Positions 1-64,000 of a DNA stretch of 64,000 nucleotides are shown here, one piece after another. The position numbers and the translations under genes are program-made. The DNA lies in contig CAJZHL010000019.1 in the NCBI GenBank assembly GCA_916048055.1, positions 897,995-961,994 on the forward strand, given 5' to 3'. The DNA comes from Pedinophyceae sp. YPF-701. Its lineage: Eukaryota > Chlorophyta > Pedinophyceae. How positions within the stretch are numbered: position 1 is the stretch's first letter; each line of letters begins with the position of its first letter. The notes under the pieces are model-generated. The model searched no databases and was not told the origin of the DNA. It worked only from the letters and a program-made list of their open reading frames with translations.

Positions 1-337
1 TGCGTCTGCAGCCACTTCTCGGCGCCGCCGGTGTTGACACCATGCAACGACCCGCGAGCACCACTCAACTGGCGCAGGTCCACATCGACCGTCGTCATGC
101 CGCGCGCGACGGCCTACGTCGACCAGCAGCGCGTCGATGTCGCGAAGGAGCGCATCCAGATCGCGCAGGAGCAGCTGCGTCACATCGAGCGCGTCCTGTC
201 CGGAGCGTAACGTGACGTCGCGCTCACCAGCCGCGCGGTCGCGCCATGGCGCCTGCGCCGCGGAGGATCCCATGCGACAGGCAACGCTGACGCCGGGCGA
301 CGCCGGGCGGCCCGGCGGCGCTGTCTGGGACGCGATT
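1..337. other. Unassigned window start
   Basis: I see no supportable gene here. Open frames run on both strands, as is usual at this GC content, but none shows a recognisable domain or hydrophobic segment. It could hold the 3' UTR of the minus-strand gene that ends at 338 or the edge of a gene outside the window. Confidence 0.3.
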
Positions 338-1256
338 TCAAGTCCTGCCGTGCTTCAGCGGGGCCTGTGGCGCGTGCGGGACGGTTTCCGGGGTCCGCGG
401 GGTCTTCTTCGCCCTCGTCTGGCGCTGAGGAGTGACGGAGTCCGGCGCAACGGGCGCGGCGACCGCGGCACGCCCCTCGAAGGGCAGGAGGCTCACGAGT
501 CGAAAGCTCAGGTACGCCGCGGCAACGACCCGGGCGGCCCAAACGAGGCCCGCCACGAGGAGGTGCTTCGGCGAGTGGATGTGTATCATGATGGCCTCGA
601 ATGACGGTGGCGCGGGCTCAGGAGGCGGCGTGGTGGCGTTCTGCACTGGCTCGCTTCGCAGCCGCCCCACGCGGAATGTCCGCGGCGACGCGCGACACCA
701 GTCCCGGCACCGCACAGACGCCTGCGGGTGCGACGGGACGGTTGCTTCGAGGAGTGAGCGGCCGGCCTGGCGAGGCCTGCCCGGCGCTCTTGCTGTTTTT
801 TTTTTTTCCATTCTCGACGCGCGTCTTTGCACGAGGGCGGACGGGACTCTCGCCTCCAGGGATGTGATCCTGCCACGCACGACGACCACGTTCTCCCGCT
901 CGAGGCTGGCGATCGTGCCGTCGCTGTGCACGCCAGCGGGCATCGCTTCGCTGCCCTCCACGAACGAGAAACGGCATTTCCCGTCGCAGAACGCGTCCAC
1001 GCGCGCGCTCACCCGCACGACGTGGACGTCATCGACCTGCAGCGTCGCGGTGGCCATGGCACGGGCGTCAGGCGGCCCGCACCAGCGCGCCCAATGGTCG
1101 TCGCTCAAGCGGCTTCAGCAGCGCGCTTTCGGCGCCGCGGGGGCTCGTGGCGCTGCACAAACGCACGTTCGCGCCCTCACAATATCCGCCGCCCTGGAAC
1201 ACGAGTATCGACAGCACAGCCGTCGCCGCCGCGAGCCAACGCGAGGACACTGACAT
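338..1256 (-). CDS. Hypothetical secreted or type I membrane protein
   Basis: I do not recognise the family. An ATG at 1256 opens a typical signal peptide (MSVSSRWLAAATAVLSIL, cleavage near the GGGYCEG stretch). Exon 1 (1083..1256) joins in phase to an exon starting at 1036, across a 46-bp intron with GTGCGG donor and CTGCAG acceptor. The second exon encodes a cysteine-containing segment (VDAFCDGKCRFSF) rich in Val and Arg that looks like a small beta domain. Near the C terminus is one hydrophobic helix (LLVAGLVWAARVVAAAYLSF) followed by a basic Pro/Thr-rich tail. The middle contains a run of 11 A residues on the coding strand and probably another intron (donor near 867, acceptor near 733). 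The frame stays open through it, so that boundary is uncertain. The layout suggests a lumenal or extracellular domain, one membrane pass and a short cytosolic tail. Confidence 0.45.
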
Positions 1257-1519
1257 CTTGCTGCGACGCGGTGTCGGCGAGCAGGCCGTGCTGGTTGCCG
1301 CCCAGGCAGCGCTGCGGGGCCAGGGAGTTCGAGCGGCGGTGGGCGCAGCTGCCTCTGACGTCGCGCAGGCCCTGATGCGCCGTTGACAGGACACGGTGTG
1401 AGGGGGGGAGATGCACCTGATTGCAGGTCGCTCCTCACCACTGCCGCGCACGAGCCCGGTCGCGCGGGCCATGAGCGGTCAGGATCGCCAGTACCTCGCG
1501 ACGTCGGCAGCGTTGCGTC

Positions 1520-2668
1520 ATGCTGCCGCGCAGCAAGACGAAGCGGGCCCTAATAGGGCTGGGCGCGCTGCTCGTGGCAGGCCTGGCGGGTTTGGCGGTG
1601 TACGCGCTGAACCCGTCTAACAGCGAGCTGGTGGCGGGAGAATATGTGTACGGGATGATTCCTGGGCGCTCGCGGCTGACGTTCGGGCCCGAGCTGCTCC
1701 AGGGCCGGGAGGTCACGATGTGTTGTGCATCCAGCCGGTACGGGCCCATGCGCGCGCAGTGCAGGCCGAGATAGCATGCCACACGTATTTCGATTCAAGG
1801 ACATTCTAGTCACGCGCGTTGGCTTCGAGCGGGCGCCCCGATGTGGCCGACCGCCTCGCCCACCCAGCATGGTGGGGACGCGCTGCCACGCATCTTGAGG
1901 GCGTTCGCGCGCCTTGAAAGGCGCGCGCCGGCGCGTGGCATGTGTGGAAGTGCAGTTCTGCCAGAGCGCAGACGTACTTCACCGCGCGCCTCCGGGACGC
2001 GCAGGGCGCAACTCCATCCAGCGGACCGCACCACGAGCGCCGAGTTGTGCGCTTCCTTGCTCGGAACCGTCACGATATCTGTCCTCTCTTGGTGCCCTGC
2101 GCGTCGCAGCCCCGTCCAAGTGTGCGTCCGGCAGCACTCCCTGGCAGAACCCAACTTGAGCCCGGCGCTCGAGCTGGCGAAACGCGCTGCGGACTTCTTC
2201 CAACTCGGCCCCTTCGTGGCCCCGCCAGGCCCTTACGGCAGCCACCCACGCAGCTACAGTCGCTGCAAGACCGCGAGGCCCGTGCATGAGTTGGCAGGGG
2301 GGAGTGACAACCAAAAGTGCGCCACCTTCCGCCGGCTGCTTCCGGCCTCGACGACGTACCTGCGGGCGGAGGCCGTGCCCGTCGCTGAGGGCTGGCGGCT
2401 GAGCTCCCTCATCGGCGTCTGGAACCGGACCACGGAGAGCGAGGAAGACGGCGAGGACTTTTCGTGCGACGTGATGCACAAGGACACTTTCAGGCGCCGG
2501 AGGCCGCTGGTCATCGTTGCTGCGATCCTCGCGACGCTGTTCTCGGAGAAACTCGCGCACAGCCAGCCCGCGCGCGTGGCGCTGCTGGCACTGGCCGGCT
2601 TCGGGGTTGTTTGCGTCGGGGCGATGTTCGCCCTACTGGTCATCGTCGCCCTCATCTTCTGCAAGTGA
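1520..2668 (+). CDS. Hypothetical multi-exon membrane protein, exons unresolved
   Basis: Not a recognised family. The ATG at 1520 starts a basic N terminus followed by a membrane helix (ALIGLGALLVAGLAGLAVYAL) and then a segment ending near a possible donor at 1711 (GAG/GTCACG). The last exon, open to the stop at 2666-2668, carries a Cys-containing segment, an N-glycosylation-like NRTT and an acidic stretch. It ends in two hydrophobic helices (PLVIVAAILATLF and a longer one ending VALIFCK). A good acceptor lies at about 1952 (GTGCAG). The exons between about 1710 and 2100 could not be assigned to a frame with confidence. The gene faces away from the minus-strand gene that starts at 1256, so the 260 bp between them is a likely shared promoter. 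Confidence 0.35.
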
Positions 2669-2820
2669 GCGGCCCGATCCCTCGGCCGTCAGTGCCGTCG
2701 CTCGCATGGCGGAGGGACGTGAGCGCCGGCGCGTTTCGTCGCGCCCCGACTCCTGTCCCTGAGTCATGGATTGTGGCTTGCGATGTACGCAGGCTCGCGC
2801 TCCAAAAGGGCAGGAATATC

Positions 2821-3594
2821 ATGGCAGTGGCGTTCGCGCCGAGGGATCTAGCGGCGATGCATCTCGGGGGCGTGTCGCGGACCGCTATGTTGAGCACCGT
2901 GGTGGGCTGCGCCGTCACTGTCTCCGGTGTCGGCGGGCAGGTGTTGCAAATGTTCATGAACACCACACAAGGTGTCGGCGTTTTCGCCAACGTGCTGAGC
3001 TTCGTGGGCTTTGCCACCATGGAAGGCGTGGACGACGGGCTGCAGCTCCACGACTACATCGACTACTTCTTGGAGCGGCCCGTGGCGTCCTTCTTCTTGC
3101 TCAGCACTGTCATCGGGATTTTCGCCGCGGCAGCTTGGTTCGAGGCCCAGCAGGGCGACTGGAAGATCATTTGTTCCGAGTTCACTCTCTGCTTCCTGGC
3201 CATTTTCGGCAATTTCTTCTTCGGGCCATCCGACCGCGTCGTCGGCGCGGCTCTGGGGGCAGTGTTCGCCCTCGTGCCGCTCGTGCGCTGGCGGTCGGCG
3301 GAGCGCACGGGCGCACCAGGGGGTGGCAGCGACGACGACGACGACGACGATGACGACGACGACGAAGATGGCGGCGGCGACGATGGCGGCGACCGGACGC
3401 CCGTTCTGCTTATTCCGCGCCACGATGTCTACGTGGAGAACCCGCTCACGGGCAGAGCTATCAAGGTTGGTGCAGGTACGCATAAGAAGCTGGTGCAGGA
3501 CGGCTGGGTCCTTCACAGCAACGGCAAGTGGACGAGGCCACAAGGCACACCGCAGGGTCGCGCGGCGACCCCGCGGAAGCTCCGCCTCGATTAG
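2821..3594 (+). CDS. Intronless four-helix membrane protein with giant-virus-type C-terminal motif
   Basis: A 257-residue single-exon gene. The first ~155 residues hold about four hydrophobic segments (TAMLSTVVGCAVTVSG; NVLSFVGFATM; ASFFLLSTVIGIFAAAAW; FTLCFLAIFGNFFFGP, then GAALGAVFALVPLV). A stretch of about a dozen consecutive Asp codons (GAC/GAT repeat near 3331-3366) follows, then a soluble tail. The tail contains NPLTGRAIKVGAGTHKKLVQ, which fits the short NP-x-TGR-x-(I/V)...G-x-x-(Y/H)-x-(K/L)-L motif found repeatedly in proteins of large DNA viruses of algae and protists. The function is unknown. Most genes in this window are spliced, so an intronless gene with this motif suggests capture from a virus or a viral remnant. 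That is inference, and the hydrophobic part itself is not recognised. Confidence 0.7.
   Translation: MAVAFAPRDLAAMHLGGVSRTAMLSTVVGCAVTVSGVGGQVLQMFMNTTQGVGVFANVLSFVGFATMEGVDDGLQLHDYIDYFLERPVASFFLLSTVIGIFAAAAWFEAQQGDWKIICSEFTLCFLAIFGNFFFGPSDRVVGAALGAVFALVPLVRWRSAERTGAPGGGSDDDDDDDDDDDEDGGGDDGGDRTPVLLIPRHDVYVENPLTGRAIKVGAGTHKKLVQDGWVLHSNGKWTRPQGTPQGRAATPRKLRLD
3331..3366 (+). repeat. Asp-codon microsatellite (GAC/GAT)
   Basis: Consecutive gacgac...gatgac units encode an uninterrupted acidic run between the membrane part and the C-terminal motif of the 257-residue protein. Repeat length is likely to vary between strains. Confidence 0.8.
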
Positions 3595-3715
3595 GCGCAC
3601 CCTCGTGGTGCGCACTGGGGACGTGCGTCGAGGGCCGAGCCGGGTGCAAGCGCGTGCTGTCCGGCGCACGAGGCGACGCGCGAGACCGGCGTCGTGTGAT
3701 TGCGTTACAGCAAGC

Positions 3716-4800
3716 CTAGGCGGCCTTCTTGTCCCCGTACGAGTGATGCACCCAGTCTGTGTCGCCGTCGATGTACCACCACTTGCCGTCCTCGCGGACG
3801 AACCTGCGTTGCAAACTGGCCATCCACCTGAACCACAGTCCAGATGCCGCGCCGGGCGTCATTCGAACAGTGGGTTGCGGTCCCGCTAGCAGCTGTCGCA
3901 CGCAGCGCAGCGCGCGTGCAAGGCGGTCGGACGATGTGACGCAGTAGGAGCGGACCTGCTGAGCTCCTGGATCGTCTCCGTCTTCGACCCCTTCGCCCGC
4001 TGCCCCTTCTGGCCCGTCACGCGGCCCCACACCGTGAACCCCACGTACGCCTCGTCCTCGTCCTTGCCCTCGCGCACCTCCTCGACCTGCAGCACGCGGC
4101 GGCCCGAACGCGCCTCCGCCCGTCACGCGCACGTCCGGCCCCGCACGGCTCACAGGGCCCGCACGGCTCCGCTCCGCGGCGTGCGCGCACCTTGAGCTTC
4201 TCGAAGTCGAAGATACGCGAGGTGGCGATAACGTCCTCGCGCAGCGTGCTCGAGTGCTCGCCGTCCGGCGTCTTGCTGCCTTCGTACGCCGGATTGTCGG
4301 GGTGCGTGGTGTCGACGATGTAGTCGGCGAGCTTCTTCGCGTACGCGGTGTACCTGGCGCGCATGAGCGCCTCGGCGGTTGGCGCTGCCTTGCCGTTGTG
4401 GTAGACCTGACAGCACTCCCCGTAGGCCTGGCCGGACCCGCACGGGCAGGGCTTGCTGTCCGCGCGGAGCTCGGCGACCAGCCTCCTGCGTGCGGTGCGG
4501 GCGCGCGCAGCATGTCGGTGCGCGAGCTCGTTGTTGAGGCGGAGCGCGGGGGGCGAGGGACCTGCGAGCGCACCCGCCGAGGCCCAGGGAGGTCTCGCTC
4601 ATTTCCTTGAGGAAGGTCTTCCCTGATTTCCCGGCCTTGGCCTGCTTCTTCCCGAAGCCAGCAGCTCGGCACACCTGCGTGCACGAGGGGCCGCAAATAC
4701 GACTATTCTCGCCGAAATCGCATGTGCACTTCTCGGGCACTGGGTTGGTCGGCGTCTGCGGCTGCTGTCGTCTGAGTCGACGCGCAGCGCAGCCCAACTG
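3716..4800 (-). CDS. YchJ-like SEC-C motif protein (UPF0225), 5' end unresolved
   Basis: Four coding exons are clear: 4574..4797, 4191..4485, 3956..4086 and 3716..3803, all joining in phase. The product has a Cys-rich N-terminal part (CTCDFGENSRICGPSCTQVC) and a GFGKK segment. It then has the SEC-C zinc motif (PCPCGSGQAYGECC) and the conserved ALMRARYTAYA...DYIVDTTHP block of YchJ proteins. The C-terminal part ends in SRFVREDGKWWYIDGD. Bacterial YchJ is a small NTF2-like fold protein with SEC-C ends and no settled function; plants carry plastid-directed versions. No ATG precedes the first exon in frame: a stop lies just upstream and an acceptor (TCTGCAG) sits at 4801. One more 5' exon, perhaps encoding a transit peptide, must lie to the right. 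The extra Cys cluster before the SEC-C motif could bind a second metal. Confidence 0.8.
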
Positions 4801-5310
4801 CTGCAGATCAGCCTAGCCTTCGCGCGGGCACGCGGGCCGCAGATACACCGTTGTGACGAGCGCATCTGCTCAACAAAGAGCATCCGGTCCGAAAAATCGT
4901 ACCTGGTGCTCCCCGCGGTCGCAGCGGTGCCGCGGCGCGGGACATGCCCGGATAGCGCTTTGCATGCCCGCGCGCGCACGCACACCCGCGGGCGTCAGAG
5001 GTCCGACTACGGCAGCATTCATGGCAGATCCCTTGTCGTTCTGCTCCGCCACCCGCCGAGCCCCTCCCGATGACCCGCGCGCCCGAGAAGCCTGCGCTGT
5101 CATCCACAGGCCCCTACGTCCCAGGGGGGGTTCGCCCGGCGCCTCGAAACGACCCGCACGGGCGCCAACGACCACGCTGACCTAAGGAACCACGCGCGCG
5201 CCCACCGCGCCCCAGCACGCCACGACGCGCCGCCCCACGGACGCGCGCACGCAGCGTCCCTGTCACGCCGCCGCGACCGCGCCAAAGCTCGACGCAAGCT
5301 CACACGCCCC
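4801..5310. other. Probable 5' exon/leader of the YchJ-like gene and 3' flank of PBA1
   Basis: The first exon of the minus-strand YchJ-like gene must lie in or near this stretch. A candidate is the ATG at about 5021-5023 on the minus strand, opening a short alanine-rich frame (MNAAVVGPLTPAG) followed by GTGCGT, but I could not confirm the junction. Nothing else was recognised. Confidence 0.3.
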
Positions 5311-6431
5311 TCACGCCGCCGCAGGGATCGGCAGCTCCTCGTGGTACAGCGGGATCTCGGACCCCAGCACCGTCCGCTTGTGCACTCCCTCCTTGTTGAT
5401 GGTCACCAGCCGCAATAGACCCCCCGAGGACCCGTCCCTGCACGCAACGCACCGCGCACGCCGTCGGAACACCCGACACCGCACCGCGCCGGACGAACCA
5501 GCCACGCTCGCAGCGACCGGGCGGAGACGTGAGCGAAATGGGTTGCGTCGAGACGCAGGGCCGCTGCCGCACCTGGCCATCGCTGCCGAGACGGCCGAGA
5601 TGGCGAACGTCTCGGCCTCGTCGCGCGTCATCCCCTCGCGGTACTCCGCGTCGCACAGCCCCCAGATGTAGGTGCTGCCGGACCCGTCCACCGCCCAGTT
5701 CTGCGGCACGAGCGTGCCGCCGATCGGGATGCCGTACACCTGCCCGCCGCGCAGGTCGTCGTACCCGGCGATGATCATCGCGGCCATGAGGTGCTGGTTG
5801 TTGTAGTTCATCTGCACGCACCAGGAACCGCGCTACTACTTTCAGAAAGAGGCAAAACGAGCGGCGGGGCGCGTCTCGCGGGGGCGCGGCGGGCGCGGAC
5901 CTCCTTGACGAGGTTCGCGGCGGTGCGGACTTTCGGCTCCGACCCCAGTTCCATGGCGTGCTGGTTCAGGAAGTGCGCCACGTAGTCGCCGACGGCCTGC
6001 GTGTCCGCCGCGGAGCCCGAGCGGCACAGGAACACGCGCTCGCCGAGCGGTGCGATCTTGTTCGACGCGCGGTTCGACACGTAGGAGCCCATGGACACCC
6101 TGCGGGCACGCGCGGCGCTCAAACGCTCGCGGTGGTGGGTCTCGGTTGGAGTGGGGCGCTGAACGGGCCCGCGCGTGGGCGGAGGTTCGCCGCAGGCGCG
6201 CGTGTGGCATCCCCGAGCACGTCGTATCGCGCACGTCGCGACGAACGGCGGCAATGTCCGCAGAGCGCTGTGAGCGGGAGCCCGTCATGGGAGCAAGCGA
6301 GGACGGGCGCGAGGCACGTACCGCGAGTCTGCTGCTAGAACGACCCCGCCGTCGTATACGATAGCCAGGATCGTCGTCCCTGTGTGCGGGCTGCACGAGT
6401 TCGGGCCGTCGGAGGGGCCCTGCGCGGCCAT
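5311..6431 (-). CDS. PBA1: 20S proteasome subunit beta-1 (PSMB6/PBA1)
   Basis: Four exons (6322..6431, 5901..6099, 5573..5811, 5311..5437) give a 224-residue protein. It aligns along its length with the caspase-like beta-1 subunit of the 20S core. The short propeptide ends in G, and the mature enzyme starts at the catalytic Thr in HTG/TTILAIVYDGGVV. The hallmarks ADSRVSMGSYVSNRASNK (with the active-site Lys), LCRSGSAADTQAV, YGIPIGGT, GSGSTYI, EGMTRDEA and RDGSSGG are all present. It lies in the inner rings of the cytosolic/nuclear proteasome and cleaves after acidic residues. The ATG at 6431 is preferred because the longer frame upstream has only a TTG. The propeptide is very short, as in plant PBA1. 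Splice donors are GTACGT, GTCCGC and GTGCGG. Confidence 0.95.
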
Positions 6432-7334
6432 TCTGCTTTCTTCAGGTACCAGGACCCGCGGACGAGCTTGCGGCTTCACTTCAAGCGCCAAACTAGCGCG
6501 GAACCCGCTCAGCGCCGAAGATCCTGGCCCGAGAGGGCGACGCGGACGTGCCTAGTGCCGCGCAGCGGTGCTAGCGCGCTTCCCTTCGTGCTGTGCCTTC
6601 TTGGGAGTCACGCAGGGCTGGCAGCGTCTCAATTCCTCAGGCCTCACAAGAGCACATGCAAGAACTGCTCGTGAGGCGTCCGCAGCGACGCACAGGAGCC
6701 GCCCGCCACGCCTCCCATCGCTTCCGGACCGCCAGGCTCAGTGCCGAGTCCCCAACAGCCCCCCTCACTGCGCTCCCCCCTCCAGGGCGTGCGCGCCGCG
6801 ACGCAAGTCCGACGAGCACGGGCCACGCCGTCGCCGCGCAGTGATCGAGACGCACGCCGGCCGCACCCGCTGCGCATGACGCCACCTCGGCACACTGCGC
6901 CGTGCTGCCGGGCGACGCCGGTGCGGAGAGGCGTCGGTGTCGCCGCGGACGCGGCCAGAGCAACCGACAGCGAGTGCAGGATGTGGGCTCGTTGCGCTTG
7001 CGGCCACCGCGCCGTGGACGAGCAGTCGTCCGGCGATGATGGCTGAGGGCGGCGACGACGCAGCGTCACGTGCGCGGTGGATTCGGGGCCAGGCACGAAC
7101 GTCGCGGAAGCAGCAGGGCGGCGTGAGAGTCTCTCCGACAGCGCGGCGCAGCGAGCGGCAGGTAGGCGATCGGCGGAGGGCCTCCGCTGGGGTGGTGCAG
7201 GCGGCACGTGGGTGGTCCATCTCGCATCACAGAGCGCCAGCGTGTCCGCCGGAGCTGATGTGTTCGTCAGCGATCAGTCAAGAAGTCCGCGACGCATAGA
7301 AGTCTACGCGTGCGTTCCGTCATGGACGTGGAGC
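6432..7334. other. Intergenic, between PBA1 promoter and RBCS 3' end
   Basis: No gene seen. The stretch should contain the promoter and 5' UTR of the minus-strand proteasome gene on the left and the 3' UTR of RBCS on the right. Open frames here lack domains and look like GC-driven shadows. Confidence 0.5.
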
Positions 7335-8344
7335 TTAGGCCACCGAGCGAGCCTCCGGCGCGAGCGCCGAGCCCGGGCGCTGCACCAGGAAGCCGGCGCA
7401 CTGCACCTGGCGGACGTTGTCGAAGCCCACCACGCGGATGTAGCAGCCCGGGAACAGCTTCTTGCAGTTGGCGATCTCGCGGATGACCTCCTGCGAGTCC
7501 GTGCAGCCGAACATGGGCAGCTTGTACATGGTCCAGTAGCGGTTGTCCTGGTACGTCACCGACGCGCCGCCGGCGAAGCGGATGCAGTTCTCGTTGGAGA
7601 CGATGCCCTGGTCCTCCGAGGCGAACTCGATGCAGGGAACGAAGCCCGAGTTGGTCAGGTAGTCGATCTGGCGAGCGACCTCCTGGTCCGTCAGGGGCGG
7701 CAGGTACGACATCGTCTCGAAGAACTGGTTGTTGAAGGGGGTCCACACCTGCGTGAGGATCGAAGGGCGGCGGGACGCTGTGTGAGACGGGGCCGCGTCG
7801 CGCGATACGGGCGGGCGATCGTCGTGCAGTCGACTTTCCTCTCCCCGCGCGCACGGGTCGAGTTGGCGGCGGCAGCGCGTGCGGGCTCGCTGATCTTCGC
7901 CGGTAACGCGCGTCATCGGCGAAGGAAGCCGCGGACTGGCCCGGGATCGCGCGGGGGGGCGCGGATGAGCAGCGCCCTTGACATTCCGCGGCGCAGCGCG
8001 TGCGGGGCCCAAAACGCAACGAAACTGGGCGTGATGGGGCTAGTGCGGAAAGGACGATCGAGAGAAGGCGACGAAACGGCGCGGGCGGGCCGCGGAAGGC
8101 CGCGCCGGGGGCCGCCAGCACATCGAGTCTATCTCTCGAAGCGCAGGCTCGCGGCGGTGCGGCGCGGCGCCTGACGGGCGCGGAAGCAGTCGGCTCGTGC
8201 CACAGAGCCCGCTAGCTTGCGCAGAGAGGGCCGCGGGCGGCTGTGGAGAGGCAGGGCACGCACCCGCATGGCCGAGGCCGAAGCCTTGGCGACGGGGGCC
8301 TTGACGGCGACCTTGGCGGTGGAGATCTGGGCGATGGCGGACAT
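7335..8344 (-). CDS. RBCS: RuBisCO small subunit precursor
   Basis: Two exons: 8264..8344 encodes a 27-residue start ([20 protein letters not shown]...) and 7335..7748 the mature protein. They join across a 515-bp intron (GTGCGT donor, CACGCAG acceptor) to give [11 protein letters not shown], 164 residues in all. The mature part carries the expected [42 protein letters not shown] and [13 protein letters not shown] blocks. The protein is imported into the plastid and assembles with RbcL to form hexadecameric form I RuBisCO. The transit peptide is short, Ala/Ser/Lys-rich and lacks acidic residues. The intron sits almost at the processing site, separating targeting and mature parts. A single copy is seen in the window. 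Confidence 0.97.
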
Positions 8345-9285
8345 CTTGACTATGATGGACTGCGACTGGGTGACGAAGTGGCGCGCGCGGCGCCGCCAGC
8401 TGGCAATAGGCGGCTTCGCGACTTGGAAATTTTAGTCCCCCCTCGCCACGCGCGTCGGCGGAGTCAGGACGGAAGATTCCTCCGCATCCACGGGGGGAGA
8501 ATCGCTCCTCCTCGCACGTTGGCCGCGCTGCTCCGCTGCTGGGGCACAGTACGACGCGCTCGCGGCCCTTCGAGCAACCGACCTAAGCTCCTCGGCACCG
8601 ATGGTTCGAAGGCGCCTGGCCCGCCGCCCCGCCCCCCTCACGCGCAGACGTAGCAATGCGGGGGCCGCGGCGCGAAAATGAGGCGCGCGGGGCCTGCCTC
8701 GGCTTCGCGCGCCCGAATGCTGTGTGAGGCCTAGCTAGGGTCTCAACTCGCGCGCACTGCCCGTTCCGGCGTCACCTGGCGCATCTGCGGCGCAATTCGC
8801 CACAACCGTCGCCGCCCAGCTCTCCCACACCATTCAGAGCGGCAGCCTCGCACCGAGCGACGCACCGTGCGGGGCCCGCCCTGTCACCGACTGTGTCACA
8901 TCCCCATGATGACCCATCGCACCCCTCCGCCGCGCCCAAGGCCCATCGCCGTCGCCGTCGCGGGCAATCCTGGCGCGGGGGCTGCCCGGAACTGTCCGCC
9001 GGCACGGCCGAGCAACCCCTGGTTGGCGGCAACGAAGTAGTGGCGCAGTCCCGGGGCGTGCGGCGGCCCATGCTGTCCCTCCGCCGCGGCGCGCAAATCC
9101 TTCGTCTGATCCCCGACGGCCTTGCGAGACGGCACATGATGCGAGACGCCGCGCCAGCCGCCCCGACGCATGCTCCGGCAGCGTGCAGAGTCTTCAGTGC
9201 TGCCCGGCGCGTCCGAGCACGCACGGCCCACGCACGGCAGCATGGCAGGGGGGAGATGTTTGAGAGTGCTAGGGGAGGCCGCGCC
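8345..9285. promoter_or_regulatory. Divergent promoter region between RBCS and RqcH genes
   Basis: The 940 bp separate two genes transcribed away from each other, so they should hold both promoters. I could not identify a specific TATA or light-responsive element with confidence. No further gene is supported. Confidence 0.4.
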
Positions 9286-11909
9286 ATGCTGGCAAAAAAG
9301 GGCATCGCGTGCCGCGCTGCGCGCGCCCAGGGGGGGACGGGCTGGGGCGCGGCACTCACCGTGCGCGCATTCGGCGCGACGCCAGTCACGAGACGGCCGC
9401 GCGCGCCGGCCGGCGAACGGGGTCCCTGCGCACGGCACATCGCCGCGAGTGCCGCCGTCACGCCTTCGGCCGGGGACCGGCGACGGGCCCTGGACGAGGC
9501 CGCCAAACAGTCCTTCGACTATACCCTCCTCGAGGCCGTCTGCACCGAGATTCGGTCGGGGTGGATTCCGTCCAAGGTTCAGAGCGTCCAGCAGGTACAA
9601 ATCGCGGCGCGTTCACGCGGGAACACGCGGCACGGCGCAACTGACATCCACCCCGCTCGCACCACGACCTTCGCGCGACGCCGCGCACGCACACCCGCTT
9701 GCCGCGACCCCGCCTGTCTCTGCGTGTTCTCCGCATCCGCCGGCCGCGCGCCCTCCAGGCGCCTGTCCGCTCCGCGACTGCTCGTGCAGCGCTGGGGGGC
9801 GCACGCACGTCACGTCTCGCGCTCCTCTGGCCGTCCAAACGCGACGCGCCCGGTCCGCGGCCCCCGCAGGTCGACGCCGTCACCGTGAGCGTGCGGCTCC
9901 GCGCCCTCGAGGGCACGGCGAACCTCATCGTGTCCTGGGGTGCGAACAGCGCGCGCGTCACGCTGCAAGCGCGCGACGGCTCGGCGGCGACGACGGAGCC
10001 CTTCGCGTTCGCGCAGACGCTCGCTGCGAAGCTCAAGGACCTCGTCCTCACGGGCGCTGACGTCGCGGTGCCGTGGGAGCGCGTGGCGCGCCTGGAGTTT
10101 GCCCGCCGCCCGGACGAGCCCCCGTGCCTGTCGCTGGTCGTGGAGCCGATGGGCCGGCACTCGAACGTCTTCCTGCTGGCGGAGGACGGCGAGACGATCG
10201 TCGCGGCGGCGAAGCAGATCGGCGAGGGGCAGAGCCGGGAGCGGCAGGTTCGCGTCGGCGAGCGCTACGTGCTTCCGCCGCCAGCGGCCGGGCGGGAGCC
10301 GTCCGACGCGCTGGACGCCGCGGACCTGCGCGACGCGGTGCTGGCAGTGAAGGACGATGTGCGCGGGGGCGCGGTCGCCAAGTGCCTCGCGCGGGCGCTC
10401 CTGGGGGTGTCGCCAGCGCTGGGGGCCGAGCTGTGTTGTTCCGCGGGCGTCGACCCGACGCAGGACGCGGGGACGATCTCGGACGCGACGTGGCTGCGGC
10501 TGCGGACCGAGGTGGCGCGCTGGGTCGCGGCGGTGAGGACGGGCGCGTTCCGCGCGGGACTGTGCGTTCCTGCGAGGTGCATTTCAGCGATCAGTGACGG
10601 GAGGACGGGGGTGTACGAGGACGCTCCAGGGGGGCCTGGCGCGACCGTGTCGGATGCGCTCGGGGCGCTGCGGCCCGGCGAGTCCGGCCAGGTGCGCCTC
10701 GTCCGCTCCGTCGACGCGCATGCCTCCGTCCCTGTCTGTACGCGCGCTGTCCCTGTGGCGTTGTCGCCGCACAGTGCGCGCCGCTTGTGCGCCGTTGCGT
10801 TCGCAGGAGCAGCACGCGGCGGTGCGTGCGGTGGTGGACAGGGCGTTGAAGTTCAACCTCAAGCGGGCACGGGGCCGCGTGGCCGCGTTGGAGGAGCAGG
10901 AGCGCGCGGGGTACGACGCGCCGAAGGTGCGCCACCAGGGCGAGCTGCTGGTGGCGAACGTGTGGCGGATCAAGCCCGGGATGAAGGAGATTGAGGTCGA
11001 TGACTGGGAGACGGGGGAGAAGGTTACGGTGAAGTTGGAGGCGGACAAGAAGCCGCACGAGCAGGCCGAGGCGATCTTCAAGAAGGCGAAGAAGCTGCAG
11101 CGCGCGCTCGAAACGCTCGGACCTCTCATGGAGGTGCGCCTGGCGTCGCTGCGCACTTGCATTCCATGCCGTCGTGGCGCTGATCGCGGCGCTTCCTGAG
11201 CTTGCGCGCACCCGCGGTCCTCGGATCACTCGCTCGCACGCATGACGCTGCCGCTCCGGGCGGTCTTGGCTGCACGTAGGAGGCGAAGAACACCATTTCC
11301 TATCTGGAATCGATTCAGTCGGCCGCGGACCAGCTGTGGGAGTACCGCGGCCCGGAGGACCTCGCGGCGCTGCGGGAGGTCCTCGCGGAGCTGCGCGACG
11401 GCGGGTACGTCAAGGACGAGGAGCAGCGCGTGAGATCGCAGCTCAACCTCAAGGAGTCCAAGGCCTCGCGCAAGGCCCGGCAGAAGCAGCAGGGCGCGAA
11501 GTCGGCCGGGGGCGGCGGCGGGTTCCGGCAGTTTGAGTCCCCCGGGGGCCTGAAGGTCCTCGTCGGGCGCAACAACCGGCAGAACGACGAGCTGAGCATG
11601 CGGGTGGCGCGCGCCAACGACGTGTGGATGCACGCGCGCGGGTGCCCCGGGGCGCACTTGGTGATGCGGGTGGAGCCGGGGGACGACGTGCAGGATGCGG
11701 ACATTGCGTTTGCTGCGGCGCTGGCCGTGCACTACAGCCGGGCGCGGCAGGAGGCGCGGTTCGATGTGTCGATGTGCCGCGGGAGGGACGTGGGGAAGCC
11801 GAAGGGGGCGAAGCCCGGTATGGTGGTGATCAAGGGCGGGGAGCAGGTCGTGATCGGGAGGCCCGCGGACGCCGCGGACGCGATCGCCGCCACGAGCGAC
11901 ACGGACTAG
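9286..11909 (+). CDS. Plastid RqcH/NEMF-like ribosome quality-control protein (bacterial type)
   Basis: Four exons (9286..9594, 9870..10691, 10807..11133, 11280..11909) join in phase to 695 residues. The first ~60 residues (MLAKKGIACRAARAQ..., basic, few acids) look like a transit peptide. NFACT-N follows (SFDYTLLEAVCTEIR..., MGRHSNVFLL), then a helical coiled middle (LKFNLKRARGRVAALEEQERAG), then the NFACT-R domain (VGRNNRQNDELSMRVA, DVWMHARGCPGAHLVM). RqcH binds stalled 50S-peptidyl-tRNA complexes and directs C-terminal alanine tailing. The NFACT-R motif matches the bacterial form rather than cytosolic Rqc2/NEMF, so I infer action on plastid ribosomes. The residue pair that reads Asp-Arg in bacterial RqcH appears here as Glu-Arg (VPWERVARLEF). 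Introns 1 and 3 are 275 and 146 bp; donors are GTACAA, GTGCGC, GTGCGC. Confidence 0.88.
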
Positions 11910-12070
11910 CGCGCCTTGGGTCGGACCAGGCGCACTGCTGAGCGGTTCCAGGGCTCATAGCCTGTGACAGGGCGGTCGCTGCGTGGGACGCAAGTCGCTC
12001 CTGAATCACACCGGCGGGGCGTGGGCATGCAGTCCGCATCCCCTGCGGCCGCGGCGTCCGTCGCCGCCGA

Positions 12071-14807
12071 TCAGCGGCACTCGTCCTCGAGCATGCGGAA
12101 CGACTCGTTGAGCTCCTCGTTGATGGCGGCGAGCTTTTGCCGGATGCTCGCCTCGCCCTGCGAGGGGTCCTCGAACTTTTGGCTCGACACCTTGTAGAGC
12201 AGCTCGTTGAGGCGGGACTTGATCATGTTGTACGTGACCTTGGTGTCCATGCTCGCGGTGCGCGCGATGGCGCGCGTGGCGAGCTCGTGGAACGTCACGA
12301 TGTTCCGCAGCATCTCCACGCTCTTGTAAAAGGGGCAGTACTTGTCGTATGGCGTGTACGAGTTCTGCTGCAGGAAGTCCTCCTTCAGGAAGCGCGCCGT
12401 CTCCAGCACGATCTTGTCCGCCTCCGCGAGCGAGTCCTTCCCCACGAGCTGCACGATCTCGTTCAGCTCGTCCTCCTTCTGCAGCACCTCGCGCGCCGTG
12501 GTGCGCAGCCGCGCGAAGTCCGGGTCGAACTGCTCGTAGAACGGCTCGAGGTGCTTGCCGTACTTGCTGTACGAGATCAGCCAGTTCACCGCCGGGAAGT
12601 GCTTGCGCTGCGCCAGCTTCTTGTCCAGCCCCCAGAACACCTGCACGATCGACAGCGTGGCCGCGGTGACCGGGTCCGAGAAGTCGCCGCCGGGCGGGGA
12701 CACGGCGCCGACGATCGTCACGCTGCCCTTGCGGTCCGGCGAGCCCGCGCACTGCACGCGCCCCGCGCGCTCGTAGAAGCTCGCCAGCCGCGCGCCCAGG
12801 TACGCCGGGTACCCCGAGTCCGCCGGCATCTCCGCGAGGCGGCCCGAGATCTCGCGCAGCGCCTCGGCCCAGCGCGACGTCGAGTCGGCCATCATCGAGA
12901 AGTTGTACCCCATGTCGCGGTAGTACTCGGCCAGCGTGATGCCAGTGTAGATCGAGGCCTCGCGCGCCGCGACGGGCATGTTCGACGTGTTGGCCACGAG
13001 CGTCGTGCGGAGCATGATGGACTCCTCGCGGCCGTCCGGCAGCGTCATCGTCAGCTCCGGGAAGTCCTTGAGCACCTCGGCCATCTCGTTGCCGCGCTCG
13101 CCGCAGCCGACGTAGATGATGCCGTCCGAGTTGGAGAACTTCGACAGCGCCTGCGAGATGACCGTCTTGCCGCACCCGAACGCGCCCGGGATCGCGCACG
13201 TCCCGCCCTGGACCGACGGGAAGAGCGTGTCCAGCACGCGCTGCCCCGTCAGGAGCGCCGTGTCCGCCATGAGCTTCTTCGCCACGGGCCGCGGCGCGCG
13301 CACGGGCCACATCTGCGTCATCGTGTACTGCTTCTTCTCCCCGTGGAACTCCACCTCGATCACCTGCGCAACGGAAGACGACGGATCCCGTCTGGTATTG
13401 CTTGACTCATTCGCGAGCTCTCGAGCAGCGCCGGCGCATGGCACCGCGACGCACGGCCGCGCGCACCTTCTCGTTGTTCGTGTAGTCGCCCGAGGGCGCG
13501 AGCCACGTCACGGTGCCGCGCGCGCTGGGCGGGAGCATCACGCGGTGCTCCATCAAGCTGTTCTCCTGGACGATGCCGAACACGTCGCCGCCCGTCACGC
13601 GGTCCCCGACCTTGAACTTCGCCGGGTGGAACTCCCACGGCTTGCTCGTGTCGAGCGGCGACACGTCCACGCCGCGCGGGATGAAGCACGAGCGCGCCCG
13701 CGCCGCAATCTCGTTCAGCGGCCGCTGGATGCCGTCGAAGATGTTGCCCATGATGCCCGGGCCGAGCGCGACGGACAGCGGCTGCCGCGAACGGAGCACC
13801 GGGTCGCCGACGATGAGCCCAGACGTGTCCTCATACACCTGCGCGCAGGGGTGGGGAGCAGCACCAGGGGGGAGTGTGAAGGAGGGAGGACCCGCGCTGC
13901 GCGCGGGAGGTAGAGCTGGCTGTCGCGGGGGTGGGAGCGGTGCGTCGGAGTGGTCCGGCGCAGGGGCGGGCGGCACCTGGATGGTTGCAGTGTCTCCCTC
14001 GAGCCGAATGATCTCTCCGATGAGGTTCTCGGCGCCTACGCGGACGAGCTCGTACATGGCTGCGCCGGACATGCCGCTCGCGACCACCACGGGCCCGGAC
14101 ACGCGCTTGATGTGCCTGCAAGACCACGCGGTTGCTCAGCTGGATGGGACGGCTGCCGCAGAGGGCGCCTGGCTCGACGCCGACGACCGCGGACGGCGCG
14201 GGCTCGCGAATCGTTCGTCAGGGGTGGCCGCAGCGCCGCCCGTGCGGGCGGAAGGGGTGCGAGCAAGCGACGGCGGGCGTGCAACGGGGAGGTGGGCAAG
14301 GCGCGCGAAAGGCGGCCTGGAAGGAGTCTGGCGCGAGCTTGCGCTGTCAGGTGGATAGACAGGATGCTGGGAAGCGAGAAGGGGGTGATGAAAATGTACG
14401 CGAACCGCTGTGTTGCTGGCGGAGAGAGCAGGGGGAGGCCAACTGAGGTCGAGGGCGGGTTGGCTCGACCCAAATGGGGTGGAACGTAGCGCTCGCGCGC
14501 GACTGCGTGGTCCTGGAGTCTCGAGGAACGGGATCCGATGGAAGAAGAGCAGAAACTCGTTTGGGGTCCGAAGGCGAGGACCAAGGAAGAGCCAAGCCAG
14601 CTTGCCCGGCTGCCAGGCCAGCATTCGGCGTGATCCGTCGGACGAAACGATGCAAACGATATCTCGGTTTGAATATATGCGCGGGAAAAGGTCGCTTCGG
14701 GCGCCGTGCGAGCGGCGCAGCGCCAGACCGTGGCCTGCGCACACACGGCTGGACGGCCGCGCTGCTTACCCATAATCCGACTCCCTCTCCCCCAGCTCTG
14801 CCACCAT
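12071..14807 (-). CDS. VMA1: V-type H+-ATPase catalytic subunit A
   Basis: Five exons were rebuilt: 14770..14807 (38 bp, [12 protein letters not shown]), 13977..14115, 13467..13838 and 12071..13363, separated by introns of 654, 138 and 103 bp. This makes four coding blocks in total, 601 residues, all in phase. Family marks are [30 protein letters not shown], the non-homologous insert, the P-loop GAFGCGKT (about residues 231-238), [28 protein letters not shown], and [14 protein letters not shown]. It is the nucleotide-hydrolysing subunit of the V1 sector on vacuolar and endomembranes, and partner of subunit F encoded near 29 kb. The tiny first exon is supported by the phase-2 join GG/G and by the conserved residues it restores. 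Note: exon count is four, with the first easily missed by gene finders. Confidence 0.95.
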
Positions 14808-15423
14808 CGTGTCCACGCACCGCCGCAGCTAGGCGCGCCTGCTCGACCTCCCCAGAGAACACACGCGCGCTGAAGAGCAAGGACACAGAGCAAGAGGGAT
14901 GTCGCAGACGTCGCGGAAACACTCCGAGGCTCCGTGCTCGCCACGATGGGGACCGACTGCGCTGGGCCATGCGGTGCTGCGCGCCTACGAGACGCGACGG
15001 GCACTGCGTGCGCGGTGCCCGACTGCCCCACGCCCCCCACGCCGCTCACGACCCGGGGGCACCCCGGTGGCGCGCGGACACGCGCTCAATGGATGGCTGG
15101 GCGGCAGCGCTGGCCTCACCCGCGCCTTGGTGCTGCGTTGAGAGGCAGAACGACCAGGATCGATCAGGCCACGGCGCCCTTGCACAAGTCAAGTTAGTGT
15201 CAAACGTTGTGTGCCGCACAGGGGCCGCTCGCCGCGCATCCGCGCGCGCTTCTTCCTTTCCGACTACAATCCGTATCTGGCCGCGCGCAGACGTCCTTCA
15301 CGTGTCCCACAACCTCGATTTAGAAGCGCTGCGGGCCCCTCCTCCTCGGGCTCGTTTCGGGCCGTCAGCGCTCACCCCCGGCCTCACCAGCCCGTGCCTT
15401 GCCCCTGCGACGCGAACACGGCC
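14808..15423. promoter_or_regulatory. Divergent intergenic region VMA1 / TLC gene
   Basis: The 616 bp lie between the start of V-ATPase subunit A (minus) and the start of the TLC-domain gene (plus), so both promoters and leaders should be here. No gene and no clear motif were identified. Confidence 0.4.
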
Positions 15424-16753
15424 ATGTTCGATGCATGGAAGGGCGCCATCGCGTCCATGAACGGCGCTATGCAGCACGTGGCGACTAGCCTCCCTGGTGC
15501 TCGCGCTGCTGCCTACCTCGGCGCCCCGGGAACGGAGGCGAACTTGCGAGCCCTCGCGATCTCCACGGGCGTGTTCCTCGGCATCCACCTCCTCTTCTCT
15601 CTCCGTACGTGACCCCCCCCGCGCCACGCAGCGCTCCCCCTCCCCACCTCTCCCGCCATCGATGCAGGGCCGCCGCGCCCTCGCACCGCCACCGCGGCAC
15701 CGCGCCTCCCGCGACCGCGTACCCCATCGCATCGAGCTCCCCGCGGCGCCCCCGCAGCCCCGGCGACGGCCTTCTTCAAGTGGTACTTCGGCCGCAACCC
15801 AGACATGAGGCGGCACAAGGGGCGGCTCGGGGAGGCCGTGGCGATCGCGCCGTGCAGGATCGCCGGGTTCGTCCACCACGTCCACCAGATCGTCCTCTCC
15901 GCCGCCATCCTCACGGGCGCGCACGCCAGCGTCATCTCCACCAACCCGTTCATGTATGCCACGGAGCTGACGCGCACCAACCTCGCCATCTCGACAGGTG
16001 ACGCGCCGCGCGCCCCGCTCTAGGCAGACCACTCTCTCGCGCGCCCCTGCTCTCGCGTCCGACGGGTTCGGCCTCGAACCGCCTCCGTTGAACACCCCCC
16101 TTCCTGCAGGGTACTTTTTGTACGACATGGGCGTCGTGGCGTACCACTACAAGATCGAGGGGCCCGCGTTCCTCATCCACTCCCTCGCCTGCTCGTCGTC
16201 GTTCGCGCTCATGCTCCTGTACGACCGCTGGCACTACTGGGCGTCGGGCTTCTTGCTGTACGAGGTGTCGTCGCCTATCATCGTGGCGCGCTGGTTCATG
16301 AAGGAGGGCGGCGTGCACACCGAGTACGGCGCTGCGGGCCGCGTGCTGTACGCGCTGAACGGCGCATGCGCGCTCGTCGCCTTCCTGGGCTGCCGCATTG
16401 TGTGGGGCACGTACTTCACCCTCCAGCTGTTCGACAAGCTGGGCATGGCGGAGCGGGGCGAGGTGGTGAACGACGCGCCGAGCTGGGCAGGTGCGGCGGA
16501 CGACGAGCCGCGGCGGGCGCGACCGCGTTCGGGATCGCTTCGGCCGCGCGAGAGCATTGGCCCTGGTAACACGCAGCACCACTGTGCGCTAAAACGGCGA
16601 TACTGTGTCGTGCGCGCAGGACCGTTCGGGCGGGTGAGCACAGGGACGCTGCTGGCGTTGAACTTCTTCTGGACGTACAAGCTGGTCGTGCACACCTCGA
16701 AACCGGCGCGGAAAAGCGGGTCGCTGGAGGCCAACGGCAAGAAGCAGTCGTGA
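15424..16753 (+). CDS. TLC-domain (TRAM-LAG1-CLN8) membrane protein
   Basis: Four exons (15424..15604, 15758..15997, 16110..16490, 16620..16753) give 311 residues; every junction keeps phase 1. About six to seven membrane helices are present, including ALAISTGVFLGIHLLFSL, GYFLYDMGVVAYH, FLIHSLACSSSFALMLL, GFLLYEVSSPIIVARWFM and STGTLLALNFFWTYKLV. The HHVHQIVLSAAIL segment, YFLYDM and the position of H in FLIHSLACSS match TLCD4/TMEM56-type TLC proteins rather than ceramide synthases, which carry a HHxxT motif and a longer loop. TLC proteins act in lipid metabolism or membrane homeostasis in the ER or plasma membrane; the substrate is not known here. Donors are GTACGT, GTGACG and GTGCGG. Confidence 0.85.
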
Positions 16754-16900
16754 GGGCCGTGGCACAGCGAGGGGGGTCTCGAGCGCAAGCTTGCGGACCG
16801 TGCGCGTGAACGCAGGTCGCGCGCATCGTTGTTACGTCCTGGCAGGGCCAGGAGCGAGACGACCGAGTCGAAACAAACAGCTGTAGTTCCAATGCCACAG

Positions 16901-19900
16901 TTACAGGCCGTCGTTCGCGAGGAGCTCGTGCATGGCTTGGCCGACGCGCGAGTTCGACACGTCGGTCGACGGGTCGCGGACCTTGTTGGCCAGCATCGTT
17001 GACACGCGCGCCTGCAGCTCCCGCACCAGCACCGCCACCTTCCCAGGCGCCTTGAACTCCGCGAAGCCGTCCACCTTGATCAGACCCTCGTCGTGGTGCA
17101 CCGTCAGCTCGCCTCCGAACAAGAGCACCGCGTACACCGGCACCATCGAGCTCTCGCGGATAAACACCTTGCTCGTTTGAACGCACTCTGCACACGAGGA
17201 CGGGCAGCGCTCACCGCGTAAGCGAAGCGCAGTTCGATGCGAGCACGCAGTCCGACGCCGGCGCGTCTCAGGACGCGCGTCTCACCTGTGTACACGAGCC
17301 AGCCGCTCTCGAACTTCCCTTGCTTGAAGTTGCAAGATGCTGGGTGCAAAAACACCCTCCCTTTGTCCTTCGTGAAGAACTTGAGCTGGCGCGGATCGTC
17401 CCCCTTCTTCGACTCCACGACCACGCCCTCCCGGATCTTCTCGTACTTGGTTGCCGGGTGCTTCACGCGCACCACCGAGGGGTAGAATCCCGCACACAGC
17501 GCCGCCTTGACCACTCGCGCACTCCGCGCGTGCCTGTCCGCGGGATGCTCGTCCGCGGCGTCCAGCGGCGTCCCCGACGCCACGCGCCGCACGTACCGCG
17601 CGTCCACGAACCCCGCGCCCTGCAGGACGCGCGCCAAGTCCGCCCGCGCCGCCCTGATATGTTCCAGAGCTTGCAGAGATAGGAAAAACTCTTCTGCGAC
17701 GACGTCGCCGGCGCCCCGGCCGCCCTCGTGCCGCGCGCGCTGCCACTTGTCGAACGCAGCCACGACGGCGAGGTGGTCACTCTTGTGCGCGCCGGCGAGC
17801 GCGGCTTTCGCCGCGTCCACTTCGCCACGCTTGTCGGGGGGCGACAGAAACAACGACCGCCCGTACGACAGCGCGGCGGCGATCGTGAGGGCAGGGTCGA
17901 GCGCCTGCAGGACGGCCGCGACGAGGAGCATCTTGCCCACGTGGGGGTCCAGCGGCATCCCCACGAGGTGGAGTCCCAGCGGCAGCAGAGACTCCCCCGG
18001 GGGGACTTCCGCGCCGCCGTCGGTCTGGCGATGCCGCCGCAGCGCCCGCATGGCCTCGAGCAGCGCAAGGGCGTTCTGAACGGCCTCGGCGGGCGGCGGG
18101 GTCATCGCGCGGCCGAGGGCGGCCTCAACCGCCATGGTGGGCAGAGCGGCCTTGACGCGGAGACACAGGGAGGGCAGCGGCGTGCGCGTCATCTCGGGCT
18201 GCTGGTGCTCCTGCATGACGTCGTTCCAGGTCGTCCGCGAGTAGAGCTTCAGGCAGACGCCGGGGCGGACGCGGCCAGCACGCCCGCGGCGCTGCGTGGC
18301 CGCGGCGCGCGACACCCACGTGAGCTCCAGGCGGGACATGGAGCGGTCGTGGTCGTAGCCCATTTCCTTGGCGCGCCCGGTGTCGATGACGAAGGAGCAG
18401 TCGTCGATCGTGATCGAGGTCTCCGCAACTGCAAAGTGCAACATACCTCGCGTCGGCTGTGAACGCAAGCCACGGCGGGCGGAAGGACAAATGCAGGTGG
18501 ACAACGATAACTGGCGATCTGTGTCGCATAGCAGAGGGCGACGCTCTTCGAACCACCGCAAAAGACGACGACAGCCGCGCACGCACCGTTCGTGGCCAAC
18601 ACCACCTTCCTGGTCCCTGCGGGGGGGCGGTCGAACACGCGCCCCTGCTGCGACGGCGGGAGCGATCCGTGCAGGGGCAGCACGTGCAGCGAGCCCCGCG
18701 GCACGCCCCTGTTCGCCGCGATCGCCCGCGCGGTTTTGTTGATCTCCTCCACCCCGGGCAAAAACACCAAAATCGCGCCCCCGGAGCCCTCCGCGGCCCT
18801 CGCGCCCTGCCCGCCCGCCAAGCCGTCCCAGCCAGCGAGCAGCGCGCTCTCGCCGTGCTTCGACGTCGCGCGCACGATGTGCGCCACGGCCTCCGCGATC
18901 AGGTCGTAATTGATTTGTGACTCGTCGATGTTGTGGATCGAAGCCTTCGTCGCATCGGAGAGCTCGGTCGGAGCTGGTGCGCCTGGGGCCGCGCCGCTCG
19001 CCCAGCGCGACGGCACGACGTGCGACGGCAGCGGCCGCAGCTCGCCTCCCCCTTTCTTTGCGTACTTGGACGATCGACCGATCGTGACTCCCGTCATCTC
19101 CAGAACCTCTTCTAAGAAGAGGTCGCGGACGGGGTGCGCGAGGCCCGGGATGTCGACCATCGCGCTGCTCGGAGCGCGCATGTCGGAGAGGCAGGGGTCG
19201 AAATACGCGGAGAAGAGTTTCGCATCTGCCGTTGCTGACATCAGGACGACCTTCAGGTGCGGCAGCTGCGGGAGGAGGTCGCGCAGGAGCAGAAGCAGCA
19301 GGTCTGAGTCCGCGGAGCGCTCGTGGACCTCGTCGACGACGACGTGCGTCACGTGCTGCAGCGCCCCCGCTGACGTCAGCTGCCGCAACAGAACCCCCGT
19401 CGTGCAGAACAGCAGCCGCGTGGCGTCCGACCGCTTGCTGTCCAGCCGCACGCTGTACCCGATCGTGCCGCCAACGTCCTCGCCGCGCTCCTGCGCCACG
19501 CGCCGCGCCAGCCCCACTGCGGAGATCCTGCGCGGCTGCGCACAGATGATGTTGCACTCGCCGCCGCGGCCCGCCGCGACCCACGCGTCCAGCAGCGCCT
19601 GCGGAACCTGTGTGCTCTTCCCGCAACCCGTCGCGCCGCTCAGTACCACCACCCTCGCGTCCTCCACGAGGCGCACAATGCTGTCGCGTCGCTCGAATGC
19701 CGGGAGCGCCTGCTGCACGCGCCGAACCGACGAAAGCCGCGCGTCCGTCGCGATGCGCTTCGCGTGTGCGGCGAGCGCAGCGGACTGGCGCTGCGCCTCC
19801 GCAGCGCTGCGCTGCGGTCGCCGCCGCTCCTTCCGCCGCGGCTGCGGCGCACTGCGCTGCTCGCTCCCCGCACCCTCCTCGTCGCTCATGTCCGCCATCT

Positions 19901-22129
19901 GGTCCTCGATGCTATCCAGCGGCGCAGCATCCATCGCCAGCGTCGCCTCGCTCGCAGCGTCGCCGGCTTCGCTGGCCTGGCTTGGTGTCGGTGCCTCGCT
20001 GCCTGCCTTCGTGGCAGCGCGTGCCGGCTCCGGCGCGGCTCCCGGCGCGGAGATGAAGCTCTGCGGCGCGTGTGCGTGGTGCTTGGCCAGCGCAGCGTCG
20101 TCGGACAGCACGCCCGACACATGCGACGCGATTTCAAAAGCCATAGGTTGCCCAAGAAGGCGAATGGCAGTCTCGGCGAGCTCCCTGGTGATGGACCGCA
20201 GCGCCTCCCGCGGAACGGCAACGGACGTGATACCGACGGCGGGCAGCTCGGCGGGGTAGCGCGAGCCGCGCGGGACGCGGAAGTGCAGGACGACGGTTGG
20301 TACGTCCCCCCCGCCTGCGTCGGGGCCGAGCGTCAGGTCCATGCCGCCGTCGACGAAGCTCGCGGCGTCCGGGAAGATCGCCTCGATCGCCTCGCGCTCC
20401 TCCTGCCACGCCGCACCGCCCGTCGGACCCTCCATGTCGCCTGTTGCAGCCAAAGACACCCCCCCCGCTGTCGACTCGGCCATCTTGCAGAACAGCCACG
20501 CCAGCGCGGCGTCCCGCAGCCCGGGCATCTCCGCCAGCGCGCTCTCCGCCTCGTGCGCGAAGTATCCCATGTCCGCAAGCGCCGCAACGTCCGCGGGGGT
20601 CTCTTTCGGGACCCCCCAACCCCCCGCAGCGCAGCTCCCCGCGCCCGTCCGCTTCGCCCGCAGCACCGTGATCTGCGCCCCCGCTTCCGGCCGCAGCTCC
20701 TTCGGCAGCCGCGCCTCGGGAACGTGCAGGCACGCCCAGTCCGCGGCCCGACCCACCGCTGCGGCAACGTCCTCCTCCTGCGTCGCGCCCACCCCCTCCG
20801 CGGCCGCCCGCGCGTCCGTCCACGTAAACCCCATCGCCTGCAGCTTCGCGACGACCTCGGGCGCCGCAACCGCGCCCTCCTCGAGCCCCGACGGCCCTGC
20901 CCCGCCCGCGTCCTCGCGCACCAGCGACTCGACTGCGCGCAACTGTTTCGACGACAGCTGCACGCTCTGGGTGTTGCGCGCCTGCTCGGCCTTGATACGG
21001 GCGTCCCTGGCGCTGCGCGCCGCGCGGGCTTCCTCGCGCTGCCGGCGCTGCTCGTCGCGCTGCGCGCGCTGGGCCTTGTCGGCGCTGAGGCGCTGCCAGA
21101 GAGGGAGGAAGTCGGGGGGCAGCACGCGGTCGAGGTTGCGGTCGCCCTGGACGGCGTGGAGCGCGACGAGCGCGGCGTCCTGGATGGCCTCCTGGTCGGA
21201 CGCGTAGGTCTTGTCCTTGGGGGCGAAGCAGACGATGTCCTGCGGCGGCGCAGGGCACGGTTGCGTGCAAACATGATTCCTGCCTGAATAGACATCATGA
21301 TCTCGCCCATCCGTGGGAACAGATGCGAGACAGGAGAGCAGGGCTCGTCGTGCGGGCCGGCGCGCACCTTGTTCGTGTCTTTCAGGTCCTTGAGGACGGC
21401 TTTGCACGTGACGCCGCCGTCGTCAGTTTTCCGCGCAGTGAACCTCGGCGTGGGGCGCTTCTGCTGCAGACACCACTCGTGCAGGATCATGCGCGGCGTC
21501 TTTCCATCGTAGTACCCGGCCTTGGATCCCACGTCGAAGTACTTCTTCTCCTGCGCGATGATTGTATATCTTGAGCTTTTGTTGTGTGTAGCGCCAAGTG
21601 GGAGCGGGGCAGGCTGCCTCGTGCGCATCGCTGCAAGCAGGGTATGGTCGCTCGCAGGGGCGAGAGCGGGATTTCGCGCTTCCTCGCCTTGGTCTGCGCG
21701 GCGGACGTGGACTCGGCAGCCTCCTCAGTTGCGGCGGCCTCCTCCTCCGGGTGCTGCTTCTTGATGTGCTCCGTCAGCCGCTGCTTTTGCTTGAATATGC
21801 GGTCGCAGTGCGGACACGGCAGCTCCTGATTCCTGCGACACCGGGCGCGAGGTGGCGACGGACCTCGGCGGGGAAGAGAAGGCGTGGCCCCGCAGCACAG
21901 CCTCGCGAGATCCGGACGGTGAGGTGTGCATGCGCGGCGGAATCGAGCCATTGTGTCGCGGCTTGGTGGGGTTTTGGTGCATTACAGCGCTGCATGCGAC
22001 CGCGCACAGGGCGTTGGCGCTGCGTCACCTCTTGTCGACGACCGCCGGGCCTTTCGTGCCGCCGCCGCCTCCTCTCGAGAAGACCTTAGCGGCCTTCTTC
22101 TTCTCCTCGAGGTTCTTCACCTTCCCCAT
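16901..22129 (-). CDS. DExH-box RNA helicase with C2H2, UBA and RWD modules (DHX57/DHX29-like)
   Basis: Six exons (22029..22129, 21688..21832, 21368..21550, 18587..21239, 17286..18428, 16901..17187) give 1503 residues. Order of parts: basic start MGKVKNLEEKKKAAK; C2H2 finger (C40, C43, H56, H61); a KTPRMILHEWC block typical of plant DHX29-like helicases; UBA near 270-310; RWD near 420; helicase core with Walker A SGATGCGKST (~680), DEVHERS (~780), SAT, QRRGRAGR (1073-1080); HA2 and OB-fold (GRVFLHPASCNF, MVPVYAVLLFGG). It should unwind structured RNA; DHX29 relatives act on ribosomal scanning, but that role is inference. The exon 2/3 junction fits only as a GC-AG intron (AAG/GCGAGG), which I hold at lower confidence than the other joins. 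The stop codon region reads CTGTAA, overlapping the algal poly(A) signal TGTAA. Confidence 0.9.
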
Positions 22130-22663
22130 CGCGCCCAGTCACACGTCTCGAACCCACAACACTCTCAGCACGAAACGGCCGCAGCATGTGCCGATGTCAG
22201 CGTGTCATGATCGTCTACAGCCCTCAAACGATCCACATACAGCGTGACATCCGACCGGTCCCCCAGGATGGCCTAGTACGCCCCGCCACGCCGTGCCTGG
22301 ACCGACTCAAGCCCTGCGCCAGGCTGGAGCGGGGAGTGTCGCAGCTCTGGCCCCATGCGGCCTTTTTGGCCGCCCTCGATGCGCGCGGCGGCACACGCAA
22401 GCTTGCTCCGTCGATCACAAATTTCGTGCGAGTTACTATTGCCGGAAGAGGACGGCGTGGTGGTCTGGGAGCGGTTGCTTCTCTGCTAGCCCTGTACCGC
22501 TGCACGCCGCGACTTGGGCGCTCGCTTCTAGGTGCCCGTGTGGCCCTAAGCACTGGGGGCATCGTCCGATCGCGACTTCCTCCGGTTGACCGTGGTTGGG
22601 GAGCCGTGCTCGACAACTTGCACGGTGTTTGGGGCGGCGTAGTGAGCCCCGCGGCCACGCGCG
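22130..22663. promoter_or_regulatory. Divergent intergenic region, helicase / membrane-protein gene
   Basis: The 534 bp separate two genes with opposite orientation and should contain both promoters. No coding signal or clear element was seen. Confidence 0.4.
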
Positions 22664-24118
22664 ATGGTCAAGACTCGCTTGCAAGCCACACGCAAGAGTG
22701 ACCAAGAGGAGGGCACCAGTCCGCCGTCCCCAGAACGCCGCAGAGCGAGGTCCCCGGCGACCGCCAGAACTGCAGCAGAAGACAAACGTCGCGTGAATGC
22801 GGGCTCATCCGGATCGAAGGAGAAGGAGTCACGGACAAGGTGGGACCTCACAGTATAGGACCTCAACGGCGCGCGTAGCGAAGTCCTCTGGGTGCTCGTG
22901 GCTGTCGGGCACGTCGCCCAGTGCGCTGCAACGTTGCGGGTGTCCCGTGTGTCTGTCAGCGTGCCGTTTTGCGCCACAACGCCACCTCGCCCTCTCTGCC
23001 GCGCTCGCTGTGCAGGTCGCCGGGTCCGCCCCGCCGTCCGAGGGTCCCCAGGAAACCGCTGAGCCCGCATGACAGACCGGGGCCTCAAAAGTCCCCCGCA
23101 ACGTCGCCCCGGCCCGCGACGGACAAGTCAGGCGCCCAGGCCAAACGGCCGCCGCCCCCCCGTGCGACCCCCCCGAGGCCGGCCGCGCGCCGGGCCGGCC
23201 TCTGTACCCGCATTGCACGCACACTGCTTCTGGTGCTCGTCCCCGCTCTGGTCGCGGCAGCACTGCACCGACCTGCACGGGACCAGCTCGTCCGTCTCAT
23301 CGCGAGCATCAGCGGCGGCGAGTGGCCAGGGGTGCCGGAAACGACCCCGGGGGGGTGTGTCGCTGAGATTGACCCCCCCGGGCTCGCGGGGGCGTTCGGG
23401 GGCGGGGAGGCGGCGGAGGAGCTCGCGGACCTGATTGCGGCGCACAGGGAGCGGGCGCAGAGCGGCGTGGTGCACGCGAAGGCGACGACGGTGGCGATCT
23501 GGTCGCGTGTCGGCGGTCGATCTGGTCGCGCGGCGCGGGACGCAGGAACAGCGGTTGTGGCGGAGGGGGTGACGTTCGAGCCACGCGGGTGCGCGAGGGA
23601 GTGCACGCTGGTCGTGGACGGCGGGGAGTACTTGGGCGAGCGCGCGGCGTCGCACCTGCAGAGCGACCTCGTGCTGGGTGTGCTGGCGCGCTGCCAACGG
23701 CCCGTGGTGCTGGTGCGGGACGTGCTGGCCATGGCTCCGCGGGCGCTGTTCGGCCCGCTGCATACGCTGACGTCCGAGGGTGGCGTGTTTCACCACGAGG
23801 GGCGCCCCTACGAGGCTGGAAGGGCACTGGTGTTTCTCACTGCTGACGGTGCGCGCCTGTGTGCCGCTGACGTGAGCACGAACCGCACTTGCTGGCGACC
23901 TCGTTCGTGCCGCCCCTGCATGATTTCAAGCGCCGCGGACATGGAGCGCAGGGCTGGATACGCGCGGGCAGGCGGCCGATCTGTCACGCCAGGGGCTTGG
24001 GCGGCGGGAGGCGCGCACGGCGCTCCAGCGAGCGCTGAGGGAGGTGGAGCTGCTGGAGGGCAAGGCGGCTGCGCTGGTGGACCGCGTCGACTTCTTCGCG
24101 GAGGTGCCGGGATCCTGA
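22664..24118 (+). CDS. Single-pass membrane protein; possible torsin-activator (LAP1/LULL1)-like lumenal domain
   Basis: Three exons (22664..22839, 23016..23848, 23952..24118) join in phase to 391 residues. Residues 1-120 are charged, Ser/Pro/Arg-rich and disordered (MVKTRLQATRKSDQEEG...), suggesting a nucleoplasmic or cytosolic tail with basic clusters. One membrane helix lies near 126-143 (ARTLLLVLVPALVAAAL). The rest is a soluble domain with an alpha/beta pattern: LVVDGGEYLGE, RPVVLVRDVLAMAPRALFGPLHTLT, RALVFLTAD. It ends in a helix, ELLEGKAAALVDRVDFF. The strand-helix-strand arrangement with a 'pressed' acidic residue recalls the inactive AAA+-like domain of torsin activators, which are type II proteins of the nuclear envelope/ER. 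The match is one of layout, not of a diagnostic motif. Alternatives are an unrelated AAA+-like fold or a lineage-specific protein. Confidence 0.6.
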
Positions 24119-24451
24119 CGCAGCACGGGGGGTGTGATGTTTCATAAACATGAGAGTCAGGCACGGGGTCCGGGACGACCGCCGACTTCGGCGCGTCCGG
24201 GACGTCGCGGGGGAACTCCCCTCGCTGCCAGAAAGACAGCCGTGCGAAGCCTCTCAGCGAGGAGCGCGCAGCATCATTGAACTGAGCGTTGCCGTAGTGG
24301 CTTCTGCCTGCTCCCGGGGTTTGCTCTTGTGGCAGAGAATTAGGCGTTTCGCGGTCTTCGATGACATAACATGCGTTTTCGATGACGTTCGACTTTGAAT
24401 CGGTCCTCTAGAGTGCGGGGCGCCCCCCGACTGTGCTCGCGCCTGCCCAGC
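24119..24451. other. Intergenic 333 bp
   Basis: This is the 3' flank of the upstream membrane-protein gene and the promoter of PIG-W, both on the plus strand. It is locally AT-richer than its surroundings around 24340-24400 (ATGACATAACATG), which may mark the promoter. No gene seen. Confidence 0.4.
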
Positions 24452-26185
24452 ATGGGCTCGTCACGCGCAGACCGGGAAGCTTTCGTCAGCGGCTTGGCCG
24501 GAGGGCGGCCTCAGGAAGTTCTTGCCTTGGTCCTGCTGTTCCCGGTTCTCGAAGCAATAGCGACATGCGCAAGCGCCGCAGCTGGCGGGGCCCAAGACCG
24601 TGTTGAGACCCGGCGTGCGAGCAAGGCTCGCGCGAGCAGCGCTCGAAATGTCATCCTCGTCCCGTGTCTGGAGTTTTGCATCCTGTTTCTACCGCTCATC
24701 GCAGTGCTCACAGGTTCGGACGCGCGCCAGGCCGCACATTCCGCCCAGTGCCATGACAAGCCCGCACACTGCTCCCCTCATGCACGACAAGCGCGCCACG
24801 ACCTCGCTCGCGTCCCCGCAGACCTCGTCAGCGCGTACTCGGGTCTGGCGGGCGCCGTTACAATTCTTCTCATCATCAGAGCCCTAAAGGTGCCCTGGCA
24901 ACACACCGCACTTGCACGGCCTCGCTCGACGCTCGCAGCCGCACCGGCCCTGGTGCGCGACGGCCGCTACGTCTGCCTCTCCAAGGCGCGCGCGGCGCTG
25001 CTCGCGCTAACCTCGGTGTGCATCCTGGCAGTCGACTTCCACGCCTTCCCGCGTCGGTTTGCAAAAACAGAGCACTGCGGGTGGTCTCTGATGGACGCGG
25101 GCGTCGGACTCTTCGTCGCGGTCCTCGGCTGCGGAGCCAGCGGCCGGCGTCGCGCGGCGAGCGCCGTGCTCCTGCGGGCGCTGCCGCTCGTGGCTCTGGG
25201 CGCTGTGCGGCTGGTGTCGCTGCGCGCCGTCGACTACCAGAGCCACGTGAGCGAGTACGGCGTGGAGTGGAACTTCTTCCTGACGCAAGCAGTGCTCGTC
25301 GCAGTGACGGAGCTCGTCGGGCGGCCGCCACCGCGCTGGAGCCTTCCAGTCGCGTCGCTGGTGTTGACGACGCACCAGGCGGCCTTGTCACTCGCTGGGA
25401 TGGGGGAGTTCCTGCAGTCGGAGGACCGATGGGGCTCCGGAACCACCGTCTGGCACACATCGTATCTCGCCGGGTTCGAGCGATTCGTCGTGCGCAACAA
25501 GGAGGGCGTTTTTACTATCGTGGGATATCTCGGCGTCTTCTACCTGTGCAGCGCCGTCGAACAGCTCGTGCTGGCGCCGGCGCGGCGCCCACGCGGTCGC
25601 GTAGATGCTTGGGCCCTGCTGAGGCGCATGGCCGGGGCGTCGGCGGCGCTGCTGTGCTGCACCGTGGTGCTGCACGCTGCCATTGACCCAGTGTCGCGGA
25701 GGGCCTGCAACGCCGCGTTCGCGACGTGGACGGCGCTGCTCGCGACCCTCGTGATGGCTACGCACGTGGCGGCGGACCTGGTGGTGGAGGCGCGCGGGGC
25801 GTCGACCGTGGTCGCTGCCCTGTCGCAGAACTTGCTCGTGACGTTCCTCCTAGGTAAGATGCCGCCATTGGAGAATGGTGAACCTCGAACTCTGCAGCAG
25901 CAATCGGGCACGTCTAGGTTCTGCCTTGACCTGGACCATGAGTGCTCTGCAGAGGACCAGCGCCATGCTTTCGGTCACGTGTGTGGATGAAACACCTACT
26001 GCTATGATAGCTTGCAACTGCGTTGTTGGTTGACTGCAGCGAACTTGGGGACCGGCGCGGTGAATCTCTTCGTCGACACGCTTGCGGCATCGCACTGGGC
26101 GGCACGGGGTATTCTGGTGACGTACACAGCGGGCGTCGTGGTTGCTGCTCTCCTTTTTCGAGGTCGAAACCTCAAAGCATGGTGA
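24452..26185 (+). CDS. PIGW: GPI inositol acyltransferase (PIG-W/GWT1)
   Basis: Three exons (24452..24713, 24822..25853, 26040..26185) join with phase 1 to 479 residues. The protein is strongly hydrophobic, about 12 helices. It carries the family blocks EAFVSGLAGG, CILAVDFHAFPRRFAKTE, GWSLMDAGVG, VDYQSHVSEYGVEWNFF, the late helix ending LLVTFLLANLGTGAVNLFVDTL, and a short C-terminal tail. The enzyme acylates inositol of GlcN-PI in the ER, an early step of GPI-anchor synthesis. The last exon was recovered because it restores the conserved N-L-x-T-G-x-V-N block. The start at 24452 is chosen because MGSSRADREAFVSGL aligns with the GWT1 N terminus; the frame is open further upstream. Donors are GTTCGG and GTAAGA. 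Confidence 0.92.
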
Positions 26186-26518
26186 CGGGACAAGCACCCA
26201 ATACAGACGCCGACACCTGTGCGGATGAGATGGCGGACTCGTCCTGCACCCAAACCTCGGCCGTCCGGCACGACGTGCCCAGGGGGCAATTCGTCGCATG
26301 GAGCCGATGAGAATGTTTCCGGTCAGCCGATGACTCACATGGCCGCTGCTTGATAGCGACTAGGTGCGTGTGGGGATATCTAGCCGTGTGATCCTTCGCA
26401 CCCTCGTGTCGCGCGAAGGCACGGGCGTGCCGGTGGGGTTGTGAGCTCCCGCGCAGCACCCGTGGCGCGCGGGGCTGCGCGCGATCTGGTCTGCGTTGCC
26501 TCGCCGAGATCGCGGGCT
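26186..26518. other. Convergent 3' ends, PIG-W and basic protein gene
   Basis: The 333 bp between two convergent stop codons hold both 3' UTRs. No gene is supported. Confidence 0.45.
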
Positions 26519-27491
26519 TCACGCCATGAGCCATTTCGGGAGGATCGACTTGAGCGCAGCCTTGACCTTGCTGCCGAAGCTCTGCACAACAACAGCATGC
26601 GGAACGCGCGTTGTTGCTGGCGGCCGAGACAGGCACTGATCGCTGCAGGCGCGATCTGTGCAGGCGCATCCATGCCAGGCCCGCGTTCCGCCCGCTGCAT
26701 CCGACAGGACGGCGTTGCGCACCTGACTGCCGCTCTTCCCGCGCGTGCTCTTGTTGGCGAGAATCATCTCGTTCACGTCGGCGACGCTGACGGTTCCGCG
26801 CGTGCTCGCTGCATCGTGGGGCACGCGCGCTCGCACAGCGATCGTCTCGCATCAGTCGTGCGCGCGACTCGGATGGCAACAACAGCCTGTGCGTGTGTGT
26901 GGCAGCTGGACATGCCGCGTCTGTGCGGAGAAGGCGCACCTCGTGTCGGGCGCGTGGGCGTCCGACCTGATGGCAGCGCGGGCTCCTCCGGCGCGCCTGC
27001 GGAGGCCCTCTTGCCCGCTGTGCCCGGGGTCCGGCCCCGCCTGGCGGGCGTGCGGCGCGCGCTCGCGACCATGCGCGCGGGCGTCGGCTTCCCAGATCCA
27101 GGCGACTTCGCCTTCGCCGGGGTCTTCGCCGGGGTCTTCGTCTTGGCGGGTGTCGTCTCCTGGACGGGCGCCTCTGCCTTGACAGGCGAGCTGTCTTTGG
27201 CAGGTTCAGCCGCCCGCTTCTGAGCCCTCGACTTCGACTTCTTCTTGCCAGTGTGCTTGCCCAGCTTGATCGGCTTCGCGGACAGCGCAGCGTTCTGCAC
27301 GCACGGCGTAGGAACAGCGGCAGTCGGGCGTCAGAGCAGCATCCGCGACGTAACCAGCGCAGCAATCCGCTCTTCCGTCGACAGCACGACGCTTCTGCGC
27401 CTGCGACGCCGACCTTCTTGACAGCAGGTCCTGTAGACCGGCCAGCCTTGATCTTCTTGGCGCGCATGTGCCCTTTGTTCGCCTTCGTCAT
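26519..27491 (-). CDS. Lysine-rich basic protein of unknown function
   Basis: Four exons (27414..27491, 26940..27294, 26723..26808, 26519..26581) join in phase to 193 residues. The sequence is very basic and low in complexity: MTKANKGHMRAKKIKAG, KLGKHTGKKKSKSRAQKR, then repeated TPAK and PAK units. A short more ordered C-terminal part follows (VSVADVNEMILANKS..., SFGSKVKAALKSILPKWLMA). Repeated S/TPxK units and nuclear-localisation-like clusters suggest a nuclear, possibly chromatin-associated protein, but no globular H1 or HMG domain is visible. I did not recognise the family. Exon phases and GT-AG borders (GTCGGC, GTGCGC, GTGCGC donors) support that it is a real gene. Confidence 0.65.
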
Positions 27492-28605
27492 CTTTGCTTG
27501 TCAGCGACGTGCGCGCTGCTTTTCACGCAAGTGCGGCCTGAATCCTTATCAGCACTGCAGTTTCGGGAAAGCACCGCGGATTGAGCGACGTTCCGTGCGC
27601 TCATCTTCGACAATCGCGGCGGCTGGGGTGCGTGCGGTGGGCAGTTGTTGCGCGCATTACAGGTGCCGTTCCTGCGGCCCAGCGAGCCGCCGTGCAGCGA
27701 AAGCCACACGGAACGAGACGCATCATCCATCTGCGATACAAGGATTGCATGCTCGAAGCCGTGCACGCCGACCACGGCCGCGCGCAAGATGTTGCGAGCA
27801 TGCCCGCTGGGTAGGCATTCAAGCGCTTGTCCGCGGGCTGAGAGAGCGCCTCACGAGCGGCTGCTGGGGCACTGTGCCACACACTCTATCGTACATACAT
27901 TTATGCGAGAAAACAACCACGACGCACAGCGCACCTCGCGGCGGGTCCGTCCTCCGACAGCAACCTGATGTCGCGCAGCGCGGCGTCCCTGACCTGTGTT
28001 CAGCGCACGCACCAGCCGCGGACGTCACAATTACAAATGTCACGCACGGTGCCGCGGCGCATCGCCGCCGAAACGCAACGTGCGCGCGGGCGTCGACCGC
28101 GCTCGGCTCAGAGCCGTTGGTCACACCCCTTGTGTCAGCCTGAGGCCAGGCTCTTCCGGACGCACCTACCTAGCGCACTGCTAGCGACGACTGCACCGTG
28201 TCCGCGGTCGCGCCGGCGACGCAACTCTCCGGCGCCACTGCGACGAGCGTTTTGGTGCGTTGCGTCATGAAACCGCGCGCTGCTCCGCGGGAGTACGACC
28301 GGCCTATTGCCGCTGGGAGCGCGCGACCAGAGGCGCGCCTGCGCGGTGCGAGGGCGGTGCCATGGACCGAGCGCGCGCTTGTTGGTGCTCGCACACAGAG
28401 TAGTAATTGACCACCCGCACACCATCAGCAAGCTGCATGCGCCCCTGGCATAGGTCAGGATGTCCCGCTGGCACGCGCCGCGCGCGCGGCGCTAGCCCGA
28501 GGCACAGCGGCTTGCTGCGGACCGTGCTCACACGCCGTGCGTCAGCGTCACGGGCCTATCAAGAAGACGCTTGCGTTGCGTGTGATCGCCTCCGTGCGTG
28601 GCCGA
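27492..28605. other. Intergenic 1.1 kb
   Basis: The region lies between the start of the basic-protein gene and the 3' end of V-ATPase F, both on the minus strand. I see short open frames on both strands without domains. No RNA gene was recognised. Confidence 0.4.
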
Positions 28606-29355
28606 TCAGCTGTCGCCGAACATGTACCGGACGCGGTCCAGCACCGAGTCCTTGCTTGGGTCGTACGGATGTTCCTTGCTCGGGATCTCCAGCACCGCGG
28701 GGAACGTCTGTGTCGCGCGACGGAGGACGACGATGACATGAGACGCGCAGCAACAGCGGGCGATCGCTGCTGCTGGGCCGCGGGCGCGGGGCGGCGGAGC
28801 GGGCGACCTCAGGGCGCCTGTTGGCGTACCTTGTCGTAGGTGCTGACCATTGGCCGGATCATGTCGGCGATGAATTGGCTGATGAGGACAATCGAGACGT
28901 CCTCGCGGGTGGTGAACTCCCGGAACGCGTGCTCGATGTCCTTGACCTGCGTCTTCGAGTCAACGGACAGGAAGTTCGACCGCTTCCGCATGTCCACGTG
29001 CCCGACGCCCGCCAGGAGCATGCCCGTGATGGTGTCCTGCAGCAAGGTGGCGGCCAGCGTCTCAGAGCGGGCGGCAGCCGCGAACGGAGGACCGAATCTG
29101 AGAGCAGGCATGGCTCGTGGCGGGTGTACGCGTGGTTGGAAGGAGACTGACACGCGTCTCGTGCGCGGCGAGCGTTGCAGGGTGCTGCGGGTGGCAGCTC
29201 CGCGCTGGCCGCCGGCCTCCCGCGAGACGACGCCGCATGCGCAGGTCTCTCGCTGTCGCTCTCAGCCACCCCAGCCTGTATGCTCTTGCAGCGGGGCGCA
29301 CCTCGTCGGCAATCATCGCCAACAGACCATCCTGCTTCCCTCCCTCCTCTGCCAT
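28606..29355 (-). CDS. VMA7: V-type H+-ATPase subunit F
   Basis: Three exons (29302..29355, 28830..29036, 28606..28707) give 120 residues, the usual size. Family blocks are [57 protein letters not shown] and the C-terminal [23 protein letters not shown]. Subunit F is part of the central rotor stalk of V1 and couples hydrolysis by subunit A to rotation. The ATG at 29355 is used; a longer frame starts only with TTG. Donors are GTGCGC and GTACGC, both phase 0. Confidence 0.95.
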
Positions 29356-29903
29356 CTTCAAGGTTCAGTGCGGGGCAGCCAAAGACACGTAGCTACTCGT
29401 TCAATGCGTGGATGAGCGTACGTCACGGGGTGCCTGGATGGCACGCTGCAGGGAACGCAGCGCCCAGAAGGAGTGTTCTCGTCCTTGCCTCCAGCCTCAG
29501 GATCTTTCGCAAGGTACGGCGCCCCGAATCAACTCAGCGGATCGCTGTGCTGCTCGTGTGCAAACCGCGATCCCGTTCAAGCGCGGGGGAGCCCGCGAAT
29601 CACGCTCGCTTGTACTCAGGGGGTGGACTTCCCGAGCGGCACGGTGCGCCTGCGTGGAGCGATTACGAGACGGCATCGTGTCCGATCCCTCGAGCAGTGG
29701 ACTGCGGCCGCGAGCATCTTACAAGTCAAGCGGTTTCCTCTTCAAACCTCGCGACAAGGAACACACTCCACCGACCTACCGAAGCGCCAGGCAGCGACCT
29801 GCGCACCGCAGGGCGAGCCGGGCTGACCTGCCGCGACAGGAGGACTGCGCGGCCGGTATCGTTCACGAGGACACGGTCGGACTGGCGGATCGTGAGCGGG
29901 ACC
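29356..29903. promoter_or_regulatory. Divergent intergenic region VMA7 / bTHX
   Basis: The 548 bp lie between two divergent starts and should hold both promoters. No motif was singled out. Confidence 0.4.
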
Positions 29904-30384
29904 ATGCAGCGCGCGGCGGCCCGTGCTCTAGCTTGGGTTCACGCGCTCTCCGCTGCCGAAGGCCCCGCCGCCGCCCGTTTCCAGGGTTGGGGGTCGGTAT
30001 GGGATAGCATGCTGTGGGGGCGCGGCGATCGGAGGACGAAGAGGGGCAAGGCAAGCTCCCAGGGCCACACGCTGGTGTCGCCCGCGCTGCACCTCGTCGG
30101 CAGACTGCGCCCCTCCCTCTCCGCGCACCCCGTCGGATTCCCCAGCACGCCGTCCTCGAGCGACGCCTGCCAGGTCGCCGACAAGCGCGCTCGAGAGGGT
30201 GCTTGCGCGAGTGCAGGTGTGGCGGGGCAGCTTTGGAAAGTCGCGGCCACGGAAGAACAAGCTCGCGAAGCTCCTCCCCGCGCGCTGGGGCAACGAGGAC
30301 AAGCTCGCGGGCGTTGTGCTGCCGGACTTGGGGCTGCCGGCGGGCGGGCGCTACGCGGAGCCTGCAGTGCAGTTCGCCGCCTAG
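29904..30384 (+). CDS. Organellar small-subunit ribosomal protein bTHX (S31)
   Basis: Two exons, 29904..30050 and 30217..30384, give 104 residues. The core WGRGDRRTKRGK/VWRGSFGKSRPRKN matches the short bacterial THX protein (consensus GKGDRRTRRGKIWRGTYGK), which sits in the head of the 30S subunit. Here it has a ~36-residue N-terminal extension rich in Ala/Arg (MQRAAARALAWVHALSAAE), likely a mitochondrial or plastid presequence, and a ~45-residue C-terminal extension. The intron splits the conserved core exactly, at GGCAAG/GCAAGC...GTGCAG/GTG. The join is only possible with a GC-AG intron, and it restores the motif perfectly. Which organelle it serves cannot be decided from sequence alone; plants have a mitochondrial S31. 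Confidence 0.85.
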
Positions 30385-30672
30385 CGATGGCGCCGTGGTG
30401 TGGCGCGGCGCAGGAGTCGCAGAGGAGCGTGTGAGCCTGCAGCGACGGCGTCGTGTGCGGCCACGTGGTCGTTCAAGCACGGAGCTGCCGTGACAATGTC
30501 ATGCGTCGGCTGTTGCCGCGCGACAGGTCGGAGGCGGCCGTGCCGACCTGTCGCTGGTTCTCCAGGCAGACGCTCATGCTCTGATCCGACAGCGCGGCGC
30601 CGGCCTATCTGCCAGAGCAACATCGACGATGACCGGCACGCGCGCGCCTCACATGCCAGTCTCCGCGCCCGC

Positions 30673-33296
30673 TCAGTACCACCGCTCCTCCGGGGGGTCC
30701 TCCACGCGCCCCATCTCCGCCTTCCACGCCCTGCGGTCCGCGGCCTCCTGCATCGCCTGCACCACGCGCCGCCGCGCAGCCTCCGCCCGGGACTCCTCCG
30801 CGGGCGCCTGCGTGGCGCGCCCCGCCGCCGCCATCTCCGCCTCGCGCCGCGCCGCCGCCGCCGCCGCCCGCTGCTGCTCCTGCCGCGCGTGCGCCGCCGA
30901 CACGTACAGCTGGCCCAGCTCCATCATGGCGCGCGCCATCTCCCTGCGGATCTCCCGCCGCTCCACGCCCGAGAACGCCTCGCGCGGGACGTCCGCGAGC
31001 ACCGCGCGGCACGCCTCGCCCACCACCTGCCGAATGTCCACCTCCGTCGCCGCCCACAGCGCGTCCAGCACCAGCGGCAGCGAGTCCTCCTCCTCGCGCT
31101 GCCGGTGCCAGCTGCGGTGCGCCTCGCGCGCCCACGCCTCCGGCCCCACGCGCTGGCCCTTGCTGTCCTGGCCCTCGGCGCCGAGGTACGTGTCTTTCGG
31201 CCCGTCGCTGCGATCGGGACGCAGACGCTCCGTCGAACCCGACTCCTCCGCCTTCAGCCCGCCGTTCCGCTGCGCGCCGGCGCCCGCCCTTCCCTCGCCC
31301 GCTTCGTCCTCGTCCTCGTCCTCGTCGTCGCCGTTGTTCGCCGCGCCTCCCGGACTGGTCGTGAACACATTTGTGTACTCGCGCCGGATCTTGCGCGGCG
31401 ACCGCAGACCACGCTTCGCGGACGGCTCGGGCGCCCACACGCCCGGCACCTGCGACGGCTGCTTCATCGACACCGCCTTGTTCGGGCCCGGCCGCTCCGG
31501 CGTCGTCGCCACCGACGGCGCCGCCGCCGCCGTCCGCACTGGGTCGTACCGCCCGTCCCGCAGACCCGCCGCTTCGTCCGCCGCGGCCTTCGCGATCGCA
31601 TCCCGCGCCTCGCGCCGCTCGATGCGGTCCTGCTCGGCCTCCCACCGGTCCAGCTCCCGCTGCTTCTGCAGCACGCGGAACGCCGCCTTCGCCGCGCGCC
31701 ACTGCGACCCCACGCCCGCGCCCCACGACCGCACCCCCGCCACGAACCCGTCCCACCCGCCCAGCCCGCGCTCGCCCTCCACGAGGTACACCTGCCCGAC
31801 AATCAGCAGGGTGTAGTCGCTGTTCTGCAGCGCGGCAAACGCCTCCGCCTGCTCCGTGAGCTCGGCGCGCGCGGCGTCGCCGTCCGGCCCGATGGTCCGC
31901 CACTTCTGGATGCGCTCCTGCAGCGCGATGATCAGGCGCGTGCGCCGGTTCTGGCGGTACGCCGCGATGGCGTGGTCCGAGGGCCGCCCGCCGTCCGCCT
32001 CGGCCTGCAGCCGCGTCACCGCCGCGACGGTGAGCTCCCCGACGAGCTCGTCCAGCTCGTCGAGCCCGAACAGCGCCGTGAAGAACTCCGACGGCTCGAT
32101 GAACTCCACGTCCGCAGCCCCCGTGGTGTCGTACTCCCGCCGCCGCTTCGAGTCCGTCAGGACCTGGTACGCCTCCGCGAGGTGCTGGAACGCCTCGTGC
32201 GCAGTGGGATCGTCCGGATGCTTGTCCGGGTGGCAGCGCCGCGCCCGCAGGTAGTACTCGCGCTTGACCTCCTCGGCCGTGGCGCTGTGCGTCAGACCTA
32301 GAGCCTTGTAGTACCCTTTCGGGTCGTCCCGCGCGCCGCGGCCGACGGGCGCGCCCGCGACGCTGCGCGCGGACGCCCGGCCGGCGCGCGGCTCGGGCTC
32401 CGGGACGAGGCGCAGCCGCGGATCGTCGTCCGTCCACTCGCGCTCGATGGGGTCCCAGAACCGCCCCTTGCAGTGGTTGTGGATGGCGACGGGGGTGTTG
32501 ATGACGCCGCGGACGGTCTGGATGATGCCGACGGTGGCGCCCGTGACCGGGAGGAGCACGGCGCCGCAGATGCCCACCGTGGCGCCCTTGAGCGCGCCAA
32601 CGAACCCGTCCTGCTGCGCGCCGAGGACCGGCGCGGCGACGAGCGCGACGGCGCCGGCCGCGGTGCCCTTCAGGAGGGACTTCGTGCCGGAAACCAGGCC
32701 GGAACCTGCGATGAAGCGACGGGGCGCGCGCCGGAAACGCTGTGAACATCCAAAGAGAGGTAGCGCGCGTGGACGCGGTCCCCGCGAAGGAGAACGGCTG
32801 CGTTGTTGCCGCAAGGGGCGGCGTCTGGCTCCGTGCGGGTCGCGTGCGACCGGAGGGCAGACGCGGGCGGAGACACGGCCCGCGCGGCCCGCTTGCTCCC
32901 AGTGATCTGGCGCGGGCGTGCGCACGTCATGCGGGTTTCGTGGGCGCGCGACGACCACGCGGCACAGCTGCACTCGAACGGACCTAGGTGCTTCGGTCGT
33001 CGGAGCGAGAACACGTCCGTGAACGTCACCGCGTCCTGGTCGTACCGAGAGTCCACCATCGGGGCCTCCGTCTCCGTCCCAGAGGGCCTGGGGCGCGCGT
33101 AGCTGCTTCCCCCGTAGGTGGTCTGAGACGCCGTTCGCGCGTCGTGGGTGAGCGGGCGCGTCTCGGGCGCGGTGTGGCGGGACGTGGCCCTCTGAACTGG
33201 CGCTGGTGGAGGTCGCGGTGGCAGGGGCGCGCTGTGCTCCCCCGCGGAGTTCTGGAACTGCCTCCAGTGCTCATACTGGCTGCTGCTGTGCTGCAT
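30673..33296 (-). CDS. J-domain (DnaJ) protein with hydrophobic glycine-rich segment
   Basis: Two exons (32984..33296 and 30673..32705) join with phase 1 to 781 residues. The N-terminal ~105 residues are disordered (MQHSSSQYEHWRQFQNS...). A Gly/Ala-rich segment follows (LLKGTAAGAVALVAAPVLG, GALKGATVGICGAVLLPVTGATVGI), resembling glycine-zipper segments that insert in or lie on membranes. The J domain spans about 234-300 with the HPD tripeptide at 263-265 (RRCHPDKHP). The next ~200 residues match the 'X-domain' that follows J in the plant DnaJ-X family (PSEFFTALFGLDELDELVGEL...). The C-terminal third is charged, with an acidic stretch. J proteins stimulate Hsp70 ATPase; the client is unknown. 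The long open frames antisense to this gene are shadows. Confidence 0.85.
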
Positions 33297-33742
33297 CTCG
33301 CCGTCGCACGCCGCCCCTCGGGGCGAGCCAGGGCTGGCCGCGCCTCTGCTTGGCCGCGTTCAATCAACGGGCGGTGACGCGGGCGCTAGCCTTCGCCAAA
33401 CACGAAGAACGGACGCTGCGCGCGCATAACTGCGCGGAACACACCTCCGCGTGCGGTAATCAGCGTCGTCCGCCGGCACGCCAGGTCGGACCGGAGCCTT
33501 CATACTCTCAACTTCAACAGGGGTTGTCTTGCGTCACGCACGTCATCCCAGCGCTCTGGGCACCCATCGCGTCTAGTGCGCGCCCCGTCCCATCCCGCGA
33601 AACGCACGCGCACGTGCAGCTGAGCGACGACTTCCAGTGGTGATGCGGGACACGTGCAACAGCGCGCAAGGCTGGGGGACCGAAACATCACCGTTGCGCT
33701 TGCCCGTCACAATCACGGCACCGTTCGGTCCCGTGCTGTGCC
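33297..33742. other. Intergenic 446 bp
   Basis: Between the start of the J-protein gene and the stop of IspD, both minus strand. It should hold the J-protein promoter and the IspD 3' UTR. Nothing else was recognised. Confidence 0.4.
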
Positions 33743-35034
33743 CTACGCGCCGACGCCCACCTCGTCCAGGAAGCGCTCCGCGATGAACATGTCCTCCGGG
33801 GTAGTGACCTTGATGTTCGTGTAGTCCCCCACCGTGATGATCGCCGGCGCGCCGAGGTGCTCCACCACCGAGATGTCGTCCGTGACCTCCAGCCCCTCCG
33901 CATTCACCTGCACGCCACAGCCCAACACGCCCCCCCGTGAGCAACAGACACCTCCCACACTCCCCCCGCCACGCCGCAGCGACCCCCGCACCTTCTCGAA
34001 CGCCCGCTTGAGCAGCCCCGGCTCGATGATCTGCGGCGTCTGCATCTCCCACAGCCGGCTGCGGTCCAGCGTCTTGACCACCATCAGGTCCGCCCCCGCC
34101 TCCTTGATGGTCTGCTTGCTCTGGACGCCCAGCACCGCCGCGCCCACGCGCGCCGCGTCCGCCGCGCACCGGCTCACGTCCTCCGCGCGCACGAGCGGCC
34201 GTGCGGAGTCGTGCACCGCCACCAGCGCGGCCCCCTCGGCCACCTCACTCAGTCCGTTGAACACCGAGTCCTGGCGCTCCTTGCCCGGGAGCGCGAACTT
34301 CAGCGGCACGGACCGCGGCAGCGTCACGTCCTCGAAGATGTCCCGGTACGACGGGTCGCACACCACGACGATCTCGCCCACTTCGGGCATGGCAGCGAAC
34401 GTCTCCAGCGACCACGTGGCGATGGGCTTCCCGCGCAAGGGGAGGTACTGCTTGGGCATCGAGGCCTTCATGCGCTTGCCGACGCCGCCCGCGAGGAGCA
34501 CAACCGACATGGAGCCGTCCTCGACCTGCAGGCGGGCTGTCTGAGTGGATGTGTGCTGGCAGGGGGCGACAGGAGCCGCGGCTCGGACTCGGTGCCATCT
34601 GTGCAGTGCTCGCTGGGATGGAACAGAGTCCGTGACGCTGATGAGCAGATGCATCGGTGTGCGCGACGTGTGGGGGCTCCGTGGGGGCCGCCGTGGATGC
34701 GCCAGGAGCGTCACGGCGTGGGGCTTGCACGTCGTGGAACCGTTTGGCGCCTCTGGCGACGCGATGGCATCTTCCTTGTCTGATTTATCCGCTCTGATGG
34801 CGACGCGCGGTTCTCATACAGGCTGCGCACCTTGCCCGGGGAGGCACCCTCTGCAGACGCAGCGGCAACGACGGTGGCGCGCGACGCCGCGACGGTCGGG
34901 CGTCCGCATCGCGAGAGCCTTGCCCTGGAGCACGGAGAGCCGACCGAGCACGCCCGCACCGCCGGGCACGCAGCCCTGCGCAGCGCCGCGGCGGGCGTGC
35001 ACGGCGCCAACGTCGCTGCTGAGAGCACTGCCAT
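33743..35034 (-). CDS. ispD: 2-C-methyl-D-erythritol 4-phosphate cytidylyltransferase, plastid
   Basis: Three exons (34831..35034, 33992..34525, 33743..33907), all phase 0, give 300 residues. Residues 1-68 are an Ala/Arg/Ser/Cys-rich transit peptide (MAVLSAATLAPCTPAAALRR...). The catalytic domain has the nucleotide-binding LLAGGVGKRM...PKQYLPL, the CDPSY and LVAVHDSARPLV blocks, and EVTDDISVVE and DYTNIKVTTPEDM near the C terminus. IspD joins CTP to MEP in the third step of the plastid isoprenoid (MEP) pathway. The intron separates the transit peptide from the enzyme. The gene is divergent from SEC6, with 421 bp between starts. Confidence 0.95.
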
Positions 35035-35455
35035 CTCGCACCCCGAACGAATCGCGACGAGACGTCGAGGACGCCGGCTGAAGTGCTCGCGGACATCGGC
35101 TGCTGGCCGAAACTCGACTGGCCCGACCTGCGCGGGGTGGAGCTAGCCCTTGTGTCAGCGCGCGGGAGTCCCCCGCGCTCCTGGTCCAGTGCGTCGCGGG
35201 GGCGGGCTCTCATGGGCCTCGCGCAAGGCACGCGCGCTGCTGTCTGCACCGAAGCGAGAAAGGCAGCGGAACAAGCTCGGAGGAGGGCCGACGAGGGGGC
35301 AAAGTGCCCTTGCAGCTGTTCTCTGGACCTGGCTCTGGTCACGCCGCCATTACCATGGCCGCGAGGCGGCAGGGTCCGGAGTGATGTGGTGTCTGGTGTG
35401 AGGGGACTTGGAGAGCCGCGAACGGGCCTGGAACGTCGGCGCGGCCCCACTGAAG
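35035..35455. promoter_or_regulatory. Divergent intergenic region ispD / SEC6
   Basis: 421 bp between divergent starts; expected to hold both promoters. No element identified. Confidence 0.4.
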
Positions 35456-38400
35456 ATGGCTCGCGGGGGCGTTCCGGAGGGCGCGGGCATCGCGCAGATC
35501 GCGAACGAGGCGAAGAAGAGCGCTGTCGAGGAGCTCCATCGACTCCTGGCCACGCCTGACGATCTAGACAGCCTAGGTTCGCCACCCACACCCGTCGCGC
35601 CCCTCTGGAAGTTGCACCGGCGCTCCTGAGCAGGCAGGCCGCGTTTCCCCGACGCTACATGCAAGTTCTGCTGAAGGACGGCGTGCCCATGCGAGGACAG
35701 CCGACTCCCGCTGCGCCGCAACGAGCCGCACGTGCGTGCTTGCGCCGCATCACAAATGTTGTGGCGGACAAGGCCAATACGACACCCGTGCCGCGCCGAT
35801 ACCACGCAGACCGCTTCCAGACCGACACCGCTCAGCACCTCGAGGAGACGCGGCGATGGCTGTCTCAAATCATGGACGGGCAGGTCATGGAGATGCGCAA
35901 GGGACTGACGCTCATTGCGCACGTCCGGAGCACGCTCGAGGGGCTGCAGCGCACGGTGCAGCAAATCCAGGCACGCTGCGCCCCCCTCCACGCGCCCCGC
36001 GCCTCGTCGCGTCCTCCGGACCTCCCATGTCGCCCCCCGTGGCCGGCTCATGTCGTGGTGCGTTGACCGCGTTGCCCGACAGGCGCACGGCCCCGCCGCT
36101 GCTGCACGCCGCAGGCGCTGTGTGCGGAGTCGTGCGGGATCGTTTCGGAGCAGGAGCGGCTGCAGATGCTCGCGGTGGTGCGGCGGAACCTGCAGTCGAC
36201 GGTGGGGGAGGTGGAGGGCATCTCCGACATCCCCGCGGCGGCGGAGGCGGTCGAGGCGCTGCAGACGCGGGGCGCGGACATGATGCAGGTGTTTCAGGCG
36301 ATCGTCGCGCTGCAGGCGATGTGCGCACAGCGGAAGGCCAGCCTTGCGGGCCGTGCAAAGGGCGGCAGGGGCGGCGCGGCGCTCAAGTCAGGGCTGGAGA
36401 CGCTCGGGCTCAACGAGTACTTCCAGAGGGCCGACGCGGTCCAGGACAAGTTCGAGGTGCGGCCGCGCAAGCTGACGCCCTCGCCATGGCCGGCTTCCAA
36501 GCGACTGTGCTTCTTGCGTGGTGACGACCAGATCCCTTGCCAACGCTTCCTGCAGAGCCAGCTCTTTGGCATTTTCGAGAATTTCCTGGCGGTCGCGCAC
36601 GACGACCCCGCACGGCTGGTGGAGGCAGCGCAGATCGTCGTCGTGCAGGAAAAAGTGCAAGGCCTGCTCGGTGCGCCACACGACCGCATGTGGCGAGCGT
36701 CGTGGATTGCGTGCGCAACTCGATTGTCTTGCCCCTGAATGTCAAGTCCGTCAGGCGGTCAGGAACGTCTGGCCTCACGAGAGGCCTGCGTGTCGTTGAA
36801 CACCGCAGCTGCCGAAGATGGAGGCAAGGGCGGGAAGGCGTCAGCCGCTGCGCTGAAGGCGGCCTCGCTGCCGTCGAACTACCGGCAGCGCATGGAGGAC
36901 GCCATCCGCGAGGGTGTCGTCGCGCGCTTCAGGAACATCGACGCCATGTGCCGCGAAATCGTGCAGGCGGTGCGGGCGGCGACGGCGTCCGCTCAGGCCG
37001 CGGAGTCGCGGCCGGGCCACAGGCGCGGCGTCTCGTCGCTGTTTGGATCCGCGGTCGTCGGCGACGCGACCGGTGATTCGGTCGGCGGCGCGAAGCAGGG
37101 CGCTCCGGGCCGCCCCGCACAGCGCGTTGAAAAGAAGACCGACGTGATGGAGCTGCTCGACGTGGCGGACGAGCTCATGCAGGCAAGCGCCCCCCGCCCG
37201 ATGCGTGGCGTATCGGTTGCGATGCGCGCGGAGCCTGGCGGGCGCTCAGCTGGCGTTGGCTGTGCTGTTTTGCGCAGGAGCTGTTTTTCGTGTTCGACCA
37301 CGTGGCGCCCTGCCTGCCTCCCGCGGACGTCGGGCGGCGCGCGAAGAAGGCGAAGGACACGGATGAGGACGACGCCAGCGGCGACGGCTCGCCAGGCCAG
37401 GGGGGCGACGAGGAAGACGGTTCGATTCCCACCATGGATCCGTTCCGCCTCATTTGGTCGGTGTACCACGAACGTTTCGAGGAGTGCCTGCGGATGCTCG
37501 GCGAGGGAGCGTCCGTCTGTTCGAACGCCGAGGTGCTGGCCATCATAGGCTGGGCCATGACGTACGTGTCGCGCGTAGGCGCGCTGGGCATTGCGCCGTC
37601 GCTTGCGTCGTTCGCCAAGCCGACGCAGCTCCGTCTGGACGGCGAGCTCGGCGACATTTTCGGGTCGACGAGTGAGCAGGGCGATGAGGCGCGCGAGGAC
37701 ACCCTGGAGCTCGATTGGGAGAGCTGCGGGCTGGGTGCATTGATGGACACATACATCAAGCGCACCCTGGAGGCAGTGCGCGGCTGGGCGACAAACATTG
37801 TCACGGCGGACCGCGAGGCGACGCCGAAGCAGGACACGAGCGGGCTGGCCTACACGGATGCGCCGACGGACCTCTTCCGTTTGGTGAATGACCAGTTGAC
37901 GCTGAGTGAGAAGGTGTCGTGCCCGGAGCTCACGGCGCGCATGCTCGGGGGGCTCGCCGGGATCATCAGCTGGATGGCACGCGCGAGCGAGGACGAGCTG
38001 GAGGGCCCGAGCGGGGCCGAGGGCCAGGGGTTGGGAATTGAGCGATTGTGTGCCTTGATCAACAACATGCTGCAGAGCTACGACAACGCGCTCGACCTCC
38101 AGGTGAGCGCCACGCAGACCACGACCATGCAGCGCGACGCCTTGTACGAGCACGCGACGCCTGCGAGGCGGTGGAGCGTTCGATAACGGTGCTCTTGTGG
38201 CTCCTGCGTCGCTCTGAGCCGTGCTCGCTGCTGCTGCGAGCTCGGCGCAGGAGACGATCGAGGAGCGGCTGCGGGGCGCGGAGTTCATGGGCAGGCGGCG
38301 GGCTGCGGTGGCGCAGCAGGTCGGGGACGCGGCCGCGGACTTCCTCTCAGTGTCGCGCCGGGCCATCACGGAGCTGTGCGGCTGCATCATGCGCGACCCG

Positions 38401-39246
38401 GGGACCGCGGAGCTAACGGGACAGCTCTGCGTAGAGCACAGGGGCGGGTCTCGGGCGGACGGGGCCGTAGGCGGAGAGTGGGCTTCAGGGCGGGCGATGG
38501 GGGGACTGATTGCCACGGTGCACGACTACATGAACGAGATGGGCGTACTGCTCAAACGTCCGGCGTACGAGCGCCTCGTCGAGGCGGTGGTCGCCGAGAT
38601 AGCGGGGACGTACGCCGGCGCGATCCTGATGCGGCTGCAGGTCGTGGACAACGCGGCGGTGCGGCGCATCCACGACGACGAAAAGTCCCTGCGCGCCTGC
38701 GTCTCACTCCTCCAAGAAAAGTCGTCCGGGTGGGTGGCCACGGCGCCTCGCTCGCTCGCGATGCAGGTCGCTTGACGGCTGGCTGTTCCGTAGCCTCGCG
38801 TGCCCGTCTGTTGCTGAGTTTCGGCCCTGCTGTGATGTGTCTGGACTCGCAGGGGCAAGGCGGAGAAGCGCGTGCAGGCCGCCGTGCAGCCGCTCGCGGA
38901 CTTGCGCGAGATGCTGTCGATCGACTCGGTCGAGTCGGCGGTGCTGGCGTACACGACGCTCCTGCAGGTCGACGCGGGCGTCACGCCGCACATGCTGGAG
39001 CGCCTCCTGGCCTCGCGGCCGGACCTGGGCAAAGAGGACCTCGCGGAGATCATGGAGGCGATTCGCGGCGTGCAGATGGCGGCGGGGAGGTCCGGCCCGG
39101 CGGAGGGCGGCGACGCGGGCAGGAAGACGCCGAGGATGCGTCTGGGAGCGGTGTCCGGGCAAGCGGCTGCGGCGCGGTCGGCGCGGCCGGGCGGGGCGAA
39201 GAAGGCCGGGCGGGGCGGTCGGGGCGGCGGCCACAAGCGGTCGTAG
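35456..39246 (+). CDS. SEC6: Exocyst complex component SEC6
   Basis: Eight exons (35456..35576, 35810..35970, 36115..36456, 36556..36670, 36809..37182, 37278..38102, 38251..38729, 38853..39246) join in phase to 936 residues, longer than typical SEC6 (~750). Family marks are the N-terminal IANEAKKSAVEELHRLLATPDDL, the coiled segment with LQMLAVVRRNLQSTVGEVEGI, DELMQELFFVFDHVAPCLPP, the all-helical C-terminal part, and LIATVHDYMNEMGVLL...YERLVEAVVAEIAGTYAGAIL. The protein tethers secretory vesicles to the plasma membrane within the exocyst. Two introns fit only as GC-AG (CAG/GCACGC after 35970; CAG/GCAAGC after 37182). The C-terminal 60 residues are Gly/Arg/Lys-rich, unlike other SEC6 proteins. 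The least certain joins are exon 1/2 and the acceptor of exon 4. Confidence 0.88.
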
Positions 39247-39258
39247 AGGTGTCACAGC

Positions 39259-39263
39259 TGTAA
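39259..39263 (+). terminator. TGTAA polyadenylation signal of SEC6
   Basis: TGTAA, the usual poly(A) signal of green algae, lies 13 bp after the SEC6 stop codon. The position is close to the stop but fits the compact genome. A single pentamer can occur by chance. Confidence 0.45.
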
Positions 39264-39380
39264 CCCGTCCTCCGCAAGCAGGAGATAGGTCGTGACCCGG
39301 TCACACCCTGTAGTCAGGGCACAGCCGCTAGCGCCTCGAAAGATGTCCTCGAAAGAGCGACATTTTCGGGTCGCCTACTT

Positions 39381-39459
39381 GGAGGTCGCTGCGAACAGTC
39401 CTCCAGTACCAGAACTTGTGTTCTGAGGTTTTTTTCTGTTGCCCCGCACGCTCGCGGGG
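39381..39459 (-). ncRNA. Candidate structured guide-RNA region at the 3' end of the Fanzor gene
   Basis: Three short inverted repeats lie within 80 bp just 3' of the Fanzor stop codon (39503). They are ggagg/cctcc at 39381-39404, agaac/gttct with a 4-nt loop at 39411-39424, and ccccgc/gcgggg with a 6-nt loop at 39442-39459. Fanzor and TnpB guide RNAs arise from the region overlapping or following the 3' end of the nuclease gene, on the same strand. The placement fits that model, but the hairpins are small, and no transcript evidence exists. They could also belong to the SEC6 or Fanzor 3' UTR. Confidence 0.3.
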
Positions 39460-39502
39460 CCGCGTGCGACGCTGGTCCTGGAGTCGTCGACGCCTCCTGG
39501 AC

Positions 39503-42181
39503 TCACGTGCGCCGCGACTTGGCCTTGCGCGGCTCCTTGCACCAGCACTTCAGCATGTGCACCTTGTGCTGGCCGCCGCCGCCGACGCCGCCGCCGCCGC
39601 CGCCGCCCTCGCCGGGAGGACAGAGGTAGGCCGGGCGGTCCGGAGCGGCCGCCTCCGCCATGTTCTTGGCGGCGTTTTTGTCCCTTGCCACCTTTTGCTC
39701 GCAGATGGGGCACCACCGGACGTCGTGCACGACGTGATCGTGACTGGCGTCCGGCCGCCGCGCGTGCGCGGGAACGGTCCACTTTCGACAGCGCCAGTGG
39801 GCCCTGGTGGTGAAGTCCTCCGCCACGGCCTTGAAGTCCGGCTGGAAGGTGAGCTTGGCCTTGCGACGATACGTCTCAAGCGGGACGGGCAGGCATCCCC
39901 GGCCGGTCCCGGGGAACGCCGCGTCGCCGCACGCCATGAGGTGAGGCGGGCGCTTTTTGCCGTCTCCGTCGCGCGCGCAGCACCTCTTGGCGCCCCGCAG
40001 GTCGCGGCTGATCGCCTTTTGCGACAACCGGTGCGCCCTGAAGCGCTCGCGCGCCCACTTGAGCTGCGTGCGCAGCCGCCAGATGTCGTCGCGAATGGGG
40101 CCGTAGGCCTTGACGGCCTTCTCCATGTCGGCGCGACTGGACGTGGCGAGCCCCTGCATCACCTCGGCGAACTTGGCGGGGAGGGGCTTCGACCGCGTGC
40201 GAGACGCGACGGACTTCGGATCCCGACGAAACACGCCGACCCTACCCACCCGTTCCTGCCCCCAGCCCCGCGTGCGCCGCGCGCGTCGCCTCTGGCCGCT
40301 CTCTGTGTGGTAGCGGGCGGCCGAGAACGCGGGGCGCACGATGAACTCCCCGTCCGGGCGCTTGACGACCGCCTGGGAGATGTTGATCCGACCGAGATCC
40401 ACCCCGACGACGCACTGACCTTCGAGCGGGCCGCCAGCGGGCTCCTGCGCCCCCCTCTGTCCGGCGGCCTTCTGTCCCTGTGACACCTTCCGCGCCTTCG
40501 TCCGCCGCGGCTGCTTCTTGCTGAAGTGGAAGTCGATTCCGACGCCGTCCGTCGCCACCAGCCCGGAGAACGTCCACCCACCGGCCCCGCGCATGCGCCT
40601 GTGCGGGTCGTCGTCGGGAGTGTGCGCGGGCTCCTCGAAGCGAGACTTCGTCTTCTTCTTGCGGCCGCTCGTCTTGTCCCCCTTGGCCACCTTGCCGCGC
40701 GGCACCACGGTGTCCCTGCGCTCCCGCCGCAGCTTCCGCTTCATGACGAACACCTTGGGCCACCAGAAGTTGGCCGCACGCTTCTTGAAGGCCTCCAGGC
40801 CAGCCCTTCCGAGGGGGTCGAGGTCGTTGTCGGTGGGGCCGAAGTGCGCCTCCCAGTCAGCGCGTGAGACCCGCGCGCGACAGGCGCGAAGCAGTCCCTG
40901 GAGGACCTCCGGCGAGATGGGCACATACTGGCGCCGCACGTGGGGGCGTAGGGCCAGAGTAAAGGGGCGTCGCAGCTTGAGCTTGTGGATGTCGCACTTC
41001 CTCAGCAGGAACGCATAGTAGCGCACTACCTCCCAGGGGTGGTTTTTGCGCCACTCCTCGTCCCACACGACGTCCTTCTTCTCCTTCTCCTCCTTGTACC
41101 AGCCCACCCCCAGCCCGGTGGCGGCGTCGACGACCAAGCGGGAAGCCTCGCGCTGCTCAACCCACTCGCGCGGTTTCAGGACCGCGCGGTGCTCCTTGAT
41201 CAGCTTCTTCATGTCTCGCGTCAGCTTGTAGGCCTTGCGGGACATGGTGCGCTTCATGTCCTCCGACGGCGGATCCCCGTTGATCTGGTCCACGATGCTC
41301 CGGAGACGCCACTTGCGCACGTCGCGCGTGTCGTCGGGCGCCATCTTCAACAGCAAGGCGCGGATGACCTTGCGCTGCCGGGCCTTGAAGGTCACGTCCG
41401 AGCCCAGGCTCTGGAACGCGCGGGCCAGGTCGCCGGCGACTCTGTTAAAGGCGTGAATGTCCCCCTCCATGCGTGCCCCCTCCGCAAGCGTCGCCGGGAG
41501 CCCCAGGGCGTCGAACTTCTCGAAGGACGGCTTGAGGCCGATGGCGAACGCCGGGGAGTGGATGTCCTGCGCGGTGCCCGTCATCGCATGAAGGTACATG
41601 CTCTTCACGCCGGCGTCGCTCTCGATGTCGAGAGCCCTGTGCAGGTTTTGCTCCTCGCGCTCCAGGGCCAGGAGCAGGGCATGCTGCACCAGCATGTTGG
41701 CGACCTCCGCGCGCTGGCTGACCCACAAATTGAACTCGCGCACCAGCTCCAAGAACGCCTCTCGGAGAGGCCCGCTGAACTGGACCGCTCCTGACAAACT
41801 GAGCTTGATCGCGTCCTCTAGCGTGAACTGTGACGGTGTGGACGAGCTGCTGCTCCGACGCCGCTTCGACCCGTGCTCCGTGAGGAAGCGATTATGCGCG
41901 TGCCCGCGCTCATCGGTCACCACGCCACGTGCAGCACCACGGCCTCGGCCACCACGGCCTCGGCCACCACGGCCTCGGCGATCCATGGGCAGTGGCCTGC
42001 ACGCCTGCTGGCCGATGTCGCCGAGTCTAGTCGACTCGGCGGCTGCCCGCGGCTCCCGCGTGGGCCTGCGGAGCGACGGTGAGGACAGCTCCCGAAGGTG
42101 AGATGGGGAGGCTGGGCTCGACGAGGGCGAACGACGCACGTGCCGCCTCAGCACCGGGAGGGAGGGTGCGAAGGGCATCAT
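39503..42181 (-). CDS. Fanzor: eukaryotic TnpB-like RNA-guided nuclease
   Basis: Intronless, 892 codons from the first ATG (42181); a later ATG at 41986 would give a protein starting MDRRGRGG. The N-terminal part is disordered with an RGG-type run, then a long helical domain, then a basic segment (GRKKKTKSRFEE). TDGVGIDFHF at 544-553 is the block before RuvC in Fanzor proteins. RuvC I is VVGVDLGRINIS (Asp595), RuvC II VAEDFTTRAHWRC (Glu788), RuvC III VARDKNAAKNM (Asp834). A zinc knuckle HxxC (795/798) and CPIC (824-827) lies between II and III. All three catalytic acids are present, so the enzyme may be active. GDAAFPGTGRG before RuvC II also matches Fanzor. The tail has a Gly run and a last CWC. 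It is convergent with SEC6. Which Fanzor group it belongs to, and the ends of the element, are not resolved. Confidence 0.9.
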   Translation of the reverse strand: MMPFAPSLPVLRRHVRRSPSSSPASPSHLRELSSPSLRRPTREPRAAAESTRLGDIGQQACRPLPMDRRGRGGRGRGGRGRGAARGVVTDERGHAHNRFLTEHGSKRRRSSSSSTPSQFTLEDAIKLSLSGAVQFSGPLREAFLELVREFNLWVSQRAEVANMLVQHALLLALEREEQNLHRALDIESDAGVKSMYLHAMTGTAQDIHSPAFAIGLKPSFEKFDALGLPATLAEGARMEGDIHAFNRVAGDLARAFQSLGSDVTFKARQRKVIRALLLKMAPDDTRDVRKWRLRSIVDQINGDPPSEDMKRTMSRKAYKLTRDMKKLIKEHRAVLKPREWVEQREASRLVVDAATGLGVGWYKEEKEKKDVVWDEEWRKNHPWEVVRYYAFLLRKCDIHKLKLRRPFTLALRPHVRRQYVPISPEVLQGLLRACRARVSRADWEAHFGPTDNDLDPLGRAGLEAFKKRAANFWWPKVFVMKRKLRRERRDTVVPRGKVAKGDKTSGRKKKTKSRFEEPAHTPDDDPHRRMRGAGGWTFSGLVATDGVGIDFHFSKKQPRRTKARKVSQGQKAAGQRGAQEPAGGPLEGQCVVGVDLGRINISQAVVKRPDGEFIVRPAFSAARYHTESGQRRRARRTRGWGQERVGRVGVFRRDPKSVASRTRSKPLPAKFAEVMQGLATSSRADMEKAVKAYGPIRDDIWRLRTQLKWARERFRAHRLSQKAISRDLRGAKRCCARDGDGKKRPPHLMACGDAAFPGTGRGCLPVPLETYRRKAKLTFQPDFKAVAEDFTTRAHWRCRKWTVPAHARRPDASHDHVVHDVRWCPICEQKVARDKNAAKNMAEAAAPDRPAYLCPPGEGGGGGGGVGGGGQHKVHMLKCWCKEPRKAKSRRT
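41935..41979 (-). repeat. 15-bp tandem repeat encoding RGG-type residues
   Basis: The unit ggcctcggccaccac is repeated about 2.7 times and encodes the Arg/Gly-rich GRGGRGRGG run near the N terminus of the Fanzor protein. Such runs can bind RNA or act in nuclear import. Copy number is likely variable. Confidence 0.8.
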
Positions 42182-44147
42182 CGCGCAGTGCGGCAGCGGC
42201 GCGCGCTTCGTGCAGTCGCCGGAAGGCGCCGCGGGGCCCCTTTCAGACGACGCGTTGGCGCAAGGCGGGGTTCCAGGCCGCCGTGCCAGGCCGACTCACC
42301 TTGAGGTTCGCCATGGAGGTGGTGGTGTCCTCCGCGTCCTGAACGCTTGGGATGGCCTCCGAGCCAGTGAGCGAGACCTGCGCGATCATGGGGCGAGGCG
42401 AATGGGTCGCGGACATCGCAGAGACGGGCGCGCGGGGCAGGGGGGGGGCCGCAGGACAACTGCGCCGCTCCGCGGGGGCGTATGAGCGAAGCGCGCCACG
42501 TCGCGGCCGTTCCGCGTCGGTATGAAACAATTGATGGAGGGCGCGGAGGAGCGAAAGCGCGATGAGCAGCGTCTGTTGCGGCAGGCCACCACCTCAGCAG
42601 GATCGCGGGGCGCGGCGGCGCCGTCTTCGCGCATGGGGAAACGGGCGCGGTCGAGACATTCATCGCGATGAAAGCAGCGGGAAACGCAGAATCGGGCCGC
42701 GAGGCGCCTTGGGAAGCGCGACCATGGAGTCAAGGGCAGAGCGCCTGCCGACGGCAGCGCGGGAGATGGTTGTCCCGCGCGCGCGCACGGAGATGCCGCA
42801 TCAATCGTTCGGTTATCATTCGGTTCAGCGCTCAACAGCGCCTCAAGCCGTTGCTTTTTGGGGCAACTGTGGCTCGCATCGGGTTTTCGGCGTCAACACG
42901 CCGCTTCCGCCGTTTGCGGAGACACAACGACTCAGGAGAAGCCTGACAGGGCGTCCGTGGGGCGGCACGGGCTCCAAACCCCTCGTCCGGAGCGCGTGGC
43001 CGGCCACAAGGGAACAGGTGGTCACCTCGTGTGCTCACTCGAGTCTCGATTACCGCTCTGGGATAGTTGCCTCCTCGCCTTAGATTCGCAGCGCCTACCG
43101 CAGAGGGGCCGGCGTGCCCGTAGTTGCGACGCTGGGCGCGCAGCCGGCCTCTAGGACGGCATGATGCCGGCGCGATGGGGGTGTTGACAACAGTTGTCCG
43201 GCCATGCTGGGCGGAGCGTCGCTCAGCGACTGCCCGGTGCATGATGGCAGAATGTGGAGGACGGGCGAGGGCGCATCGCAGGCCGTGCGTGGACTGCTTC
43301 CGGGCGCCTCCATCCACGCGATCGGAGCCCCGCCAGTCAGGGTGAGAGAGCCTCACCTCCCTGAGAGGAGCAGGCACCCCGGCGTGCCATCCGGTGCCGG
43401 GGATCCCGGCGCCGTGCAGTTCGGTGGTTGCGGCCGATGTCGTGGACATCACTGTGGGGGGGTCGCGGGGCGTACCGGGTGACGCGTGTGCCTCGCCGGG
43501 CAACTGGTGCCGAGCGGCCGGCGCGCACTGTGACGCCTTCCCCCCCGGGAACTCGGCCCGCAAACACCTGCCGCGGGCGGCACACATCCGTAGGCGGTGG
43601 TTCTATATCGCGCCCCCTGCTGTCAGTGCTCGTTATCGCCCGCGGCGACGCTGCGCTTGCCTGCATGGGACCACGCGGAATGCGGCGGACGCGAGGGCCG
43701 CGACGACTCGCCCCCAAGGTCGCGCTCGCTACTGGATGAGCGCACGGATGCCGGTCGATACCCGGATCGCTCCACCACCGGCCCGCAGGAGCCCGCGACC
43801 CAGCCCGCGCCCGCTGGCGTGCCCACGGTCGCCCCCGCACCTCCTCTTCCGCGTGACACGAGCATCTTGAGGGCTCAGCACGGTCCTTCGGCGTCGAGGG
43901 CCGCGTCTGCTGTGCTGCGTGGGCGCATGCGCCGGCACGGCCGCGGCACGACCTCGAATTGGAGCTGTCAGGCCTGCTCGTAGCGACACCCGGTTCCCTG
44001 ATCACAGGGTCGGGCACACAGCCCGAGGTCTAGCACGGGCGTGATGAAGATGCGCGATCCGGCAGCAGCGCGGCGGCCGAGCCAGTCCTCACTCGTGCTG
44101 CGGGCCCCCTCCGACTCACTCGCAGGGTACGAAAGATCGCTCAGGTC
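42182..44147. other. Gene-poor region upstream of Fanzor
   Basis: About 2 kb without a supportable gene, unlike the rest of the window. It should hold the Fanzor promoter and perhaps one end of the mobile element. Local composition changes around 42,830-43,080, which is richer in A and T. No terminal inverted repeat could be established by eye. Confidence 0.4.
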
Positions 44148-44693
44148 GTGCTGCCGGACCACGAGCCCGCGGCAACCCCGGATCCCCGGACCGAGGTCAC
44201 TCAGCACGGGCTTGGCCGCACACGGGCCAGGTACGCCTGGTGGTGCCAGCCACCACCACCGCTCACCATCCCTCCACATCTGCTCGACACCGCGATCTAC
44301 CACGCGGACCGCCGTGCCTTGTCCCGCCTGCGTGTGGGAGCTACGAGGCTGCGCACCTCCACGATGGCCATGGCGGACCAGGAGCAGCAGTGGCAACACA
44401 CACCGCTGTCGCACCCGTCGAAAGTCTGCCGCTTCTGCGTGGACGTGGCGGTCTCGCCCGCCCCGGAGGACCTCCGCCACCTGCTGCTGGACTGCTGCGC
44501 CCCAGCGGTACGCTCTCTCCGGGAACGAGCGGGCCTGGCCATGGACTGCGGCGCTGGTGTCACAACAGACGGTTCTCGTGCCCCGTGGCGGGCCAGTTTT
44601 GGTAGAGAAGCAGTGATTGCCGTGCAGGGACGAGGACACTCACGCCCTGGGGTCAACGCAGCGCGTCGACATCGTGATTCTGCACACAAGTAA
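44148..44693 (+). mobile_element. Relic of a non-LTR (LINE-type) retrotransposon ORF, C-terminal part
   Basis: The frame reads DRRALSRLRVGATRL followed by KVCRFCVDVAVSPAPEDLRHLLLDC. A 'LxRLRxGxxxL' segment followed by C-x2-C-x(n)-H-x(n)-C is the usual end of LINE ORF2 proteins, after the reverse transcriptase or RNase H (zf-RVT-like). I see no reverse transcriptase or endonuclease upstream in frame, so this is a 5'-truncated fragment. The tail is basic. An alternative is a chance zinc-knuckle-like frame, but the order of the parts argues for a relic. Confidence 0.5.
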
Positions 44694-44707
44694 AGTGAGT
44701 CAGTCCG

Positions 44708-46629
44708 TCACGCATGCGACACCTGCGCGGCAGGGACTCCCAGCCGCCCCTTCGCCGCCGCCTCCTCGACCCGGCGCGCTATCTCCTGCGCTGCGCTCTC
44801 CGGTGCGATGCGGCGCGCAGCCTCCGCCATGGCCCTCAGCCGCGCCCCGTCGTCGAACAAACCCAGCACTTCCTCGAACAGCCGCTCCGGCGTGAGGCTG
44901 CGCTGCAGCACGGCCACCGCCGCGCCAGCGTCGGCCATCGCCTCCGCGTTCAGCCGCTGGTGGTCCTCGGCCACGTGCGGCGCAGGAATCAGCACGGCGG
45001 GCGTGCCGGACGCCAGCAGCTCGCTGCACGTCAGCGCCCCGGCGCGCGCCACGACCAGCGCCGCGTTCGCGTACTCCTTCGCCATGTCATCGAGGAAGGG
45101 CACCACCGTCAGACGCGGGCCCTGGGGGTCGATACCCAGGGCTCGCACCTCGCGGCACACCTCGTGGTGCGCCGCCCGACCGGTCTGCCACACGATCCGC
45201 ACGTCCGGCTGCAGCGAGTGCAGCAGGTCGACCAGGCTCCCGAGCACGGCGCGGTTGATCGGCGGCGCGCCCAGGGAGCCCCCTAGAACCAGCAGGTTGC
45301 GCGACGCCCCCCGCGCCCGCGCACGCTGCCGCTCCTCGCGCCAGTCCATCAGACGCCACACTGCCTCCCTGCGCACAGTGCGCCGGAGGACTGCTCGTTC
45401 GTTTCGGGAGGTCGAGCGCCGCGTGCCGGTGCAGCTGCGACGTGTGCAGTCGGTGAGCGGTCGGTTTGCGTGGCGCCCACGTGGGTTGCCGGCGCACCTC
45501 TCGCGCCCGACCTGGAGAATGCTTTCCCGCACAGGATTGCCCAGCACGGAGCAGCGCCCGCGCGGCGCGCGGAGTTGTTGGCATGCGGAGGGATGCGCGA
45601 CGCAGACGTGTGCCGCCAGGGGGGCGAGCAGACGGTTGGCGAGCCCCGGGCGCGCGTTCTGCTCCTGGATCACGACCGGGACGCCGAGCAAGCGCGCAGC
45701 CAGGCACCCTGGCACGGACACGTAGCCACCTGCGCATGGAAGGTCGACACACCAGTTCGCGGAGACGTCGGGGACGAGCGCGCCTGTGGTCAGCAGGGGG
45801 ACATCGCGAGGGCGGGGGTGCCATCGACACAGCTCCAGGTCCACGGCTGCGAGGGCCTGTGTGGGGGCTGTTGGGGCAGGAGGCGGAGGAACTCACCAGT
45901 GCCGAGTAGGACGTGCGGTCTGACCCGCGCGACGTACATCGCGGCCTTGATGATCGACATGAGCACCCGGAAAGGCGCAAGCACGTTCCAGGGCAGCCAC
46001 AGCGGGCGGCGCAGCGAGACCGCCTTGACTGGGTGCGTCGGCAGGCCGTGCTCCTTGGCGAGCCGCCACTCCATCCTGCGGTGTCGCAAATTTGAATCTC
46101 GCATCATGCGTGGACGATGCGGCAAGATTCACTTCGGAATCGCCCTTCCGCGGGCCACGGCGAGCCCGGAGGCAACATGCACTGGCAGCTGCCCAGAACC
46201 CTCGCGTCCCCTGCGCAACACGCGCCCTCCCGCGATCCTGCCGCACCTGCGAGGATCCCCCATCAGACTGATCGAGACATTCCACCCGCGCGCCTCTCCG
46301 AGCTCGCGCACGGCCTCGGCAACCGACAGCGCAGGGAACACGTGGCCGCCGGTGCCCCCAGCGGCCAGCACGACGCGCCATGTCGGCCGCTCAACCGCGT
46401 CTCCGTCACGACAGGACGCCCGCGCACCTCGACGTCGCTGCCAGCGTCGCCGCCGCGGCCAACACTCGAGGCCCGCTGTGAGGAGGCCGCTGCGTGCCCG
46501 AACGCGCTTTGGGTGGCTAGTTCCCGCGTCCGAGCGCACGGAGCACGTCGATGCATGCGTTCGCCGCGCACAGCGGAGGGCCCCGTTGCCCCGCGCGGGC
46601 GCGCAGGGCGGGGCGCCGTGACACGGCAT
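44708..46629 (-). CDS. murG: MurG, UDP-GlcNAc:lipid I N-acetylglucosaminyltransferase, plastid-type
   Basis: Four exons (46247..46629, 45897..46075, 45498..45729, 44708..45368) join in phase to 484 residues, about 120 longer than bacterial MurG because of an Arg/Cys/Ala-rich N-terminal extension (~80 residues), a likely plastid transit peptide. Diagnostic blocks are AAGGTGGHVFPALSVA (91-96 for GGTGGH), LEWRLA-type [91 protein letters not shown] and HQRLNAEAM. The enzyme makes lipid II in peptidoglycan synthesis; several algae and land plants keep it for plastid division. Three spliced introns (GTGCGG, GTGAGT and GTGCGC donors) show it is nuclear, not bacterial contamination. Confidence 0.93.
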
Positions 46630-47373
46630 GGTGTGACGCCCGCGCGTCTGGGCGGCACGGCGGGACGTGAGCTGCCACGAGCACAACTGCTGCGCTACTG
46701 CGCCATCCCGCGCATCCGTGTCGGCGGACACACCGGTCCTCGTGCTGTGTCAACCGTGAGCGAGCTGCCTGTGCGTCGCCCCTGCGGGATTCGCGGGGCT
46801 GCCACGTCACAAAAGCGGGTCGCACGCCGCGAACGCCCACTCATCTGAGCAAGGACGCGCCGGGCGCGAGCACATGGCGCGCGCCTGCCGCCTTCGAGCC
46901 GCCCCGGGGCACGGCGTGCTGGTCTCACCACGTCATGGGGCTACCGGCTGCGACTGTCCCCCGCAGGGCCTCGCCCGGGCCCGTCGGGGGGCGCGAACGC
47001 GGCACGTGTGCAGACCTGATGGTGTTGGCACGTGCGAGGGCGCGCCCATCCAGTCAGCCTAGCACAGCTGCGCATTCAAGGCCCAATCCTTGAGGCAGCG
47101 GACCGGCTCCGGGCGGCGGCGTCGGGCAACGGTCGGTGTTTGATTGGAGGCACGCGATTGCTTGGTGGCCTGAGTTGGATTCGGAAACTCATATCCGGTC
47201 CACCTGCCAGCCTGGCGCGCGTCATCCTGCCTTGACACTCTGTGTAGGTCGCCGCAGCGCTGCCTGCTTGGCAATTTGTGGCGCTCGCCGCCGAGACAGC
47301 CCTGCGTGGCATACGGGTTCAGATTTCGTTGATGTCTCAGGTGTGCCGGCGCTGGTAGGGGCCTCACCGAAGC
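46630..47373. promoter_or_regulatory. Divergent intergenic region murG / cyclase
   Basis: 744 bp between divergent starts, expected to contain both promoters. A further upstream exon of murG cannot be excluded. No gene seen. Confidence 0.4.
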
Positions 47374-50300
47374 ATGCGCTTCCAAGGAACGTTTCTCCTC
47401 CTCGCGCTCGTCGTGGCCGTCGCGGGCCCGTGGGTCGCACGCGCCGGCTCACTGACGATACGCGAGTCGATACGCGCGAGCAACTCGGAGCACTCGATCC
47501 TCTACGGCGACGACGCCAGGCTCTCCAACGAGCACGTCCACGCTCGGCAGGTGCGCTCACTGCGGAACCCCGGCGAATGTGCGGGTCATTTGGCTCCTGG
47601 ATATATTTTTGCACGCTTCTGTTGCTGCGGGGCGCGTAACGCCCGCTCAACGAGCGCCGCCGAGCGCATCGGCGCCGACTTGCTCCAGGGCGGAATTGGG
47701 CCGCCCGTGCACATGAAAGGCAGCCCTTCGAAGCGTGTTCGCCTAGGATACCCATGTACATGGCTATATTCCCGAGCACGGTCTCCTTCACGCACCCGTA
47801 GCCGCCCGGCTCGGCCGAGGTGCTGTGCCGGCCCTGAAACCCTGCGCGGCAGCGGACCGCCGACGCGCATTGGCGTCCGGAGGCTCCTCCATGCCGCCCA
47901 CAACGCGGCTCGCTCTGCTGGACCGCCCCGGGAGCCCGTTTCCCGGGCACGCGCGCACTTTGACTGCTCAGTCTCTCCTCCGCAACCTGCTCGCTCACAC
48001 GTGCGTGCCTCGGCCTCTCGCAGGTCGATGGGGCTGCACATGGCGCTGGGATGCGCCCGATGCCGCGGGCCTTGGTGCAGGGTGCCTTTGCGAAGCGTTT
48101 CCTGCAGGCGGGGGATGCAGGGGGTGACGACGGGGAGAGCGGCCGCACGCCCTCCGAGCTGGTCGAAATCTGCCACGACGTCCTCGTTGACAGGTCAGCG
48201 TCTCGTCCCCGCGCCCTTCTGGGCGCGAGGTGCCCGTGCTGCGCTGCGCAGCTGGGTCATCCGTTCAGGGCTGGCCCCCTCACGCGCGCGCAGCTCACCC
48301 GGCCCCGCGCGCCCGGTTTGCAGGAATTGGAGGCACATCTTGGCACAGGAGATGCCCGCGACTGTCTTCGTGCTCGCCTTGGGCCTGCTCCTGATCATCG
48401 GGGCGCGCTACGAGGGCTCGCAGAGACGTTTGCTCAACCTCGCCAAGGGCCGCGGTCCGCCGAACGTCGGGCGCTCCGTCACGATCGTCGTGACGGACGT
48501 CGAGGTGCGGCGCCCCGCGCCCGCCCAGCCCCGCACCCGCCTGCCCTCCCGCGCCTTCACGTGCCTGGCACGACCGCCCACCTGGCCTGCCGTCCCGCCC
48601 GCTGCTGCGCCGCAGGGCTCGACCGAGCTGTGGGAGGAGCTCCCCGAGGCGATGTCGAGCGCGAACGAGATCCACGACGCGACCCTGCGCGCGTACCTGG
48701 GCCTGTACAAGGGCTACGAGTGCTACACGGAGGGGGACTCGTTCGTGCTGGCCTTCCACGAGCCGTACGACGCGATCGCGTACTGCCTGACGGTCCAGCA
48801 GGCGCTCTTCGCCGCGCAGTGGCCGGAGCAGATCCTGAACCACCCGCGCGCGCAGTCGCACGTGAGCATGCCGTTCCGCGGCCTCAGCGTGCGCATGGTG
48901 GCGGCGACGGGCATGGCGACCAACCGGCAGCGGCACCACGTTACGCGGCGCTTCGAGTACACCGGCCAGGTGATGGAGGTCGCCAAGGAGCTCGCGGACT
49001 ACGCGCACGGCGGGCAGATCATCTGCGACAACCCGACGATGGTGGGCATCGCCGATCAGCTCGAGCGGCTCTTCTCCACGCTCGAGACGTCGCGCGACCT
49101 GACCGCGCTCGACAAGGGCAACGTGCAGCTCATCCTCCAGGGCATGGCGGACGCGGGCGTCGTACCGAACCGGCGGTGGCTCAAAACGGAGGGCGAGGAC
49201 ACCACGCACTCGTCGCGGCCCGACAAGTCCGTCACGGTGCCCCAGGAGGTCGCCGCGGAGGTGCAGTCGCAGCTCAGGGCGGGCAAGCAGAGCCGCAAGA
49301 AGCTGCGCGTTCGCATCGCGAGCCCGGACATGGAGAGCTCGCCCGACCCCGAGTCGCAGCTGGCCACCCTGGCGGGGCTGCCCTCCACCGGCGACGACCT
49401 GCTTGCGAGCGCGGCAAAGGCGCTGGAGTCCTCGGGGTCCTCCGGCGGCCTCGCGCCGTCCACAAGCGGAGGCAGTGACTCGGCCATGTCGGGCCCGCAG
49501 CGCCTCGCCACTGACTCCGCCGGGGAGCCGATCGACCCCGACGGGACCGCAAGCGTCGCGGTAGCGCCGGCGAAGTCGCCGTCGCGCGACGAGGCGCGCC
49601 GCGCGGGCGGGTTCCTGGAATTTCGCGCAACGAGTGCCTCGGGGCAGGCGCCCGCCAGAGCGGCGTCCTCTCGCGGCCGGTTCCGCAGCATGATGGTGGG
49701 TAAGCGCGACGCGAAGACTGCGCGGCGCAGCATGGAGCTCCCGGGCCCGGAGGAGCGCGTGCGCGAGAACGAGAAGCGGTACCGGAAGCGCACGGCGCAC
49801 CTGGCGCGGATCGACCTGCGCACGATGCTGCAGGGGAGGACGCTCGAGCGTCTTCAGGTTGCGTCGCCGCAGGGGGACACGGCAGGCGGTGCGCGCCTGC
49901 ACGGCGGGGGCGGGAGGCCTATGCCTTCCACACAGCAGCTTTACAAGACTTCCAGCCACAGCGCCGCCATCGTCAACGCGGTCGACACTCGCCAGCTGGA
50001 AACGGCATCATCCGCGGGCATGGAGTTTGCGCGGGAGATTGCGGAGCACCTCGCGGCGTCAGACGTCAACATTGGCCTCAATCTCTCGACTGTGGCGGAG
50101 GCGCCGATGGAGGGCAGCATGACGAACACGCTGGGCGGCACAGGGCCGGAGGAAGGCTCGTCGGAGGTCGCCGCCGCTCGGAGCGCCAGCCCCGCGAAGG
50201 ACCTCCACGCCCTGGAGGAGCATGCCATGGGGTCGCAGCATGAGGCGCCGCGCGGCGCGCCGGTGGAGGACGGCGAGGCGGAGAAGACGCCGGGCGCCAC

Positions 50301-52038
50301 GAGGCCGCAGATGGCGCCGGCAGTGCTCGCGCAGGCTGCGGCGGTGCAGCGCGGGAAGACGCTGATGGCGCTGGCGACGTCCAAGGCGCGGGCCAAGGCG
50401 ATGGTGGGCCAGCAGCTGCGGCAGAAGACCAAGGTGTCCAACGTGGTCAAGGCGCTCGCCAAGGCCGAGGACCAGCGGCACGAGCTGCTGCGGCTGCAGA
50501 AGTCCATTTCGGGGCAGGTCAAGGGGCAGGTCACCGTGCTCGACATGGGCGTGTACCACCTCAACTGCCGCGCGAAGTTCCAGGGCGGCAACGCGTCGGG
50601 GCTGGACGACGGCATCACGGTGGCGCAGCAGCGCCAGCGCGCGCGCGAGAACGTCTTCCAGGTCCTCGTGCCGTACATGGAGGCGCGCGCGCACAGCTTC
50701 CCGCCGCTGGCCATGCGGCAGGTCGGGCCGGGCTACCCCGACGCCCCGGGCGCGATGGACGCGCTGATCAAGCAGACGTACTCGGTGTGCCCGCACGGCG
50801 TCGACCTGCAGGCCTGCGCGGACTGCCTGGAACACGGCACGACGCTGAACGACATCGACTGCGGCAACGCGCTTCCGAACGTGACGATCTGCTTCTGCAC
50901 GCCGTGCTGCGTGGACCGGCTCACGGCGCGCGCCATCGGGCTCGCCGACGTCTGCATGGAGATCTACTCGCAGATTGTGCGCTCGACGCTGCTCGAGTTC
51001 TGGGGGTACGAGTGCCAGGACCTCGACGGCGCCTTCATGATCGCCTTCCACGACCCGGGCCGCGCCATCCAGTGGGCGATCCGCCTGCAGGAGGCCCTCG
51101 TGCAGGCCCCGTGGCCCGAGGCGCTCATGGACATCCCTGGGTTCGAGGTCGAGCTCGACAAATACGGGAAGCTGCTCTTCCGCGGCCTCACCGTGAAGAT
51201 CGGGATTTTCGAGGGCCGGCCCGTCAAGGTGGAGCCGCACAAGATCACGGGGCGCGCGGACTACTTCGGCCCCCTGGTGAACCGCGCTGCGCGGCTGTGC
51301 TTCGGGCTCGCGCAGGCCGGGAGCATCATGATGGACAAGACCACCGCCACGCGCGGTATGCAGTCGCTGCTGGCGTCCGGCCTCGCCGTGAAGGGCGTCG
51401 ACGGGCCGGACCACCCGGGGCGGGCAGCCATGCGCGTTCGCTACTCGTCGCTGCCCACGACGTCCGGAGGCGCGAGCAACGGCGCGATCTCGGCGGTCGC
51501 GTCCATCTACGGGATGCAGACGCCCACTTCGATGGGGGCGTACGGGCAGACCGCGACGATGATGGCCGCGTCCAAGATCTGCCATGTGGTGGATGCGGGG
51601 ACCGTGGCGTTCAAGGGCGTGCAGGAGCCGCTCGAGTGCGTCATGGTGTCCGGCGGAGACCTCATCGGGCGGTTCCAGGGCAAGGACCTGAAGATGGGCA
51701 AGAAGGCGGAGATCGTCCGGCGGGGATCCGGAGCGCCCGAGGTGTGGTGGCTGGTGTCGGCGGCGAACCCGGGGACCGGGACGGATAGCAACTTCCGGCA
51801 CACAATTGAGCCGTCGGACGGCCACAGCCACCTGCAAATGTCGCAACCCGACATCCTGCGGACCAGTTCCGTCAATGCCAAAGAAGACGACATGCCAGCG
51901 GCCGGGGAGACGCCGCGGACGCCCACCATGGTCATTCACAACAACGCGTTCATCGGGTCGTCGAGGAGCGAGACTGGCAACGACGGGAGGGCTGAGGAGC
52001 AGGAGCACGACGAGGACTGGCGAAGGAACGAGGTCTGA
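47374..52038 (+). CDS. Membrane class III adenylyl/guanylyl cyclase with two cyclase domains
   Basis: Four exons (47374..47550, 48024..48193, 48324..48504, 48616..52038) give 1316 residues. The order is: signal peptide (MRFQGTFLLLALVVAVAGPW), a short extracellular part of about 100 residues, one membrane helix (126-143, VFVLALGLLLIIG), cyclase domain C1 (~165-330), a long disordered Ser/Ala/Pro-rich linker, and cyclase domain C2 (~930-1100). A Gly/Ser-rich tail follows. C1 keeps both metal-binding Asp residues (VVTDVEGSTELW, D174; EGDSFVLAF, D217) but has EVAKE where the Asn/Arg motif is expected. C2 has NVTICFCTP and LDGAF instead, yet keeps DYFGPLVNRAAR (D1058, N1065, R1069). The protein probably makes one composite site within one chain. 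Whether it makes cAMP or cGMP cannot be stated; D1058 at the purine-binding position leans to ATP. Confidence 0.85.
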   Translation: MRFQGTFLLLALVVAVAGPWVARAGSLTIRESIRASNSEHSILYGDDARLSNEHVHARQVRSLRNPGECAGHLAPGYIFARFCCCGARNARSTSAAERIGADLLQGGIGPPVHMKGSPSKRVRLGYPCTWLYSRARSPSRTRSRPARPRCCAGPETLRGSGPPTRIGVRRLLHAAHNAARSAGPPREPVSRARAHFDCSVSPPQPARSHVRASASRRSMGLHMALGCARCRGPWCRVPLRSVSCRRGMQGVTTGRAAARPPSWSKSATTSSLTGQRLVPAPFWARGARAALRSWVIRSGLAPSRARSSPGPARPVCRNWRHILAQEMPATVFVLALGLLLIIGARYEGSQRRLLNLAKGRGPPNVGRSVTIVVTDVEVRRPAPAQPRTRLPSRAFTCLARPPTWPAVPPAAAPQGSTELWEELPEAMSSANEIHDATLRAYLGLYKGYECYTEGDSFVLAFHEPYDAIAYCLTVQQALFAAQWPEQILNHPRAQSHVSMPFRGLSVRMVAATGMATNRQRHHVTRRFEYTGQVMEVAKELADYAHGGQIICDNPTMVGIADQLERLFSTLETSRDLTALDKGNVQLILQGMADAGVVPNRRWLKTEGEDTTHSSRPDKSVTVPQEVAAEVQSQLRAGKQSRKKLRVRIASPDMESSPDPESQLATLAGLPSTGDDLLASAAKALESSGSSGGLAPSTSGGSDSAMSGPQRLATDSAGEPIDPDGTASVAVAPAKSPSRDEARRAGGFLEFRATSASGQAPARAASSRGRFRSMMVGKRDAKTARRSMELPGPEERVRENEKRYRKRTAHLARIDLRTMLQGRTLERLQVASPQGDTAGGARLHGGGGRPMPSTQQLYKTSSHSAAIVNAVDTRQLETASSAGMEFAREIAEHLAASDVNIGLNLSTVAEAPMEGSMTNTLGGTGPEEGSSEVAAARSASPAKDLHALEEHAMGSQHEAPRGAPVEDGEAEKTPGATRPQMAPAVLAQAAAVQRGKTLMALATSKARAKAMVGQQLRQKTKVSNVVKALAKAEDQRHELLRLQKSISGQVKGQVTVLDMGVYHLNCRAKFQGGNASGLDDGITVAQQRQRARENVFQVLVPYMEARAHSFPPLAMRQVGPGYPDAPGAMDALIKQTYSVCPHGVDLQACADCLEHGTTLNDIDCGNALPNVTICFCTPCCVDRLTARAIGLADVCMEIYSQIVRSTLLEFWGYECQDLDGAFMIAFHDPGRAIQWAIRLQEALVQAPWPEALMDIPGFEVELDKYGKLLFRGLTVKIGIFEGRPVKVEPHKITGRADYFGPLVNRAARLCFGLAQAGSIMMDKTTATRGMQSLLASGLAVKGVDGPDHPGRAAMRVRYSSLPTTSGGASNGAISAVASIYGMQTPTSMGAYGQTATMMAASKICHVVDAGTVAFKGVQEPLECVMVSGGDLIGRFQGKDLKMGKKAEIVRRGSGAPEVWWLVSAANPGTGTDSNFRHTIEPSDGHSHLQMSQPDILRTSSVNAKEDDMPAAGETPRTPTMVIHNNAFIGSSRSETGNDGRAEEQEHDEDWRRNEV

Positions 52039-52867
52039 GCTGTCGCAGCTGCCAGTGCGACCACGCCATCTGGGCGCCCGATGGTGCACAGACGAGCAAC
52101 ATCAATCCCCCCCCAAACTCTTCCCCCCATCCCCCGAGCCGCCTCACACGCAACCGGCGCCCCATCACTCCCAGCCATTTTCGATGGGCACCGTCATCAC
52201 CTCCAGCTCTCGAGTCAACATCGCCGCGCTCAGCCTCGCCCGTAGCTTCAGCTTGTCTGTTTCGTTCTCTTGAGACAGCGACACTCGTCCCGGCCCCAGC
52301 TGCGTCGCCAGTCGCACCTGCGAGCGCCGCACAGGATCACCTGCCCTCTACCACATGTCTATCTGAAGAGCCCCAGAGCCTTAGAGCCCTCTCAGCGGCC
52401 GCGACATTCACTGCGAGACCAAACCTCCGAAACTCAACACGAGAGCGGCAAGAAAGTGGGCAGACCAGCGGCAGCGCCCTGTGGGCTGCAGCACACGCTG
52501 GTGCACCTCGTAGGGGACGTGACCTCTCATCGCTGCTCCATTAGTCTCCTGACTGTGATCTCACTTCCCACACAAAATGTGACACCTCACCTCACAGCGC
52601 CCCCGTACTCGCTGTAGAGACGAAAACGGCGCTCGAACCACCCGCGCGTTCAAGAGCAAGGACCGTCGCTGGCGCAACGGGGCTTGTGCGTTTCCAGTCT
52701 CGTTAATCACGGTCAACCCCAGGCCAGTCTATCGCCCGAGTCCCTGGCGCACCGAGCTCGCGGCGCAGGCATTGCGGCTGGCGATCGCGTTCCCAGTGTT
52801 CTGCGAATGATTCATCAGATGGCTGACTACAAACGCAGCCTCAACGGACATTGGCGGTCTTTGTGGC

Positions 52868-52960
52868 TCGCTGATCTACAGGCACCCTCGCTGCGAGGAT
52901 GCCTGAGCGACCGAAACGGTACGGCAGGCGAGACTCACACAGCAGACAGGGTAGGCAATG
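52868..52960 (+). repeat. Divergent copy of the 53.3-53.6 kb repeat family
   Basis: The sequence gctgatctacaggcaccctc, then ctgcgaggatgcctgagcga, then cggtacggcaggcgagactc with a cacacagcagacag end matches the copy at 53,491-53,579 with several changes. This is the most diverged copy. Confidence 0.75.
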
Positions 52961-53312
52961 TGCGCAGTCATGCACGTCCACACCTGCACGACGGTGAGAC
53001 AATGCGGGGATCGTTCAGGAAGCGCACAGCGTGCTGCGTGAGTCTCTGAACGACCCCAGGTGACGACGGGCCTTCGTGCCTCGGTCCACCAGCACGTCCA
53101 GAGTCCAACCGACATGAGTCAGTGTGCCAGTCCCCCCAGGGTTGTGTATCCACGCTGCCACCGCACCGCCGTAGGGGCACGGCTGCAGCAGGCCTTCATG
53201 AACTTCGTGGGATTGTCGGGCTGGGTGGAGTACGCCTCGGAGAGAACAAGCGCGGACCATTACTGGCGCATGGGGGCGCGTAGCACTTTCGACGCTTGAG
53301 CGACCGAATGGT

Positions 53313-53370
53313 AGTTCTTCGCTGACCTACGAGCACCCTCACCGCGAGGATGCCGGAGCGACCGAAATGG
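53313..53370 (+). repeat. Copy of the short repeat family
   Basis: Reads gttcttcgctgacctacgag, then caccctcaccgcgaggatgc and cggagcgaccgaaatgg. It is nearly identical to the copy at 53,491, but diverges after aatgg, where the other copies continue with tacggcaggcgag. Confidence 0.8.
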
Positions 53371-53455
53371 CACGCGTTCTTGGGCGCTGGGCTGCTGCTG
53401 GATTCACAATGACTAGACTCGCTGGGGGACTAGACTCATAGTTCTTCGCTATAGT

Positions 53456-53580
53456 ACTTTGCTGACCTACGAGCACCCTCACCGCGAGGATAGTTCTTCG
53501 CTGACCTACAAGCACCCTCACCGCGAGGATGCCGGAGCGACCGAAATGGTACGGCAGGCGAGACTCACACAGCAGACAGT
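53456..53580 (+). repeat. Two tandem copies of the short repeat family
   Basis: The core gctgacctacgagcaccctc + accgcgaggat occurs at 53,461-53,491 and again at 53,500-53,530, directly after ttagttcttc-like linkers. The second copy continues into gccggagcgaccgaaatggt and acggcaggcgagactcacac. Shared borders suggest local duplication or a non-autonomous element. Confidence 0.8.
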
Positions 53581-53938
53581 GGAACTTCGCCAGCAGCAGT
53601 CCGAACACGAGTCACACAGTGCGAGTGCGGTCCAGCAGCGTCGACAGGCTGCTTGCCTGGGCGGCATCCTTTTCACTGCCGCTGCAGTGGGCCTGGGTCC
53701 GCGAGGAAAAGACCGCGGCACGGTGGCTCCAAAAATCACGGAAATGTTGCGAGAAGGCAGAGAGTCCTTCGCGGTGCACCGATCGGTCGGGTGGTGCATG
53801 TCCGTCGGGCCGGTGGCCGGGACACGCGAGCTAAGCGGGGGGACGGGTGCTGTTGAGCGGGTGCTGGGAGCACGGACGACTATGACATGCGCGCTTTGAC
53901 GTGGCGGTTGTAGGGGTGAGCGGAGTTTCATGATTGAG

Positions 53939-53985
53939 CGTGTGCGTGAGTGTGTGGGTGTGGGTGTGGGTGTGATTGTGGTTTG
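53939..53985 (+). repeat. GT-rich microsatellite
   Basis: Contains tgtgcgtgagtgtgtgggtg and gtgggtgtgggtgtgattgt. It is a simple GT/GTGGG repeat, not the TTTAGGG-type telomere repeat of green algae. Confidence 0.75.
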
Positions 53986-55380
53986 CGTCCATGCGCGGCC
54001 CCGCTGCAGGGGCTTCAAGCCATCCACAGCGGGGCGCCAGCGGGTTTCGAGGTGTCGCGGCCGCGGGGGATCCGAGGCCTAGGCGGCCGCATCTGCGCAG
54101 AGGGCTGGTGCTGAGCGGCTAAAAATGCACTGGGTGACGAACCCCCGTCGAAAAAGCGAGCAAATTTCCAAATGCACTGTAGTCGCTGGGATTCCACGTT
54201 CTGTTGCTGACGCGGAGTGGGCAAGGGCGTCCCTTCGCGACGACGAGATTGGCCTCGCGAGGTGCCTGATCCCGTTCAGGGACGTGAGATCCTGGCACAA
54301 CCGGGCGAATACACGTCCTGGCGGAAGGACGCGTGCAAGGGTCGGGTTCGAGAACAGGGCAGGTCAGGGTGTTCTGCGCCACCGAAACCCGACCTGTTCC
54401 AAGAAGGGCTTCCTAGTGTGCAAAAATGTCTCGTGCGTGGCCGCGTCGAAGGTCGCACTGCGGGCGCGCCCGTGCGCAGCGCCCGCGTGACGCCGGTCGC
54501 ACTCGAGACGTGCGCCACTGTAGACCGCCGGGCACAGGCCGGGGTCGCGCTGACTGGTAGGGGGGGTTACTGTCTTGTCAGGACAGGAAACGAGCAGAAA
54601 GAGGGCGGGACGGAGGCCGCGTCAGGGCGAGCGGACCTCGTTGGGAGCAGATAACCAGCGGGAACGTGCGGATGGGTCCTGGGTGCGGGGGGAGAAGTGG
54701 GGTGGAGGGTGCATGTGTAACTAGCCAGCAAGGGTCTGTCTACGTAACTGACGGTGGTTCGCTCACCTGCGCGCGGTTCCGCGAAACGACGCGTGCGAGG
54801 GCCAGCGGCACAAAAAAGAGTCGGCGTCCCGCGGGCGCTACGCGGGACGCGCCAGCTCTCGTTTGGGTTGGGGGTGTTGCGGTGCGTCAAGCACCTCGGA
54901 CTGCCTCTTGGGAGGGTCCCGCGGCAGCGGCGCTTGGGAGCCGCGTGGGTCGAAAATACGCGCGAGCGGAGGTGGTCCTCGAGGTGCCCGTCGGGCGTTT
55001 CGTGGCATCGCGGCTGGACACCGTTTAAGGGGGGGTGTCGGGAGGGCAGACCTCGAGGGGGGACCTCAAGGTGCGGCATGGGACCGTTACGGGGGCTGCT
55101 GGGGAAGGGGGGCTGGCGAGGCGGGTGACGCTCCTTCTGGAGCAGTAGCGGGGGCGGGAGGGGGGGGGGAAGAGGGGGCCCGGCGAGAGATTCCCCCGTT
55201 GGCGCCAAGGGAGTGTTGTTGGCGGGAATCTCCGCGACGAAATAGATCATTCTGTGCAGGGCTGGCGTTCTGGGAAGGTTGCCGCCAGCGCGCTCAGAGA
55301 CGCCCCTCATGCGCCAGCAGCTAGCGCAGGGTCGCCTTGAACGGTGAGCGAGCGGCGGGGCGCCTGGAAGTGTGCGGCGT

Positions 55381-56458
55381 TCAGTCCGCGGCATCGACGA
55401 TCATCGCCTCGGCGGCGTCGCACGGCGCCGCGGTGTCGGCCATGGGCGCGTCGACGCCCTTCTCGTCCGAGGCGGGCTGGGCGGGCGCGTTGCCCTCCGC
55501 AGAGACCACCTTGACCCCAGCGTCGCTGGCGGGGCCCGACGCGCGCAGCATCACGCCGAGCGCGCGCGCCGCGTGGCTCGCGATCGCGGTCTGGGTGGCG
55601 CCCATCCCCGGGTTGGTGTTTGTCTGCGTGGTGCCCATCGCCGTTTCCGTCGTGGCGGCCTCGGGCACGGGGAGGTGCGCGTTGTCGCCCGACGTGCGCA
55701 CCGGCGAGGCCCGCCCGCTTGCGCCGTTGCACGTCGCGCGCGTGGCCTCCGAGTGGTTGGACTTGTCGTCCGCAGCGTTGTTCGACCCAGGGTCGCTCCC
55801 CGGGTTGCTGCCGGGGTTGCTGCCCTGCAGGCGACCGGCCTCGTTGGAGCCCTCGCGCCCCGCGCCGCTGCTCTGGTTGACGTTGACCTGAGCCTCGTCC
55901 TGGTCGCCGCCAGACCCCTGCTGCTCCTCCTCGCCGCTGCCGCCGCCGGCCGTCGCGCGGGCGTCCGTGCGGCGCACCTTGTTGCCGCCGCGGCGCTGGC
56001 CGTCGCCGCCCGCGCCGTCCGCGTGGCGCGCGTGCTTGCGCCGCGCGCGCGTCGAGGACGGTGCAGCGTCGCGCCCGGCCCCGACGACCCCCGGGGCGGC
56101 CGCGATGCCGGCACCCTGCCCCTGCGCGGCCATGAAGAGGGTCGTGAAAAACTGCAGCGCTTGCGCGGCGCCGGCGGCCATGTCCGCGTTGCTGAGCAGC
56201 GCCTGCTGACCGGCAACAGCACCCTCGCGCGGGCTCTGCCCGTCGCCCGCGGTCCGCGACTGCGAGAACGTGTCCGACCCAGACCCCGGCAGCCCGCTGT
56301 GCTGCTGGTTGCCCGCCGCCTGCGCGGGCACCGTGCCGCTGCCGTTCTGCGGCTGCTGCTGCGTCACCGCAGCAGCGTTGCCCGACCCGTCGCCGGACCC
56401 GTTGCCGCCCGTCGGCACCGACGGCTCGTTCGACGGGGCCTTCTGCTGCTGCGTCTGC

Positions 56459-56522
<64 letters not shown>

Positions 56523-59005
56523 TCGCACGCAGCGCCGTCGAGATCTGCTGAATGTAGGGCAGCACCTGCTGCGCGGCGGTCGCGGCCGCGCTCGCCGGGC
56601 CGGGCGCCGCCTGTCCGCGCGCCGGCGGCTGCGCGTGCAGCAGCGGCGCGCCCTGCATCGCCGCCTGCGCGGACGCGCTCATGCCGAGGAGCATGCCGAT
56701 GAGGGCGCTGCCCGTGTCGCCGGCGGCCCCCGCCGCGTCCCACAGCACCGTCGGCGCCGTGGCGAGCGCGGCCGGCGGGAGCGACGCGGGCGCCTGCGGC
56801 TGCTGCATCGCGCCCCCCGCGGCGTTGGGCGCGGGGGGGTTCTGGAAGGCGTCGGCCTGCTTGTCGTCGCGGCGCGCGTGGTGATACTGCGGCTGCGGGC
56901 GCTGCGCGAGGCGCGCCGCCTGCGCCTGCTGCGACGCGGGCTGCGGGGCCTGCGCCGGCGCGAACGGCCCGCCCTGCCGGGGGCCGCCCTCGGCCTGCTG
57001 CACCATGGCGCGCAGCAGGGACAGGACCTTGTTGTTCTGGGCCGCGCTGGCCGCCGCGGGCGTGCCGCGTGCGGGCGCAGCGCCAACGAGCGCATGCTGC
57101 TGCCCGTGCGGGAGCGACGCCGGCTGCGTGTGCGGGCCGGACGCCGGCGGGCGCGCGGGCAGCTGCGCGGCGGGTTGCCGCCGCGGGCTGCTGCCCCGGC
57201 CCGCCCGGATGCCCGACGCCGCCGCCCGGACCCGCCGGCTGCAGGATCGGCTGCGGCACGGCGCCCCCGCCGAGGGCCTGCGCCGCCGCGTCCGCCAGGA
57301 GCGAGACGCGCTGAGCGCCGTCGCCGCTGCGGTCCCGGCGCGCGCCGCCCCCCGGAGACGGCAGGTATCGCAGGAGCCCGTGCGCGCGGTGCGACGCGTG
57401 CGGGGGCACCGGGCTGCCGGGGGCCTGCCCCGTGCCGAGCGTGGAGCCCATCACCGTCGCGATCGAAACCGGTGTGGCGCGCGCATGTTCCGGGAGCATG
57501 CTCGTCGACGACAGCCGCGCCAGCGCGAGCGCGTTCTCCAGGTCCGCGAGCGTGCCGTTCGTCGCGCTGATCACCGCCGCGGCCGTCGCCACCGCTGCCG
57601 CGGACGCCGCCTTGACCGCATCAAACCGTTGCGACACCTGTCCCGTGCCACCCTGCGGTGCAACACGCGCGGCGCAGGTCGGGTCGGCCGTGACGCCGGT
57701 GCGGTGCGCTGGGCGCGCGTGCGGGGCGCAGCTGCGTCATCGTTCTCGGGGCGGGTGCGGGGGGGCAGCGCACCGTCGCGGGCTGCGCCACGGGGGGCGC
57801 CGTGTGCAGCGCCGGGAAGCCAGACGCCGGCGGGGGCGGCGGGGGGACGCTGCCCGCGACCGCGGGCGCGCTCGCGTCGGCGATCAACCCAGCCGCGGGC
57901 GCGTGGCCGGCCGCGTTGTGCGCGTGCGGGCCGCCCGACGCGGCGGCGTAGGCCGGCGCGGAGGACCGCGGCGGGGAGTGGCGGCAGCGCGGGGGGGGGA
58001 TGTGGAAATCCACGGCGCCGCCCTGCGAGCGGGGGAGGGGGGTGCGGGGGCGTTTCGGCGCGGTCCTGCTAGGTGTCCTTTTCAGGGGTGGAGGTAGTTG
58101 ACCCGCGTGCGCGCAGGCAGGCGCTTTTCGCGGCGCGGACGCCTCGGGGCCGGGCGTCCCGGTGGTCGAGACGGGCGGGAGCGGCGCGGGCGCGGCGTTT
58201 GCGGGCGCGGGGGCCGCGGGAGGCGGGGAGCGGACGCGGGCTAGGGAGGGGCAGGTGGCGAAGCACGCGCGTGCGGGGCTCACCGCGGCCTGCTGCTTGT
58301 CGATCTTGGCGAACCACTTCTGCGCGTGGCTCCTGATCTGCGTGGAGGTCTTGGTTCCTATCATGTCTGCACGGGCGGCGCGGGGACGATGTGGTGAGAC
58401 CCGGGCAGATTTTAGGGCCGCGCGGCCGGCTCGGGGCGCCCCCGCGGGTCCGGTGGTGCAGGCGGGCTTCGCCTCGGAGAGCGCTAGCGGCCGGGCCGGT
58501 CCGGGCCCGGCGGGTGCGGGCAGGGGGGCGCAGCCGGGCAAAGCGACACGAGCTGCTGGGCAATCGCCGGCGTCGCACCTTCAATGCGCTTCCACGAGCG
58601 CCCGTACTTGCGCACGCCGTCCACAAAAAGGGCATGCTCCTCGTTGCTCCACGTGTCGCGCTTCTGCGGCCGCTTGCTCTGCGCACAGCGCGAAGTCGGA
58701 AAAAGCGCAGTTGGTTGCAAACCCGAAGTGCGCGCATCGGCGGCCATACGCAGCGCTTCGGGGCAAAGTCAGCAAAGTGACCGTCACGCCGCCGGTCCGC
58801 AGCGCGCGCCGTGCGTCGAGCGCGCTGAGCGGCTGCGAGCACGCTGGCTCCCGGCACCGCGCCCGCCGCTCACCTTGTCCGCATCGTCGCTCGCGTAGGC
58901 GCTCACGACCTGCCTCGTCGGCCTGCCAGACGAGGCGAAGGCCCGGGCGGCCTCCTCGGTCTGCTCCGAGGTACCCGTTGCGGCGCTTTTCTCGCCGGGG
59001 CGCAT
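55381..59005 (-). CDS. SHAQK-type MYB-like transcription factor (REVEILLE/CCA1-like) with polyglutamine
   Basis: Five exons: 58874..59005, 58579..58678, 57774..58366, 57260..57652 and 55381..57162, up to 999 residues. The single MYB repeat (from about 52) has W54 and W73 (RDTWSNEEHALFV, YGRSWKRIE), then MIGTKTSTQIRSHAQKWF with SHAQKWF at 90-96. This DNA-binding type recognises evening-element-like sites and includes the CCA1/LHY/RVE clock factors. The third helix is intact, with Trp in place of the usual Tyr/Phe. The rest is disordered: Pro/Ala-rich, then SVIATVMGSTLG-type regions, a 20-Gln run (about 621-640), Asn/Gly-rich and RRKHARH/KVRR basic clusters. The junction of the last two exons (between 57,259 and 57,163) is a guess that only satisfies phase. 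The MYB exons are well supported. Confidence 0.82.
56461..56520 (-). repeat. (CAG)20 trinucleotide run coding polyglutamine
   Basis: Twenty uninterrupted CTG units on the plus strand, read as CAG on the coding strand, encode 20 consecutive Gln in the MYB-like protein, followed by further Gln-rich sequence (RQTQQQK). A pure run is prone to length change. Confidence 0.95.
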
Positions 59006-60243
59006 AGTCGCGTTTAGGCCCTCCGGCGCGCACCGAGCGGAAGCTGTGCCCACGCGCGGGGGGCGAAAAACATCCTACGATCGCACGGCGGTGCGGCACG
59101 GCCCTTTCGCGGGTCTGCGGCGCGCAGCTCGCACGGAGGCGTGTTGAGGCGCGACGTCGAGGCGAATGCCGTCGCGAATGGCAACCTTGTATGCGTTCCG
59201 TAAACGGGGAACTTGGCGAAGTGACTGTCGGCCGGGCGCGCGGCCAGCCCCCGATGGGCCCGGGCCGGTGCGAAAAGCGACACCTTTTCCTGATTCGTAC
59301 CTGCCAGCGCCCCCACACCTTGCGCCCGCCCCGGGCGCGCGCAGGCCGCCGCCTGCCGCCGCGCACTACGCCTCGCGCGCAGGCCTTCCACGCCAGCTGC
59401 ACGCCGCGACCGCGCGCGGACCGCAGCTGCGCCTGAGCGCGCCGCGCGGGGCACAACTGTGTGAGCTGCAGCTGCGACTACCGCCGAGCGCACCCTGCAG
59501 GCTCTATCCGCGAAATAGCACGTTGCACCCGTTTGCACGACCGGCGTGGGACGTGGCGCGACTGCGGGCGCGCCTGGCGCGGCGCGACAGCAAACGCGTG
59601 GGCGCGCAGGTGCAGACGGGCCGTGCGCCGTCCGTGGGGTCGCTGGGCACCTCACGCGGGAGCGCGTTGCCACCTTTCCTGCAGGCGTGTCATCAAGCCG
59701 TGCAGCGCACCTGTGTCTGTGTCTGTTTCTGGCAGCGAGCTCGAGCGTGGGGGCGCGCGTCGTGCTCCCGAGGCACGTTCCGCGCGACTGCCAGCGAGTG
59801 CGCGCCGCTCAGGCATGCACGCGCTGCCCCCGTCGCTGGCGACGAGATGGGTGGTGCCCTAATGACGCCACTGCTGCGCGCGTCGAACCAACGGCGCCCG
59901 GCGCACTCCGTCCGCATCGCGCCGCGCACCGCGGAGTCAGCGCGCCTCACGCTGCGGACGACTGCGTCACTCGCTAGACACCTCCCCTGGGCTGAGTCAG
60001 ACCGCGCTGCAGGGTCGCGCCGGGAACCATGTTCCCGCCGCAGGGCTCCCGCGAGGCAGTTCGTATATTGCGGGGGACGAGGGTCGCGTCGTGAGGCGAT
60101 TCGGTCGCGTCGAGTCGTCGTTTCGACTAGAAGGAGAAGACAGCGCGCGTCCGGCGAAGACCCGACAACCTCCTGCGGAACAGCGCGGCGCGACCCCGCG
60201 GACAGGGCGGCGCGGGCCGGGAGCAGGTAGCGGAGAGGTTGGG
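59006..60243. promoter_or_regulatory. Divergent intergenic region, MYB / carboxypeptidase
   Basis: 1.2 kb between divergent starts. It probably holds both promoters and 5' leaders. Open frames on both strands lack domains. A further small gene cannot be excluded but is not supported. Confidence 0.4.
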
Positions 60244-61744
60244 ATGCGGTCGCTCGCGCGCGCGGCGTTCGGCGCGGGCGTCGCCGCGTCGCTGCTGCTG
60301 CTGTGCTCCGCTGCGCGCGGCGTGGCACAGGCGTCGGTGCTGTCGCGCGTCCGGGCCCGGGCCGGGGTGGGGATGCGTGGGAGGTGCGTGACAGACGCAT
60401 GCAGCCAACGGGCGTCGCCGGGCGTCCGACCCAGCGCCGCCCGCAACCGGTGCGCCGAAGAGGCGTTGGGCGTGACGCGCGGGTGCCGCTGAGCGTCGGG
60501 CGGCGAGGTCACGGACATAACGGCAGCGCGGACGCAGCGCCGGATGGTGCCGGCGCGGCGCGTGACCGCGAATCGCACGCGCTGGCTGGTTGCAGGAGCT
60601 TGCTGGCGTCCCTCGAGCCAGCTGGGAAGATGCTCAAGCCGCTGGACCACTACTACGACAACGCGGAGATCGAGGCGTGGCTGAAGGACTTCACGTCGCG
60701 CTGCGGGCACATGTCCAGGAAGTACTCCATCGGGAAGAGTCTTCATGTGCGCCCCCGCTGCCCCCGCGCGGCCTGCTGCGCCGCCCGCGCAGGAGGCTGT
60801 TCCGCAGCCCCCCTCTGCCTTTATCGTGCCATCTCACTCGTGCAGCGCGGCGCCCTCTCGCGCGCCCCGGGCGGCGCAGGCCCGGCTTTGGCAGCAGGAG
60901 CGAAGGCCCTGGCGCGTCGCGCGACCCGCCCGCGCCGCGGCCGCTCTGCGCTGCAGGGGCAGGAAATCTGGGTTCTCGAGATCTCGGACCGCCCCGGGGA
61001 GGAGGAGCCCGAGCCGAACTTCAAGTACACGGGCAACATGCACGGCGACGAGCCCCTCAGCCGGGCGCTGATGCCCGCGCTGGCCGAGTGGCTCTGCGCC
61101 AACGCGGAATCCGACCCCGTCGCGGCTATCATCGTCAACGACATGCACCTCCACCTCGCCCCCTCCGTCAACCCCGACGGCTTCGCCGGCCTGCACTCGA
61201 TGTCCCGGGAGAACGCTGCGGGGGCCGACCTCAACCGCGACTTCCCGGACCCCATCCAAGGCGACGTCCACCACGTACGCGCCCCCGCCGGCCCGGCCTC
61301 GGGCGCGGTGACCTCGCGCCACCGCCGGAACGCGCGGTCGTGTCGTGTCGCGCCCGCTGCGGCCCCTTGAGGCGCCGCACAACACACACCCCGCGCGCCG
61401 CACCCTCCGCAACACGCGCAGCCGACGGGGCGGGAGCAGCCCGAGACGCAGGCGCTGATGGACTGGATCCAGCGCGGGCCGAAGTTCGCCGGCGGCGCGG
61501 CGATGCACGAGGGCGCAGTGGTGGCCAACTACCCCTGGGACGGAAGCGAGGCGGGCTTCGGGGGCTACGCGGCGTGCCCCGACGACGCGGCGTTCCGGCA
61601 CCTCGCGCAGACGTACGCCGACGCGCACGAGTGGATGCACACGAACAACGCCGAGAGCTTCGTCAACGGCATCACCAACGGCGCGGCGTGGTACCCCGTG
61701 TACGGAGGCATGCAGGACTACTCCTACCTCGTCGGTGCGCCGCC

Positions 61745-61781
<37 letters not shown>

Positions 61782-62664
61782 TGCCTGCAGAGCGCCGTCG
61801 CGGCCCACCCCGCGCGGCATGGCGCAGTGCGGACGAGGGATGTGCGTGTGCGCGTTGGTCGTCGCAGGGGAGTGCTTCGACCTGACGCTGGAGCTCTCGA
61901 ACGCCAAGCACCCGCCGGAGAGCACGCTGCACAAGGTCTGGAAGGAGAACGCGGACGCGCTGCTGGCGCTGCCGCTGGAGGCGGGGTTCGGCGGGCTGCG
62001 GGGCGCGGTGGTCGAGGCGGGGGACGAGGGGGCGACGGGGCCGTGGCGGTTCCTGCGGAGGCTGATGCGGGACGCGCACAGCGGCGCGGGCACGCCCCTG
62101 CGCGCCACCATCGAGGTGGAGGGCATCGACTTTGCCGTGACGTCCGGCGAGACGTTCGGGCAGTTCTACCGCCCGCTGGCGCCGGGGACGTACTCCGTGA
62201 CGGCATCGGCGCCAGGGTACGCGTCGGAGACGAAGCAGGTGGTGGTCAGGCCCGGCGAGGGGGGGGTGTTGTACTTCCACCTGGCCAAGTCGGACGGGAA
62301 GGCGCGGCGGGCGGGAGCGGCGCGGGCGCTGCTTGGGCAGAACGCTTCGCAGGGCGCTGCGGGGCCCGCGGAGAACGCGTCCGTCGCCGCGGACGTGGCG
62401 GGGGCGGAGGGCGCAGCGGCCCTCGCGGGCGGCGGGAACGGGAGCGCCGGGCAAGTGGCAGCGGGGCTGACCGCGCGCCCGCGGTCGGGCTTCCACGAGC
62501 GCGTTGAGGGCGGCGCGACGGTGGAGAAGTGGATGGTGATGGCGGCGTCGGCAATGGGGCTGGCGCAAGTAGCTGCACTGGCGTGGCTCATGCTGCGCGG
62601 GGGCAAGAGGCGGCGGCTCGCGAAGCGACCGGGTGCGCCGCACGTCACGATGCTCCCCGTGTGA
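60244..62664 (+). CDS. Membrane-bound M14 metallocarboxypeptidase (CPD/SOL1-like)
   Basis: Five exons (60244..60383, 60596..60746, 60957..61274, 61422..61734, 61868..62664) join in phase to 572 residues. A signal peptide (FGAGVAASLLLLCSAARGVAQA) is followed by the M14B catalytic domain: zinc ligands H126 and E129 in GNMHGDE, SVNPDGF, DLNRDFPD, H232 in AMHEGAVVANYPWD, and catalytic E316 in TLELSNAKHPP. A transthyretin-like C-terminal domain follows (LRATIEVEGIDFAVTSG...GTYSVTASAPGY), then a membrane helix at ~529-550 and a short basic tail. The enzyme should trim C-terminal Arg/Lys from secreted or Golgi peptides; plant SOL1 processes CLE-type peptide precursors. Acidic, basic and zinc residues expected for activity are intact. 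Confidence 0.9.
61751..61780 (+). repeat. (GCCCGC)5 hexanucleotide in carboxypeptidase intron 4
   Basis: Five units of gcccgc lie in the intron, 16 bp after the GTGCGC donor. The complementary strand is G-rich and could form alternative structure. Confidence 0.8.
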
Positions 62665-63059
62665 TCTGACGGAACGCTGCCCTAACCGGGTCCTGCAACC
62701 GTCGCTGTTGCGCGCGACGGTGGTTGGTGCTGTCACGCGCGTGCGCGCCCGAGGCGCGCGCATGCAAGGCCGCCGATGGTGACCGAGAGGGAGCGGCGAT
62801 GCCTTTCGGGCGAGGGCCGCGGCCGTCGAAAAAGTGTTGTGTAGCTGCAGTCAGGTGGTCGAGTCGGGCCAGCTGGGAGGGGTCCAGGGCGGCCCGGGGC
62901 GCGCGTTTGGCCGCGCAGAGGGTGCTCCAGCGAAATTTACCGCTCTTGCTGTGGTGTGATCTCGCGCCTGAAGACGAAACAGGCGCTGAGGCAGCCGGCT
63001 CTAGAACTGTCAACTGGAGCGGGCCACAGCGGTCCTGGGCGGACGATACTGCGCCTAGA
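62665..63059. other. Intergenic 395 bp
   Basis: The 3' flank of the carboxypeptidase gene and the promoter of the next small gene. No gene seen. Confidence 0.4.
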
Positions 63060-63559
63060 ATGCGCCAGACGGTACGTCGATGCAAGCATATCCCACGTAG
63101 CACTATCCCCCGTGTGTCGCTGTCCCCCGCACCCCGTCCGTACTCTGCTTCTCCCAGCGCTCTGCGCTCCCGCCTGCCGCGCGGCCCGCCGTTCCCTCGA
63201 AGTATCTCTCGTCCCGGCGACGCCGTCCCCGAGTTTGTCCCGGCTCTGTGCGCGGGAAGTCCAGCGCCGAGCTCCGCCTCGACGCCCCGTCGGTTTTCCC
63301 ACCCCACCTCGACCCTTCGTGCGACGCTCCGGAGCCACCAAGCGCCGTTCCGGGCCGAAATTCATGCGCGCTGCAACGTACACGTCTCATACACGGCTCC
63401 GCCTGCCCGCAGCCTGGCGTGGACGCCTGGAAAGAATACAGCGGCCTGGTGTACCTGCTTGTTGGGGCGCACCTGCTCGTCTTCTTCGTCTGGGTCTACC
63501 TGCTCGCCACCAGCCCCAGCGCGCCGCAGCGCCGCGCTGACAGCGGCAAGGAGGACTGA
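63060..63559 (+). CDS. Small single-pass membrane protein (52 aa), tentative
   Basis: A four-codon first exon (63060..63071, MRQT) with a perfect GTACGT donor joins in phase to 63413..63559, whose acceptor is CCCGCAG. The product PGVDAWKEYSGLVYLLVGAHLLVFFVWVYLLATS has one long membrane helix and a short charged tail. The second exon has no in-frame ATG of its own (only GTG upstream), so a spliced first exon is needed. Another upstream ATG could serve instead. The family was not recognised. Confidence 0.4.
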
Positions 63560-63677
63560 TCCGCGCCTCGCGGCGTCGGCCCCGACCACACGCGTCCCCA
63601 GTGCCACCGCCGCTTCCGACGCCACGCTGACGCGCCTCTGGAGCCCCAGCGAGGCCGCGGCGCCGTTGCGGCGCGCG

Positions 63678-64000
63678 ATGGGCGGCGCGGCGGTCACGCG
63701 CCCCGCGGTGCACGTGCGGGAGGGCCACCACATGGTGCACGATGCCGAGGCGGAAGCACACTGGAAGGAGCTCGTGGCCGAAATGGAGGGCAAAATGAAG
63801 GAGGAGGTACGTGCGGGGCCTGCAGCGGCTGCGGGACGCGTGCGCGCGGCCGCCCGTGTTGCGCGTGGCGGTCACATGTGTTTACCCCCCGGGGGTGTAG
63901 TTTCGCCGAGGGTGCTCCGCGGGCCGCTGTGTGCAGGCGGACGAGTGGCACGGGTGGGGCTGGCTCGTGTGGCTGCTGGTCGTCGCGCACCTCGTCGCGC
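63678..64000 (+). CDS. Membrane protein, 3' end cut by the window
   Basis: Exon 1 (63678..63806) encodes 43 residues with a His/Glu-rich amphipathic stretch (REGHHMVHDAEAEAHWKELVAEMEGKMKEE), ending at a GTACGT donor. Exon 2 starts at 63937 and reads ADEWHGWGWLVWLLVVAHLVA to the window edge. It looks like a cytosolic helix followed by the first membrane helix. The GW-rich pair of exons (compare WHGWGW here and WKEYSG in the preceding small gene) and the matching LLVxAHL core suggest that the two neighbouring genes are related duplicates. Confidence 0.5.
   Translation, partial: MGGAAVTRPAVHVREGHHMVHDAEAEAHWKELVAEMEGKMKEEVRAGPAAAAGRVRAAARVARGGHMCLPPGGVVSPRVLRGPLCAGGRVARVGLARVAAGRRAPRR

Follow-up and report, generated by a model that had tools for sequence, protein, structure and literature searches.

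The window, a 64,000-nucleotide stretch of the genome of the green alga Pedinophyceae sp. YPF-701, contains on its minus strand an open frame of 892 codons (positions 39503–42181); on the plus strand, stop codons interrupt the same interval. The initial annotation had reported this frame, at these coordinates and with no strand given, as a gene without introns. The frame is there, but the public model of its product, P0001, has two exons around one intron. Exon 1 (42300–42389, minus strand) is followed by an intron (41828–42299, minus strand, GTGAGT...CACAG) that contains residues 1–118 of the 892-residue frame. These residues, whose codon composition differs from that of the remainder, are replaced in P0001 by the spliced exon. 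Exon 2 (39503–41827, minus strand) corresponds to the body of a Fanzor1-type protein, as judged from the frame and the paralog alignment. The intron is present in all four Fanzor copies of this genome, each with a GTGAG[T/C] donor after exon 1; exon 1 is frame-shifted in copy C29, and the acceptor is not kept in C1 and C29. In DNA as GC-rich as this, frames can stay open over long distances by chance; one opposite the Sec6 gene measures 510 residues from stop to stop. The window frame is more than that, because P0001 is a public protein, three further copies are open and exon-2 indels against the closest copy come in threes. Between the window copy and its closest relative, C28, all four exon-2 indels are multiples of three, compared with only 3 of 11 in the noncoding sequence upstream; for more distant pairs the counts are 18/22 (C28–C1), 13/15 (C29–C1) and 13/17 (C28–C29).

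The motifs TDGVGIDFHF and GDAAFPGTGRG and the RuvC acids D595 (40399–40397), E788 (39820–39818, the shifted Fanzor position) and D834 (39682–39680; all minus strand) lie at the residues first assigned to them, and the three acids are invariant against paralog P0002 and across the four-copy alignment. The TDG triplet (T544, D545, G546; 40552–40544, minus strand) is invariant in the four genomic copies and in P0003, a metagenomic protein of 712 residues, and the region that bears it is probably the WED domain. The first zinc-ligand position is occupied by His795 (39799–39797, minus strand).

A search for further copies, as had been proposed, gave three more open ones (C28, C1 and C29; the window copy is C19) plus one remnant, the multi-copy pattern of a mobile Fanzor element. 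A recent arrival from outside is not supported: with exon-2 windows 59–92% identical between subfamilies, this is a long-standing family of the YPF-701 genome, and it is the placement of the window copy alone that looks recent. C28 and C1 differ by 14–41% in their exon-2 windows, yet their left parts are 95–100% identical, so that copying by a LINE, as proposed below, would need recombination as well.

Three of the copies, that of the window included, sit in repeated units of 5.3–6.3 kb. The window unit (39252–44547, minus strand), 94.5% identical to that of C28, comprises a fragment of a LINE 3' end (44125–44547, plus strand; LINE nucleotides ∼ 389–811 from the tail, inner boundary approximate), a segment X (42859–44124, minus strand; boundaries approximate, no coding assignment), the Fanzor element and ∼ 120 nt of common right flank, and it ends at its right with TGTGA (39252–39256, minus strand). 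The original Fanzor element would span 39374–42858 (minus strand), its left bound taken where C29 stops matching the units and its right bound where C29 and C16 diverge, immediately past CCAAGTAGG. In C28 and C1 the left boundary of the unit coincides exactly with the 3' tail of a reverse transcriptase-encoding LINE, a longer copy of which has an RVT_1 frame, and the flanks of these two units are unrelated. The window unit opens within the LINE, at nucleotide 389, and has no tail; C29 has no LINE end. TGTGA ends all three units, and TGTRA is found near the 5' junction of 14 of the 16 truncated LINE copies examined, versus 0.83% of random 20-mers. Terminal inverted repeats were considered and rejected (the best 25 of 55 pairs had arms of 16–34 nt, 71–94% complementary, with no common ends), no Helitron-type ends were identified at the units, and ∼ 200 nt within the 5' part of the element, similar to pieces in C14 and C3, were assigned to another repeat family.

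These junctions suggest that the units were copied by the LINE, antisense to Fanzor. A true Fanzor whose units were multiplied by duplication or recombination at the DNA level, with the LINE at one end by chance, would also fit the mosaic identity among the copies, the tail missing from the window unit, the C8 copy that shares the X–LINE junction and has no TGTRA at its end, and the lack of clear target-site duplications at the three units, where TGTGA could be common by descent. We consider this unlikely, if still a serious competitor, since two units with unrelated flanks begin at precisely the LINE tail and all three end at the motif that marks truncated LINE 5' junctions.

The initial annotation described the window gene as intact and possibly active, with a zinc knuckle between RuvC II and III. 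The open frame and the RuvC acids stand, and the knuckle is in its place, but it reads HxxC...CxxC and not the CxxC...CxxC of all three open paralogs. Against the PF07282 profile (Cas12f1-like TNB) the window copy scores 15.6–15.9 bits, under the curated cut-off of 26.3 bits that C28, C1 and C29 all exceed, and of the 20 sites at which it alone departs from a residue common to the other three copies, 15 fall in the TNB part. The dN/dS ratios of the window copy (1.71 versus C28, 1.02 versus C29, 0.95 versus C1) give no sign of purifying selection; since the synonymous sites are GC-biased and the six copy pairs span 0.89–1.71, we did not accept them as evidence for activity or decay. Because its zinc finger is altered, the window copy may be impaired, although frame and RuvC acids survive. 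The case for impairment is tempered by the TNB of C28, which is similar to that of C29 and looks converted from a C29-like copy, so that part of the 15 TNB changes may represent subfamily divergence, not decay. Histidine is able to bind zinc, and the window copy could be an intact, active Fanzor in which His795 serves as ligand and the diverged TNB, perhaps the subfamily's older form, reflects another omegaRNA or target preference. The open frame with its D-E-D set agrees with this; the histidine where the three paralogs and P0003 have cysteine, the low profile score, the cluster of TNB changes and, more weakly given the biased synonymous sites, the dN/dS values do not, and we would give it about one chance in four.

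A conserved, foldable block ending CCAAGTAGG lies 3' of the stop codon in five loci, the four open copies and the remnant. In the window it runs behind and across the stop codon (39374–39512, minus strand). Its folding stability is high (z −3.79; none of 200 shuffles equally stable). Covariation (2 of 37 pairs changed on both sides, a level reached by 54 of 500 shuffles) is too weak to count as proof of an omegaRNA, and Rfam gave no matches at gathering thresholds. From its position, conservation and fold we read the block as a putative omegaRNA scaffold.

The 17 nt past this scaffold (39357–39373, minus strand) would then be the guide. The window holds two non-low-complexity 17-nt direct repeats, which by our own estimate is about the chance expectation; the one discussed here was reconsidered because it falls exactly at the guide position. 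Its single other perfect match in the 27.9 Mb genome (37651–37667, minus strand) lies 1.7 kb away, in exon sequence of the adjacent plus-strand gene Sec6, and the window copy is placed 6–10 nt beyond the inferred Sec6 stop codon. For the corresponding nucleotides of C29 and C1, no partner with 0 or 1 mismatch exists elsewhere in the genome. One may speculate that the window unit carries a fixed guide against Sec6, an exocyst gene, which would make the copy an RNA-guided tether, drive or regulator; we hold this to be a long shot, as we do the analogy that would follow from it, in which a eukaryote would parallel the capture of guides by domesticated TnpB. Retention of the copy for RNA-guided regulation or tethering of Sec6 seems more doubtful still: the perfect and unique match speaks for it, but this match was noticed post hoc, the C28 unit, which is located elsewhere, already has 14 of these 17 nt, the Sec6 site shows no common TAM-like sequence, and the RuvC acids are retained.

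Published fingerprints bear on the family assignment. TDG before RuvC and a C4 zinc finger are given as Fanzor features in PMC10711439 and PMC3627910. The former also places the RuvC2 glutamate six residues ahead of the zinc finger ('Ealt'), and this is what we find (E788-DFTTRA-H795 in the window copy, E892-FHTTKA-C in C1). It describes the RuvC1 triplet as 'near exclusively' DPG, which none of our sequences has (DLG in the window copy and C28, DNG in C29 and C1, DRG in P0003), and its search pattern separates both CxxC by 12–18 residues, versus 25 in the window copy and 34 in C1. The Fanzor/TnpB motif excerpted from PMC3627910, D-X(125,275)-[TS][TS]XX-[C4 zinc finger]-X(5,50)-RD, is followed by the window protein (D595, 195 residues, T791 T792 R A, H795xxC798...C824xxC827, 5 residues, R833 D834) with one deviation, the first cysteine changed to histidine; C28, C29 and C1 have the C4 finger. 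A set of 5.8 billion proteins, of which one search scored just the 8000 candidates sharing most words, returned the window gene, the C1 paralog and, at E 1.4, P0003, which hhalign aligned over 273 columns (probability 96.1, E 3e-9). Sequence searches of the PDB found no Fanzor; the nearest matches were weak TNB-end hits to LaTranC (E 0.019–0.076), and many others were glycine-linker alignments, which we disregarded. Scans of viral contigs confirmed no relative. With RuvC acids at matching positions and the gene repeated in the genome, the initial reading of the window gene as a green-algal gene of TnpB/Fanzor type is upheld, and the motifs argue that it probably belongs to a divergent Fanzor1-type, TnpB-descended family of RNA-guided DNA nucleases. 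An unrelated protein that resembles Fanzor by chance is very improbable, despite the lack of a significant PDB match to Fanzor or TnpB, the low guided_TnpB score (22–24 bits versus a cut-off of 100) and the long chance frames of this DNA, given three copies above the PF07282 cut-off, TDG together with the D...E-six-zinc...RD arrangement, and a 3' block that is conserved where one would expect it.

On balance we lean, with some reserve, towards a model in which the window gene is one of four open, divergent Fanzor1-type copies with an omegaRNA in the 3' block, spread by a LINE, the window copy being possibly impaired. Processing of the 3' block would yield an omegaRNA with CCAAGUAGG at the end of its scaffold; the next 15–20 nt would direct the protein to a TAM-adjacent DNA target, which the RuvC D-E-D site would cut. 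An original element of ∼ 3.5 kb would have been fused, in antisense orientation, to the final 811 nt of the LINE, and the composite copied by the LINE machinery, with priming at the (CCTCA)n tail and insertion at TGTRA sites. Such copying would freeze the guide within the unit and preserve the Fanzor intron, since an RNA in the sense of the LINE runs antisense to Fanzor.

Fanzor1 genes have been associated with DNA transposons (Helitron, Mariner, Sola, IS4, MuDR, hAT and Crypton), and the limited set of literature consulted names no LINE. If this Fanzor is spread by a LINE, the nuclease has no tie to cut-and-paste transposition, the guide is not reset at new sites, and the use of Fanzor to the carrier can be tested in a single genome of small size. 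For omegaRNA and TNB function, a natural series is at hand in four open, recombining copies that have one 3' block in common, one of them with an altered zinc finger.

Like SpuFz1, GtFz1 and PpFz1, Fanzor1 nucleases of solved structure (PMC10432273 and PMC11423790), the window protein has a D-E-D layout with the glutamate just ahead of the TNB and a zinc finger in the TNB. TDG precedes RuvC, a feature described in PMC10711439, and, as for the three nucleases, the omegaRNA is expected in the 3' region. Unlike the three solved proteins, to which it has no sequence match, it has DLG (DNG in paralogs) in place of DPG, a glycine-rich C-terminal tail and His at the first zinc position; its third RuvC acid is Asp, whereas GtFz1 is listed with Asn. 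P0003 shares TDG, D-x-G, GDGxF..G.G and the E-six-CxxC...CxxC...RDVNAAKN layout, but is only 22% identical overall and has DRG as its RuvC1 triplet. Among green algae, the excerpts report Fanzor1 elements CRe-1, 2 and 3 within Helitron-type elements of Chlamydomonas (PMC3627910) and an abundant Fanzor repeat in Auxenochlorella (PMC12633428). The YPF-701 family is likewise repeated, with truncated copies, and the Chlamydomonas genes too are spliced; in contrast, two YPF-701 units have a LINE 3' end as their left end, and Helitron-type ends were not identified. TldR proteins, outlined in PMC13418256 as bacterial and phage RNA-guided transcription factors of TnpB descent, are comparable if the window copy is aimed at Sec6, as a TnpB-type RNA-guided protein directed at a host gene would be; the YPF-701 copy differs in being eukaryotic and in keeping its RuvC acids, and any regulatory role of it is hypothetical. 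In its proposed mode of spread a parallel is HAL1, summarized in PMC3627910 as an L1-derived family with no reverse transcriptase of its own: both would rely on LINE machinery in trans, but the cargo of HAL1 is LINE ORF1, whereas that of the YPF-701 units is an antisense Fanzor.

The initial annotation described an 892-codon frame without introns. The frame exists, running from 42181 down to 39503 on the minus strand of the window, which is the end of contig C19 in a 27.9 Mb genome. The public protein of this gene (P0001, 804 aa, 'unnamed protein product' of the green alga Pedinophyceae sp. YPF-701) follows an identical course from residue 119 of the frame onward, and its public model starts with a separate exon (42389–42300, minus) spliced over an intron (42299–41828, minus). 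Because of this spliced model, the differing codon composition of residues 1–118 and a GTGAG[T/C] donor in all four open copies (the window copy C19 and paralogs C28, C1 and C29), the absence of introns is not supported, yet conservation is uneven: C1 and C29 lack a conserved acceptor, and the exon 1 frame is kept in three copies and shifted in C29.

Besides these paralogs, the genome contains a remnant with an in-frame stop (C16). In the C1 paralog only, tandem PPRSKAQKVEPA-type repeat units are inserted just ahead of RuvC I (locus piece L011; P0002, the C1 protein, residues ∼ 577–686). The window copy had been called intact; its open frame and D-E-D set stand, but its zinc finger is altered (His795 versus Cys in C28, C29 and C1). 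Its match to the zinc-finger domain TNB (PF07282) scores 15.6 bits against a Pfam cut-off of 26.3, P0002 passes with 28.2, and a genome scan placed three loci above the cut-off (C28, C1 and C29, 31.6–33.9 bits), the window copy not among them. Counted over sites where the other three copies agree, it carries five changes before TNB and 15 within it (3/2 in C28, 39/5 in C29, 49/2 in C1). The window copy may be losing function. However, some of the 15 changes may be a subfamily difference, since the TNB of C28 resembles that of C29 (89–92% identity in alignment windows 6600–6900, versus 72–88% for C28–C19); this part of C28 may have been received from a C29-like copy. dN/dS is 0.89–1.71 across the six copy pairs. 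C19–C28 indels are multiples of three in 4/4 cases in exon 2 (41827–39503) versus 3/11 upstream, and in distant pairs 18/22, 13/15 and 13/17 exon-2 indels are divisible by three. This pattern favours a kept reading frame, and the family is or was coding.

The Fanzor element lies within a larger repeated unit. Window 44547–39252 is 94.5% identical to the C28 unit. The C28 and C1 units start exactly at a (TGAGG)n tail, with unrelated flanks; this tail is the 3′ end of an abundant LINE on the opposite strand, a longer copy of which encodes RVT_1 in a frame of 1,404 aa (E 6.9e-28). The window unit begins within the LINE, at nt 389 from the tail. When the left part was searched against the genome and 40 of 195 candidates were scored, at least 42 matches resulted, at least 34 of them confined to the LINE segment. 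We inspected 17 loci of this kind: 15 leave the units' sequence at LINE nt 811 and two stop slightly earlier. TGTRA falls between 4 nt inside and 16 nt outside the 5′ junction in 14 of 16 truncated LINE copies (C5 and C2 resemble a single locus that was duplicated), versus 0.83% of random 20-mers, and is absent at C10 and C3b. The three Fanzor units terminate in GGGTTACA, 2–4 nt and TGTGA, a common ending that could in part reflect descent. The C8 locus has the junction of the LINE with segment X, the stretch between LINE and Fanzor element (196 nt of X), and lacks TGTRA at its end; its LINE copy is split by a 1.57 kb insert (L041 2953–4521) flanked by a 5-nt CACTG duplication. A 3 kb repeat on C13 and C3 (L042 3059–6047, L043 3769–6770; mutual identity 98%) is 83–84% similar to part of segment X. 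The units have a mosaic make-up: windowed identity between C28 and C1 is 95–100% over the stretch from the LINE to the middle of the intron and drops to 59–86% in exon 2. The C29 copy has no LINE end, and from it we infer an original element at ∼ 39374–42858. C16 carries a 51-nt fragment of this LINE's end ∼ 120 nt past the remnant's 3′ block (L039 4767–4817).

The unit occupies the gap between two genes arranged tail to tail, Sec6 and a MurG-like gene. Exons of Sec6 give PF06046 matches (E 2.2e-15 and 5.7e-8); its final exon, ending at 39246, is inferred, with no Pfam match. The MurG-like gene (44708–45892 and 46129–46749, minus, ending at 44708) matches PF04101, PF03033 and TIGR01133 (E 1e-58; 199 bits, below the cut-off of 250), which suggests that this pedinophyte has a plastid peptidoglycan enzyme. 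Elsewhere, 47359–52038 (plus) holds a 1559-aa stop-to-stop frame matching an adenylate/guanylate cyclase domain (PF00211, E 1.2e-6), and 53312–53530 a 39-nt tandem repeat (2.1 copies, 92% matches) with kindred exact repeats upstream (53312–53351).

Past the stop codon, all five loci have a common stretch in which many columns are invariant and which terminates in CCAAGTAGG; immediately beyond, C29 and C16 diverge, whereas C19, C28 and C1 stay alike for ∼ 120–140 nt. The fold of window 39365–39512 has a z of −3.79, with 0/200 shuffles equally stable. Its last stem pairs UACUGGAGG with CCUCCAAGUA; C29 has one compensatory pair and C16 one broken pair. In the RNA model 93.4% of cells pair, versus 37–46% in slid versions, and 2/37 pairs change on both sides, a count reached by 54/500 shuffles. 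Because the block is conserved, stable and rightly positioned, we read it as a putative omegaRNA scaffold.

The window copy's 17 nt past CCAAGTAGG (39373–39357), the putative guide, have a single other perfect genome match, in a Sec6 exon 1.7 kb off on the same strand; there are no one-mismatch and nine two-mismatch matches, the C28 unit among them. The reversed pattern gave six matches in total versus 11 for the true one. Of the unit's 5,280 17-mers, eight reappear at other places in the window: seven are GGC repeat and the eighth is the putative guide. The 17 nt at the guide position of C29, and those of C1, find no genome partner at 0 or 1 mismatch. Against the significance of the Sec6 match, it was noticed post hoc, C28 already holds 14/17 nt and no common TAM-like flank was seen. 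A stable Fz1 heteroduplex is ∼ 15 bp according to an extract of PMC11423790.

Extracts of PMC3627910, PMC10711439, PMC10432273, PMC11423790, PMC6338049 and PMC12633428 do not report a Fanzor in YPF-701 or in a LINE, and a search for Fanzor with Pedino had no literature match; neither proves absence from print. None of the sequence methods used led to a Fanzor with a solved structure. The RuvC acids D595, E788 and D834 align with those of the paralogous copies. E788 stands six residues ahead of the first zinc ligand, where an extract of PMC10711439 places the Fanzor Glu; TDG, there a Fanzor1 feature, is found in the window protein, but DPG, there a Fanzor feature, is missing at RuvC1 in all four copies (DLG in C19 and C28, DNG in C29 and C1). 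P0003, a metagenomic protein of 712 aa, matches the layout of the copies, but with DRG (hhalign against their profile: probability 96.1, E 3e-9, 273 columns). Since the Fanzor layout and TDG are present while DPG and a sequence match to a solved Fanzor are absent, the window gene is, judged by its sequence, a divergent Fanzor1-type gene and not a canonical member.
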